From Fomitopsis serialis (lineage: Eukaryota; Basidiomycota; Agaricomycetes; Polyporales; Fomitopsidaceae), in assembly GCF_022376445.1 (NCBI RefSeq), contig NW_025955127.1, positions 21,427-85,426 on the forward strand: a stretch of 64,000 nucleotides of DNA, written 5' to 3'. The notes beneath the pieces are model-generated. The model saw nothing but the letters and a program-made list of their open reading frames with translations. It had not been told where the DNA came from and searched no databases. This document shows, piece after piece, positions 1 to 64,000 of this stretch. A program made the translations under genes and the position numbers. Numbering within the stretch: the first letter of the stretch is position 1; every line of letters starts with the position of its first letter.

Positions 1-199
1 GACAGTCAGTGGCAAAAGCAACTTAGATCCAATTTCGGCAATGTGACCGCCGACGCAGCGGTCTGAGAACGATTGATACACTACTGACTACTATATGTAC
101 AACCTACCGCATTCAGCGCAATGACCACTTCATCGGAAACAGCTCCGCGTCCATCTGCAGGTCAACGTTGCTCGTCGCCTCGTCCTAGAACGATCGACA

Positions 200-600
200 T
201 CAGCGCCTAAACCCCTGTACGAGCACGGCGGGACTGAGACTGACGAGGACGATGATGCGGCTGTTCTTCGCCAACGCTCGATAGAGCACCAACATCCGCT
301 TCTCGCCAGCGGAGTAGTTGCTCCCCTCGTCGCCGACGAGAGAGTCCAGCCTGAACTTCGCCTCCGCCACGGCGTCATGCGCCCCGTTCTGCGGCAGTAG
401 CCACGTCCGCTGGATGGCAGAGATCAATTGCGCATCCGTGCGGGTGCCCTCTGAGTCTCTACGGGGATATTGATCAGGCATCGTCAACGTGGTGTGCATG
501 ACAGTGGACGTACAGGTTCTGACGGAGTGCTCCCTTGAAGAGCACGTTGTCTTGCGGGACGAGAGCAAGGCGGCTGCGCACGCTGTGTCTTCAACCCGAT
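200..600 (-). pseudogene. ABCC-type (MRP) transporter fragment, second nucleotide-binding domain
   Basis: The minus strand encodes two pieces of an ABC transporter ATPase domain. The higher-coordinate piece (about 490-580) reads LVPQDNVLFKGALRQNL, the Q-loop region of the second NBD of fungal ABCC transporters. The next piece (about 237-480) contains VGDEGSNYSAGE followed by RALAKNSRIIVL, which is the signature (C-loop) and the start of Walker B. The Walker A region, the catalytic end of Walker B and all membrane segments are absent, so this is a relic that cannot make a transporter. A second, nearly identical copy of the 237-510 segment lies at 6,274-6,543. Family identity is confident; the specific transporter is not. 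Confidence 0.75.
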
Positions 601-839
601 ATTGCACGTGTCCACGCCGTCAAGATTTGAGCATATAGCATGTTTCAGCCGAAAGTTTGACTCTGTAAGCGTATCAGAAACTGAACAACTTCCAAACAGA
701 TGGCGACATACCGAGCGAGCACTCCTCTTGATCTTTGACAGTCTCCATTCGTCTGATATTCGTACTGCAGACCGTTGTAAGTAATCCGTCATCCCTTCAA
801 GACACAAAAAACGTACCTTGTTGAACAGCGGCTCGATTT

Positions 840-2688
840 TCTCTTGCTTCTTCCGCTTGCTGATCTTGTTCGCGTCGGCGACCTTTGTGGCGCCACTTCG
901 ACCAGCCACTAGGGCTCGATGGCTGTGACATTATGGCAGTACTCTCTCGTCGTGAGGATGAGCTCGTGGTAGATGCACCACTCAGGGTTACGGTTGACTA
1001 GCGCGGACGACGGGTGGATGTACACTGGCGTGCCCTCCACGAGCGTCTTGTAGCCCTCCTGCGGGTCTTTCTTTGCCGCGTGACGGAAGTACCCGGAGCA
1101 GATAGCTCTACGGACGCGATTGTAGTCTCGCCCGGCTGAAATGATCCCGTATTCATAACTATAAAGGTACCAGATGAGTCAGTCACGAACGGAAAACATA
1201 CGAGTGCCCGATTGCAACGCACCGATCCATGATACCCAACAGCTGCTTCCGTACATCCTGTGTCCTTCGCATGCTTCGCGCCTGAATGAAGTTCTCGTAA
1301 CACCACGGGTTCGAGAAGTTGCTCGCTTTCCAGCCGTTGTACACGGTCAGTAGCGTCAGATGGTCGCCCTCTGGTTGATGGAACTTGGCCTTCTTCGAGT
1401 CTGCCTGTCCCTGCTTCTCCTTAGGACGGTAGAAGATGCTTTGAACGGACAACATCGCTACAATGGAGAGGATCTCCTCGGAACACCCCAGCTCCACCGA
1501 AGCGATTAACATCTTTGCGAGCGGGGGTTCCATGGGGAAATCGGCCATCTTGCGGCCCACTTTCGTCAGAAGACCTTCGTCGTCCAGCGCTGACAAGGCA
1601 TAGAGCGATTCGAGCGCGGTCAACATCGTCTGTGCGGGCGGCGCGTCCATGAAGTCGAAGCTGAGAAGATCGTTGATACCCATCGCCTTCAACATGAGGA
1701 TGATATGCGCCAGGTCCGTTCGCTGAATGTCAGGAATGGAACTCGGCAACATCTCGTTCCGGAATGCGGTTTCAGTGTAGAGCCGATAGCATTTCCCTGG
1801 GCCCGTACGACCCGCACGGCCAGCGCGTTGTCGTGCTTGAGCCTGGGAGATAGGCATAACGACGAGCGAGTCCATTCCCAGCTTTGGATCGTACGCGTTC
1901 TGCTTTGAGAAGCCCGGATTGATGACACAGTAAATGCCTGTGATCGTCAAGCTGGTCTCTGCGACTTTCGTGAAACGACCACTTTGCGAGAGCCAGGAGG
2001 CGTCGGATCGAAGACTCGCGGTTGAACCTCCGAGGGCAGCGCGGAGTAGATGGGAAGGATGATGAGCTCGGGGACCTTCTGGCCAAGTGCCTTCAGACGC
2101 TCGTACAGGATCTCGCACGTCGTGTCGATCTCCTCCTGGCCCGTCAAGAACAGCAAGATATCGCCAGGAGGCTCGGACAGGTGAATCTGCATGACGGTGA
2201 TAAGCGAGGCATCGAGGTAGTCCGTCTCGGGCTCCTTCGTATACAGGATCTCCACAGGGTATGTGCGACCCGGTATCGTGAAGATAGGGCATCCGAAGAA
2301 GTACTTGGCGAACTTCTCGGCATCGAGGGTAGCCGAAGTGACCTTGAGGTCTGGGCGACGCTTCATGGCCTCTGCAGAACGTATCAGCAGGCTATCGCAT
2401 GCACGAAAGTGTTGCTGACTTACTCTTCAACAGACCGAACAGCACGTCGGTGTGGATGGTTCGCTCATGCACCTCATCAAGCATGATGAGCAAGTATGCA
2501 CTGACATCGGGATCGACGAGACACTCTCGCTGCAGCATGCCGTCCGTCGTAATGCCAGTCAGCGATTCTGCGCGTATCATTGTGAGCGAGGGAAGAGTGG
2601 GGATACTGATGCAGCGTACCTGCATCTGCTCGGGTTGCGCTTCTTCGGGCTCCTTGCCTGCGCCGAGTGCAGTGGACTCGTCGATCAT
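840..2688 (-). pseudogene. PRP22/DHX8-like DEAH-box splicing helicase relic
   Basis: The minus strand carries the C-terminal two-thirds of a Prp22-type spliceosomal RNA helicase, the enzyme that releases mRNA from the spliceosome. Visible in order: [10 protein letters not shown] and [19 protein letters not shown] (motif II region), [15 protein letters not shown] (motif III), [11 protein letters not shown] (motif IV region), AETSLTI (motif V), [19 protein letters not shown] (motif VI), then the HA2 and OB-fold regions ending near [13 protein letters not shown]. It is broken: a one-base deletion near 1,975 separates GSRKVVV from AETSLT, an in-frame stop sits at about 910 where the family reads IEP-WLVEVAP, and several bases are lost just after it. 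The N-terminal ATP-binding part is replaced by unrelated sequence shared with 7.5-8.0 kb. DEVH instead of DEAH in motif II is another sign of decay. Confidence 0.85.
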
Positions 2689-2908
2689 TACTCACGGCCA
2701 ATCGCCCCAGACCATAACAGTGTCATATCCTGCGCGGCCGAGGCGGTCACCTGTCTGCCATCTCCGCCTTGAGCACGCTCTACACTTCACACGCGAACCG
2801 GGTCGTCCCGCGCTCGACCCTACGGCTCACTGCGTCCAGCGCGCGCAGGCGACGGTTCGCAGCAGTGAGAAGTGCGCAAACAAACACCCTGGGACACTGC
2901 GCCACAGC
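2658..2908. repeat. Duplicated flank shared with 7,978-8,217
   Basis: This stretch aligns base for base, with perhaps 10-15% differences, to 7,978-8,217. It begins at a shared GTGCAGTGGACT and runs directly into the 0.9 kb repeat that follows in both places. On the minus strand a short open frame (RRLRALDAVSRRVERGT in one copy) is visible, but I recognise no protein. Its constant position beside the repeat shows that the two blocks were copied together. Confidence 0.7.
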
Positions 2909-3935
2909 GAGTAGGCTCGCTCTACCGCTCATCAAGAGCGGGAGCTCACCATCCGGTCATCAACGCATGGTCGAAACCAAAACGGACGACCGGAGCGAGA
3001 GGGGGGCGGCGGACGGGCGCGCGAGGCGCGGGGCCAGTCCGACGAAACGACCCCATGTCGACTTGGACCTCGACGCGGAGGAAGCACCACATCGTTTCGT
3101 CTTGTGTTGTGCCAACGCAAGACCGAACGATCTGGTGCAGTTTGGATATCTTCGCGGCAAGCGATGTCTTCGCCAGCGCATTCGGCGCGGCAAGTACAGG
3201 GTAGGATGTTTGCCGTCTATCCAGGAAAACGAGTTAGTATGGAATCAAAGAGACGTTTCACGCCACGCACCTCTTCTTCGTGCCCGGGCATAGCCCTCCT
3301 ATGGTACCGCTCCACCGGCTGCGCGACTTGGAGCTCGCCGCCCTTTGTCTCTGTTGCTTTGCCGCGACACAGACGCGCCTGTACACTGCGATCGCTGAGA
3401 CTGAATCGCACAGCTGACACTGTCCCATCCACGGTCGAAGGCGTGAAACGGAGGTGGTCGTCACCTTGGACCTGTGGGTCGATTTCGGGTGGCGGTGAAT
3501 CTGCCATCGGCGACAGTCTCCTGCATATATAGGTCAGCTTTGTGAAAGGACACGCGGAGAGCGCACTTACAGATCGCCGCACAGCGATATCCTGCCGACG
3601 TTCCGCAGGGATTCGTCGCGCCGACACCTTATGTTGACTCCCATGTCGGTCGACTTGGCGGACGTCCTCGCGGGCTAGGCCGCCGTGCTTCAACCCGCCA
3701 GCTGGCGGGTCCCTTCGTTCCGGGCAGACCTCGGACGGACAGTGACGGCGGGGGTGCGACGGGGCTGCTGCAGCTGCGGGATGGTGGACGCCGTGAGCGT
3801 TGAGCGCCGCCGCATGTAGCATGACAGGCTACAAGTCGTCGGACTGAAGCGCTGAGGTCGCGGGGCGTGAGAGCATGACGTAATTCGTCATTAGCGCCGC
3901 GAGATCCTCATGTCGAATTCGAAAACATCGGCACC
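2909..3935. repeat. Dispersed ~0.9-1.0 kb repeat, copy A (longest, most diverged)
   Basis: It starts at a shared TCGCTCTACCGCTCATCAAG and ends near TCGAAAACATCGGCACCT. It is the same family as 8,218-9,103 and 35,969-36,844, all in the same orientation. This copy keeps about 100 bases (roughly 3,035-3,140) that both other copies lack, and differs from them at many positions, so it is probably closest to the ancestral form. It includes an 18-base palindrome (ACCCGCCAGCTGGCGGGT) near 3,693. Minus-strand reading frames cross it (for example one containing NAHGVHHPAAA), but no known domain is visible and no terminal inverted repeat was found. Confidence 0.8.
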
Positions 3936-4424
3936 TCAAGTCGCGCGCGGAGGAGCTTGGACAGCCAGATGGTGAATCGGAGTCGCCACCTCAGGTCGTC
4001 GCAGCACAGAAGGGATGTCTTGATGTCAACGCACGCCTTCGAACTTCGCCGATCAACGCGCGCACGCCCGATGCCAGCTGGAGGGAGCGGTGGCCGAGCT
4101 TCTTCTGCATCATAGCGACGACAGTGAAGACAAGATGCTCGAAATGTGCATGATGTCGTCCCACTGGCACTCGCACACGTTCGTCGCTCGCGCGCAGCCG
4201 CGCAAATGCAACGTCAGTGGCACAAGGGGCATGGCTGAGGTGTAGGAGCAGAGGTCCTCCGGTTGTATTGAAACGCATTAAATCATAATTACAGTATTAC
4301 GGCGAGATTCGATGCGCGACGTAGCCATTGCACTTGTGGAAAGAGAAGAGGGTGAGAGGAGGAAGGGAAGAAAGTGAGGGAAGGGAAACAATCAGGGCCT
4401 CGAAATCCAGGAGACAGTGATCCT

Positions 4425-4877
4425 CTACATGTACTTCGTGACTGAGACAAAAGTAGGCGTAGCTTTGAAGGAGATATAAAGAGCGACGAGGTATAAAACG
4501 ATGACGCCACAGGCGTGGCGCCAGGACGACCTGGTGCTCTGCGAGCTAACAACGCCCTGCGAGATAGCGCCGTCGCCACTCCCTCCGAAGCAATGGCACA
4601 CAAGCGTACGGAAACTCTCGTCATCGTACATAGTCACCGAGTGAACCTTGTCCGCCACTTCATCGTACCAATAACGGTCAATGTAGACTACAGCACAACA
4701 TCTCAGTGACTGAGCCATTGAACCGGCTGCACGCTCACCTCTTGGACAACGATTTGAACGTTCCATGAGCCGATAGGCCTTCCTCGCACCTCGCGAGGTC
4801 CGCAGCAGAAGAAGGCATCTGCGGGAGGCAGCCGTCAGTGGCGGGCCGAGAGCAACGAGTTGGAAGGGCAGACTCAC
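4425..4877 (-). other. Possible exon of an unrecognised protein with one membrane segment
   Basis: A 150-codon open frame contains a plausibly coding centre (YIDRYWYDEVADKVHS and neighbouring acidic residues) followed by a hydrophobic run (GVIVLYLVALYISF). Intron-like GTGAG and CAG signals flank it at about 4,735-4,875, but I could not build a full gene. It may be another relic in this mosaic region. The rest of 3,940-5,040 shows nothing I can name. Confidence 0.25.
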
Positions 4878-5042
4878 AACGACCGCCAGGGAGAGGTATG
4901 AAGACCAGGTGTCCAGGCCTCATGATGCTCCCGCCGCCAACAGTTGCGACCCTTCCTAGTCGATATTCCGCCACATAGAAGACAAGAATTCTTCTGTCAA
5001 CTGATGCTCAGCGGTACAACTCATGAGGGAAGGGCGACCAAC

Positions 5043-5660
5043 TTACTTGTCGGGGAGCCTCCCAGAGCGGACGACGACGACGTTATCGGAGAGGGTGCTG
5101 ACCGAGGGAGAAGGGGAGGACATGGGGCTTGCTTGACTACACGTTGGTCGACTTCGCCGTCGCTTTATATACTCATGTGGCGCAGGCTTGCATTGTCTGC
5201 TGAGCGGCGGCTCGCGATCGAATATCTTGACGTAGCAGTGGATCGCGGCAACCTCCGTCCCGTTGAAGGTGTCGACGTCCTCGCACTTCTCAACGCCCTT
5301 TATCTGCATTCGCGGCGAGGGGGGGGGGGAGTCCGGCCAGGCGTTCATTGCGACCGAGAAGGCGCAGATGTTCGCTCGCGATGTCGCCACTGGGGGTCTC
5401 CGGCAACGGTCCAGCAAAGCGAGGAGTCTTCGACGACGACGGCAGAGAAGGCGGATTCGAGCGCCGAGTCGTGCCAGATCGTGACGATTAGTTGCTCGCG
5501 CTCCCACTTTTGACGGAGATATCCTTGGTGTGGTCGGCGAGAAGACCGTCAAGGCGCGCAACTCGCAACGCCAATTCGTCCCGTAGAGCTCGTGCGTTCG
5601 CAAACAACTCGCCCGCAAACTCGTCCGTCCGTACATCCGCTCACTCATCCTTCTGTTCAT
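5043..5660 (-). pseudogene. Fragment of the orphan family found in full at 52,120-54,309
   Basis: The minus strand reads ELYGTNWRCELRAL and, further on, FNGTEVAAIHCYVKIF, matching ELYETNWRCELRAL and FNGVEATALKFYVKTF near the C-terminus of the 710-residue protein at 52-54 kb. The sequence between these landmarks has drifted and is frame-disrupted, and nothing upstream of the C-terminal quarter is present. The function of the family is unknown to me. Bases 5,580-5,700 are overlaid by a decayed period-4 repeat (CGTCCGTCCGTACATCCGCT and similar). Confidence 0.75.
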
Positions 5661-6055
5661 TCACGCGCCCGCCGGTTCATCTGGCTGCTCGAGGCGAATC
5701 GAGCATGCGAGGTCAGACGCGATGCGGACGTTGGTCGCGGGCACCTGCACGCACGGCTTCGGCGGGGTGGATCACACTCGGGTGATTCGTCGACCATGTT
5801 CTTGCAAAACGGGGACAGCAGGGCCTAATGTCGAGAATCGGGTTGTCGGCCCCTTGAGATATCTTCGGTGCAACATCGAAGGGACCATCGCGAGTACAGC
5901 GTTCATTGGGCTCTAGACGGCACACATTGCTGATACTTAATGGTGCGAAGCATCTTCAAGCCTTCGTGAGGTAGAATGTTGGAGCCCGGAGGGTCGACAT
6001 CTCGTGGAAACGGTGAGGTTCACTCAACTGCTCATACGAGGGCAGGAGTTCCCCG

Positions 6056-6100
6056 GCCCAGATATCAACGCATGGTCAAAACCAAAGCGGACGTCCGTTG
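6056..6100. repeat. Short fragment of the dispersed 0.9 kb repeat
   Basis: ATCAACGCATGGTC followed by AAACCAAA and CGGACG matches the first 60 bases of the repeat copies at 2,909, 8,218 and 35,969, then diverges. It lies just before the second ABCC fragment, which suggests repeated recombination around this sequence. Confidence 0.5.
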
Positions 6101-6273
6101 TACCAGAATTGAGGCATAGAGAGAGGCTGAGGTGGACATAGCAGAGCACGAATGCTTTGAAAGGGACCAGAGGTCGGCGTAGGACGGGAGGACGGGGCGG
6201 GGGCACAAGCGCTCAAGGCGACTCTGGCGGACTCCGGTGCCGTACTAGACGCCAACAAGCGCTTACACATCCC

Positions 6274-7451
6274 AGACGAGGACGATGATGCGACTGTTTT
6301 TCGCCAACGCTCGATAGAGCACCAACATCCGCTTCTCGCCAGCGGAGTAGTTGCTCCCCTCGTCGCCGACGAGAGAGTCCAGACTGAACTTCGCCTCCGC
6401 CACGGCGTCATGCGCCCCGTCCTGCGGCAGTAGCCACGTCCGCTGGATGGCAGAGATCAATTGCGCATCCGTGCGGGTGCCCTCTGAGTCTCTACGGGGA
6501 TATTGATCAGGCATCGTCAACGTGGTGTGCATAACAGTGGACGTGGCTTCGTGTGGTCTCCGTCAGACGGCAGCTCGGTGCAGTACGTGTCAAACAGCTC
6601 GTCGTCGAAGGCGAGCGCGCGGAGGGCGAGGGTGCAGAGGCACGGCGCGTCCGCCAGGGTGATGGGGAAGGAGGGGGAACCCAAGCGGCAGCGGGAGTCA
6701 GAGAGGGATCAGGAGAAGTCAGTGCCCGTGCCGAACAACGTGGCCTTCACTTGTGACCTTTGGAACTTGGAACTGTGCCGCCATGTCCATCATGGGGCGT
6801 CGACACAGAACGACCCACTCGCTTCACCAGCCCATCCTTGACAGACCACAGCTCCGAGCCGACCTGAACAACGGGTGCGGCACGACCGCGGCTAAGTGAG
6901 GAATTCTCTGAGCCTGTATGGGAGCTCGCGGAGGCGGTGGCAGCCGGGCATAACGGGTCATCCGACGTAAGAAACGACATGAGAGGGCGGGGATAACACG
7001 AGTGTCTTATCGACTCGGGCTCAGTGTGGAGGACAGAGGGACGCAGGATGGGCGATAAAGACTGAGAGCGCGACTTGAGGGAGGGCCGGGAGAAGGAAGT
7101 CGTCGTCAGAGCGGTCGACGCCGAGCTGCAGCCGCCGAAGGAGAACCAAGAATTAGAACAGGTGATGGTGGATGTCGATGTGGAGACTGCTACGCACGGA
7201 CGATGAGGATCGCATGCCGAGCGAGCACGCATTGCTCAATCTGTACAACAGGACGATGTCGACCTTGCTAGGGCTGATCGTCTTGCTGAACCTGGCCTGA
7301 AGAGCGCGATGTCGAGCACAACGAGGACGAGAATGCTGCAGAGCAGGTTGAGCCGTACGCTCAGCCACTGCTGGATCACGATGACTATGTAGCAGGCCCT
7401 GTTCTCCACGTCGAGACCGTCTTCCGTCTTCCGAATGAATCTGCCCTGCAC
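6274..7451 (-). pseudogene. Second ABCC-type transporter relic (TM domain plus NBD fragment)
   Basis: The high-coordinate end (7,450-7,200, minus strand) reads FIRKTEDGLDVENRACY and QQWLSVRLNLL followed by a hydrophobic helix, the typical end of the second membrane domain of fungal ABCC transporters. After a frame change, TISPSKVDIVLLYRLS corresponds to the loop before the last helices. The low-coordinate end (6,274-6,535) is the signature region VGDEGSNYSAGEKR, almost identical to the copy at 237-510. The segment between them is rearranged, with no intact Walker A or B. This copy shows that the small fragment at the start of the window also came from an ABCC gene. Confidence 0.75.
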
Positions 7452-7977
7452 GGGCGTAAGTTCCTGGGTACGACTGCGTCGTTACGATGCGATACTCACT
7501 TCTTCTCTATGTGCGCGGACGGTGCTAATGCTGGTGAGCGATTCTGCGCATATCGTTGTCAGTGAAGGAAGAATGGAGATACTGGTGCAGCGTACCAACA
7601 TAGGCAGAGTACGATTTTGACCGCAAGACAGAGTCCAGGCGTTTGTCTCGACCGAGATGCGGCGGTGGAGGGCAGCATATGTCCCCATGTAATCCCCTTG
7701 AGTGAAGCCCTTGACGCTCTCCGCAGTCCACTAGCCAAGGAATAGGTTGTTGGCGGCTGCAGGCGGGGTCATCAGTAGCTCTACTCTCACACAAAGGGGG
7801 ACGGACCTTGGGTGCCCTGCATGAGAGCTACCAATGATAGGAAGACCGGAGCCCACACAAGGCCCCCGGCGCAGCGGTAGTAAGTGCTGTGTGTGGTCCA
7901 CACCACCGACTCCGTGAGCCGTGTTTCTGCCTGCATCAGCTCAGGGTGCGCATCCTTGGGCTCCTTGCTTGCGCCAA

Positions 7978-8217
7978 GTGCAGTGGACTTGTCGACCATT
8001 ACTCGCGGCCAATCGCCCCATACCATAGAGCGTGATATCCGCGCGGCCGAGGCGGTCACCTGTCTATCATCTCCGCCTTGAGCACGCTCTGCAACTCACA
8101 CGCGAGCCTGGCCGTCCCGCACTCGACCTCACGGCTCACTGCATTCAGCGCGCGCAGGCGACGGATTGCAGCAGTGAGAAGTGCATAGACAAACACCCTG
8201 GGAAACTAGCCACAGCG
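7978..8217. repeat. Duplicated flank shared with 2,658-2,908
   Basis: This is the second copy of the block that precedes the 0.9 kb repeat. Just upstream, 7,535-7,605 also matches 2,560-2,620 (GAGCGATTCTGCGC and the following 60 bases), so the duplicated block is discontinuous: the PRP22 body present in the first copy is missing here. Confidence 0.7.
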
Positions 8218-9103
8218 AGTAGGTTCGCTCTACCGCTCGTCAAGAACGGGAGCTCACCGCCCGGTCATCAACGCATGGTCGAAACCAAAACGGACGACCG
8301 GGGCGAGACGGGGGCGACGGATGGGCGGGCGAGGCGTGGGCTGCAGTTCGGATATCTTCGCGCGAAGCGTCGCCTTCGCTAGCGCATTCGGCGCGGCAAG
8401 TACGTGGTAAGGGGTTTTCTATACATCGAAGACAACGGTTAGCATCGAGTGAAGGAGAAATTTCACGCCACGCACCTCTTCTTCGCACCCTGGCATGGCT
8501 CCTCCTACGGTACCGCTCCACCGGCTGCGCGACTCGCCGACTTTGCTTCTGTTGCTGCGACAACGACGCGCCCGCTACGCTGCGATCGCTGAGACTGACC
8601 CGCGTAGCTGAGACTGCCCCGTCCAGAGTCGAGGGCGTGAAACGAGGTGGTCGACGCCTTGGACCTGTGAATCGAATTCGGGTGGCGGTGAATCCGCCAT
8701 CGGCGACAGTCCCCTGTGGATGGTCAGCTTCGGGTAAGGACACGCGAAGAGCGCACTTACAGGACTCCGCATAAAAGCGACATCCTGCCAACGTTTCACA
8801 GAGAGTCGTCGCGCATCTCCTATGTCGACCTGGCGGACGTCCTCGCGGGCTAGGCCGCCGTGCTTCGACCCGCCAGCTGGCGGGTCCCTTCGTTCCGGGC
8901 GGGCTTCGGACGGACTGCGACGGCGGGGCTGCGACGGAGGTGCTGCAGCTGCGGGATGGTGGACGCCGTGAGCGTTGAGCGCCGTCGCATGTAGCATGAC
9001 GGGCTGCAAGTCGTCGGACTGAAGCGCTGAGGTCGCGGGGCGTGAGAGCATGACGTAAGCCGTCATTAGCGCCGCCACATCCCCATGTCGAACTCGAAAA
9101 CAT
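8218..9103. repeat. Dispersed 0.9 kb repeat, copy B
   Basis: It is almost identical over about 886 bases to copy C at 35,969-36,844; by eye one single-base indel and only a few substitutions (for example near 8,586 and 8,797). Both lack the ~100-base segment kept in copy A. It contains a perfect 20-base palindrome, GACCCGCCAGCTGGCGGGTC, near 8,875. The homology stops abruptly after TCGAAAACAT. The following 9,107-9,480 holds nothing I can identify. Confidence 0.85.
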
Positions 9104-9616
9104 ATCGACTCCCCGAGTTGCGTGGGGACGCGACCCGGAGGAACTCATGGTGACAGTCGGCGAGTAATATTAGAGGTCAGGACACTTTAGCTTTACAATA
9201 ACGGATGCAGTAGAACAATCAGACGACGGGCGACTCGGACGCGGGTGGTGTTGAGACTATCATGGCCTCCATAAAGCATACGCATATGAATTGGTACAAG
9301 AGAAGTATGTTGAAGGCTGAATGCTCTCTGTCATGCACGTAGGAATCTACTAGCCTACGCGCGAGCGCTCACTACTCTGGCATACACCGCAGCCCAGCCG
9401 AGCGTCGTACGCCCCTGCTCCGATAGCTAGCACGAGTCGTTAGAGAAGAACGGCTTCGTTACGATGGACGTAGTTTACCTGCTGATATTTTTCGGCACGC
9501 TCGACGAACTCCGCCACGTTGGCATTGGTCTTGAGAAGGCGGTCGACTGCAATTCCATCCTTGAGTTTGGGTACAGTCTCGGCCTTTTTCATCAGTTCCT
9601 GTAGTTCTCCGTGTCG

Positions 9617-10610
9617 TCAAAGCATAATTCCTCGTATTCGAAATCGACAACGCACCCAAAGAGACTCTTGAAGCTTTCTTTGGGTGTGTCCTCTGTCGTG
9701 AACTGTCATATTCAATTCCTCAAGTTGCTGCATCACCCCGTCGAAATCTGCGCGCGTCACGGTAGACAGACCACTGGATTCCCATCTGCGCTGAGCCGTC
9801 GACTGAATTTCCAGCGCGTCGCGCAGATCGGCTCCCCGAAACGCTTCGATCCCTTGGAGATCGATGATAATGGCGTTTCCTTGGACTTCCGTGTTGCCGA
9901 AACAAGGTGTTTCCTTCAGCGGAGATAGCTGTTTGCAAAGCTCATCCTTCGAAATAGCCACTCAGCATGATAGGTGAAACCTGACGCGGGATGGCTTACC
10001 TCTGTGGCCTCCAGTATCGCCAATCGCTGTTGCAGCTCAGAAGCCACCTCGTCCAGAGTGCCCCCTTTCTGCCACAGAGTCTCGAAGCCCGTGCGCGATG
10101 ATACCATCATCGTAAGGACTGTGAGCTTCTCTTCGGCGGCCACGACCCGGTGTGCTTGTTCGAGTAACGTCGCGGTCTGCCAGTAGTCAGGACATGGTCA
10201 ACGGGGGTCCGGGATACAGTAAACGCAGACTGACCTCAGTGTATGTTGCCTGCAATGTCGATTTGAGGGAATGGACCATCTTTATACTCCTCAGGACTCG
10301 TGCTGTACTCTGCAGTCTCCTGGCCTTCTGCGCCTGATGCTGAATACGCTTGAGCACTTCTTCTCTATAGGCTTTGTTCTGCTTCTGAAGCCGCCTCATT
10401 GGAAAGGTCACGTCTTCGAGTCTGTGGTAGCTGATGCCATTTAGAACAAGACTTCTGTAAAACAATGAGTCAAGCAAACTGAACTTGCATTAGATCTACG
10501 CACCTCCGGAGCTCTAGAGTGTATGCCACTCCAGCTTCCAGTATGGCCTTTCTGCTCTCGGCCACTTTCTGGATGGCACTAGCCAACGGGACGACATCGG
10601 TAGCAGACAT
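9617..10610 (-). CDS. Coiled-coil protein of unknown function, multi-exon
   Basis: Exons resolve at 10,504-10,610 (starts MSATDVVPLAS), 10,235-10,454, 10,000-10,176 and then about 9,617-9,975. The first three join in phase with GTGCGT, GTCAGT and GTAAGC donors and CAG acceptors. The product is rich in Glu, Gln, Leu and Lys, with heptad-like stretches such as MRRLQKQNKAYREEVLKRI and LDEVASELQQRLAILEATE, so an extended coiled coil is likely. The last junction is one base out of phase for the longest downstream frame (VAISKDELCKQL and on). If spliced literally, the protein ends soon after EATE with WLFRRMSFANSYLR. The downstream frame may therefore be read through another acceptor, or the gene carries a small indel. 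It resembles the coiled-coil gene at 50,456 in style (an MSA start, short helical exons), but I see no clear alignment. Confidence 0.6.
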
Positions 10611-10779
10611 GACTGCGAAGGATTCTTCGAGTTGCAGCGGGACGGCGGAGGAGATGCGTAGCGGGACGACGACTTGAGGTGAAGGTATGCAGTGTGGTTA
10701 ATGCTTCTTTCAGCTACGAAGGTGAACAAAGGAGTCCACTGCAGGTGTCGCCCATGTGGCATTATACAAAGGCGGTCTA

Positions 10780-12285
10780 AGAATGCTTTGTTCGCGGAAA
10801 ACATTTCGTAGAAAAAGGTTCGCATAATGAACCTACCACTCGCAGAGACGGTAGGTAGTCGTGATACAACATTCGGAGACGAATTTACCAGTCCAATTTG
10901 AATCAACAAGTCCGTGTATCTAGCCATGCACCCGAGTAGAGATCTCTGCTCTCAACAGAACACCGTACGTTCCGCAGCTAGCCGCAAACGGGGATGAGTA
11001 CTGGTTAGCATTCAAGTTATTGATGCGCGTACCCTGTTTGCGGAATAGCTTAGCACCGGTCTGCGCCCACTTCAGAAGAAGCGCGAAGTCCTGGGCAGAC
11101 GAAGCACCCGGTATAGTCGGCATGCCTCGAGGATACGCATTTCCAATGCATAGACGAGCGCGCACTACCAGACACACTCGTCCCCAGCTGTCCTTGTTCG
11201 GTCCGCGGCTCCACTCCGCCTGCGAATAACCTGTTGAATGGGCGGGAGTACTGGACGTGATAGCATGTCTTCGAGAGCAGTTGAGGGCCTGAGATCTCAG
11301 CGTCAGGGAATGAATAGTATGCTGAGAAAGAATCTCCGCCTCGAAGGACCTCTCGTTGGAGGGATCGCGGCCTCTGGACACTGTTCCCAATGATTAGCCA
11401 GCAGACCCATCGTGTCGAGACGATCGCTCGTTACCTGCGAACTAGATGCACATCGTCCATACTCTGCACTTTTGCAGGGGCCACAGATAAGTCTTGGGTG
11501 GACACTCCGATGCATATGAGGATCATCAAAGCGGCGATGGTCGTGTATGCGACAGGTCGCCTCCAAGACGAACGCATCGCATGGAGGGTTGGCCGCAGCA
11601 CAAGACGTTGTCCGAGTACAGCCGCCGTGTCGAGGCATGTTAAGAGCGCAATCAAACCCTGGATGAGTAGGTAGACAGACATTATGCCGCATATCCGTAG
11701 ATATGGAGCGACGGCGCTGTAAACGTATGAAAGGGAATCCGAGGCGAGGATGAAGATGCACGGAGCAATGCCAATGCAGATCATCAGGATGTCCGCGAAG
11801 AATTGGAGCGCTGACATAGCAACACGCAATGCGGCCAAGAAGTTTGCAGGGGTTAGGGTGCGGATGGACCCTGCGGCGAGCTTGAGGACGCAAGCGGCAG
11901 AACACCACAAAATGGGACCGAAGCCATGGGCGGCAGGAATTGCACTTCCGCCGAGTGTGACGGTGCGGCTCAAGGACGTCCTGTTGTCAGGACTTGCATC
12001 AACTAGCGACTGCGCTCCGATCCCAGCCTATGAAAGAACAATATCACCAGCTCATCATAAGAACAACCCCACAAAAGATTGAGGGTTACGCACATCGTCA
12101 TGGTCTGCATTACTGTGCTGGAGCCTCCAACTGTGTTTCATGCGCGCACGCTCCTCTTCGTAGATGCTTTCAGAGTCCCTGAACGCCATTGACCTCCATC
12201 CATGCAGTGCCCTTGACTCGTCCAGTATCTCGCTCGGTGAATCAACGGTTCGGATGGAAGGAAGTGGCGTATCCTGCGCTGCCAT
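10780..12285 (-). CDS. Predicted multi-pass membrane protein, unknown family
   Basis: Exons 12,094-12,285, 11,434-12,027, 11,176-11,380 and 11,033-11,090 join in phase, with a further exon beginning at 10,945; the true 3' end is unclear, somewhere around 10,750-10,900. The N-terminus (MAAQDTPLPSIRTVDSPSE) is hydrophilic. Exon 2 carries at least three hydrophobic segments: around ILMICIGIAPCIFIL, ICGIMSVYLLIQGLIALL and TTIAALMILICIGV. A cytosolic tail with FALLLKWAQTGAKLFRKQ follows. No transporter or enzyme signature is visible. It precedes the coiled-coil gene on the same strand with little or no gap, so the two could be a single longer gene, but each has a convincing start codon of its own. 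Confidence 0.55.
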
Positions 12286-12993
12286 TGTTTTCTGCCGCTG
12301 CAAGAACGCCAGCCGCGGTGCTGCGATCCTCAATTGGTCCTACGACGCTGATCAGCCTGGCTAATCACGACGGACAGAGTAGGTTGCCCTACAGTGCGCA
12401 GTGGCGTATTATGCGCCGTCGTTGTATCCCGCTGATGCAAGAACGCCCGACGTAATGCGGCGATCTTCGATCGGTCCTACAATGCTGGTCAGACTGGCAT
12501 CCTCACGACGGTCGAAGTCGGTTGCCCTACAGTGTGTTTGCGCGTTGCCTAAAAAGCGAAGCTTGAATAAAGAAGTTGAAGTTTTTGGACTTTGTTCATA
12601 CGCACCCTTGCCTCTCTCGTAGTATCAAATTGGGGGGGCTCCCCAGGCGAGCCAGATAACGTCCGGAATAGTTTCCGGGACGAAGTGTTATCGAAGTCGG
12701 CCTTGCGCTTGTACCGCATTTGAAGGGGAGTGTTCGGTCTGAGAGTCAGCGCATTGTCGCTCCCAGCTGGACGGGAGGATGTGACCTGGGTGACGCGCCA
12801 GCACGCGTCGCATCACGCCTCTAGGCGCCCGACTTCGCAAGCGGACAGTCGAATTCAGATTGCCGTGCATCTGCCAGTACCAACGTAACGATACGAATAA
12901 AGAGGAGTGTATCTCGAGTGTGCAAAAGTAATAGCAAGATGGACAACAGAGACGATAGCGTTTGAAAGCAAATTGAATGCGCGTTCAGAAGAT

Positions 12994-13863
12994 CTAAGGG
13001 CAACGTCGGGGAAGGATGGGAAGCCGGACAGCCCATTCGAAAAACGTCTCCACGTAATATTGCACTAAAACTCGTTCGACATAGTTCATCTGCCCCTCCG
13101 TGAACTGGTACTCGAGCCTGGTGCAGTTACGCAGCGAATCAGGGCAGCGGGGCCATCGCCGCACAACACGAAGCCACCTATCTAGTGCCCTACCTCGTTC
13201 GTCACGTAGTTCTGAGGCGAGGCCTTGCTGGGCAGCAGCGAGATCAGAGACCTGCAAGCTGCACGCTCCAGGGAAGATTGCGCATATCAATGCCTCGCGC
13301 GTAACCTCTTCGGATTCAGCATCTAGCCCTGAATGCGCTGCATTTGGGACCATAACCCGGTCAAGTTCCAGCAATTCGTACTGGAAAGCGACTTCGTGAA
13401 GCTCCCACAAGACTTGCGGCCAGAGCCGAGAGGGCATGGGGCCGTCAAAGCTGTGCTCCATCCACTGTATGACTCCACTGGTCCGAGCGCTGAGTGCCGA
13501 GGGGGGTAAAACCTTCGTCAAGATGGCGGCGAGATGCGATCGTCGCTCGCCGGCACGAGTCATGCTGCTGTCCGAGGAAAGGACATCCCGAGCATTCTGG
13601 AGATAGTCGCGCCAGAGCTGCGACGAGAGAGTGCGAGGAACTGCCGCATTGCGACAGCTGAGGACATACATCCACGGGACTCGAAGATCAAGCCAGGCTG
13701 AAAGGTATCGCTGCCTTTTTTGCTCGTCCTTGACCCCCAGGAACCAGTCTGATCGCGGTAAGAAATAGCCCCATTTCCCCTTCGCACTGATGTGGTGATA
13801 TCGAGTAGTTTTAGCTGCGGCGGCGAATCCGGGAATGGGCGGTGGCAAGAGGGGGTCAATCAT
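12994..13863 (-). pseudogene. Truncated member of the orphan family seen at 52-54 kb
   Basis: A single 289-codon frame matches the C-terminal half of the 710-residue protein at 52,120-54,309. PPPIPGFAAAAKTTRYHH corresponds to PPPFLIFQATTQKTRYLHN, LWELHEVAFQYELLELDRV to WELYETNWRCELRALDNLL, and both end in a QYYVETF/KFYVKTF-type helix. The N-terminal half, including the SDGLWGPQEY and FFHRIGLPYW landmarks, is missing. The ATG at 13,863 falls inside the homologous region, so this is either a truncated copy or a 3' exon whose upstream exons were lost. Sequence upstream to 14,270 shows no matching exon. Similarity is low enough to imply an old duplication. No function is known to me. Confidence 0.65.
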
Positions 13864-14279
13864 GGGGGCAAAATCGGCTCCATCAGGAAAAACACTTTAG
13901 TTGTCCAACTGATTGGCAGGTTTCCAAACCTGCCCCAACCTGGTCGAACAGGTTGCAGAGCAGTTGGAGGGCACTTTGAAAGCGTTACAGTCGCTCTCAG
14001 TCGCTCTTTTCCGTTGATGTCTACTCGTCAACCAGTGCACTTACTTTGAATCCAGTTATGAGAGCACTTTAATCCGAGGCAATCAATTCCATGTTATGAC
14101 CATGATAATATACTATTGCAGGTCATGGATGTCACACCACGGATGCAACAAGGAGACAGGATGATATTAGCAGCCTGTACACGAGCTCTATTTAGTATAC
14201 AAGTATACAACTCAGACAGGGGCCACTGGCATGAGAGGGGCTGGCAGAAACAACGTATTTGTATGTGGCTAATTGTCCT

Positions 14280-17200
14280 CGGTCGGCAAGCAGGTGAACG
14301 AGCGAGTCAATGAATAGGTAGGTAAACGAATGGGTGGTACAGTGGGAGGGCGAGCGAACGAACGAGCATCACGCCAGCGTGAGCAGGGGAAGGCGATGCT
14401 AGGATGCGGGAAAGTGATGCACCCACGATCGTGTATGTTCTTGCCACGGCTGGTACGGCCTGCAAGATACACGTACATCTCGGCACTCAATGGGATCCGG
14501 AGTGACATGACGCACGTGAGGGTAGTCGACACCGCGCGCAGACACGTCCGAGGTGACGAGGACCGTGGACGTGCTTGCGACCTCACGAAATGATGCAGCG
14601 GCCTTGTCGTGTTGCGCCTGACTCGGCTTCGAATGGAAATCGACGACCTTGATCGTTATCCGGCCTTCGAGCCTTGTGACTACTGGTTGTGTGCGAGGAG
14701 ACGGACAAGATGAGGGAACTGATGTAGTCGGTCCGCGCGCAGAGCTCGACAGGTGGAGAGCGTGGTGACATAGTCGAACGGCCGGTGGAAGTAGATATCA
14801 GAGGCGCGGAGGCAGACGTCGTCGAGCGTGTGTGAATGTCGGTGACATCGAGGTCCAGGGGCGCGAGCGCACGTCTGGCATGTCGAGGATGCAGACGTTG
14901 TCGAGGGTGATGTCGGGGAGGTGCGAGTAGACGTCCTTGCAAATCTCCCAGAGCAGCTCAGCCAATATCGGGCCCATGCCCACGCCTGATCGACTCTCAT
15001 ATCTCCCTTTGTCTTCAAGTTGAGCAACTCCAGAGATATGGAGGACTCGAATTGGGACAGGCACGCTTCGCGCTCGGTAGAATAGGAGAGGATGTGGTGG
15101 TGCAGCGAAGCGAGAGAGGTGCGGGAGGTCGAGAGCTTCTAAAGAGGGGGCCAAGGATTGGCAGAGGGTGATCGTCCGGCAAGCACGGGGAGCACCTCGG
15201 TAGCAGGGCTGGAAGTGAGCCACGAGGCAGCTGTCGAGATGTCCCAGCAGGGCGCGTGGGCACGACCTTTTCAGCAGCTCGAGGCAGAAGCGGGCGAGCA
15301 AATGAACGGACGGGTGAGCGGGCGGACTGACGGACTAGCTGAAAGATGGAAGGACGGACGAGCGAGTGGGCGGACAGGAAAGTGGGCGGAGGAACGAGTG
15401 CGTGGATGAGCGAGTGGACATACTAGTGAGCGGGGACGGGCGGCCGGACAGACGAGTGGGTGGATGGGCAAGTGAGCGGGCAGACGGATAGACGAGCGGG
15501 TCGTGCACTGAAAACAGAGGAAGATGGTCTCCCGTAAGCAGACCCTAAACACAACACTTGTTGCGTGGGTGAGGGCGATTGAAGATATGATACATCGAGG
15601 GGCGCACCTTTGGTGTCCGAGCCTTCGCACTCGCTCTGCTTTCCTTACTCCGGGCTCGCCCTCTCCGTCCAATTACCCTCTACCTTCTCATTCCGCGTTC
15701 GTGTTTGAGGACCAAGGGACGGCGCGGATGCCAGTGCCTCGTAGGTGGTCTTGATGGGAGTAGCGGCAGTGAACGAGTCGTAAGGAGCGGGTCCCGCTCT
15801 GGAAGGGGCTACAGATACAGTGGGCCGGTGAGTGCGCGAGAAGGGGAGCGGGCAAATATATAGGTAAGTGGGCGGATGGATGAGGAGACATTGGAATGAG
15901 CAGAGGGGTGGGTGGCTGAGCCGCTGCAGACGAGCGGACGAGCGGACGAACGGACGCGAGAGTCAAAACACAGTAGAGTTGGCAAATAAGTCGATGAGTG
16001 CACAATCGGGATAGCATCCAAACAGGCGGAAAGACGGTTGAACGAGCGAGTGAGCGAGAAAGTAGACAGACAGTCGAGACGTGCGAGGAGGGCCAAGGCA
16101 AGTTACTAGGCGAGTGGCAGACAAGTCCTCGTTCAAAAACGTGACTTATAATGTACATATGCACTGGCAGGCGTATCTCTACCGTACCACAAGCCCGTGG
16201 CGCTGCCCTTCTCCGATATCCAACTGCACATCAAGACACGCGCATTGGGTCTTGCTGTCTTGCTGCGATATCCTCGGGCTTGGGCGAATTATACAGCGTA
16301 GGGACGCGACGTCGGTCCATACAATCTTGTCGAATGGGATGGGGTACCAGCGCCGAGCATAACGAGCTCAGCATATGTCTCTCTGTCGATAAACTGGTAT
16401 TGTAGAAGTAGCGTGAGCTTGGCTATAGAGTGGAATGATTTGACATACTGCCTGGATCCATGTCTCCCATCTTAGCCACCTACATACGTCGGGTGGCACT
16501 TCGAGCGGGTCCTGTTCTCTCCCTCCAGTTCCTCGTCCATTCACTCACCCTCCTCAGTCTCGGCATGCTCAACGCTGTTCTTGTTCGTCCAAGGAACGTC
16601 ACTCGTAGTCGACTGTGCGCTAGCCTCGGCGGTGTAATGCTCCACGAACGTCTCCTCGCCAACCGTCTGCTCGTTTCGCGCGGCCTCGTGCGCTCCACGC
16701 GAGCGAGAAGGCTCGTTCGACGGACAGGTCGGGCAACGGGTGGAGGTGCGCAGAAGATCAGTGCTTGGTCACGCCCGCCAGAGCCCGGCCGTGCATAGCA
16801 GGGGGAGGCGGCAAGCTCACTGGGCTCGAGCGCATGCTCATCCCGGATGCTCGCATACCTGCCCATCCAAGGCCCTGCGCGCTGTCCATCAGAGGCAGCA
16901 CGCGGAGTTAAGGAGCAGCCTCGGCAGGACAGGAGGTACGAACCTCCAAGTAGGGGGCGTAATACCCTGGGTCCGTGGAATTTTCCCTTGGTCACGGTGG
17001 CCCTCCGTAACCTACAGCCCTGGAACTGTCCGCAAGTTTCGGGCGTGCGAGCGTGGCCCGCTATTGAGGAGATGGACGCCACCGAGAGGTGCTTGTGCTG
17101 GTTGGTAATCCGAGTGAGCGAGCAGACGGGTGGCTGGCGAACGAGCGGACGCGCAAGTCACTGGCAACCGAACGGTGCAGTGGATCGGTAGGCGGCGAGT

Positions 17201-17290
17201 GCACAATCAGGCTGGTGTGCAATGGACGGGAAGAAGGGCATGAATGAGGGGTGGGCGTCGGACGAGCCAGTGGACAACGACGTGGTCGAG
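14280..17290. repeat. Islands of decayed period-4 repeat (GAGC/GAGT/GGGC/GGAC type)
   Basis: Four islands, near 14,280-14,370, 15,290-15,510, 15,830-16,110 and 17,105-17,290, consist of tetranucleotide words such as GAGC GAGT GGGC GGAC strung together with substitutions but little loss of phase. They create long spurious frames on both strands, Arg-, Ala- and Pro-rich with a 12-base rhythm. Between the islands I find no supportable gene; 16,460-17,080 has open frames but no recognisable protein. Similar, shorter patches lie at 5,580-5,700, 38,620-38,700 and 48,745-48,900. Confidence 0.7.
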
Positions 17291-17520
17291 ATGTCATGCG
17301 AGGTGGGCAAGGCTCCGTCACGGTGGCGGTCAGAACTCTGAATGCTGCGTGAATGTTGACTGGAGTGATCCCTGGAATGGCTATGGTGAGACTCCGCGCA
17401 AAGAACGAGATCCGGCGATCCGCCTAGTAGAACTGTGAAGGCCCTTGTCGCACTGTGAGATGAAGAGCGGTGGGCACGAAGGCTATGGCGGAGTCCCTCC
17501 GGGTCGATTCGGCAGCATGG

Positions 17521-20500
17521 CTACCAGAGTGTTTGATAACTGTACATACTTGCCCAATTATTCAGATGAAAGCTACGCGCGAGGTCCAATACGTTGTCTG
17601 ACGTCCAATTGTCGGGAACCACACCATTGGGGCCCTCCGGGAATGATGGCACTAGTTGGCAAGATTGAGTTATGTGTTCGAGAGGTATGATCGAGGCGTG
17701 GGGTAAGCCGTCGGCGCGAGGAGCGGATTTGCGCACGGTGTACATAAGATGCGCAGGGTCGGCGGCACTGGAGAACGGGGCATACCACTCGACGTAAGCG
17801 AGTGGCCCTTTTGGCCACCACGAAGGGGCAGGACCACCTCCATGGATGGCGGATAGTTTCCTGGGCAAGGTGAAGATTACCTTGACCCGTCCGGCTCTAG
17901 TACCTGTAAGACATAATAAGTAGTCACGACCGTGACTGGGATATGCTACTGCATGTACTCGCCTCTGACGCCTGTTGATTCAGCCTCTTCATTTTGCAAC
18001 GCGACAACTGTGTCGAATCGATTCTTCCGACCCTGCCTCGTGGCACCAGGGACTGCCTTCACTTCGTCGAAATCCTCCTTGCCGTCCAGTAGTTCGTAAC
18101 GCTTGAACCGGAATCTGTGGTAGACGTCAACACGGTCGAATGGCAACCACGTCTGCTCCAAGTTGCGTCGGCTGAGTCTGAGCTCTTCCGGCTGTAAGTC
18201 GTTGATCAGTCGAAGGAGCGCAGTCTTGAACGCCGGAGCATGGTGACGCTCCTGAATGCCTACGATGTTTTGCTGAGGGGCCTGCGGATACTTAGCGAGT
18301 CTGATACATCGTCCGCCACCGACGTCGTCCGTCTGGACCTCGGAGGTGGTGTCGTCCGAAGCTGTCGACGGTGGTGGTTGGCCAGGACATGCTCCGTGGT
18401 CGTCGTCCTCGGACTCGTTTGGCTCGTCTTCTGCCTGGCATTGGCCTTGGAACACCTCGTACATAGTGATCTTCTCCCGCCGCGAGATCCACTTGACCAT
18501 CTGCGGAAATTCATCGCGATGGTTCGTTGCGCGCCACGCATCTTTTGCGAAATCGATGTGTAGTCTCTCGAATGCTTCAGTATTGTAATTGTCCGTTGTG
18601 CCGTAGAGTCGGATGGATTCGGCATAGTGGAGGAGGCTGTGGATCTTCGGTATATTGAGAGAATCTCGGATCCCGAGCTTAATGAGGACATCTTTATGCT
18701 TGTGGAATGTGTCGAGCGCGTCAGTGAGGTAGCGTAGGGTGTCATCGTCATGGGTAGGATACTGTGCAAGGTATATGAAATCTAATAGTGAGCGAAACAC
18801 GGTCATGACGGGTTTCGGAATCTTCCCTATCAGGCACCCCAAGAGCACCTTCGCCATTTCTTTTCGTTCTTTCCCGGATACCTGCGCCAGCGAGGAGATC
18901 CCGTGCTTGAAGTGGCGGACGCCGAATGCGGGAGGGAGGGAGCGGAGACGGTGGTCTAGTTCCGTAGGCCCTAGAAGGTCGTGACACCAAGAGACGAGGT
19001 GTTTAAAGACACCCTGATATAATTGATGCAGGATATCAGGGGTCACCGACATGTGTATGTCGGTGTACGGAAGGCCGGTCCAGAACGGCTTCGTGACGGC
19101 ACCGCATACTTCCCTCTCCATGCACTGACTTTGGCTGCTGCTGGCGTGTTAGAGTCTGCCCATGCCTCGCTAATGGTTTCTGCCGTGGACTCAGAGGTGC
19201 GCGAATTGCAGGGAGAGGGATCGCCTAGCTTGTCCGCCGGGCAGTAGCATTTTGGGCAGGTGCCGTATTTCGAGCAGGTGACGAGCGTCTGTTCGGGGTA
19301 GTCGGCGACATAGGCTGCGAGTACGGGATGCACCCGTCTGACAGTCCCGTCGCCGCTAGTCACGTCCATGCCTTCCTCGCCGGCGCGGATGAGGGGACGC
19401 AGGATTATCCTCATTGCCGCGTGGAAGAGACGCTGGTTTCGCGCTTTACGCTGGCGCTTCGTGAGCCTGTCCTTGCTGACCTTCGAGACGGGAAGGTACC
19501 CTAGTAAGATGCAGGCATGTTCAGTAGGCTTGCGGCGGAGAGCACGGGGGATATTGCCTAGTGTGAGATACACTGGGTAGGCCGACTTGTTGCCGCAGAA
19601 CTGAGTAAGTTGTGTTTTATCTGTTGAGATTATCACGGGCGCGACTGCTGCGCCGTCCGGGAGTAGAGACTGAAGTATGTAAAGACATTAGTTTGTCGTA
19701 CGTAGCAATGAACGAAGCACTAAGTCACTGTACCTGTACCGCGTTCCACCATAATCCTGTCCACATTTCGGAGTAGATTCTCTTCGTTCTTGATCGGTCG
19801 GCGAATACGCGTCGCGGTCGATACACGACGTCTTTGGCATGTGCTGGATTTCCGAGAAGGGCCTTGATCGCTTCGAGGATGTCCCTGTAACGTACCAAGT
19901 GCTGCTCATCGATACGATCCGGAAACGTCAGAGACGTGGTTTTCCATGCAGCGCGGTCGGGAAGGGCGTCTACTTTGATGAACAACTCGCGAACATCCTT
20001 GAACGTGAGTCCTAGTTTCTCTACGACCTGGCCGCCAATTCAGGGAAGTAAGGCGATAGAAATACGGCACTGCACAACGTACCCCTGGTATGCTAAGAAA
20101 ACGATTTAGCGATCCTTGCCCCACATCCTCTCTAATTATCCAGTTCGCCACGCGCCAGTCGAGCTCTGAGGCGAACGGTCTCCATCGACCGTTAGGGTTT
20201 CTTTCCTGTGCGCATCCTCCCTCGTGCTCCTCGATGTCGACATCCATCCGGTCCTCCTCTGAGTCGTCGCTCCCTTCCGTTGCCGAGTCCTCCGCAAAGA
20301 ACGCCTTCCATGTATCCACAATCCGCGGCTCCATTCGTATCACCCGGCCGGCTGTCGTATCGACATCTTCTACCCTTGTATCTTCGTCGTCGTCTAGGGC
20401 AGGGACCACTGGTGGTCGTCGGCGTGGAGCAGCCTCGGCTCGAGACGTTGAACCTGATGCTCCCCTGTCGTTTCCAGCTTCCTCAACGATACCCGCGGCC

Positions 20501-20805
20501 TCTGCTGGGAGTTCAAAGCGAAAGAGGTTACCGTGGTCGAGGAAAGCGTGGAAGTCTTCATAAGGTTCGTCCTCATCCATCGCGTCGTTGGTGCCGGACA
20601 CATTGCACTCGGCGCTCTCGGTAACCTCTGGCATGTCGTGCTCAAGAGGAACTCTATTCTTTCCCTTGCGGTACCAAAGGCAAGATCGCGCCGTCGACAT
20701 GTGCGCCATAAGCCCTTGGCTGGTCCTGCACGGCTTGTCACATGCTGGACAAGTTCTGTCGTCTTCTGTGCCCCGGGCGACGAACTGGTGATTTGACCTA
20801 CGCAT
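17521..20805 (-). CDS. Plavaka-type (CACTA-related) transposase, near-intact
   Basis: Four exons fit: 20,093-20,805, 19,734-20,037, 17,959-19,669 and 17,521-17,896, with introns of 55, 64 and 62 bases. The N-terminus has a C2H2-like zinc finger (CPACDKPCRTSQGLMAHMST) followed by an acidic linker. The catalytic core includes PVIISTDKTQLTQF, the DYPEQTLVTCSKYGTCPKC Cys cluster, KPFWTGLPYTDIHMSVTPD and LHQLYQGVFKHLVSW, then NIPKIHSLLHYAESI and NTEAFERLHIDFAKDAWRAT. The last exon has the usual tail (YVEWY, then a Cys-Leu motif and ending near MYSYQTLW). One frame change near 19,125, just before the PFWTGLPYTD block, breaks the reading frame; it could be a single-base indel in the element or in the assembly. 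Terminal repeats were not identified. This family moves DNA by cut and paste in mushrooms. Confidence 0.88.
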
Positions 20806-21859
20806 TCCTCTAGCCTGTCAACAAGTGCTGAGCTAATTGATTACTGATTTTTCGGACAGAGGACGGATTATTGCTACTCACTGGCTGCTGGTGTGGTTCT
20901 GTAGACTTTGTTCAGAGAGCGCGGGGAGTGACAGCGAAGCCAGGACAGAGCAGGAGCACGGCGTCTGATCTCACCGTCGACTGGCCCTGAACGGCCTGTC
21001 GTAAGCCTCTGACAGGCCGTGATGGCGCCCGGTACGACGTACGGGAGATTGCTCATCTCATTCATCCAGTATTCCAACGAATTTTGAGTTGATTGATTCC
21101 GAATATTGCGGCTGACTTTGCTTCCATTGCTGTTTTAGACTTCGGCACTCGTGAAAAGGGCATGGAGAGTGTGTTCGTAGCCCGCGCAGAGCGGTATTGT
21201 GGAGCGCCAAACCGATCTGAGAGCCGGCGCTGATCTCTATTCATTCGCTAATAAGGTGAGATTCCTATTTCTCCTCCTCTGGCCTCAGAACTCACCGCTG
21301 CTTATGTACCTCTGCACGTACTTCTGCTTGGCGGATGCGGCTAAGTTGACCCAATTGAGACTGCGGGAAAAAGTACACCGCCGTGGTGATCATTTCATTG
21401 CCTTCCTACGCTCGCTCTATCACTTACATATACCTGCCATCTCATAGAATCAAAACGAGCCTGTAGAACACAGACCGACGCGCCGGACAATACCGCCTCA
21501 CCTATGGCGCACTGTCCGCGCGACTAGCAACAGACGGTCAAGGCACGGCGCTTACGGCATTGCCCAATACAGTTGCTGCCGTATCCCCTGCAACAGCAAC
21601 CGTTTTGGGAGGTGTCGCTTGCATTTGGTGCGTCGGCCGCATCGCGAATCGTTGCTCGAGCTATTGGTTCTCGGTTCGAAAAGAAGGGTGCGCGATCCTC
21701 CTTCATGTCCTTGTGCACTGACGGACTGAAACCTGGAGGTGCCACTGGCACCGCCAAGGTCCGAAGGTTCACACGGTCGCTGTTTGTATGCTGACGGAGA
21801 CCAACTTCAAGGAAGGCAGCAGGCCAACTCCCCCTTCGCTGCTCCTCACAGTACCCACT
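20806..21859. other. Intergenic stretch, nothing identified
   Basis: Open frames here are short and do not resemble proteins I know. It may include the 5' end of the Plavaka element and the promoter of the next gene. No repeat of more than about 20 bases was noticed. Confidence 0.4.
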
Positions 21860-23577
21860 ATGTCTGCTACAAAGGACCAGTCTCACGACACTTGCGAACA
21901 CCCTAACTCCGACACCGACTCTGTCCATAGCGACGGCACCGAGTCCAGTGTTCCCAACTCTGACGCCACGCAGGCCTCCACCAATCCGCCTGGGACGCCG
22001 CCGAACGAAGTCCAGCAGCTCTCGGATGTCGCCATTCGGTCGCCGGGCAACTCATTCAGGGAGAACGATAGAATCACCGGACCCCACACCCGAATCCTCG
22101 CGGGCGAAATGCCCCTCGACGACATGGTGGATTCCGCGACAACCTTTGACGGTCTACCACAGCAGTTTCTAGGAGCAGTCCAGGCTGGATCTGCTCACGA
22201 TGAATCTGATCGCAAGCTTTCCATACATCTCCTTGGGTACCTCCTCGAGCTGAAGCGCGAGTGGACTCACGCCTGCAGGCGTGGGTTTGTCACGCAGGTG
22301 AAGTTCTACTTCTGTATTGACCATGCTACGGGAACTGAGCACCAACCGCACACAGGACATTCACGGCGCCGATGAGAACCAGTACCACATATTGCAGAAG
22401 TTTGTGGTCAATGCATGGAACAACGAGACTGCCTCGTCCGATGTAGCTTCGAAGAGTTGGATTGCCTTCGTCCGGTGCATTCGGTGATTTAGATCATGTT
22501 CCTACTCCTACATCTATTGTACTGACGAGTGAACCACTAGCGTCGACTTCTGGTCTGCTGAGCACAAGATCGTGCTCATCGCACCAACGCTCGAGGAAGA
22601 TCTTACCAACGACATCGCCAGCTATATGGCTTTGGTCCTGCGACAGAGTGAACCCGAGCCCTTCCGATCGACCATCGCCGCCGTGGAAGACAGCATTGTC
22701 AAGACGGATACCCTGCAGACCGTGCTCAAGTGCAGTGCAGTGCATATTGACGCTGCGGTCGATAACGAAGACTGCGACGAGAACGAGGTCTCTGGGACCG
22801 GGCTGCCGAGTGTTCTTGGTCCCCTCGTCTTCTTCTGCTCGGTGGCGCAGACAGCGGAAGAATTCGTGTACCAGACTGGCAAGGTGACTCACGCTGCATG
22901 CCTGTCCTCGACGTCTGAACATAACCGCTGTTGCAGATCGCGGAGCTCGTAAATAGCCAGCCGCTGCTGCAAGGCTTTTTGCACGCTCTCATTGGGCCCC
23001 CGCAGACGACCTCGTCTGCTACCACCGATTACGAATGTGGTCCGGGGGAGCGCATCGAGTGTCGCGTCCTCCTGTACAATCGTGACGATTTCCCGCAGTT
23101 CCTCCATCGCGCCAACAAAGCGAAGACACTCACCGACTGGAATCACAACGAGCACCACATGGTATGTCCCGTATAAAATAGTGTGTTAATATATTGACGC
23201 CTTCACCCCAGTGGTTGAAGACCACCCGTGGCCGCTTCCCCGTGACCGTTCCCGCGGACGGTTGGAGGAACTTCGTCCAGAAACTCGAAACCATCCGTAT
23301 GTCCTATGCTGCGGTGGCTACCGAAGCGCGCCGTGCCATCCCACATCTTGGTCTCGACGCATTCCTTGCTGGCATGGATACAGAGGAGGGGGCTCCGTTC
23401 TCAGAGCGCGTGGCGAAGGACATAGGAATGCGTCTTGCTATAGCTGTCACGCGCGTTGTGCCGCGGGTGCGCAGCATGTCGCCGGAGGAGAAGGCGAGAG
23501 CGAGGTACTGGCGGTCCGCGCTTCCAATGTACATGGAGCGCGGATTCATCCGCCACGACCTCTTCGTCGATAATTAA
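21860..23577 (+). CDS. Unknown five-exon protein, about 496 residues
   Basis: Exons 21,860-22,297, 22,356-22,474, 22,541-22,883, 22,937-23,161 and 23,212-23,577 all join in frame with GT-AG introns of 50-66 bases, which is strong support that this gene is real and maintained. The start at 21,860 (MSATKDQSHD) is preferred to an upstream ATG at 21,788 because the sequence between is low in coding character. The N-terminus is Ser/Thr/Asp-rich and probably disordered. The rest looks globular (HILQKFVVNAWNN, VDFWSAEHKIVLIAPTLEE, WLKTTRGRFPVTVPADGW). No signal peptide, membrane segment or known motif is visible. Its plus-strand neighbour at 24,024 has a similar intron style, but the two do not align. 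Confidence 0.8.
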
Positions 23578-24023
23578 TTTACGATGTCCTCCACGTACAC
23601 CATCATGCGTTTTTCTCAATATACTTAACGGCGTGTTCGACGAGGCGACACCGGCCAACTTGAAATCGGATCGAGGGCACTTCGATGGCAGGTACCCGCG
23701 CCAAAAAAGGAATGCCGCACCCAATCCTTGGGCCGCCGCGTGCGGTACACGCACATTGCATTCTCAGAGGAGGCTTCCTGTGGGAATGCAATGAGCGGCT
23801 TCTTACGATCGCACGATCGATACGCTCTGACTCTGACCTCCTCCACCGTTTCTTGGCTCTACTCTACTGCTACTTCACCGGCCCTCCCGCGTCCGCGTTG
23901 CTCTCGCCTCCGCTCATTCGTGACTCTGCTCTCGCGTCTGCATCACTCTCCCCTTTGCTCCGACGCGACTCCTCCTCACCGACTCTGTCGCATCAGCATC
24001 ACGCCTGCGTACTCTCCATCTCG

Positions 24024-25123
24024 ATGCCGGGCCCCGTCCACAACGGAGGCAACAGTACCGTCACCTCGCTCTTCGACGGGAAATTCAGGAAGATGGACGA
24101 CTCGATCGGAGGCGGATACTACAGCTGCGTCGGTGAGAGGAACCGAGGGCACGGTTTCATTTCGGATTCGGAGTATATGATCGTAGTGGGTCGGTCGGGT
24201 AACGAAACCATGGTCAGCCAGGAGTTCTGTCACGCTCAGGGGATGCCCGATTGTATGCGCAAGGTGAGTTTCAATCTTCTCGTGGCTGGCATGGTACAAA
24301 CGTTCAGCAGGTTAAGAGGCAGAAAGATCGCAACATGGCACCTCTGCTAGGATGGTTCATAGGCTGCGCCGTCGAGAAGCGGGAGGCGCGTAGGAAGCCG
24401 GACGACGGCGTTCTACGATCCTCGCAAGCCGCCAGAGCGCAAGACCCGCACGAGCCGCGTCGATGGGGGCAATGGTGCCACCGTACCAAGTTCCGCAGAA
24501 GCGAGAACATCTTTCCGCTCGACGAATACATCCTTAACCCCAGGTCCCACCAACTCCGGACAGACAAATTGAGCGCGACCGGGATCGCATTCGAAGGCTG
24601 TCCAGTATTCGGACAGGTCGAAATCGCGCTCATCTATATACCAGTAGAAGACGGCGACCTCGTCGATGCGGCCGTAGCGTCGCACTGGAACGCGAAGACA
24701 ATCATGTCGAATTTCAAGACTATGGTCAGCATTTGCCAAATCGTCTGTGCACTCACTAACCAGCTAGTACTACAGTATATACGTCATGACATGAACGACA
24801 CCGGCGTCACTGAAATGTGCGCGCAGTTGAACATTCTCATGTCGAGAGCATGGACTTTGTTCCATGCTCTCGACGAGTACGAGACCTCCGCGCACCTCAC
24901 CGTCGACGACTTGAGTGTGGGCGCCCAGCCCTACGTTCGCCGCGCCTTGCGATATACCTATGATCCGTTGCCGACTCTCCCTTCCGACGTCGTACTCCCG
25001 CCCGAGGCGAGGTTCACAGAACGTGAACTGACCGACTGGGCCGTGCGCTCGACACGCTGCCTATGGCGCCAGATGCAGGTCATGACGACGACGCGTATTG
25101 AAAAGTGGTTGGCCACCGTTTGA
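24024..25123 (+). CDS. Unknown protein, two or three exons, about 330-350 residues
   Basis: Exon 1 runs 24,024-24,263 (MPGPVHNGGNSTVT start, ends at a GTGAGT donor). Exon 2 begins at 24,311 after CAG. A 51-base segment at 24,725-24,775 has perfect intron ends (GTCAGC and TACAG) but is also open, so it may be spliced out or retained without shifting the frame. The stop is at 25,121. Noticeable regions are the Gly-rich YYSCVGERNRGHGF stretch in exon 1, FRRSENIFPLDEYIL in exon 2, and helical DDLSVGAQPYVRRALRY near the end. I do not recognise the family. An upstream in-frame ATG at 23,685 would add a low-complexity Ser/Leu-rich tail and is not favoured. It is followed by about 400 bases with no gene. 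Confidence 0.7.
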
Positions 25124-25527
25124 TTCTCGCTTGCTGTATGTAGTACATCCTCGCACTGCTCTGTCGTCGACGTCGTGTTTTCTTGCTCGTTGCTCAGTAT
25201 CCAGCCAAGGTGACTCTCGAAATGAAATTATTTTGCGCAAACAATAGCGGCACTGGCTTCCCTGACGACTAGTGTCCGACTTTGCATTCGGTGCTCAGCC
25301 GTCCTGCAGACCCCTCGTCCCATACAAAATTCAAGAATGAATCACCTCCGCGTTTGTCCCTAGGTTGTCTACAGCATTTCAAGCGGCATCGGCGGCTACC
25401 TCCGTCTTCTAGAGCACAACACCCGTGACGGACCGGAGGCATCTCCGCATCATGATCTCCCACACGCACATTTTCCATCTTGGACCTTGCTCATACAACT
25501 TGTCGTCTCGCTCCATCTTAAGCTCAG

Positions 25528-27139
25528 ATGTCTCGGCGCGAGACACGGTCCACTGCGCCGTCGAGGGAAACCCGTAGTGCTCCATCGAAGTCGAAGACCG
25601 CTGCCGCAAGCAAGCCGCCGTCCGTTGGTTCAAAACGGACATCGACTAACAAGCCAGCCTCGAAGAAGGGAGCGGCTGGCTCAACCAAGCCCGCATCCAG
25701 TCAACACGATGCCGCACCTGAAGTGACCTCCATGCCCTACGCCGAGCGACTCAGGTTAATGAAGACCGCGTTGAAGCCGCAGCGGCCGGACCTGACAGCG
25801 AAAGAACTCGATGTTCTGGCTCGCACCATGGTCGCGGGGGCAAGCAAGGGAGGTAACGCAGAGAAGGAGCGTTTTGACGGTTCGTACAGGCATACTGCTC
25901 AATATGGGAGGGACACTGACAAATACGTAGTAATACAAGCAAACGTTGCCAACATGATGGCAGACGAAGATGTCGGAGAGCACACATCGGACGAGATACT
26001 CGAAGATGACGTGAGTCTAGAGGACCAGTCTCCTCAAGCTTCGAAGGGAAAAGGAAAGCAGCAAGCCAAGACGAGTACGTACCTTACTCCGACTAAATCA
26101 CAGTGCTCAACGGGCTGTAGCCTCCCCTCCTCCAACCCGAGTGTCTCCCAAGCAGCGCAAGAGGAAGGCTCGCCAAGATGAGGAGAAGGCGGGTAGTGCG
26201 GAGTCCAGCCCAGAGCAGCCCAAGAAGAAGCAGAAGAAGACACAGGCGACGGATGACGTGTCTCCCGCGCCCGTTGAAGTGGAAGAGTCAGGCTCGGTGC
26301 GGTATAAGAAGAAAGCTCAGGCTACGAAGAATGTGTCTCCCGGACCTGGCGATGTGGAGGAGGGTGAGACGACCATGCACCGTAAGTATTCATATGCCTA
26401 TTATCACTTGCTCGTTGGCCTCATGGTACATTACAACAGGCAAGCCGGTGGAGAAGGACAATACGGTGTCTAAGGACGAGGATCGCGTCGCGTCTCTTCT
26501 AGGTAAGTGACGGCTTAGCTTGCATGCGTCGATTGGTAACTCTCGAATAGCTCGCAATTCAAACAAACCCAGAAGGACGCGTCGTGTTGGCCGGAGGGTG
26601 CTGGAGAGCAGCGATGAGGAAGCTCTGGGCACGGATGAGCAGCGATCATCCGATTCAGAAGGTAAGGCGATGCTATCACGGTCTACAATGCTGATGCGCG
26701 ACCCGCTCCGCGACTGACTGCCATATGCAAGGTCCTCGTGTTACGGAAAGCAGCAGCCCCGATCGACGTACAAAGCGGCCGCGTAAGCAGAAGACCAACT
26801 CGCCGTCGGTGCATTCCCCCGTCAACATCGACGATTCGGGTGAGGACAGTAGTTCTTTCAAGCCGGCAGCCGACGAGAAGGACAACGAGAGTGAGGAAGA
26901 TGTGGGCGAGGTGCATGGATCAGATGATGGGGTGGGTGATGGGAGACCATTATTGACTTTACTGACGTGCACCCTAGTTGATCATCAAGGACGTTGACCA
27001 GCACAGTGGCCGGAAGGGCAAGAAGAAAGTGTTGCCGAAGACTCCCCGCGCGAAGGACACCGCGTCACAGTCGAGCGACGATCCGTTGACGAAGGAGCCC
27101 ATGAAGAGCTTCCTGCAGCGGGCCGAGCCTACTGAGTAA
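25528..27139 (+). CDS. 5' part of a DUF6532-like gene, cut by a foldback element
   Basis: Exons 25,528-26,078, 26,104-26,381, 26,440-26,502, about 26,551-26,661, about 26,731-26,930 and 26,978-27,139 join in phase. The product is a long, highly charged, Lys/Ser/Glu-rich N-terminal region (stretches such as PKKKQKKTQATDD), probably disordered and nuclear. This is typical of the N-terminal half of basidiomycete DUF6532 proteins as I know them. The last exon (ending FLQRAEPTE) runs into an in-frame TAA that overlaps a GTAAGA 5' splice-site-like sequence exactly at the border of the inverted-repeat element at 27,142. The 3' half of the gene resumes at 30,004. The intact splice sites on both sides suggest that the insertion is recent. 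Confidence 0.75.
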
Positions 27140-27141
27140 GA

Positions 27142-29986
27142 TTTAACGTTCCGAACGTTAAAACCGGAGTGAGATTCGCCCGTCTCGAACGTTGCGGCCG
27201 GCGCCGGCCGGAGGGGTCCGGGTCCACGTTGCAGACGTTGTCGTTGCCAGCGATCCGGCCGGCTCTGCCTCGTCTCCAACGTTGCGGCCGGCCTCACCAT
27301 CCCTGAATACTGTCCCCAATGATCCACCCGGCCTGTTTTCACAGTACGTTGCAATGCTCCGGCCGGAGTGCATGCCAGCCCTGCCCCCCTCCTCAATGCT
27401 CCGGCCGGCCTGTTTTCACCGGACGTTGCAACGCTCCGGCCGGACTACACCCCGGCCGCCCCCCTACTTCTGAACGATCCGCCCGGCCTCTTTCACCCAA
27501 CGTTGCAATGCTCCGGCCGGAGGGTATGCCGGCCGGTCATCCCTCATTCCCAACGTTGCGGCCGGAGCAGGCAGAATTCAAAGTGGCCAGGCAGTCCACG
27601 CTGCAAACAGTCCGGCCGGTCAACAGATATAGCATTGCAAACGAGCCGGCCGGCCTCAGGCCCTACCACTACAAATGGTCCGGCCGGACTTTTTGCCGGC
27701 CGAAAACACAATGTCTCGGGCCGAGGGTACAGCCAAAACTCGGCCAAAGCAGCCAGCCATTTTGCCGGCCGAGCTTTTGCTTCACCCACCGGGCAAGCAT
27801 TGTCTCGGGCCGAAAAGTTGACCATTTTCTCGGGCCGAAGATTTGAGTACTGCCTCGGGCCGAAGAGTTGGGCATTTTCTCGGGCCGAAGATTTGGCCGA
27901 AGCTCGGTGAAAACAGCCGGGCTGTCAGATTGCCATATAGGGAAATTTGGTATTGACTGGTAGTACTTCATTGATAGACTATAGTATCAATTCCCTAGTG
28001 ACCAAAGATGTCTAGTTAGGCCAGGATGTGCAAAACAAGATTTACTCACAGGCTTCTTTGCACAACAAGTTAATCAATTTCTGAAGCCAGTTTTCTTTTC
28101 CCACACTGTTTGACTATCTAGGATGTGTTGTTTCAATGCATAGAGTATATCCCCAACAGGAATAGTCTTATTCTTTGAAGCTGAATGCAGAACATGAGAT
28201 AAGGGGCATACAGGTATGGTACCGTGCTGAACAATGTTGACTCCTGCAGCCAATGTACATTCAAAACAATGTTTCACCATCTAGAATAGTTCATTTCCTC
28301 ACAAGGACTCAGTTCTCCAAAGGAATAGTCTTATTCACACAAGCTGAATGTGGTACAGAGTTAAGGGGATCATGCACTCCGGCCGGACCATCTCCTATGA
28401 GGATGAGGATTGGCCGGCCGGACTGTTACCAATGTAAATGTTTCTGTGGCAAGTGCAATGTGCATGCTGGTACAACATTTCAGTGTGACACCCAGACAGA
28501 CAATAATCCAAAGTATGTCTCTCACAATATAATGCATATTCACCTTATCTTCATCCCCGAGTTCAGCTTCAAAGAATAAGACTATTCCTTTGGGAGACTT
28601 GCTTGTTGCATTGAAATGTGCTACTCTAGATTGTGGAACATTGTGGGGAAAGCATATTGGCTTCAGGAAGTGTACACAGTATGACATGTATACCCATGCA
28701 CCCTTGCCTTAACTCTGTACTACATTCAGCTTATGTGAATAAGACTGTTCCTTTGGAGGATTCACTCCCTATGGGTAAATGAACCATCAGAGGTTGTGAA
28801 ACAGTGTTTTGAATGTACATTGGCTGCAGGAGTCAACATTGTTCAGCACGGTACCATACCTGTATGCCCCTTATCTCATGTTCTGCATTCAGCTTCAAAG
28901 AATAAGACTATTCCTGTTGGGGATATACTCTATGCATTGAAACAACACATCCTAGATAGTCAAACAGTGTGGGAAAAGAAAACTGGCTTCAGAAATTGAT
29001 TAACTTGTTGTGCAAAGAAGCCTGTGAGTAAATCTTGTTTTGCACATCCTGGCCTAACTAGACATCTTTGGTCACTAGGGAATTGATACTATAGTCTATC
29101 AATGAAGTACTACCAGTCAATACCAAATTTCCTATATGGCAATCTGACAGCCCGGCTGTTTTCACCGAGCTTCGGCCAAATCTTCGGCCCGAGAAAATGC
29201 CCAACTCTTCGGCCCGAGGCAGTACTCAAATCTTCGGCCCGAGAAAATGGTCAACTTTTCGGCCCGAGACAATGCTTGCCCGGTGGGTGAAGCAAAAGCT
29301 CGGCCGGCAAAATGGCTGGCTGCTTTGGCCGAGTTTTGGCTGTACCCTCGGCCCGAGACATTGTGTTTTCGGCCGGCAAAAAGTCCGGCCGGACCATTTG
29401 TAGTGGTAGGGCCTGAGGCCGGCCGGCTCGTTTGCAATGCTATATCTGTTGACCGGCCGGACTGTTTGCAGCGTGGACTGCCTGGCCGCTTTGAATTCTG
29501 CCTGCTCCGGCCGCAACATTGGGAACGAGGGATGACCAGCCGGCATACCCTCCGGCCGGAGCATTGCAACGTTGGGTGAAAGAGGCCGGGCGGATCGTTC
29601 AGAAGTAGGGGGGGCGGCCGGGGTGTAGTCCGGCCGGAGCGTTGCAACGTCCGGTGAAAACAGGCCGGCCGCAACATTGAGGAGGGGGGGTGGGCTGGCA
29701 TGCACTCCGGCCGGAGCGTTGAGCAGTGGGGGGTGGGCTGGCACGCGCTCCGGCCGGAGCGTTGCAACGTCTGGTGAAAACAGCCCGGCCGCAACATTGG
29801 AGGTGGTATTTGAGGAGGGCAGGGCCGGCCGCAACGTTGGGGACGAGGCTGAACCGGCCGGCATGATCTCCGGCCGGATCACTGGCAACGTCCACGTCTG
29901 CAACGTGGACCCGGACCCCTCCGGCCGGCGCCGGCCGCCACGTTCGAAACGGGCAAATCTCACTCCGGTTTTAACGTTCGGAACGT
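27142..29986. mobile_element. 2.85 kb foldback (long inverted repeat) element, non-autonomous
   Basis: Two arms of about 1.2 kb (27,146-28,366 and 28,702-29,986) are reverse complements, nearly perfect over their inner ~900 bases, around a loop of about 335 bases. The ends carry ACGTTCCGAACGTTAAAACC. A GTAAGA flanks both sides (27,136-27,141 and 29,987-29,992) and may be a target duplication, although four extra bases (TTTA) separate it from the left terminus. The outer halves of the arms are GC-rich, built from modules with ACGTTGC and CCGGCCGG about every 40 bases, then TCTCGGGCCGAA words. The outermost modules differ in number between arms. The core from about 27,900 to 29,130 is AT-rich. 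No transposase is recognisable. Proline/arginine-rich open frames across the arms are by-products of the repeated motif. The arms would fold into a long double-stranded RNA if transcribed. Confidence 0.9.
28074..28999. repeat. Decayed 162-bp (54-codon) tandem repeat in the foldback core
   Basis: Modules starting with TTCAGCTT at about 28,564, 28,728 and 28,889 are spaced about 164 and 161 bases apart, and the mirrored arm carries matching copies. The best-preserved module encodes an open frame present in both arms (minus 28,074-28,280, plus 28,796-28,999) containing HSASKNKTIPVGDILYALK and, after a gap, VWEKKTGF. The first central module reads SASKNKTIPLGDLLVALK and later LWGKHIGFRKC in the same register. 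A spacing divisible by three plus conserved amino acids suggests a captured fragment of a gene for a protein with ~54-residue Cys-containing repeats. I do not recognise it. Confidence 0.6.
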
Positions 29987-30003
29987 GTAAGACACACTAA
30001 ATA

Positions 30004-31290
30004 ATGTGGCGGGCCCAGCAAGAGCTCCGCGTGTACATCGCGGTCGAGAATGCGTGGCCCCGCAAACGGGGCCAGAGGGTCGAGAAGTTCGACGTGCCTC
30101 AAGACATTATCGAGCTGCTGGTCGAGAAGAACGCCCAGTACCAGGCTGATGATTTCCAGGAGACGTTCCAGGAGTTGTGGGATAACATTAAGACGAAGAA
30201 CCGTATGATCAAATATGTAAGTGTCTACCATGCTACGAGTCATTGGTAGACTGTCATCTTGTGAGCCCCTAGGTCTACAAAGTCGCCGCACAGGTCCGGC
30301 AGGAGCTGAAGCAGAAAGCCAAACGGGTGGTAGAGAAGGAACTTTTATCAGTCAAGATCTCCGATGTTGGCCTCGACGCGGTTGCTCGCAATGACAAGTT
30401 GCAGAAGGCAAAGGAAGCGCGGATTAAATACCTTCGCAACCACAATACGTTCCATTACGGGAACATAGTGATGCCGGACCCGGACGTTTCCCCCGAGGTA
30501 AGATTCATGCCTTGTAGTGCTTGACATATTCTGCTAACTGCTATGAGTAAGCTGTGGGACGACCCGGAGCTTGACACACCTTTCCACAGTGTCGTGATCG
30601 CGGAGATCATGGCGCGGCAGTGGTGGCTCGGGCAGCACCCGGAAGCCCTCCGCCGCGAGAACCGATCTCGCTTTGACATCAACGTCAAGCCGCCGTCGAG
30701 CAATATGATCGCTCTGACCTGTAGCGCAGTGAGTACCTGAGTTTCTGCATGGATATCGGATAATTCGACACATTGACAGGTTCTAGTCGCATTCGATGAA
30801 GCATTGGCCGGCAATTCTACCGTGAACTTCGATGAAAAGACGTATGCTATGGAGTGAGTTATTTAGTGTTCCGCCTTCAGCTGCTAATCACCTTGGTTCT
30901 GGCAGGCATGATCGCCTGAAAGCTGGCATAGACAAGCTGCGACGACATGCGGATGCGAACAGCAGGATGTACGACGAAGGTGTTGCCGAGCTCGTGAAAT
31001 CAATGAACGACACTATGGCCGCCAACATCATGTAAGTCATCCCCATTACATCGAACAAATTTGCTAACAAGTGACCCAGGGCCTTTGCTGGCATTGCCCA
31101 CGACAAGAACCGGAGGGACGAGGGCAACGCCGAGGAGCTCGATGATGGCATTGACATGAAGGCAGTTCTCGGCCGATGGGGCAAGAAGAAGGCATCGACG
31201 TCCGCTGTCTCGGGTGCACAGGCACAGGCACAGGCAGGGCATGTATTGTACCCCCTCGCTCCAGTCGCGAGCAGCTCCAAGACCAAGTAA
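30004..31290 (+). CDS. 3' part of the DUF6532-like gene (globular domain)
   Basis: Exons 30,004-30,216, 30,273-30,497, 30,552-30,728, 30,780-30,853, 30,906-31,031 and 31,080-31,290 join in phase. The product runs from RVYIAVENAWPRKRG through VYKVAAQVRQELKQKAK, FHYGNIVMPDPDVSPE, VVIAEIMARQWWLG and NMIALTCSAVLVAFDEAL, to a helical C-terminus ending PVASSSKTK. The pattern of hydrophobic helices with a central 'IALxxxAVxxAxDE' block matches what I know of DUF6532, a basidiomycete-specific domain of unknown function. The ATG at 30,004 lies just inside the right flank of the foldback element and may now act as a start. Upstream in the same frame there is a TAA, so this half cannot be read continuously from the left exon without splicing. 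Family assignment is moderate; gene structure is strong. Confidence 0.75.
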
Positions 31291-31854
31291 GACGTCGTCG
31301 TCGGGACACGCGGTAAGTAGTCGGAGCCACACAATATCACTCTTATGTGAGACTGACACTATGCCTAGTTCGTGGATCTGTCCTGTACGATAGGATACCG
31401 TGTTACCGATCTGACCGTAGGTTGCTGCGTTAGCCTCGTTGGCGTCTCGTCTCTATACCATCTATGTTGTAGTATCTAGGTGTTGTATCAGTGGGTGTAG
31501 GTGCTTGTTCGTGCTGTGCATGTATTACGATTATCAAGAGGATAATTGATGTGCCCTACAACTTGCAAAGAAGATGTGTCGACAGCGAATACTGAGCTGG
31601 ATTCGGAATGCGGGGTCGAGGAACACAACAAAGTGATTCTATAGTAAGCCCAACCTGGCTGAGAGCGTGTGGAAGCTACGAAGATTGTTTGGTTGAGCCA
31701 GCTCTCAAAGTGATTCAATAAATTGATAAGCTCTCTGAGACATGAAAAATGAAATCCAATGCACTTGAGACCGAGGGACTTGTCTTGTAGAGTACTGGGC
31801 GCCTATGTCTGCTCGAGAGCTGGTCTGTCCGCTCTACAACTGGTCTCATGGGAT
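31291..31854. other. Intergenic, no gene seen
   Basis: AT-richer than its surroundings, with no convincing coding frame. It probably holds the 3' UTR of the preceding gene and the broken end of the Tnp2 relic. Confidence 0.4.
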
Positions 31855-34334
31855 CTACAAGTGCTTGGACACCCGGGCAGTTTTTCCTGATGGATGCCGA
31901 TCCAGATCCCTTACGGGCCACTGCGTCTCGTCAAGTTCCTCTATCTGGTCCTTCGTGAGGAAGCAGAATGAGCACAGGTGGTTCCCGGACGATGACGGCA
32001 GACCTGCCACTTGACGCGCCGCAAGCTGGTCGCTGACAAGGGGGATAAGGTAACCATGGCAGAAACGGCCTTCCGGATGCAACGCAGTACGTGAGAAGTA
32101 GATTCCTGGGGACCAAAACTCCAGGAGGTCGTCAACGACCAACCGCAGGAAATGGTTGATTTGTTCCAATGACGGTTTTCCAGGCCCGGGAATCACGCCA
32201 ATAAGGCATATGTTTTCATCTTTGTAACGCATGTCTGGCAGGAGGTTGAGTAGAACCAGGTAGATTCCAGTGCTCGTTCTTGACTTTTTCGCAGCTTTCA
32301 CGAAGAACGGATTGAATCCGTCCACACCCATGGACCACACTAGCCGTAGTTCGTCTTGCGGTGCATCGATAATTCGATCGCCATTACAGTCCTTGAAGTC
32401 CTTTGCTATGCCTCCGTGCCACCAGTCGTGGAGATCTTCATCATCGTGCGCGCGTGCCTTACCCGCTGTTACGTCTATCGCGCGCTCTATCTCGGGTCTG
32501 GATAGCATACGAGCTGTCCACCACTTCAGCTTTTGATGCAGATAGCGTTTGCAGGGCACCGTATATAGTTTGCCTTGGATCATGCACTTGCGTAGCAATG
32601 ACGTACCGCAGACGGGGGACGATGGCGTCGCTTGATGGGTACAGCTCTCAAGAGCTGGGCTGGAGTCTGGGTACAGACAGTAGCACTCTGGACACACGAC
32701 ATAGGAGCGCACGACAGGGTCCATGTCGAACTGATGAAGGAGGGTACGAGAGTCGACGGGAATGCTATCGAAGCCCACTTGCTCCTCGATGCTCCTTCTC
32801 GAGCCGCGCTGTTGAAGTTTTTGAAGCGACCATCGCAGTACGTACAGTGTGAAGTCGCAAGCGTTCCTCGATACTCGGGAGATGAGATGGAGTACGAGGA
32901 TCAAAAACTTGAGTGCCATTATGGCCGGGTCTGCTGAACGATGCTGCGCATGATGAAAGCGTTCTGCGACGCTCAGCTTGGCTTAGCCTAGAGTGGACGC
33001 AGCACTCACCAGATGCAAGGAGAATCCGATTCTGTCCTTTATACCTTACAAGATGGGGATCTGGGGGACCATGACCTCCGTGTCGTTGACAATTCCATTC
33101 TTCTCCCTTTATACCCTCCAAGCGTCTGAGCTCGTCCAGGATGCGATTATGAACCATAGCCTGCAGGTGTTGAAGTCGGGAGGAATTCGAGACAAGATGA
33201 CTAATGTTCACGAGCTGCTGATACATGAATTCTTCGTGACGCAGGAAGTGGTTATTGATTGAATGCTGGGTGGATAGGCGTAGAAGGCCGCTGTTCGCGA
33301 ATGAAGCAGGCTCCGTGGCAGGGGGGTGATATTCAGACGAGGCTTCGTCGGGCGGATGGGCAAAGATGAGTGTCGGGGGAACGGAAAATGTGAGGATGTT
33401 CGTATTGACTAATACGAACACCGAGGTCAACTCCTTGATAGCGCGCGCATTGGCAGCATCCAGGGCTTCGTCTGCGTTCTCCTCTGCAGAATCATAGGAC
33501 GGTGGCGACCCAGCCTCCTCCTCGTCTTCAGACGCAGCCGACTCAGCAGTATCACTGTCCGTATCGATTGAGGAAGCGTTCCCGTCTAAGGCAACAAAGC
33601 TGTCGCTCAAGTCGATGTCGCGTATGCGTCGCTGATGCGATTGGTTTGGGGTCATGGAGGGACCCAAGCAGGGTGCGTCATTGAGTTCGTGAGGTTCAAC
33701 GAGTGGCTCGCCAATTCCGTCGGAGGCAATGCGTGATGCCGATTGTGGACCAGTGAGCGACCGCGCGATGAATGCGCCGTCAACGTTGCCAGCCAGGATT
33801 GCCTGCCCTTCTAGCCACCGTGCCCGTTTATCTATCGTCGTATGGGTGTCATATAGTTTCCGCGACACCCAATTTCCCTTGACCTTCACCCCTCTGCGCA
33901 TATCTTTGACTGTCAGCAATGCGCACCCAGATGTGACGCATTGGCAGAGAACCACAGGTCGGCCTCGCAGAACACCAGTCGCTGCAGGCGCCATCGGTTA
34001 TTTCCGTCGCGATAGTCTGTCAGGACTGCCCGCAAATGCAGCTTGAAATGGGTCAGTGTCGATGACGTTGCAACAAGTAGCTACGAACCTCCTCCGGGAC
34101 GTGGCACTTAAGTTCGCAGAGTAGTAGCGGACGTCGACAGTAGTGGAAGTCGAGAAAGGAGAACTGCTCGATGTCCGGATCTAATGCATTATGCAACTTG
34201 TATACATCCGTTTGGCATACCTTATTTAGACTCCATTGTAACGGCATGCCATGCATGCAGCCACTGGACGGGTGTGACGAGAGGTCGACGTTTAGCTGGC
34301 GGACGGGAACCACACCAGTGTAGGGGTAGCGCAA
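31855..34334 (-). pseudogene. Tnp2-type (CACTA/EnSpm) transposase relic
   Basis: The minus strand shows the N-terminal and central part of a Tnp2-family transposase as found in mushrooms. It has a Cys-rich segment (LCQCVTSGCALL), an acidic linker, HLQAMVHNRILDELRRLEG, then after an intron-like gap near 32,930-33,030 the run MALKFLILVLHLISRVS, YVVCPECYCLY, KLKWWTARMLSRPEIE, DWWHGGIAKDFK and RLVWSMGVDGFNPF, then LLPDMRYKDENICLIGVIPGPGKPS (partly quoted). It stops at KTARVSKHL, well short of a full transposase, and the splice junction near 33,000 is out of phase for the continuing frame. It is therefore judged inactive. It points the same way as the Plavaka element, but is a different family. 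Confidence 0.8.
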
Positions 34335-35028
34335 AATTGCGAGCGAGGTAAGATCGGTCGGCAGGCGTAGTCATGAGGCAGGCCAGGGCTAGGCCGACAT
34401 TGTGTATTGGCGAACGCGAACGTAACGACGGTGGGCAGGGTGAGGAGGTGATAGTTGCATGGAACAAGGCGTCTGAGTGCAACAAACACGTTGCCCTGAG
34501 GCTCCAATGATATCTCAGCTACTATACTCATAATAACATGGGATTCTCTGGGAACTCTTCTCTTTTATGTCTTCCGCCGAAACCCGTAGCAGTCTATTCA
34601 GTCGGCACAATCCAGACGCGAAAATAAGGGACTCATATTACACGCTCCACAAGGGATTTGACTCCCCGAAATGGCCGAAAATAGTCGATGGATGTGGCTG
34701 ATCATTGCGTCAACGACTACCGTGCGGTCACATCGTATTTGGACGATCTACACCGTGGATCACAAGGATACATGCCGGATGATTAGGGCACCATGACTTA
34801 GTCGCTTGAGCGAGATCCGAAAGGCACGAGCACTTTCTTGCCAGAGCGCGAAGTACGTGCTCCATTTATTGAGCACTCCAAGTGGCTCCTCGACTAGAGA
34901 TCAGCTACGGGCTGAGGCCTAAGGGGCTGTGCGAGGCACAAGACACGTGGGTGGCCCGACGGAGACGACGAGGGTAGTGTGGTGAGTCCTCTCCGGTTCC
35001 AGTCTCGTCGTCGTCACTAGCACTATCT

Positions 35029-35985
35029 TCAAGGACTGAGTCGGCAAAATAAATCCCGCCCACGCGTCAAAGAGTGAAGGGTATCGAGGCTGCCGAGGAA
35101 TGCCGGATCCACAGGAGAGAGCGTGCTGTCGAGGACTTCTGTGGGTTCAAGTGGCGATGCAGGACATACTTCAGGCAGCAGTGCATCGTGTAGCGTGACA
35201 TGCGAATTCGGATCCAAACCTGGACACGAAGCCGAATCCGAAGCAGAGGGAACGAATGAGCAAGCGCCGTTTGGCGGTAGGACCGGGTCGGGGGCGTCAT
35301 TATCGTACGGAGCAGCGAGGTCAACGGGCTCACTCGCACATCTGGATGGCTGTATCGGCGACAGTGCAGAGGTGACAGTAGAAGGTCTGGACAGCGGTCG
35401 AAGGCTGTATGGTGACGAACAGACCGACTGTTCGAAAGCCGAGGCATGGGAGTCGGCGCATGCCAGTGGTAACACAGACTCGGACGAGTCTGACGTTAGT
35501 GGCCGCGCAGCACCATCATACACCTGCAGAGCAAAATTACATTCAGACATCGATCCAACACTGTCAACATCGACTTCGAGATGATAACTCACGTACCGGT
35601 ATGGCATCAGGTGAGGCGAGGAGGTGGACGGCGACACCGCCATGGAGGAAACAATGACACACGAGAGGGGAGTCCAAGAGAGGGCTGTAAGACCGCGCAG
35701 GGGAGAGATGGTGACCGCTGGGAGGACAGTGGGAGGTGACGCAATGCCCCGTAGGCGTTCAAGCGGCGAACGAGCCTGATGATATGCGACTGGCGGGCGT
35801 GTCCGAGTCGGCCTCGGCGCCCGGAGAACGTGCATGGAGTATTCGGGGTGGACTGGTGGAAGTGAAGAGTCGTCAGAGCAAAAGCAATCAGCAGCGCTGC
35901 ACGGTAAACGGCAGGGGCATGGGCAAGGGACGAAGGGGATCAGGACTGGGAAAGACCCGAGCAGGCTCGCTCTACCGCTCATCAA
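35029..35985 (-). CDS. Hypothetical Ser/Pro-rich frame, doubtful
   Basis: A 318-codon frame begins at the edge of repeat copy C and is rich in Ser, Pro, Val and Asp, with no motif or domain. The composition is compatible with a disordered protein, but the frame's N-terminus overlaps the dispersed repeat and no introns or homologues support it. 34,340-35,028 contains no gene I can support. Confidence 0.25.
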   Translation of the reverse strand: MMSGRASLLGSFPVLIPFVPCPCPCRLPCSAADCFCSDDSSLPPVHPEYSMHVLRAPRPTRTRPPVAYHQARSPLERLRGIASPPTVLPAVTISPLRGLTALSWTPLSCVIVSSMAVSPSTSSPHLMPYRYVSYHLEVDVDSVGSMSECNFALQVYDGAARPLTSDSSESVLPLACADSHASAFEQSVCSSPYSLRPLSRPSTVTSALSPIQPSRCASEPVDLAAPYDNDAPDPVLPPNGACSFVPSASDSASCPGLDPNSHVTLHDALLPEVCPASPLEPTEVLDSTLSPVDPAFLGSLDTLHSLTRGRDLFCRLSP

Positions 35986-36844
35986 GAACGGGAGCTCACC
36001 GCCCGGTCATCAACGCATGGTCGAAACCAAAACGGACGACCGGGGCGAGACGGGGCGACGGATGGGCGGGCGAGGCGTGGGCTGCAGTTCGGATATCTTC
36101 GCGCGAAGCGTCGCCTTCGCTAGCGCATTCGGCGCGGCAAGTACGTGGTAAGGGGTTTTCTATACATCGAAGACAACGGTTAGCATCGAGTGAAGGAGAA
36201 ATTTCACGCCACGCACCTCTTCTTCGCACCCTGGCATGGCTCCTCCTACGGTACCGCTCCACCGGCTGCGCGACTCGCCGACTTTGCTTCTGTTGCTGCG
36301 ACAACGACGCGCCCGCTACGCTGCGATCACTGAGACTGACCCGCGTAGCTGAGACTGCCCCGTCCAGAGTCGAGGGCGTGAAACGAGGTGGTCGACGCCT
36401 TGGACCTGTGAATCGAATTCGGGTGGCGGTGAATCCGCCATCGGCGACAGTCCCCTGTGGATGGTCAGCTTCGGGTAAGGACACGCGAAGAGCGCACTTA
36501 CAGGACTCCGCATAAAAGCGACATCCTGCCAACGTTTCGCAGAGAGTCGTCGCGCATCTCCTATGTCGACCTGGCGGACGTCCTCGCGGGCTAGGCCGCC
36601 GTGCTTCGACCCGCCAGCTGGCGGGTCCCTTCGTTCCGGGCGGGCTTCGGACGGACTGCGACGGCGGGGCTGCGACGGAGGTGCTGCAGCTGCGGGATGG
36701 TGGACGCCGTGAGCGTTGAGCGCCGTCGCATGTAGCATGACGGGCTGCAAGTCGTCGGACTGAAGCGCTGAGGTCGCGGGGCGTGAGAGCATGACGTAAG
36801 CCGTCATTAGCGCCGCCACATCCCCATGTCGAACTCGAAAACAT
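35969..36844. repeat. Dispersed 0.9 kb repeat, copy C
   Basis: Nearly identical to copy B 27.7 kb away, including the shared loss of ~100 bases relative to copy A and the perfect 20-base palindrome GACCCGCCAGCTGGCGGGTC near 36,609. It begins at CTCGCTCTACCGCTCATCAAG-like sequence and ends after TCGAAAACAT; outside these points B and C are unrelated. That defines the unit but reveals no obvious terminal repeats or target duplication. Confidence 0.85.
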
Positions 36845-37137
36845 CGGCACCTCGCGTCGCGCGCTGAGCTGCTTAGTGGGAGAAGAGCTACCGACAATGC
36901 GAGCTGATGTTATCCTTGGGCGTGACGCAGAAGAAGTCTGGGTCATCGCCGTGCGATCGAAGACAGTAAACGAGTGTGGACGTTTCGCGGCGGGCCATTG
37001 CGCTCGCACCTACAATAAGATAGTATACACTGTACAGTTATTGGACACTGCGAAATTGCCTCGGTACTCTACACGGCGCGCATGGCACTAACCCACCCAG
37101 CAGCATGTATTATGTGTCGTCTCCAAAGGCGGAGACG

Positions 37138-38440
37138 CTATAGTGAGAGCTCGCTGCGTTGTCCAACATCGAGACCAGAGGGCGTGATTGATGCAGTGAA
37201 ATTCACTGCAGCACCGTGGCTGTCGTTGCCTTCGGTACGCTCACTGGACATACCAGCCGTTTGACGAGTCATCTAACAGGTAACAGGGTTGATACCAGTC
37301 ATCAGCGGGGGAAATATGATTTATGGACATAAACTTACATCACAATCATCGCGATCATCGACACTGCCCAACGGCCTCCTAACCCTGGCAATGAACGACG
37401 ATATATCCGGTTCATGAGCGGCCAAGGGGCACACACCGGTGCCAGCGCGTAGGTCATCCACCTCACTGCGAAGTTTGGCGAGATCGACTGCTACCTCCTT
37501 CCGGAATGCCCGCTCAGCTTCCAATGCGTTGCGCAGTTCGTGCATCTCGCTTTCGAGTCTGCGAACATCACTGCGCAGGACATCCGGGGCCTCCTCCGCA
37601 GTGCTACGGAGACGAGGCCCCTCCTCGTTCAAGAGATCGGTCTCGACACAACTTGGCGAGTTATTTGAGTGCGAAGACGATCCAGTTACTGAGGTGGCGA
37701 TACGTGTGCGCGGCTGAGCACGCTTGCGGGGCTGGCTTGCGCTGCTGCGAACGCCTGCGACCTTTTTCGCTGCTTTAACTGTGTTCTTGCGCTTGGGCTT
37801 TGCGAGGCTGGTCGTATGCTTCGTTCGAGGCGAATCGTCCTGTACGCGGGCTGGCGAGTAGATCTTGGTGTTGGACTCGATCCCAGTGACTGTGGCCTCG
37901 GGAGCGTGGTTGGACGTATATGTGCCGACAAGGTCCTTATCGACGCTGACCAAACTGTTGATGAGATATGGCTCGTGTACAAAATTCAGCACAGCATCGA
38001 ATGTGGCGTAAGGATGAGAAAACACTCACCTGAACCGAGCAGTGTGGTCGCCGGCCCTTTGAGCAGAAGTCGCAACGCTTCCGTCTCCCGGAGATCGTGC
38101 AAATGAACGGCGCGATTTCATTGGGGCCTTTCCCGAGCTTTGCTGCCCGTCTTTGTGCCCGTTCCTCAACACACTTGCAGCGATCACATTTGTAGTCGCC
38201 GTGGAACTAACGGAGAACGTCGTGAACGGCATAACAAGTGTGAATGTATGGTACACTGACCTCAATTTTCACTTGGCGCCGCTCCTCCGCACGTTCTGTG
38301 CCGCCGACATCGCTCTCCTCGAGTTCATCCACGTCTTCATCAGCGGCATCGCCCTCCTCCTGCTCCGTGATCGTCATGTTTGGCTCGTTGATCTTCGTGG
38401 CGACACTGCGGGACACGACGTGGTCTGAGGAATCAATCAT
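37138..38440 (-). CDS. Cys-cluster, coiled-coil protein of 362 residues, unknown family
   Basis: Four exons, 38,261-38,440, 38,030-38,206, 37,339-37,935 and 37,138-37,272, are 60, 59, 199 and 45 codons long and all introns are phase 0, so the model is well supported. The N-terminus is acidic (EEGDAADEDVDELEESD). Exon 2 alone encodes a cysteine cluster: YKCDRCKC, then about 25 residues, FICTISGRRKRCDFC and RRPHCS. The spacing is CX2CX1C...CX8CX2CX7C, plausibly metal-binding and surrounded by Arg and Lys, so nucleic-acid binding is a fair guess. Exon 3 is basic (KPKRKNTVKAAKKVAG), then a predicted coiled coil (DVRRLESEMHELRNALEAE). The short last exon ends VGQRSELSL. A cysteine cluster carried by one symmetric exon in this way looks like a mobile module. 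I cannot name the family. Confidence 0.8.
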
Positions 38441-38619
38441 GATATTGCAGGCGGCCGGAGACAAGGAGACGGTGAGGTGCCAGACAACAAGTCTCCTGGG
38501 TGCGTCGCCTGTGCGTTGTGCACTTTCACCGCTGTGATTATTCTAGATCTAGATCGAAGACGACTGATCGGTACGTCGCTACCGGATAAGGGTATCCGGG
38601 CCCCGTGCCGTCCGCGAGT

Positions 38620-38700
38620 TCGCCTATTCGCGATCGTTCGCTCGCCATTCATTCGCCTTTTCGTTCGCCCGTTCGCTCGCGCACTCACCCATCGAACCAG
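38620..38700. repeat. Short decayed period-4 repeat (TTCG/CTCG words)
   Basis: Words of TTCG, CTCG and CCTT in a four-base rhythm, the complement of the type seen at 14-17 kb. No gene is expected here. Confidence 0.55.
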
Positions 38701-38895
38701 TCAGGGCACCTCGGGCAGGCGCAATCAATATCCTGGGCACGTTGTATAGACACCGTAGGATCCGCCGCCTCATTCCCAGAATATCTTGTCAAAGTGATGT
38801 TAGGAGAACAAATGTGAAAGACGTAAGAATCGTCGACGCGAAGTACGGAATTTGAAGGGATCGTGGTTCCTGCTTGAAAGCTCTACGATCGAGTC

Positions 38896-39925
38896 CTACA
38901 TCCTGCAGGGATTGGGCTCCGTCTGACCGCCGTGCTGTCCACCTGAGTCTCGCCGCTTGCCCTTGTTCGTCTCTTGACTACTCCCCAGCGATGCCCGCAG
39001 GCACAAGAATAGCATCCTGCAACATCGCGGTGAGATTTCCGCGCTCCCACTGCCCTCCATGCAGCACACTCGGGACTGGGGGCACGTACGGCAGCTACCA
39101 CGTCGGCTTATGAGGGAAATGTATTGGGTTTGCAGCTTCTGTGTACATCTGAGAGTAATACCACGGATGGGTCTGCACGGGATTGACCGCATACAGCGCA
39201 TGGACCTGAGGAGCGGGCTGTCAAGGCTGTCTCCAAGCTCGAAGGCGGACCCAAGGCGTACGAAGTATGGGGAGTGCCGACAGGGGTCGTTCTGCCACTC
39301 GGTTTCCGGTTCTTGTCTTGCTGGAACTAAGAAGCTCCGTGGACAGCTAGAGGCCCGATGTGGTGCACCGCGTATGGCGCAGACATGCCCAAGCCGTGAC
39401 AATTCTGCTGAGGGAGCGAGCCGACGTTCAGTCCTGCCTGAGAAGCACAGAACAGAAGGCGCATGAAGCGCTCGACGTTCCGGCCCCGAGAGGTAAGGAG
39501 GCAAGCCACGTTCGCATCCTGTTCGTCGTCGATGCTCATGTGCATTGACACGGATCTGTTCCGTGTTGCGCAGGCGTCAAGAGGAGGTTCGGGCTCGACG
39601 AGCTGCTGTCGCCGTCCTCGCTAGTAGATGAGGGGCCACCCTTCAGCCGTGCTTCCTTCTGCGACTCGTCAGTCCAACACTGTAGTTCAAGACGAAAGCT
39701 GAACTGCGGGCGCACCGGCGTGGACAGTGCTCCCTCAGTGCGCGCATCCTCCCTGGCGACCCTCAGCCCGTTGGTATGGTACACCTCGTACGTATGCCGC
39801 CGATCCATGTTGAATGAGCCCCTGATGGTCTGCTGCTCCGCGAAGGATGGCGTCTCCCTGCTGCCTGGGACTTTCAAAGGCTCGAGTTTCGTGACTGCGG
39901 CGGCGGCGCCGGTAGTGCAGAGCAC
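38896..39925 (-). other. Weak coding signals, no gene model
   Basis: Two minus-strand frames, 39,536-39,925 (contains RHTYEVYHTNGLRVARED) and 39,327-39,551 (NVERFMRLLFCASQAGLN), have protein-like composition but no recognised domain, and I could not connect them by splice sites with confidence. The adjoining stretch 39,930-40,990 has only short frames. Confidence 0.25.
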
Positions 39926-41002
39926 GGGTGCTGCGCGGCCCGGGGTCTGTGCGGGATCTCTGCGTCGCTTTGCATGACTGCGCGCGGGCAGCAGTAGTCA
40001 GCGACTGCATTGCGAGGGGAGAAAGAACGGAGGGAGCAGGCTACGCACCGGGCCAAGAAGGCAAAATGCCTTGTCAAGGTTGTCCCCCGAGGTGCTGCCC
40101 AGGACACCATTGAATTGAGAGCGGGTCTGCTGGTATGCGCTCAGAATGACTACGGAGAACCTGCGCACCCACATTCAGCATCCATTTCACCGCCACACGC
40201 CCAACGATAGCAACGAACCTGGTGTACGACACCGCCACGCAGCTACTATGTATGCCACCGCGCCGCCTCCACCTCCGCTTAGTCCCCATGCACACTTGCA
40301 CAGATCGACGCAGCCGCGCTCAGCCCGCCTGTCGTCGCCAAATGTATATTAGCCATCATTCCACGCAGCGCCAGCATACATACGCACCTCTCGCATAGCC
40401 CACAGGTCTCCACCCTTCGCCTACATACACGTCCGCATGGTAGCAATACTCGCTCGCGCTTCTCGCGCTCCTTCCCCGCCCACTCGTCTTCGCTGCCCGT
40501 GTCCTCACCGATCAGCGCGCGCACGCACAGCTGGAGTCGTCTGCTCGTCACTGAGTATATCTCGCGAATGCGCACTTACGGTATCCGGGTACTGGTCCCC
40601 TTTCTCGTGCATTCGCGGTCTTGTTGACGCCTCCATAGCGACCTCCACTATGTCGATGCGTAGAGTGCGATGATGAGGCTTTCGAGCCACTCCGGTGAGT
40701 AGTGAGTGAGCTACTGAGGGGCGAGAGCGGGGCAGACTCGGAGGCGAGTCGCGATGTGCGGAGGTGTGTGGCGCGAACTTATTTACATAGCTTAGCGCCG
40801 CGACACGCTCAGCTGCAGTCGAAATCGAAAACAAATCGGCACCTGCGGAGAACCGGCTTGCAATTGCACTGGCGATTTCACGTACACGTTTCGTACACAA
40901 TTCTTCCTTCTCTGTGTACACGAATACAATTCCTGAAACATCGTCCGCAGTCGCATAGCGTTGTAAGTTCCATCACGTCCGGCACTGTAAGTTCCGTCGC
41001 CG

Positions 41003-43815
41003 TCACTTACTACTACCTTCATCGAAACTACGACTATTGGAAGGCCCTGGCGATGCGTTTCGTCTACCGTGTGAGCTCTGCGCGGGAGGAGCCATCTCGG
41101 TATCTTCAGCCTCTGAGTGACGTCCGTCCCCGGACGTAGCATCGATGTCATCGCCTTGAGGTATGCGTCGACCTTTGACGACATCCCTGTCCATGACATC
41201 GTAGCGGTCAATGATTCTGTGAAGAAGTATCAGAAGTTGTTTGTAGGTCATGCAGCTATGTGGATCCACCTTTGAATGTCCTCTGGATGCGTCAAGTTCA
41301 CTGCCATGTCTACCATCTGCAACGTATCACGGAGAAAAAGCGATTGGTTAGCAAGCCAATTGTCTGCATAGCATTCCCTTGGTAGATGCCCCACAGCCGC
41401 ACGAGCGCTCGGCTTCCCCAGAGCAGCCTGTCGAAAGTGCGGCCAACCACCCGGTGACTTGTCGAATACACCGCGGTAACGATCCATCAGATGAAGGGCA
41501 TCGAGCCCCCTCAGCCAGCTTGTTAACCTCAGACTTCTCCATGAGCTCGTCGAGATCTTGTAGACGGGTTCCCCGCCGCCCGCGTCGTGATCGGATTCGT
41601 CAGAACTCATGCCTTCTGGTCCGAGAGACGTCATTAAATCTCGTGCGTGGGGCTCCGAGCTTGTGACAAGCGTAGCGGCGGCCAGACGCCTGTTGAATAT
41701 CTGTGTGATTACACAGCAAACATGTCAACAAATATCACCCGTGCGACTTCTCATAGACCCACTGCTTCTCTGCGTGCTTTGCGTCGCGCTGCCTGTCGTA
41801 TCCTCGAGATTTCTTCCTCTCCTTTCTGCGTTTGCAAATAGCAACGTCTCAGATGTGCGAAGTGCGTGATCCATTGCTCGGCGATTTGTTCGTATTCGAA
41901 GATCTCCCGGAATCTCGGAAATGCGTTCACAAAGCTCCGTGTGAAGACTATCGCAACACCGACGTTCCACTGCGAATGCGGTGTACCGTCAAAGTCCGGT
42001 CTGAAATCCTCTGCGGTACAAGGAAGGACTCTTTCGGCTGCGTCTGGATCGGAGGGATCAGGATCATAAGCAGCGACCTCCTGAGGGTCTGCACGATTAA
42101 TCAAGGGAGCCCGTTCGCCACTAGGCCGTCCCATGAGCCGACGCGCATGGTGTCTTATGGCATCCTGTGCATCCGGAACATCAGCGCTGGAAAGCTGAGT
42201 CAAATTTGAAAACTCGGACCTGTAGATTAATTTTCTCAACCTCCCGCGGCGTCGGTTCGGCTTTCCTGAATACGAATGTCGCTTGCGGAGTCCGAGGACC
42301 TTCATTATCCCCTCCTTCGTCGTCAGCTTCGGACCCATCATCGTCTCCACCATTTTGCTCAGGCTTACGCTGGCGGCGCAGACGAGGCTGGACTATGTCT
42401 TGCACGACCTGGTTGATTCCGGCCATGGATTCCTCAACAACTGCACGTACATGGTGAAGAAGCCTCTGTTCGAATTGATCGAGCTGCTGAGTGGTGACGA
42501 AATGATTGTCCTGGAACAGAACTCAACTTCGTCATTTCCCGGTCGAGGCCACTCACGAACATACCTGCGGCTGTCGTGTACTCGCACCAGCAGAGTGATG
42601 GGGCACCCTCGTAGCGCTGCTCGGCGCTGTGCTGGGTCCTGCATTGCTCGAGCTTGAGGGGGACTCCGGGATTGATGTTGCTTTGGATTTCTCGTACGCT
42701 CTTCGCCCGATTGTATTGATTGGGTAATCAAAACGCTGTGAATGAAGCCAGCACGACGACGTAGTCAGGCATAAGTAAAGCTATCATTAGTATCTACAGC
42801 CTCACCGATGCTGATCCCGCAGCCAGCGCTCCGCCTTGCACGCCCTCAGGCTGGAGAGTGGAACTGGATGGTGTCATCGATTTGGGGACCGGCGCGGGGT
42901 GTGGCATGTCGCTGGACTCCGGGGTCACGTCGCTCCCTGTAGTGTCAGCAAAGCCTGACAACGCTGCCGCACCGCTGATTCCATTCGTATCAAGGTCCAT
43001 GGCATGAACTCCTTCGTTTGGCCCAGGGCGCGTCGACTGAGATGCTTGTGCCTCCGGTTCTGAGCACCGTTAGATTGGGCCGTAACAGGGGAGTGCACAA
43101 CCATGGGAAGAACTTACGGGTCGGCGGCACTTGAGAGTTCGAGGGAGGCGTGTGTGTTCCTTGGGAAGACAGGCCAACGGGACCTAAGGTCACAGCCGTA
43201 CTACCTTGGACGGCACTGGTGGGCGCATCGGATTCCACCGTCGCCGTCCTCACCGGAGACCATGACGGTAACTGGAAGATCAATGGCATGCCATAAAGCT
43301 GGATGATTAGGAGTTGGAGGAAGGGGGTTACGTACGAGAGAGAATGGCCATACGCTGCTAAGGCCTGTTCCTTTACGACGCCCACGCTTTGCGCTGCTCC
43401 GGGTCGGGGGTGGTGCGGACGTCGTGGTAGTGGCGTTAGCATCTCCGTCCTAGGTGACGACGGATGATCAGCGGCAAAACTAATGTAAGGAGGGGAGTAG
43501 ATTGCAGACCTGGAGGACTGGTCTGGCACGTTTACCCGTCTCATCCAGTCTGAGAAATTTGCTCGAGCTGGCGGTGTTTATATTTCCGGCATTGTCATCG
43601 TCTTCTGCACCCGGGCCGTCGTGGCGACCTCTCTTGGGATTCCGCGGAAGCGCCGGTATTGGTGCAGCGCTGGCCGCCGGATGAGGACTCGAAGGCGGTT
43701 CGTTTCCGCGGTTGCTCTGCAGGTTCCTAGGAACCGTCGAATCAGGGTGGCTGACCGTCGTCTGAGGAGCAGAGGGGGGTGCGGAAGCAGTGTCTCCTCC
43801 AGTGGCGTCTGGCAT
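41003..43815 (-). CDS. Multi-exon member of the Agaricomycete 'MSSDESD' orphan family
   Basis: The start is the ATG at 43,815 (MPDATGGDTA). Exons at 43,510-43,815, 43,336-43,449, about 43,125-43,298 and 42,820-43,058 encode a disordered Pro/Ser-rich N-terminus. A central exon reads ESMAGINQVVQDIVQPRLRR then FVFRKAEPTPREVEKINL. The next (about 41,760-42,215) has DAIRHHARRLMG and CTAEDFRPDFDGTPHSQWN. The exon 41,270-41,705 has FNRRLAAATL, then GPEGMSSDESDHDAGGGEP and SWLRGLDALHLMDRYR. The last exon, 41,003-41,216, is acidic and ends SFDEGSSK. The GMSSDESD core with its neighbours is a pattern I know from many Agaricomycete genomes, multi-copy and of unknown function. The junction near 42,210 implies a 25-base intron or a one-base frameshift, so this copy may be slightly damaged. 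Confidence 0.75.
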
Positions 43816-44654
43816 GGTCACTTTCGGGGAGGAGCGTGCGATGGTGATGGTGCAAAGTGAAAGCGAATGTATTTATGGGTTTTAACACTCCTGCCGCGTG
43901 TGTTGCATTCTTCCTCGGCACTGAGGACAAAGGGCAGCTAGCAGGCAATGATGATGCATAGGTCGGCTACTTTCTCGCCGAGATTTTCTGGCCGTATCGA
44001 GGGCAGACGGCCTCGCACTGTGGCACATTGGGAGGCGCAACTCCCGGCAGGATAAGTCTTCTGAGATGGGGACAATGACATTTCGCATTTCGATAGGTAG
44101 TCAGAACAGTACGCATAAGTAACATCCTAGACAGGCCGCCCGGCCGCAGAGGACTAAAGGTCCAATACTCTTCGAACATCAGGATCGTCCAACACATTAA
44201 TTATCACCGTTCCAAGGCTGAGTTTGATCTGCAGCCACAGGAAGGAGAACGCACATCCGCAATAGTAGCGAAGCCAGTTGGCCATTTCCACCGCTAAGCG
44301 CCATGTACCCAGGAGCTACGGACATACGTATACGCTTGAGCGAAATTTATACCGGAGATTCATAGAGATAGACGGCGCACCAGTTCCAACAGTTTCACAA
44401 AAGCAACCTTCCAGGGAACGGAAAGGCCGATGTTGTACAGCAGCCAGGAGGCCAAGATGATGCCGAGAAATGTTGTAGTGAATAGTGCCGCACGCCGTTG
44501 GTTATCGCTGAAGACGACGATCCGATTACGCTGACTAGGGTATCAGACGTCGTTCGCTATAATACTACGCCCTGCGTACCGTCAAGACGTCGAACGCTTC
44601 AGCCATTGGGCCATCGGGAGGCGTGCCTTCGTTACGCTCATCTACACATTGAAT

Positions 44655-46058
44655 TCAATCAGCCGACGACACAACTAACTGTCCCGAGCCTGAGCTTACT
44701 GTTCCTTGCGCGCCATATCTTGATATATGTATGCTGTCCCGTTCCGGAGGATCCCGTTGCGATATAACTGAAGGCACCTGTTTGATGCGCCTGTTGTGCA
44801 GTACTTCAGCCTGAATTTGTTTTCTCGAATATGATATGCATACGGCAACGGCCTGAACAGTATCAGCTACGTATTGTGTCAGCACAATCCAAAGTCTACG
44901 CAACTCTGCGGACTCACTATCATGCGGCAGTTTCTGGTAAAGCTCTCCCGTCTCAATGTCCCATATACAGACCTTGCCTGTAGTAGTTCCACAAACAACA
45001 GCTTTGCCCCCGTGAAGAAACGACATCTGCAACGAGAGACGACTTGTTTGCGGCTCATCGAACTCGTACTTGCACCGGCTGGGCTTGGCGAAATATGTGG
45101 CGACGGCATAGCAGCGCAAGCCCTTCTGGAGATGGTAGGCCATAAGTTGTTTGCAATCCGGAGACAGCGCAGACGAAGCACTGAGATTATGTTAACTATG
45201 CCGGGTATGAGAGCATGCGGCGCGTCACTCACATCATCGGTGCATCTTCGGTCGGAGCGATGTGCCAGAGTTGCTCGCGCTTGACCAGGTCGTACGCTCT
45301 ACATGCCCACCTAATACGTGAATGAACGAGGTAGCAGATAGAAAACGACCCACATGATGCCATGTGCGACGTACGACGCTATGATGACACGACCCTTCCT
45401 GCTAAAGTGGATCCCTGTGACCCGCAGGCGCGTATCACGCTGTTCGACGTCGTCGCGACTCGTAGAAGCGGCAGCGGCTAACGGTGGTGGTGAAGCTAAT
45501 TTCAAGCCTCCGGTATACGTATCTGTTTTGTTTTCGATGAGCCTACTTGGGTGCTTTGGGGACCTACACCATGGACTTACCTTTGTCCTGCTCCTTAGTA
45601 ACATGTACCTCTGGGCCGACAGCCGCCGCGAGGCAGCTAACGTCGGCATTGTATTGTAGAAAGTGCACTGGGCCCTTAACACCAAGCCTCACGTCAAACT
45701 TTTCGTGACCATCCTGTCCGTAGTGCATCCGAATCAGCACCTGTAATAAACAATTTCGAGGTGAATGCTACTAGGCGGAACTCACGATTGAGAAACCACG
45801 CATCTGGTGAATGCTCCCGTCCTCGCAACCTACAACGACAGTCTCTGGATGTACCGGGTGCCATATCACACTATCGACTGCACTTTTGAAGTGTAGGCGG
45901 TAGAGGAGAGCTCCGTCTTTGACATTCCATATGAGAAGGCACCTGTCGTCGCTGCCACTCGCCAGATATTGGCCGTCAGAAGAGAACGCGACGCAGTTCA
46001 CAGTCAGACAATGACCGTTATGCAAGACATGCAGATCGACGTAAGCGGTGTTGGCCAT
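44655..46058 (-). CDS. WD40-repeat protein, six exons, 384 residues
   Basis: Exons 45,786-46,058, 45,581-45,740, 45,354-45,522, 45,233-45,310, 44,918-45,180 and 44,655-44,866 give a continuous frame of 385 codons including the stop. WD40 landmarks are GHCLTVNCVAFSSDGQYLASG followed by LLIWNVKDG (first blade), SAVDSVIWHP and GCEDGSIH (second), WACRAYDLVKREQLWHIAP, and VVCGTTTGKVCIWDIETGELY near the end. The number of recognisable blades (five or six, weakly spaced) is low for a full seven-blade propeller. It probably acts as a cytosolic or nuclear scaffold, as WD40 proteins do; no other domain indicates a pathway. Similar small WD40 proteins are multi-copy in Agaricomycetes. The gene is complete and undisturbed, unlike most of its neighbours. 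Confidence 0.85.
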
Positions 46059-46509
46059 GGCAACTCTTGGAGGGGAGGAGAGGGAAGGGAACTGGAAGAT
46101 ATCGATGCCTTTGTAGCACTTGAGAGAACCTGTACCCAGCGCGATATCAACGTGGCTTGATTGAACGCCGCTCTAAAACACAAATGCGCATTCGCAGTAT
46201 GCTGAGCCTTTAGCTTTACCATGACCGCAACATTTTCGGACGCCCATTCTGACCAAATCTCTGATGTGAATAGGGTACGTAGCAAAATAGGAATCAATCA
46301 CACCCTCGCACACTTTCCCCATTGCGCGAGGGCTCTCGACAACTCATCAGGAAAACTACATGCATTAAGCCGCACAAAGCCAGATAAGCATTCGTACAAG
46401 GAGACGCCAAAATGAAGTAGTCTAAGGTAATCTAAGCGATGTTGGTCCCAACTCAGTATGCTATGGTGTGCGTACCTATGACGATTCACAAAATCGCTAA
46501 CAATGAAGG

Positions 46510-47113
46510 TCCATCTTCTCACCGGCGGGAGCTTCTGCGGGTGGTCATCGCAAAGCTGGAGGAAGTGCTCTTACTGACTGCTGGAGCGCCCTGGACCCTG
46601 ATCGTCGAAGCCGTGCACAAGCTCATGACGACGCCGGTACGCTGCAACCACTTACACTCGCCGGATGCGATGAACTGGTCGATGATGCACTGCGCGTTGT
46701 TCGCGAAGTCGCCGAACTGCGCCTCCCAGATGGTCAGCGCGTCGGGAGAGACGAGCAAGTAGCCCAACTCGGAGAGCGACGAGTTGCAGATTGACAAACT
46801 GTGCCTGGCCGGAGCCCAGCGCATTCAGGGGGACGTACTGCTGCTCGTTCTCCTGGTCGTGAATGACGACGTGGCGCTGCAAGAAGGTACCGCGCTCGAC
46901 GTCTTGGCCGGACACATGTACGTGGACCTTCTCGAGGGCGAGAGCGCCGAAGGCAAGTGCCTCAGCGGTTGCCCAGTCGATGTTCTACCCTCCTCCACAG
47001 TCTTCCCTCGGGTGTTCAGGATACGCGCAAGGTTGCGGTGAGGCGTGAATCCTTCAAGGTAGGTGGAGATGGCCTTCCCGATGCGCTTCAAGGTCTCCTC
47101 CGTCGAGCCCGTG
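46510..47113 (-). pseudogene. 2-oxoglutarate dehydrogenase E1 (KGD1-like) fragment
   Basis: The minus strand reads LKRIGKAISTYLEGFTPHRNL and RGKTVEEG, then in a second frame [17 protein letters not shown] sequence and [15 protein letters not shown], then [37 protein letters not shown] and KWLQRTG. These come in order from the transketolase-like C-terminal part of the E1 subunit of the mitochondrial 2-oxoglutarate dehydrogenase complex. Frame changes between blocks (near 46,915 and 46,800) and a stop within the [11 protein letters not shown] region show that it is dead. It joins directly, on the same strand, to the Sds3-like relic upstream. The thiamine-binding N-terminal part is absent. Confidence 0.85.
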
Positions 47114-47118
47114 GTGCG

Positions 47119-48593
47119 CTGAGTTTACGACGCTTCACTAAATTGAGGGCCTCAAAGTCGCGTCGCCTAGAGGCCAGCTCGAGCCGCTTATCGCGTCGTT
47201 TCAGCAGTTCTTTCAGACGTCGCATCTCGGGACGTGTGCCTAGTGAGAGTCAGTAGACGGCTTGACACAGGCATGCCGTGTCACTCGCACCTTCCGCCAC
47301 CAAGGCCTCTTCCCATGCAAGTGCCTCCGTCTTCTCTACGTAGAAGCGTTCCCTAAGAAGCGCGAACTTGCTGTGAGTCCGAGTCGCAAGGACGTCCAGG
47401 GCCTCTGCATGGTGGGCAGGCTGCAGATCGGACCCCAGTTCCATCTCCAACGCTGGGGAGTCCAGGTCAGCCTCCCCAACGTCACCCACGTCTCCGTCCT
47501 CCCCATCTGCCTCCGCTGTTTGGTCTGCATCTTCATCTGTGTCGAGGTCACGATCCGTCGCCGCCTCAGCTCTGGTCTTGTGTCCTTGTGCCCGGGCACT
47601 CCTCTTGCGTGACGGACGACTTGCTTTGACCTCGTGATCTGGTTCGGGTTCGCGACCGGAAGGTGCGCCGGCGTCGGGCGGCGGGGAGCAGGACGGCGAT
47701 AGTGAATCACATGCTGAAGGTCGAGGTCGAGGGGGAGCGTGAGGGTGGCGCCACAACAGTAGAACCCGCCATGATTGAAGGAGCTACAGCCGTGTGAGGT
47801 GCGGGAGCGACGAGTGGCGGCGGGGGCACGATCTGGTCGACGTCCATGAGCGCAGTGTTGTTGTCGTCTAGCACTGGGGGAGCCGCGTCCAGTAGCGTTG
47901 CTGAGTCGAGTGTGGCAGATGCGCGAGGCTTCAGAACTCTGCGACGGGTGCATCGTCCTCCACTGGGTCCTCGCCCGCTTCTTCATCGTCTGGGTTCTCG
48001 GTGAGTTCGGGCGACGGTGCACCCTTGTGGGATGCGGCGCGCAAACTGGACCCGCTGACTGCACCATCAAGCTCGGCATCGTCCTCGTCGGTAGTGTCTT
48101 CGTTTTCGAGGGAATCGTCTGTGAGTGGCTCCAACGCCTCCGCGTCCGAAGCGTGCACATGCGGCTCGTCATCATCGTCCTCGCCATCGCTCTGTACCTC
48201 GTGCGGAACGGCACGAGCGGGGTCGTCATTGTCATTGCTGCGATCCTCGTCGCCGTCGTCCTCATCGTCCATCGGGGCCGGACTGCTCCTCCTCTTCCTC
48301 CTCACTACGAGGCGTGTACGCCAGTCTGCCTTCTCGGGGTTCTTAGTGTGCTTGTACGTCGGAGGTAGGAGGTTACTTCGCTTTCGTTTGCTATCTCGCG
48401 GTCTATTCGAGTTGCGCACCTCTGCCTTACCATTTTCCTCCTGCTCCCCCTCCGTCAGTTCGAAAAGCTCTGTCTAGGGCTGCGGGACCGCCGTTGTTGG
48501 ACCCGGATGCAAACTGAGTTTCTTCTAGAGATGGAGGTGAGGGAGACAGTGAGCTGAGAGGTTTGAGGGAGACGGTCGACTCGGAGCCTGTCA
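47119..48593 (-). pseudogene. Sds3/Dep1-like histone deacetylase complex subunit relic
   Basis: Starting at 48,593 (MTGSESTVSLKPLSSLS), the minus strand encodes an acidic, Asp/Glu-rich protein (MDDEDDGDEDRSNDND) followed by PALEMELGSDLQPAHHAEALDVLA, KFALLRERFYVEKTEALAWEEALVAEG (partly quoted) and RDKRLELASRRRDFEALN. That last region is typical of the Sds3-like domain of Rpd3-type deacetylase complexes. The frame is shifted near 48,450, 47,935, 47,740 and 47,250, so no intact product can be made. It breaks off within the domain at about 47,119, where 2-oxoglutarate dehydrogenase sequence begins. The long Arg-rich frame 47,336-48,265 on the same strand is a shadow. Family call is moderate to good. 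Confidence 0.7.
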
Positions 48594-48659
48594 TCCGAGT
48601 CGTTGTCGGCGAGGAGCAGATGCAGGCCAGATACGCGCTCAGATCGCGGTCACGAAGCT

Positions 48660-49000
48660 GTGACCTGCATTCTTGAATGATCGATTATGTAAGTCTGCAG
48701 CGCTGAGTACTGAGTACTGAGTACCGAACTTGGCCTTCTCGCCATCAATCCCGCCTGCCTGCTTGTCGCCTGTTCGCCGTCTTGTTTGTCGCCCGGCATC
48801 CGCTTTCTCGCGCATCCATCTTTCCGTTCGCCCGTCCTGCAGTTGCCGTCTGACCGCTTGTTGTTTGCCAGCCTGTTGTTTGCCAGTAAACCTCGCCGAA
48901 TATCAGAACACTCGCGTCGTCCCAATGGGCACGCTCGCACGATCCGGAGCTGGTCAGCTGAGGAAACTCAGCCGCGCGGTCCATGCTAGCCCACAGGCCC
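48660..49000. repeat. Patch of decayed period-4 repeat
   Basis: Words such as GCCTGCCTGCTTGTCGCCTG and TTCGCCCG, plus a GAGTACTGAGTACTGAGTACC triplicate at about 48,705. No gene is supported. Confidence 0.5.
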
Positions 49001-49194
49001 TCGTTCGGCTTACAACTACGTCGCATGGTGGAGCAACTCCTCGGTGCACCAATTTGCACGATCCATATCGTGCTCATCCTCCATCCTCCATCCCGCAAGT
49101 GGCTCTTCCCGCCTGCGCCTCTCGCCGCCGTCAAGGCCACCAGCGGCAATCTGCAGTTTTCCTGTGCAGGCGCCACCGGCAGTAAAATAGCTCA

Positions 49195-50115
49195 CTACAC
49201 ACGAGGGTGAGGCCGTGGAGCAAGAGGCAATCGTTCCAGCTTGTGACCGCGACGGGCCAGCAAGTCGCACCGAACGTGGATCCTCAGGTTCTGCCCGACG
49301 AGAAGCTCGCGCAGGAGGAGTGTTACGGGCGCGTTGCCAGACCAGATGCAGACCGCGGGCACGAGTGTGTACGTGAAGCATATTCCGCAAGGCGCGGGGA
49401 CCGATGGGAGGCACGACACGACGAAGAAGCACGTCGAGAGTACAATCTGGGAGAAGGCGGGGCCCGTCATGCGTGCTCTCGCTGTTCTGGTAGTTCTGGT
49501 AGACACTTGGGAACATTTCGGAAAGTGAGTGCGTTCACTATCTTCTTTTGGCGTCTCTCAACGTACATTGCTAGCGTCCTATCCCATGCTGTGCCGTCCT
49601 TGTGTCCGCCCCAGCCCGCGGCTCACGGCGCTAGTATTATCGGTCATGGTAGTGACCACAGTCGTTCCGGCTGCTCTGTTCGTCAGGACTTGTATGACGC
49701 GCGTACAAGTCTACCGGTGAGGGAGACGACCAGGAACCGCAAGGAATACGGAGCGGCTGCCTGTGCCCGTGCCCGTGCCAGCAGGTGATTGACGAACAAG
49801 AAGTCCGTAGTCCCTGCTGGCCATGAAGACGGCTTGTCCATTGCTCGGGTCGACATACGTCATACCCGCTGATACACACGACAACGCGTCGGATGTGCAT
49901 CGCTGCAGGTCTGGCGTGTTCCCTCCATCTACGACCGATATCAGTGTAGTACGTACGTGTATGTCGAACCTTTGACTCGACGTATATGCCGCTAAGATAG
50001 CGATGTGTCCTGCGTACGCACCCACCGTTGTCAAACTTTCGGGCCACTGACCCCGCGTGACGGCCGACATGTCGAGCACTGCATCATTCCAATCAATGTT
50101 ATATGCGTGTATCAC
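49195..50115 (-). other. Unassigned coding-like segment
   Basis: A minus-strand frame from 50,115 (MIHAYNIDWNDAVLDMSAVT, then VGAYAGHIAILAAYTSSQ) looks protein-like and continues to 49,711. A second segment, 49,200-49,500, is coding-like on the plus strand (SFQLVTATGQQVAPNVDPQV). Since the two point in opposite directions they are probably unrelated pieces. I recognise neither. Confidence 0.25.
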
Positions 50116-50455
50116 AGTATCACGGCTGACTAGAAAGCTTCAAAACAATGACTGAACGTGTATTACAAGTATGATATATGATGGCCCACTCGGGACGAAC
50201 AGACTACTTAGAGCGATAGCGACGACCAGCTCAAGTTAAGTTCTTTCAACGCGTTGATACCCTGTCGATCGAGAAGTCTAATGCGGGCGCCAAGACTTAA
50301 TCAGACAGAAGCGATCTTCGTCTTGCATTGTGCCGTCGACGCAAGCATATTGCTTTATGCAAACACGATAGGGATGTCGAAGCGGCTCGTCGAGCCTTTC
50401 CCTGCCCGACCTACTCTACGCAGCCACTCCCTACACTAGCGACAACATCCACGAA

Positions 50456-51757
50456 ATGTCTGCCGTCTCCGACGCAGTACCGACTGGAGAAGTCTCGAGC
50501 CACGAAGCTCTCGATACTTTAGAGGCGGATATCGTAAACGCAGCGAGCGCTATTGACTGTGCGCTGCTACAGTGAGTGTGCGGACTACTACTACAGATAA
50601 ATTTTGAAGCCACAGCCATTCTTTTTCAAGGACTTTCCGCGACCTTCATTTCGACGATCTTGAGATGCTTGAGCCCCGGTCCGTGCCTAGGAAACATCTT
50701 GAAAAAATGAACGTACATCACCGCAGACACCTGATCTCCAAGCTCGAAAGAATACTCGACGAATTTCATGACAATTACTCCGCGGAAGACATGCAGAATC
50801 TTTTCCTCGGCCTGTCTGAACGTTCCTTGAGCCTATCTACACTGCAGACACAGGCGAGTGGGCTGCCATACCAAGTAACATATCGGCCAAGCCACTCACG
50901 ACATCCTTTCTAGCTCCAGGACAGACTGCTGGCTTCTGAAGGCGACGATCGCGATGTACGCCTGCCCAGTAGACTCCAGAGGCACATAGAACGCCTCATT
51001 TCCCTTGAATCTGAGTCCGATTATCTGCGGCTACAAATCGAGCACAGCTCGGCATCGTTGTCTATGTTATTCATGCCTCAGGTACGTCATCTATATCGAA
51101 GACTTGTACATCATGGTCATGAACACTTGTGAACTAGGATGTGGCCCGACAAGTGTTCATCAGGCCACTGATCGATCTTCCTGAAGACTTCACGCAAGGT
51201 CTAGCTGAAGCCAACATCGTACTGTCTGATATCAACCGGCTGACCACGGAACGTCGGCGGCTCCGCGATGAGACGATAAAACTCTTCAATCGGACGTCTG
51301 CAGAACTGATTGCAGCAAACGATGGGCCGCTGCAACCCGCAAGGAACGGAATCGTCCAACAACACCTTGCTCGGCTGCGAGGCATCAGACACGTCTTGAC
51401 AACTCAGCGGGAACAACTTGTGGATTTGACAAAGAAGCTTATGGTGAGTCATTCATTACCTCGTCCAAGCAGCGGTGGAAGAGCGTATCATTGGCCACAC
51501 AGGATGAATTCGATTCTTTGGTCGCCACCCCGAAGGTTCTCCCGGATCAGGCTGGCTCGCCCATCAATGTAGTCGATCTCAGAACTGCCCTTCAGGCATT
51601 CATCGACCTCTGCCGGGGCGCTCGAGCACACAGCAGGGTATGTAATACCGTTTATTTACAAGCAGGGATGCAATGTATTCAAACTGTGGCTCTGGCAAAA
51701 CCTGATAGGGCTGTGATCGTGCAATCAGCCGCAGCGAGGAGCTGCTGGGTCTGTTGA
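50456..51757 (+). CDS. Coiled-coil protein, about 360 residues, with one GC-AG intron
   Basis: Exons 50,456-50,571, 50,616-50,853, 50,914-51,081, 51,138-51,443 and 51,503 onward join in phase. The product starts MSAVSDAVPTGEVSSHE and is mostly helical (KHLEKMNVHHRRHLISKLE, RLQRHIERLISLESE, DINRLTTERRRLRDETIK), so a long coiled coil is likely. The intron after exon 2 uses CAG|GCGAGT, a GC donor; no in-phase GT alternative is present. The 3' end is uncertain: reading through gives a stop at 51,757, whereas splicing from GTATGT near 51,638 to an acceptor near 51,726 gives a slightly different tail. Similar in size and style to the coiled-coil gene at 9.6-10.6 kb on the other strand. Confidence 0.7.
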
Positions 51758-52119
51758 ATAGAGATATTCACGAAGATTGATTTGACATCCTTCAAGTCCA
51801 CCTACATAATTGGACATTGCGTCGCCCGTCGTCTCTTTGTTCTCCTGCCTCCACCGTTGTAGAATTAAAGCATCCTGATTTCTGAATTTACTCGTTTACT
51901 GGCACCATTAGTTCCTCCGAGTCGCGTCCGCGCGCGACCCGGGACCAGCACTAAGTAACAGAACAAGTGAGCAGCGTGCCACATTGACGTAACAAAAACG
52001 GCACTTAGTTTACCACCGGGGGCTTCAAAGCGCAGTTCGAGCGAAGCCACACATGGACAGCAGGACGATGTGATGCGATAGGGTTGAACAACTAGACAGC
52101 AGAGATAACAGATTGTATA

Positions 52120-54309
52120 CTACGGGAGAGAGGCTAGTTGCACGGGAGGACATGGCAGACGGTAGAACTTGGACGCGAAGGTTTTGACGTAAAACTTGAG
52201 TGCAGTGGCCTCGACGCCGTTGAAGTGCCCCGCATCATCGCATTCCCCAATTGTGGCTGCATTGGCTCGTAATACCTCGGGGATCTGCGGCCACGCACTC
52301 ATGACCATCAACAAAGCCTGAAGGTTGCCCCGGCGACTCTGCCATCCCTCTTCGCATGTTGGCGTCCAACGGAAGGTGGGGGAGGACACATCAATGACCG
52401 AAAACGCGGTTTGATGAACCGACGACTGCCACACTCGAGCTACGCGCTGTTCACGTTCCCACTTGCGAAACGCGTCGTCCGAATGGTCGACCAGGAGATT
52501 GTCGAGGGCGCGCAACTCACAACGCCAGTTCGTCTCGTAAAGTTCCCAAACCACCATGGCCAAGAACATGTTGTTGGTTTTTGCGGTGTCGAGATTGACT
52601 TTCATCCCACGAAACCACGATACATCGGCTTCGTTGTACGACAGCAGAGATCCGCCTTTGGCAAACAGCCGACGTACGCACTGCAATCGCTCGTAGAGGT
52701 AGTCATGCTTTGGCACCTCTGAAGTTGTCTCATTCCCCGGTGATCCATCCTCACTCCCAGTTTTGTTCTTCGCATCCGGCTCGTCGAGACGATAATCACC
52801 GTAAAGGGCATGACGCCAATCGGCGATGCGCAGGGGTGTGCCGCTGATGGTGGAATCGACGAGGCGGTGCCTGCAGTACTCACAAATGCGCGCGAAGTTG
52901 TGCAGATAACGTGTCTTCTGAGTGGTGGCCTGGAAGATGAGGAAGGGCGGTGGGAAGTAATATTCGACCGCCACGCGCGGCGGGAACGGCAACGGAGACA
53001 GCTCTGACAGGGCAGCCGTCCAGTTAGGACTGAGGGTGACGAGCTCGGCAGGAGGAGCCTTGAACGTAGTCGCGGGGTGTGGATCCGGTGTCTTCTCCGG
53101 CCCTCGGCCTTTGCGCGTGCGTTTGCCCCTCTTCTTGGCGTTGCGTGTCTGTGGCGGCGCCTTGGAACCAGACAGCATTGCCGGAGTCGAGTCATTGCCC
53201 TTGAACCTTTTCGCCTCACTCTCCGTGCCGTCAGGCCGAGCGACGACCTGGAGCCGAGGCAACGCCGACGAGCACAATAGGTTGCTCACAAAGAGCACCG
53301 AAGGCTGCGTCCAGCGAGCCAGGTCCTGATGTGTCCCGTCGGGGTCGTACCATGACTTTGGAATGCGGGGCCAGGCGGGTTCGTCCTTGAGCTCGGTATT
53401 CCACGCACGAGGTTTCACCACCTTGCGGATACAGAGGTTGGCAGTCCATGGCCGGATGTACCAGTATGGCAACCCTATGCGATGGAAGAATTGGGCAGCG
53501 GCGTCATTGCGGACGAAAGCGCCGAGGACCCTCAAGACGGGGTGAACACGGTTGTGTGTGTTGGCGATACGACTGACCAGGACGGTGAAGTAGACCGTCA
53601 GACCGGAAAGCTCGAGAACCAGACGGTGAGCCATTCTCGCCGTCACCAGGGCGTGCTGCTCGGTGCAGGGGAGCGCTCTGAGACGGTCAACGGCATTCCT
53701 CAGCAGGAGGCATAACATCGCGCCTAGCCGCCCATCAACACCCGATGAGGCAGTGAAAGTCGCTGGGTCGCGACGCCGAGCAGCCATTTCGGCCTGCTCG
53801 TAACGCGAAATGACCGCGACTGCAATTGAATACAATTCGTTCAGGACCTCCCTCTTCAGATACCCAAACCCCAGGACCCCGCATGTCTTCGATTCCTCCC
53901 ACGGATCGTATCCAAGACCATCGTACACTTGCGACCCCGGGGCGTACTCTGAGTCGCGAGTGGGAATACATGCGTGGTGAACGCAGCGTTCGTTGTATAA
54001 CTGAGGCCACCGAGTGTACTCCTGGGGTCCCCAGAGGCCGTCGCTGAACGTCACGATTTCGCGCCCAGAGATACGCGGAAACTCCGGTATCCAGGTCATA
54101 CACGGTGTAGTGATTATGTTGCAATTGTCGTCTGCGTCTGCTGCACACTGGGCGTCGAATGGGCCTAGATGCGAGCGCCGTTCTACAGCACAACACGCTC
54201 ATTAATGAACCATAGAGATCAGAACTTGTGAAGCCATACCTGATGCAGGTGAGGGGGTCAGCACGAACTTGGATATTTGGATGGGTCGGTGAAGATTGGC
54301 ATCCGCCAT
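52120..54309 (-). CDS. Full-length member of a polypore-type orphan family, about 710 residues
   Basis: Two exons: a short first exon 54,240-54,309 (MADANLHRPIQISKFVL) and a long second exon 52,120-54,182, separated by a 57-base intron and joined in phase. Landmarks in order are REIVTFSDGLWGPQEY, VYFTVLVSRIANTHNRVHPVL, AAQFFHRIGLPYWYIRPW, a basic Lys/Arg-rich linker (KKRGKRTRKGRG), YYFPPPFLIFQATTQKTRYL, a CEYCRHRL pair of cysteines, ELYETNWRCELRALDNLL, and GVEATALKFYVKTF near the end. No known catalytic motif is seen. I have met this kind of sequence as a multi-copy, unnamed family in wood-decay basidiomycetes. Two broken relatives lie in the same window (5,043-5,660 and 12,994-13,863), all on the minus strand. 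Confidence 0.8.
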
Positions 54310-54639
54310 AGTGGAGACAGCTACGGCACGATACATTAGTCGATTCAACGATTTAAAAGAAGCACATAAGTGTCATACCGGTATACTACGTCCGATGCAG
54401 GCAACACCGGCGGAGTGGCTACAGCGACACAATTGGCTACCCCCGGAAGCCGTTTCAGATTCATTGAGAACGTATGAGGGGGCATTCACACCTTTGTGAC
54501 GCGTTATATCAACTCTGGGGGTGTCGTCTTGCAGAGGGACGACGTGTTCTCGGGTTTGTCAAACCTGGGCAATGCTGACCGCAGTCGTACAGGCGTCAGC
54601 AGCTTTCGATGGTGAGACACATCACGAATAGTCACTCAC

Positions 54640-55120
54640 ACGAGATGTCAAGCAATCACACGCAGGAGACCAGTCCGGAGTGGGCGCAGGGGAGTTGTAC
54701 CGCGGAGGAAAACAACCCGGGACACGGTGTGGTGATTGCGAGTCCCCGGTGCGTGGACGACGCGGAAGGGAATTCTTGGTATCGGTGAAAACGATGGGCG
54801 GGGGTCGTTGGTGCAAGTTGACGGTTCGCGGAGGAAGCGAGCGAGGTTCGTGGTACCTCGCGGAGGGAAAGGGGAGATGGGTGGTGCGCCGCACGCTTCG
54901 TCCGCGATGTCCTTTAGTGAAGACCGCCTTTCCTGAGCCTGGTATACTCGATAGCCTTCCCTCCGACGATCCTAACCTGAGCTCTCCTGGATCCTGAGCC
55001 TGAGCCTAACTTCTGCGACCTTCCTTAGCCTAAACGTGAGCCTGAGACGGGACCTGAAGCCTGAGATTGCCCGGTGCAACCTAGATACTGAGTCCTGAGA
55101 GGTAGTGGTAGGTAACTAAC
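54640..55120 (-). repeat. Presumed 3' LTR of the Ty3/gypsy element
   Basis: On the minus strand a purine-rich tract (GGAAAGGGGGAG, plus positions about 55,110-55,121) would serve as the polypurine primer, and the sequence beyond it (to about 54,640) would be the LTR. Its lower part contains repeated CCTGAG words (54,935-55,100). No second LTR is in the window, so the ends cannot be fixed by comparison, and a TG...CA boundary is not obvious. Four GCGGARR motifs (54,702, 54,762, 54,828, 54,860) point opposite to those of the internal region. Confidence 0.4.
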
Positions 55121-55189
55121 TCCCCCTTTCCTCCGCCCCGTCCTCCTAGCCCCCTTCCGCTGCCTTTCCCACGTCCCTACCTCGCTGGC

Positions 55190-55315
55190 ACCCGCTCCCT
55201 TCCGCTCCTACTCCTTCCGCGCCCTTGGCCTCCTCCGCTCCTACTCCTTCCGCGCCCTTGGGCCTCCCTCCGCTCCTACTCCTTCCGCACCCTTAGGTCT
55301 CCTTCCGCCGTCCCT
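55190..55315 (+). repeat. Imperfect tandem repeat of a ~25-30 base unit
   Basis: Units of the form CCTCCGCTCCTACTCCTTCC followed by GCGCCCTTGG occur about four times in a row. Each contains the YYTCCGC motif twice, making this the densest cluster of that motif. It lies just upstream of the first antisense ORF and just inside the presumed LTR, where a promoter for the antisense ORFs could be expected. Confidence 0.75.
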
Positions 55316-55359
55316 GCCCTCCTCTTCCGTTCGCCAGCCCACCGTCGTTGGAGTCCTCG

Positions 55360-56151
55360 ATGCCCGCTGACATCCCGCCCAACCCCTCGACCATTGTCTA
55401 CACCACCCGTTTCTATCGCCTCGTCGACCTCCTTCGGGACGAGCGAGTGGTAGAGCCCCGTCTGAACCCCAATAGCGACCTGGAGTGGCTCGCCTGGGCT
55501 CATGGCGCCCGATGGCTAATCGTACGTGCCTTCTTCCGCCTCATCCTCCATGTCTCGCCAACCTTCCTTCGCTCTACACAGCGGATGCTCTTCGATTCTC
55601 GGTCTCGCGCGGTCGCCCACGGCGATGCTTCCCTTCCGCTCGTTCGCCGATACTCCGACGTGCAGGACCTGATCGAATACCTCGACCAGGTGTTCCTGAC
55701 TCTCCCGTCTCAGCACAGCTACGTGGGCGAGCCCTACCCGTTGATCGCCTGGGCTCCAAACCGTGTCACCGCCGAGCAATCCGACGCTGAGCTCGGCCGC
55801 CCGCTCCTTCCGGTTCGGTACCTGGAGCGTCCCATGCAGTTATCTTCCTTCCGCGCCTCTTCCGACAGCCTCGATGGTCTATTGACCCGGTTCCAAGGCC
55901 TCCTGGACGAGTGCCGCACCGCTAATCGTGACGCTCGTTCCGAGGCTGTCCGTATCGCCCGGGGCCTGAGTTCGGTTGAGACCAGCGTCCGGGACTTGCA
56001 CGCTCGCTTATCGGAAGGAGTGTACGTTCCCGATGGTTATTCGGGGATACCGCGTCGCTTGCAGTTCGCGCACCCTCGGGACGTCGAGGCGATGGAGGAG
56101 GGAGAGGTCGAGGATGAGGTGGCGGAGGAGCCTGCCGTTCGTGTACAGTAG
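55360..56151 (+). CDS. Antisense ORF 1 of the retroelement, 263 residues, unknown
   Basis: A single exon from the ATG at 55,360 (MPADIPPNPSTIVYTTRFYR) to a TAG at 56,149-56,151. The N-terminal half has a Leu/Trp-rich helical region (DLEWLAWAHGARWLIVRAFF), the middle is DVQDLIEYLDQVFLTLP, and the last third is helical (LLTRFQGLLDECRTANRD) with an acidic end (EEGEVEDEVAEEP). There is no signal peptide or transmembrane segment; some hydrophobic runs could pack as a helical bundle. It resembles a capsid-like or adaptor protein in general character only. Intact frame and strong codon-position GC/pyrimidine bias suggest that it was, or is, translated. Confidence 0.65.
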   Translation: MPADIPPNPSTIVYTTRFYRLVDLLRDERVVEPRLNPNSDLEWLAWAHGARWLIVRAFFRLILHVSPTFLRSTQRMLFDSRSRAVAHGDASLPLVRRYSDVQDLIEYLDQVFLTLPSQHSYVGEPYPLIAWAPNRVTAEQSDAELGRPLLPVRYLERPMQLSSFRASSDSLDGLLTRFQGLLDECRTANRDARSEAVRIARGLSSVETSVRDLHARLSEGVYVPDGYSGIPRRLQFAHPRDVEAMEEGEVEDEVAEEPAVRVQ

Positions 56152-56561
56152 CCTCCGCATGCGTCGTGTGTTAATGTTACCGCGCTCCTCTTTTCTTGCT
56201 TTGACCGTGTGTGCGTTGTATTGAGGCTCGCGCCGGGGCTCCCATGTGGGCCTACCCCACATCTACCCCCACCTCAAAATCTTGACCGTCCCCGGTCAGA
56301 CTCCCCTCCCCTCAACTCAGCGCCTCCGTACCGCCACGGGATTATCCCCAAGTCTTAAGCGACCAGCGATCGAACATCTCCCTCCGATCACCTTGCTTCT
56401 CGCGCGCTCCGGTCCACGCGCTGATTGGCTGGGATCGCGTCCTCATCAGGCAATCTTCCTCCGATCACTGTGGCTGAGGTTCCCGTCCGCGCGTATAAGT
56501 CCCACCCGGCGCCTCCTCTTCCTCCGTCGCTTTCCCATCCTCTCTTCGCTTCGCACCGCCC

Positions 56562-58700
56562 ATGTCTCGTCGCTCCCCGTCTCCCTCCGTCATGGACTTC
56601 ACCGCTGGGTTGCCCGATGAGGACTACCCGACTCGCCTCGCCGCCTCCGCTGAACTCGTCTCCCTGGAGGCCCGCATCAGCATCGCCGCTGCTCGGCGTC
56701 CGACCATGGGACGCCACCCTTCCCATGCCCAGGCCGGGGCATGGCTGATATGGGCGAGGCAGCTGTGTTACGCCTGGGTAAGTGCTCTCGACTCCTGCGC
56801 TACGGTCCCTCCGAATCCTGACGTTTCCCCAGGTCGTCTTCGACGTCCACCTCGACTACGCCCTCGTCATGGGTCAGTTCGAGACGCGGATCCGCCCCGA
56901 GACCGAGGCGGCTCTGGACGCGTTCTGGGAGGAGCTGGAGAGCTTCGCTAGCCAGTCCTCCCGGTACCAGATCCCTCTCCGGACCCTCCAACAGGAGGCC
57001 AGGCAGCGCGGCCGCCGGTATGGCACGACCGGCTACTGGGCCGGGACGACCTTCGAGCTATCGCCGGCAATCCTTGCGGCCTCGCACGTCCTTCCATCTC
57101 CCGCTCCGTCTCCCGTCCCTCGTCGATCCCCGTCCCCTGCGGTAGGCGCTCGCCTCTCCCCGGCCGCCGACTTTCATCCTCCCTCACCGCCGTCCGCTGA
57201 CCAGCCGATGATCGACGACGGAAGCGTCCAGATTCCGGACCCTCTCCCCGCGCCCCTGCCCCTCGATCTCCGTCCCCGTTGGAGTACGACGAGCCCATGG
57301 TCGACCTGAGGCCCGCGCTCACCCCGGATGCGCCTCCTCCTCCCCCCGCTCTTCCGTCTCAGCTGACGACCCCGCACGTCCCACTCGCTCCCGACGCTGC
57401 GGCCACCCCGGTCCCGGTCCCTCCGTCTCCTATCGCGCCTCCGGTTCCCTCCCTGGCCGCGCCTCGCGACCCTTCCCCGCCGGCACCGTCCATGTCGACC
57501 GCCGGTCCGTTCGGCTTCCCCTTTCCCGCCCGTCTTCATCCTCGGCTGCCCTCCGCTACGCTCGCGCCGCCTCGCCGTTGTTCACGGAGCGGGACCCGTC
57601 CGTTCCCCCGGTTGCGTCCCTCCCGGTCCGGTCCCCTCCTCCTCCCCTTGTTCGCCCCGTCTCCGTCTCCTCCCGCCGTGCCGTCCATCCCCTCTCCTCC
57701 TCCTGGTCCTCCTCGTGGGAGCGCATTGAACCGCGCTCCTACACCTCCTCCAATCGATACTCTCGAGGACGAGTTCCCGGCCCGGTCCATGTCACCTCGC
57801 GCCCTCGAGGAGGCCGTCTTCGCCAGCGACATCGGCACACGGCTCTATCGCCGCAGCCCTCCCCCTTCCCCGTCCGCTCCTCGCCCCGCTCGTCCCCTTC
57901 CCCGACGTGTTCATCTGAGGCTTCCGAACCACGGAGGCCAATCCGAACCCTCCGCCCCTCCGTCCATTCCTCTCCCTTCCCCCGCTCTCCCCGACAAGCT
58001 CCCGCCCGTCCCCAGCGCACCTCCAACGCCGAGCGACCCCGATACGGCCCGTACGTGTACGCGCCCACCACTCCGTGTCCCGAGTGCCGTCGCCACCGGT
58101 TCCGCTGTCGTATCGACGCCTTGCCTGGTCACGCATGCGCCGCCTGCATCGCTCGGAAGAAGAAGTGTTCCGTCAGCGCGCATAGTAAGTCCCCATCCCC
58201 TCATCCCGTTCTTCGCCCGTCGCGTCCTCGCCATGCTAACCGTGTCTCAACTCCCAGAAGAGGGAGCCCCCAGCTTCTACTATATTGGGCACCACCCCGA
58301 CCTTCCTCGCTCCGCGCTCGACTCTTACGATTGGGTCACCGAGCCGGCCGGCAACCTCGAGGGTCCTCGCCCTGCCAACATCCGACAGGACTTCCCGTTC
58401 GCCCGGGCTCCTCCGCCGGCCCCCGTGCGATCCGCCCAGCCCATCGCTGGTCCCTCGCGCTTGCCCCCGGTTCCCTCGACGTCGTCCACTGCCGCGCGCC
58501 CTCCGCGCACCCTTCAGGATCGTCTCGACTGGGTGGCCGATCGCTCTGGAGAGGTACGTCAGTTCTTCCGCCGCCCCGGTATGCTCGGCGCCCCATCCAT
58601 CCCCGACGCCGAAGACGAGCAAGACGAGCTGGACGACGATATCGAGATGGAGGAATCGGGTCCGCCTCAGCGGGAGTTCGAGTCGGAAGAGCCGCAGTAG
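56562..58700 (+). CDS. Antisense ORF 2: proline-rich protein with Zn2Cys6-like cluster
   Basis: Exon 1 (56,562-56,777, MSRRSPSPSVMDFTAG) joins in phase across a 55-base intron to exon 2, which starts VVFDVHLDYALVMGQFETRI. A helical N-terminal domain is followed by a long Pro/Ser-rich region. At 58,076-58,168 six cysteines occur as CX2CX6CX9CX2CX6C with Arg/Lys-rich spacers (CPECRRHRFRC ... CAACIARKKKC), the spacing of fungal Zn2Cys6 DNA-binding domains. An intron of about 70 bases (58,184-58,255) follows, in phase, then GAPSFYYIGHHPDLPR and an acidic tail ending EFESEEPQ. The proline-rich part changes frame near 57,270 and again between about 57,900 and 58,030, so this copy has small indels or an undetected intron. 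A DNA- or RNA-binding role is inferred from the cysteine cluster only. Confidence 0.65.
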
Positions 58701-59041
58701 GATATAGTAGCGACCGTCGTGTACCATGTAACTCTCCCTCCTCGCTGTTCCTTGTACAATGTATCGAGTGTCGTCCGCGTGCCCTTTTCGTTGTTGTGCC
58801 TTCTCTCTCCGCGGAGCCTGCCCTTCCATTCCGTGGATCCGTCCCCTGATCTCCGCGTCCTCCCCTTCTCGGACACTGCCTCGCGGCCTCCGCCCCTTCA
58901 CCCCCTTTTTCCGCCTTTGATCTTGCTGATGTTCGACACCCTAACTGCCTCGAGGCCGCTAATCATCCCTCCTCCGCATCCATCACCATCTCTCGCCCCG
59001 TGCCATCGACATCGATCCCCTTCTTAAGCCGTCCCCGCCCC

Positions 59042-59788
59042 ATGCGTTCGTTGATGCACCTCCCCTTTTCTTTCCCTTCCGATCCTGCCTCCCTGTCCTT
59101 CTCGATGAGCGGTCTCCGGTCTCACGTCCCTTCCGCCACTCGCCGCTCCTCCAGCGTCGGCCGTCGCCCGTTCTTCGATCCTGACGAGATCCCTCTCCCG
59201 TTTCCCCTTTCTCCTCCGCCGGTCGATCCGTCCGCCCCAGTCCCGGTTTCCAGCCTGACCGTCGAGGAACGGCTTACCCGCCTCGAGGCCTCCTCCGACC
59301 GGCAGATTCGCCAGCAGGAACGGATCTGGAGCGAGTTCGTTGAGTTCCGCCGGACCGTAAACGCGATGCTCGAGAGCCACGCCCGTGATATCGACCGCGG
59401 AGATACTCGCATCTCCATTCAGGTCAACGGCCTCCTAGACTTGTTCCTCGAGCACCGCCGGAACTACGAGTCTTTCCTTAACACCCAGCGCCGCCTGGAG
59501 ATCCGCGCCGGCTTCGACCGCGGCACCGTCGACCGACGCCTGGACACCCTCACTGAGAAGGTCCGTGCGCTTGAAGGGTTCCGCGGATACGTTCGTTCCC
59601 GCCTCGACGACATCCACAATGATTCCTCCGTTCAGGCCGCCCTCGACGTCATTGAGACTCAGCTTTCGTACGTCCTCGAGCACATACGTTCCACCCCATC
59701 CGGTTCCTCCGTCCGTGCTTCCCCTCCCCTCCGCGCGTCACGCTCTCCCTCCGACGCGGCGGCCCTTCCCTCCGCTCCTCCTGCCTGA
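59042..59788 (+). CDS. Antisense ORF 3: coiled-coil protein, about 249 residues
   Basis: Starts at the ATG at 59,042 or, more conservatively, at 59,105 (MSGLRSHVPSATRRSSS). After a Pro/Ser-rich N-terminus comes a long coiled coil: LTVEERLTRLEASSDRQIRQ, then IWSEFVEFRRTVNAMLES, NGLLDLFLEHRRNYESFL and VDRRLDTLTEKVRALEGF. Its 3' end overlaps the last ~130 bases of pol on the opposite strand. The overlap is convergent and both frames are open, which is unusual. A structural, multimerising function is likely from the coiled coil; nothing more specific can be said. Confidence 0.65.
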   Translation: MRSLMHLPFSFPSDPASLSFSMSGLRSHVPSATRRSSSVGRRPFFDPDEIPLPFPLSPPPVDPSAPVPVSSLTVEERLTRLEASSDRQIRQQERIWSEFVEFRRTVNAMLESHARDIDRGDTRISIQVNGLLDLFLEHRRNYESFLNTQRRLEIRAGFDRGTVDRRLDTLTEKVRALEGFRGYVRSRLDDIHNDSSVQAALDVIETQLSYVLEHIRSTPSGSSVRASPPLRASRSPSDAAALPSAPPA

Positions 59789-62700
59789 CTCCGCGCCTCC
59801 CTTCCCCCGTCAATCCTCTTCCCCGCGTCCGACTCTTCGTCTTCGTCGTCTGCGGTAAACCGTTCTTCGAGTTCTTCGTTCTCATCCGGTAGGTACTCAT
59901 CCCATTCTTCAAAGTCCACGGTCTGAACTCGCGCCTTCTCCCTTCCGCGATAGGGTATCACCCGGAAGGCTGCGTACCGGTGCCTCGAAACGCTCCCATC
60001 CAGTTCTGCAAGGATGTACGATCCTCCCTCCGTCCGCCGCACTACGATCATCGGGCCCAGGTACCGCTGCTTCGCCTTCCGACTGTGCTCAGTCTCGATC
60101 TGCGAGTTCCGCACTAGCACCAGGTCTCCGGGTTCATGCTTGTAGTCCTTGATAGTGTGTTCGTTCCGCTTAATAAACTCTTTGACCGACCTATACCTCG
60201 CCTTGAGTACCTTCCGATGAATGTCGTCCAGATCCTCCCTCCGCTTCAGCAACTGTCGGGCTCGATGCGCGATAAACTCCTCTTGCGTCAGCATTTCCTC
60301 CGGTGCCGGAACCAGGTACGTTGCCTCCGCTAGGTCGAACGGGAAAATTGGCTCCACCCCGTGCATGATTCTGTAAGGCGACATCCCCGTGCTTTTCTGT
60401 ATCGATACCCGTTCCGCCCAGAACACCGCGTCAATTACTGACGGCCACTTCGACTCGTTTCCTCCGCATAGCTTCATCGTTGCTTCACGCACGTCAAAGT
60501 GCCTCCGCTCGACGATTCCGTTCGCTCTAGAGTTATACGGCGAGATCTTGATATGCCGAATCCCGTATTTCTTCGCCAGGTACTCCATCGCCGCAAGGAA
60601 CGCAGGACCATTGTCTGTTACTATCTCCGCCACCGCCCCCCACCGACAGAGAATATCCTCGTATATCCATGCCCCAAGTATCGGGCCAGTCTCCCTCCGC
60701 AGCTTCCGGAACTCTGGGTACGATCCTAGCGAGCACCTCCCCTGAACCACCATCTTGTATCCTCCGGCGGCGGCATGTGCATCGTGTCCATGTACACCTT
60801 GTGGAATAGTCCCTGCGGAGTCGCCACCGTCGGAGGGATCTTCAGCCGTTGCGTGCTCCTAAGTTGGCACGCATGGCAAGTACTCACATACCACCGTACG
60901 TCCTGGTCCAGGAACGGCCACCAGAAGCGCTCCAGCAGCCTCGTCCGCACCGTAAGTACTCCCTTATGTCCGAGGTCGTCGTGCGCCTGCTTCAATAGCT
61001 CTAACCTTCGCTCCCTCCGAATCACTCGCTTGTGCTTTCCGTCTGGGTCCCGTCGCCAGAGTTTCCCTCCGCGTAAGAAGAACCGTCCTGCCTTCGCACG
61101 AATTTCCTGAACACCCCCCTCCGCCATTCCCTCCGGTCTCTCGGTGTCCTCAGGAACTCCTCATGCGTACCAGATCTTCTTCCGCCGCATCCGCCTTGTC
61201 ATGCCGCGGAATCTCCACTTCCTCCGCGTCCAGGCCCCCACCCCAATCACAAGCAGAGGATCCGAGCCTCCTCCCGTGCCGGAGCCCCTTCCGCCGGTAG
61301 CTTGGCTCGCTAGATTCCAGGTTCAATCGTAAACGCGCACGCTTCGTCGATCCACTCTCGGGATCTCCTCCTCCTCCGGTCTTCTTCCGCTCGTTCCCTC
61401 CGTGACAGCCCGTCCGCCCCGGAGTGAAGCACTCCGGAATATGCACCACTTGAAGTCGAACAGTAGAATCGCCGCTATCCACCGGTTCATCGCCGCATTC
61501 GGCTGAATGTCCGGGTTATTGAGCATGCCCTTGATGTACTTCGCATCTACCTCGACTTCCAGCCTCCGCACACCGATAATGTGTATCCTCGACGCTCGCA
61601 GCGCCCGGAAGAGCCCATATAGTTCTACCTTTGCTTGTGAGTAGCGCGACTCCCGTTCATTCCACGTTATTGACCCAAACCTGCTGGGCACTTCCTCCCT
61701 TCACGTCCCGCTGCAGTAGGACAAACCCGACGCCGATGACCGAAGAGTCCACGGCCAGAATCACTACTCGTCGGTAGTATAGTCGATCGGAAGGAGCGCA
61801 GGGCAGTTCACGAGTGCTTCTTTCAGTGTTCCATCGCCAGCTCTTCTTCCGCCCCCCATCCGAAGTCAACCTCCCTCCGCGTCAACCTAGTGAGTGGCCT
61901 CGCGATCTTGAGAAGTCCTTGATGAAGATCCGAACCAGCCCCATCGTCCCAAGGAAGGCCCGCACGTCCGTCACCGTCTTGCACGCTGGCCAGTCGCGGA
62001 TCTTCTGCACCCTAGCATCGTCAGGCTCCCTTCCGCTGTATGTGCACTTATGTCCCAGGACTACCACGTCCGGTACGCACAGATGGCCTTCTTTCCCGAG
62101 AACGTCCCTCCGACGGCACCCATCCTTTGGAGGATGCGGTTCATGTTCTCCAGGTGTTCCCACACGAATCGCCTTATGCCTGGATTCCCTCCGATGGTCT
62201 CGTACCCTCCGCCGGGAAGCTCGTACCTAGTTTTCGGCCCTTTTGCGTTCACGTCATCAGCGAATGGTATCGTCACTCCGGAATCTCGTCCTGCATGATG
62301 AACGTTACGTCCCCATGTACGATCTGCATCGCGTTCGTATATCCCATCGGTACTGCCGTCAATCGCAGGGCCCCCAGTGGTGACTGGAACGTTGTGAGGT
62401 CCCTCGACCGAATCGCCAGCCCCCGCTGATCGAATGCTACGAACAAATCCAGGGCCCCGTAGCATGCCCTTCCGCCAAACGATTCCGCCAGCTGCTCGAT
62501 GAACGGAGGGACCGCCGCATCCTTGATCGTAACAGCGTTTAGTGGCTGCAGGTCGTGTACCAGTCGGAGAGACTTTCCATCCTTCTTGACCACGCAGAAC
62601 CATCGCGAGCGATACGACGAGCTTGATGGCTCGTACACCCGGACGCGATTTTGTCCTTGATGATGCGGACGACCTCGTCGTAAATTCCAGGAGGAATCGG

Positions 62701-63946
62701 GATGTTCTTCAGTACCCACGGAATGTGCTCGACCGTTGGGATTACCACAGGATCGAAATACTCTTCCCTCAGTCGCCCCTTCTCCGTCTCGTCCCACGCA
62801 AAGACTTTGTCGTGCATCCCTACGAGCCAGTCCACCAGCTTCGCCTCCTCCGGCCATAGGAATCCGCTTCGTCCTACGTCTAGTGCGTCCCTCCGTTCCT
62901 GCGTGTACCTTCCGCGCGGAATGAACTCCGGCGCGACGATCGGCATAACGGGCATGCCCGCTAGCGGATCGGTCGGCGCCCTTCGCACCACCCTAAACTC
63001 CTCGGGGAGCGTTGCGGCCACTGGTCGTACCTTCCGAGCCACCTTCTTGTAGGCCAGCACCTCGATTCCCAACCCCGTTTCTACTTTGAACACCTCCTCC
63101 CATCCCACCGTCTTCCTCCTCCGCCCCATCTCCAGACTCATGCTCTCCTTCCGTTGGTTGCGATCTCCCTCCGCCCGCTCGAAATCCTCCTCCGCCGATT
63201 CGTAGTCTTCTTCCGCCGGCTCGTAGTCCTCCTCCGCTGAACCATATCCTCCTTCCGCAGACTCGAGTCCCTCATCCGCCGATTCGTAGTCTTCTTCCGC
63301 CGACTCGTGGCCTCCTTCCGCCAACTCATCGTATGTTCCCATCCCACGCGCTCCTCCCGCCGGCTTGTCTCGACATCCTTCAGTCTCGTCGATAGTCTCT
63401 CTGCCTCCCACATCCCCATACTGAGCAACGGTCTCGTGTATTGCGTCGCTAAATTCCAAGGATTCGTTACAACTCGGGAAATGGGTATCTGCAGAGTCCA
63501 TCGACGATCCATAGTCGCTAAGCCTGTCGGTAGGCGCTCCCGTTCCTTCCGCACCCTCTCCGTCCCAGACATATACTGAATAGTGGCCCATAAGATCGTC
63601 TCCGCTCGCGTTGCTTGCATCATCGACTTCTAAAAATCCTCCGCGGGAGGATCTTCGGCCGGACGTCCCTCACTCTTCTTCTTCGACCCCGCGCGGCGCT
63701 CGAAGGACGGTACCATCACGCGGCGGTTGCTCTGCGGATCGGTAAGGACGACCGTCTGGCTTCCGTCCTTGAAGTCCCGGGTCTCCAACAGCTCGCGGCG
63801 AAGAAGGGCCGGCCCAGGAGCACCTCGAAAGGAGCGTCCCTTACCACCTGGACATTCATGACGATCTTTACCTCGTCATCGAACACGAACTCCATCCCGA
63901 TGGCCTTCCCTATCGTCCGAGTGGTCGTCTTGTTCGCGCTTTCCAT
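59659..63946 (-). pseudogene. Ty3/gypsy pol: protease, RT, RNase H, integrase, with frameshifts
   Basis: In minus-strand order: protease (KTTTRTIGKAIGMEF, APFEVLLGRPFF) with a one-base shift near 63,805; a spacer with seven ESAEEDYE-type repeats (about 63,160-63,330); RT (IPWVLKNIPIPPGIYDEVV, SRWFCVVKKDGKSLRLVHDL, YGALDLFVAFDQRGL, FADD active site at about 62,255, GGTFSGKKA, DVRAFLGTMGLVRIFIKDFS); RNase H (LAVDSSVIGVGFVLLQRD, AKVELYGLFRALR, DAKYIKGML); integrase with an HX4HX30CX2C-like zinc finger (HDDLGHKG, CHACQLR) and core (TDNGPAFLAAMEYL, NGIVERRHFDVREA); and a C-terminal domain (GDLVLVRNSQIETE). At least five frame changes (near 63,805, 62,650, 62,280, 61,870 and 60,750) make this copy defective. 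The FADD in place of the usual YxDD fits what I know of this basidiomycete clade. Confidence 0.9.
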
Positions 63947-64000
63947 TACGCATCCTTCGTCGGGGCGAAGACTCCTCCGACGCGCTCCCAGATATCCTTC

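Follow-up and report, generated by a model that had tools for sequence, protein, structure and literature searches.

Here, we describe a short motif dispersed through an LTR retrotransposon of Fomitopsis serialis, in a window of 64,000 nt (the whole stretch of DNA analysed; assembly GCF_022376445.1, contig NW_025955127.1, positions 21,427-85,426, forward strand). The region 55120-64000 is part of a single Ty3/Gypsy-like LTR retrotransposon of about 13 kb, with its sense on the minus strand and about two thirds of its length inside the window. The original prediction described two coding halves facing both ways; they are one retrotransposon with antisense accessory genes. Copies C23, C179 and C290 have the element flanked by two LTRs (identity 99.6%, TG...CA); the window contains one LTR. 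The features are as follows.

54728..56261, minus strand: 3' LTR (TG...CA, 1534 bp), matching the LTRs of other copies
54730..54920, no strand assigned: U5 end of the LTR, with 3 GCGGARR and 0 YYTCCGC (motif on the opposite strand)
55130..63644, plus strand: span of the 59 YYTCCGC sites, from the first base of the first to the last base of the last
55195..55308, plus strand: 35-bp tandem array (3.3 copies, two motifs per unit), directly upstream of the antisense LTR ORF
55360..56151, plus strand: antisense ORF within the LTR, 263 aa; related sequences occur in Fomitopsis schrenkii as well as in two further families of the same genome
56262..56276, minus strand: polypurine tract adjoining the 3' LTR, located by eye
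56562..58700, plus strand: antisense Cys6 gene (zinc-cluster-like), in several frame pieces here, with putative introns
58076..58168, plus strand: Cys6 cluster C-X2-C-X6-C-X9-C-X2-C-X6-C (Pfam Zn_clus 18.5 bits, E 0.0022, cut-off 21)
59105..59788, plus strand: antisense ORF, coiled-coil-like by eye
59659..63669, minus strand: pol and acidic region, with several broken frames in the window copy and intact frames in other copies
63168..63322, minus strand: motif-based 21-nt acidic repeat

The integrase zinc-binding domain of the window pol region scores above its cut-off, as do RNase H and Integrase_H2C2 in copy C290 (examined for the order gag-PR-RT-RH-IN). CCHC and protease fall below cut-off in copy C23, and RT was placed by eye in the window family, RVT_1 reaching E 0.0045 in a third family.

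YYTCCGC occurs 59 times on the plus strand of 55120-64000 and GCGGARR 2 times, a formal count in line with the roughly 50 and five of the original prediction. This enrichment is far above chance: dinucleotide shuffling yielded 13.1±3.7 YYTCCGC sites (maximum 27) and an order-2 Markov model 20.1±4.2 (maximum 34; 300 runs each), with 1.6-1.7 GCGGARR expected under both models. As had been proposed, the excess is found in both the plus-coded half (28 vs 13.4 expected, order-2) and the minus-coded half (31 vs 7.2 expected), neighbouring DNA has few sites (26 YYTCCGC and 22 GCGGARR in the first 54 kb of the window, near expectation), and the acidic repeat is built from the motif. Both CTTCCGC and CCTCCGC are within the top three 7-mers under an order-1 model. 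Spacing of the sites is irregular in the window (CV 1.14), with a CV of 0.83 in copy C112.

Plain C/T skew as the cause of the enrichment is ruled out by the dinucleotide and order-2 nulls. Counting against a Markov background thus upheld an excess above skew-aware nulls but left the 59:2 asymmetry not clearly beyond skew, because the null itself already predicts a strand ratio of about 12:1. Throughout gag and pol, and over most of the LTR, the motif is on the sense strand, and its strand flips along with the purine skew in U5 and in the 5' leader (the latter seen in other copies); the gag-pol body of C23 without the leader contains the reverse word 0 times (0.9 expected). Strand asymmetry tracks the element's purine skew, and the signal is the excess over that skew. 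Single orientation, originally taken as evidence of its own, was dropped as an independent signal, as both null models and reverse-word counts match the skew.

In gag and pol, synonymous-codon shuffling excludes both codon usage and protein sequence as the source of the enrichment. These genes in C23 contain 47 GCGGARR against 18.0 expected, a count reached by 0 of 1000 shuffles (19.3 expected with the leader removed), and five long frames from C23, C290 and C693 have z values of 6.0-6.9 (0/2000 each). When 180 permutations of the motif that contain CpG are ranked by z, the top eight are all overlapping versions of this one word. The antisense genes show a weak excess, with 9 vs 4.9 in the Cys6 ORF (68/2000 synonymous shuffles), 3 vs 0.8 in the LTR ORF (39/2000) and 4 vs 2.1 in the coil ORF (248/2000).

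Comparison with other copies, proposed as a check on conservation, gave a mixed result: motif sites are not consistently better conserved between copies than permuted control words, some copies spanning only part of the region. Copies differ at 32 sites, and 19 of these changes lie more than 8 columns from any gap (13 of 19 for the coil ORF and pol together, 6 of 13 for the LTR); spread solely by insertion or tandem duplication was rejected on this count.

A sister family in the same host, represented by C300, has pol DNA 75% identical to that of the window family. C300 alone contains 15 CCGGARR vs 6.2 expected (0/2000) and 5 GCGGARR vs 3.6 expected. In the window element, the base before CGGARR is G at 59/105 sites, compared to 94/282 before other CGG (p=4e-5); in C300, it is C at 37/79, compared to 55/227 (p=2e-4), and G versus C at this base differs between the two elements with p=1.5e-8. 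Where homologous pol retains the core CGGARR, G is replaced by C at 5/9 sites vs 33/585 controls (p=8.6e-5), and at GCGG sites without ARR at only 1/13. Using copy C23 gives 5/9 vs 37/574, which is not independent of the window comparison. The first motif base has shifted in concert between the sister families. Neither C300 (C, 11/18 vs 81/151) nor the window element (G, 2/13 vs 34/159) prefers its family base on the reverse strand. Reverse-strand enrichment in the sister family (6 vs 2.1 for two pooled copies) was rejected, as the copies share sites and C300 alone has 2 reverse words vs 1.1 expected. A hexamer scan over 2.3 kb of the sister family did not place the motif at the top, with CGGAGG sixth (15 vs 7.0).

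In the third family, TTCGAA occurs 42 times within 10 kb, against 9.7±3.2 expected, and synonymous shuffling puts it at the top of all 4096 hexamers (17 vs 5.1). Three related families have three words, GCGGARG (window), CCGGARG (sister) and TTCGAA (third), all of which contain CpG, and tandem arrays of the motif are found in four LTR regions of the three families, the C300 array having unmapped LTR borders and mixed CGGARR words. Neither TTCGAA (16 vs 18.1) nor CCGGARR (20 vs 16.2) is enriched in the rest of the window under the order-2 model. Rare words with small counts attain comparable z values in the families used for comparison (GTGCAA 7 vs 1.1, z 6.2, in C160; CGACAC 7 vs 1.0 in C160 and 5 vs 0.7 in C460), and a degenerate relative that has a Cys6 cluster (C56, L033) has no clear motif. 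That each family carries its own word suggests a marking of its own DNA for a recognising protein. Selection on the DNA or RNA, for example for binding sites, as first proposed, gains from the excess over the codon null, the first-base shift and the third-family motif, but not from site conservation or orientation.

The antisense LTR gene is common to all three families (E 2e-39 to 2e-30), and the Cys6 gene is a single frame of 692 aa in copy C179. A fourth family, on contigs such as C163, C741, C345 and C440, matches the LTR gene at about 62%. All six cysteines are invariant, with canonical spacing, in 8/8 aligned clusters (8 of 24 matches), and Zn_clus is the best Pfam family for all 8, the window match lying below the curated cut-off (18.5 bits vs 21). 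The first Cys loop reads RRHRFR in the window and VTRGTI in the sister family (0/6 residues in common), and the cluster of the third family, spotted by eye, has unusual spacing. An AlphaFold2 model of the Cys6 domain (pLDDT 58, poor) contains two helix-strand units, and a fold search with it returned a single, insignificant PDB match (1cld, a Gal4-type protein, E 3.9). Used as a query at full length and region by region, the Cys6 protein gave no relatives at E<=0.001, the best PDB sequence matches were at E 3.5-5.4, and Pfam scans of the antisense frames gave no match to TRP28 (PF04195).

From these comparisons, we tentatively propose, with a probability of about 45%, that the motifs are family-specific recognition sites whose reader is most likely the antisense Cys6 protein, acting in a VANC-like, anti-silencing manner. 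Each family has filled its own DNA with its own short CpG-containing motif, which would be recognised by a sequence-specific protein, presumably with a specificity that differs from family to family; the strongest candidate is the product of the element's own antisense gene with the zinc-cluster-like Cys6 domain. Such a putative reader might coat copies of its own element, which would thereby stay transcribed or escape CpG methylation, in the manner of VANC on VANDAL. Sites come and go, many via point substitution, with density rather than position apparently kept. A self-marking code, in which the family word is written throughout the element, including its coding sequence, an antisense zinc-cluster protein reads it, and word and reader co-evolve until sisters cease to recognise one another, is a somewhat more doubtful proposal; per literature searches, it would be the first known in an LTR retrotransposon and the first through gag and pol.

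The sections covered of the VANC literature describe anti-silencing proteins that act on motifs in VANDAL (MULE) transposons of Arabidopsis, with binding and demethylation shown (PMC5735166, PMC10398659). Shared with the fungal families, according to these sections, are a dense short family-specific motif inside the element, tandem arrays and different words in related families, as well as a single motif orientation in VANDAL21. VANDALs are described there as DNA transposons with a chiefly noncoding motif spread by tandem repeats, whereas the fungal element is an LTR retrotransposon with the motif also in gag and pol and with many point-substitution changes. As the element class differs, we claim likeness of working and not VANC membership.

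In Retand, Grande, RIRE2 and comparable Gypsy elements of plants, antisense ORFs lie beyond pol, ahead of the 3' LTR, and the passages covered call the function of such genes, present in many Gypsy elements, unknown (PMC7264820, PMC11963269). By the same passages, a long stretch from pol to the 3' LTR that carries conserved antisense ORFs is a common trait, Retand is predicted to encode a DNA-binding domain (TRP28) and has tandem repeats specific to the family, and no dispersed motif is described for the plant elements. The fungal element differs from these elements in having a Cys6 cluster, no TRP28 by Pfam and an extra antisense ORF within the LTR. Boty-type elements of Botrytis are likewise fungal Gypsy elements with an antisense gene, brtn, as mentioned in PMC8365987, with neither motif nor zinc cluster reported in the literature covered. 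The Cys6 spacing of the window element is that of Gal4-type Zn(2)-Cys(6) factors; its differences from these are the score below the Pfam cut-off, a first loop without the basic residues in the sister family, and an antisense, retrotransposon-encoded origin. CGG is the usual triplet of fungal Zn(2)-Cys(6) factors and is contained in the window word. A dense family-specific motif offers antisense genes a testable role in self-recognition. If this is true, sequence-specific anti-silencing would operate in a retroelement of a fungus as well as in DNA transposons of plants. The concerted change of one base across homologous sequences offers a natural experiment on a joint switch of specificity in a DNA-binding protein and its dozens of sites.

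Recognition by a host DNA-binding protein, with the motifs as transcription factor sites (zinc-cluster factors included) that differ per family and serve as dispersed enhancers, is unlikely. Dispersed sites and LTR arrays would suit enhancers equally, and the Cys6 protein is a putative DNA binder, with a Zn_clus score below the cut-off and an insignificant fold match; yet sister families with such similar pol DNA use different words in one host, and the family words show no enrichment elsewhere in the window. Slightly less likely still is an RNA motif, with GCGGARG in the sense transcript acting as a splicing, export or packaging signal for a host SR-like protein or Gag. The sense-strand location in gag, pol and most of the LTR would fit this, as would the absence of a family preference on the reverse strand and the similarity of purine-rich GGA words to exonic splicing enhancers. 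However, the strand tracks purine skew, the leader bears the reverse word despite lying within the genomic RNA, the arrays in LTRs are upstream of an antisense ORF, and TTCGAA of the third family is palindromic, as is more usual for sites of DNA-binding dimers.

Mutation bias or base composition, by which a purine-skewed, CpG-rich element would yield its word without selection and families would differ by mutation spectra or chance, is improbable: the strong skew and the not consistently raised site conservation are in its favour, but the excess persists over dinucleotide and order-2 models and synonymous shuffles, permuted words are not enriched, and the change from G to C is limited to the CGGARR context, compared to other kept CGG. 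Inflation of the counts by tandem duplication in a few arrays is very improbable: the arrays at 55195-55308 and 63168-63322 do contain many sites, but the bulk is dispersed, with 21 sites in 59789-63140 outside both arrays, and the gap-free changes stand against it.

The observed/expected ratio of CpG is 1.15-1.32 in the three motif families, 0.77-1.03 in five other retroelement stretches and 0.11 in a satellite; the high CpG may stem from youth.

Between 55120 and 64000, direct counting gives 59 YYTCCGC and 2 GCGGARR, against 13.1±3.7 and 1.6 expected by dinucleotide shuffling and 20.1±4.2 and 1.7 expected by an order-2 Markov model (300 runs each), so the excess in the original prediction holds, as does its presence in both the plus-coded (28 vs 13.4 expected) and minus-coded (31 vs 7.2) parts. 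The window's first 54 kb contain 26 YYTCCGC and 22 GCGGARR, close to expected. The two halves of the original prediction belong to a single Ty3/Gypsy-like LTR retrotransposon, and the window's end coincides with the end of its contig (C76). In copies on contigs C23, C179 and C290 (genome sampled: 66 Mb, 806 contigs), two LTRs of 99.6% identity bound the element, which is ~13.4 kb long on C23. The minus strand between the LTRs encodes gag, with CCHC and protease matches under Pfam cut-offs, and RNase H and integrase H2C2 domains over the cut-off; the reverse transcriptase was placed by eye, the RVT_1 match reaching only E 0.0045, in a third, related family. The pol of the window copy is split into several frames. 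Features in the window are:

54728-56261, long terminal repeat, based on paired repeats flanking the element in C23, C179 and C290
55360-56151, antisense to pol, ORF of 263 aa within the LTR
58076-58168, antisense to and downstream of pol, C-X2-C-X6-C-X9-C-X2-C-X6-C cluster of an antisense gene
59105-59788, antisense to and downstream of pol, coiled-coil-like ORF

Codon usage is ruled out as the cause in gag and pol, as predicted: with protein and codon counts held fixed, C23 gag+pol contains 47 GCGGARR vs 18.0±3.3 (0 of 1000 shuffles), or 47 vs 19.3 without the leader. The antisense genes show only a weak excess (9 vs 4.9, 3 vs 0.8 and 4 vs 2.1). Five long frames from C23, C290 and C693 each give z of 6.0-6.9 (0 of 2000 shuffles); a sixth (C693; z 3.6, 11 of 2000) was left out as lying largely beyond the element. 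Among 180 CpG-containing permutations of GCGGARR, the eight top z scores are overlapping forms of a single word (100 shuffles), and CGGAGG (44 vs 19.7), CGGAAG and GCGGAG lead all 4096 hexamers (300 synonymous shuffles). Host frames reach a highest hexamer z of 4.9. Pol frames of three comparison retroelement families have top-word z of 6.2 (C160), 5.6 (C460) and 5.0 (C121), at counts of only 3-7, and no overlapping word set at the top of the ranking.

The single orientation of the motif, predicted to be a signal in itself, we take to follow from purine skew. The element's sense strand, on which the motif sits, is purine-rich; both skew and motif switch strand in U5 and along the leader, ~0.9 kb, that follows the 5' LTR, and the reverse word occurs at its expected number. 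As the expected numbers of reverse words in gag-pol are about 1, too few to judge selection on reverse sites, and no family base preference was seen at reverse-strand sites of the window family or C300, the word of the window family may be recognized as DNA or as RNA.

A sister family (C300, C44 and C681), whose pol shares 75% DNA identity with that of the window, favours a shifted word, CCGGARR. C precedes CGGARR in 37 of 79 cases in C300 vs 55 of 227 for other CGG, and G does so in 59 of 105 in the window element vs 94 of 282. Two pol frames of C300 contain 15 CCGGARR vs 6.2 after synonymous shuffling (0 of 2000) and 5 GCGGARR vs 3.6. Across 3241 aligned columns, the core is retained in C300 at 9 of 20 window GCGGARR, and G became C at 5 of these 9 vs 33 of 585 other G preceding a conserved hexamer (p=8.6e-5); the reverse comparison gives 5 of 10 vs 33 of 393. 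Replacing the window with C23 gives 5 of 9 vs 37 of 574, a test not independent of the first as the two copies are kin. Mutation bias, which would act beyond ARR, is argued against by a G to C change at only 1 of 13 GCGG lacking ARR.

The third family (C112 and 11 more genomic matches of equal score) is enriched in TTCGAA, with 42 in 10 kb vs 9.7±3.2 expected (order-2) and 50 across the whole ~12.2-kb element. TTCGAA ranks first of 4096 hexamers there (17 vs 5.1, synonymous shuffle). The flanks contain 1 in 5.3 kb, half of this being AT-rich satellite with low expectation, and the window outside its element has 16 in 54 kb vs 18.1 expected.

All three families share an antisense cassette. The antisense LTR gene is homologous across them (tblastn E 2e-39 to 2e-30); in a protein search, the three named among eight matches are all from Fomitopsis schrenkii (46-52% identity), making a polypore the probable host. 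The comparison families C460, C160, C121 and C789 likely lack the cassette: in a genome search, no match to the LTR gene was found on their contigs among the 145 of 268 candidates scored, only C460 sequence reaching 2.5 kb past pol. The six cysteines are invariant in 8 of 8 aligned clusters (five of the window family, C300, C681 and C56, a degenerate relative); in the third family, an antisense Cys6 motif with different spacing was identified by eye behind a putative intron. Short tandem arrays occur in all four LTR regions examined:

Window LTR, 35 bp x 3.3, carrying GCGGARR words
C23 LTR, a different unit of 52 bp x 2.5, carrying GCGGARR words
C300, 85 bp x 2, mixed CGGARR words
C112, 11 bp x 2.6, carrying TTCGAA

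Conservation of individual sites between copies is mixed: from window to C23, for instance, 13 of 17 sites are retained in the coil-integrase part (control 0.60) and 2 of 12 in the LTR (control 0.18). In three copy comparisons, 19 of 32 changed sites lack a gap within 8 columns, and motif density rather than site position seems to be kept.

The enriched words are family-specific, shift in concert, and accompany the common antisense cassette and arrays. They may be bound by a sequence-specific reader, for which the antisense Cys6 protein is the leading candidate, and such reading could serve anti-silencing or activation; we propose this with caution, mainly because site-by-site conservation is mixed. 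CGG triplets are the usual binding targets of zinc-cluster proteins. CpG observed/expected ratios are 1.17, 1.15 and 1.32 in the three motif families, 0.94 in C56, 1.03, 0.97, 0.77 and 0.95 in four other families (stretches with flanks), and 1.08 in the remainder of the window. The motif-family values fit evasion of CpG methylation, or young age. The satellite neighbouring the third-family copy (C112 from 1719500, locus positions 1-1400; AT-rich, tandem, with 28 TGTACA) has a ratio of 0.11, indicating heavy CpG loss within the genome.

Arabidopsis VANC21 binds YAGTATTAY, a word packed densely and in a single orientation into noncoding regions of VANDAL21, an element with tandem repeats, and VANDAL6 targets carry other words (PMC5735166, PMC10398659); the word of the window family, in contrast, runs through gag and pol as well. 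The antisense ORFs of Retand elements, to which no function has been assigned, encode a predicted DNA-binding domain, and these elements carry family-specific tandem repeats (PMC11963269, PMC7264820). A Botrytis element has an antisense gene, brtn (PMC8365987). Among titles and abstract openings, with subscription journals mostly outside the scope, no family-specific motifs through LTR-retrotransposon coding sequence were found.

A foldback-like element at 27146-29986 of the window has two inverted arms of ~1.28 kb, 91% identical, which hold most of the window's 24 CCGGCCGG palindromes. A nested insert in the sister-family copy on C44 (locus positions 1744-4748) is also rich in CCGGCCGG (15 in the locus), with no blastn similarity to the foldback element. 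The antisense LTR gene further delineates a fourth family (~62% identity) on C791, C163, C345, C440, C463, C741 and others.
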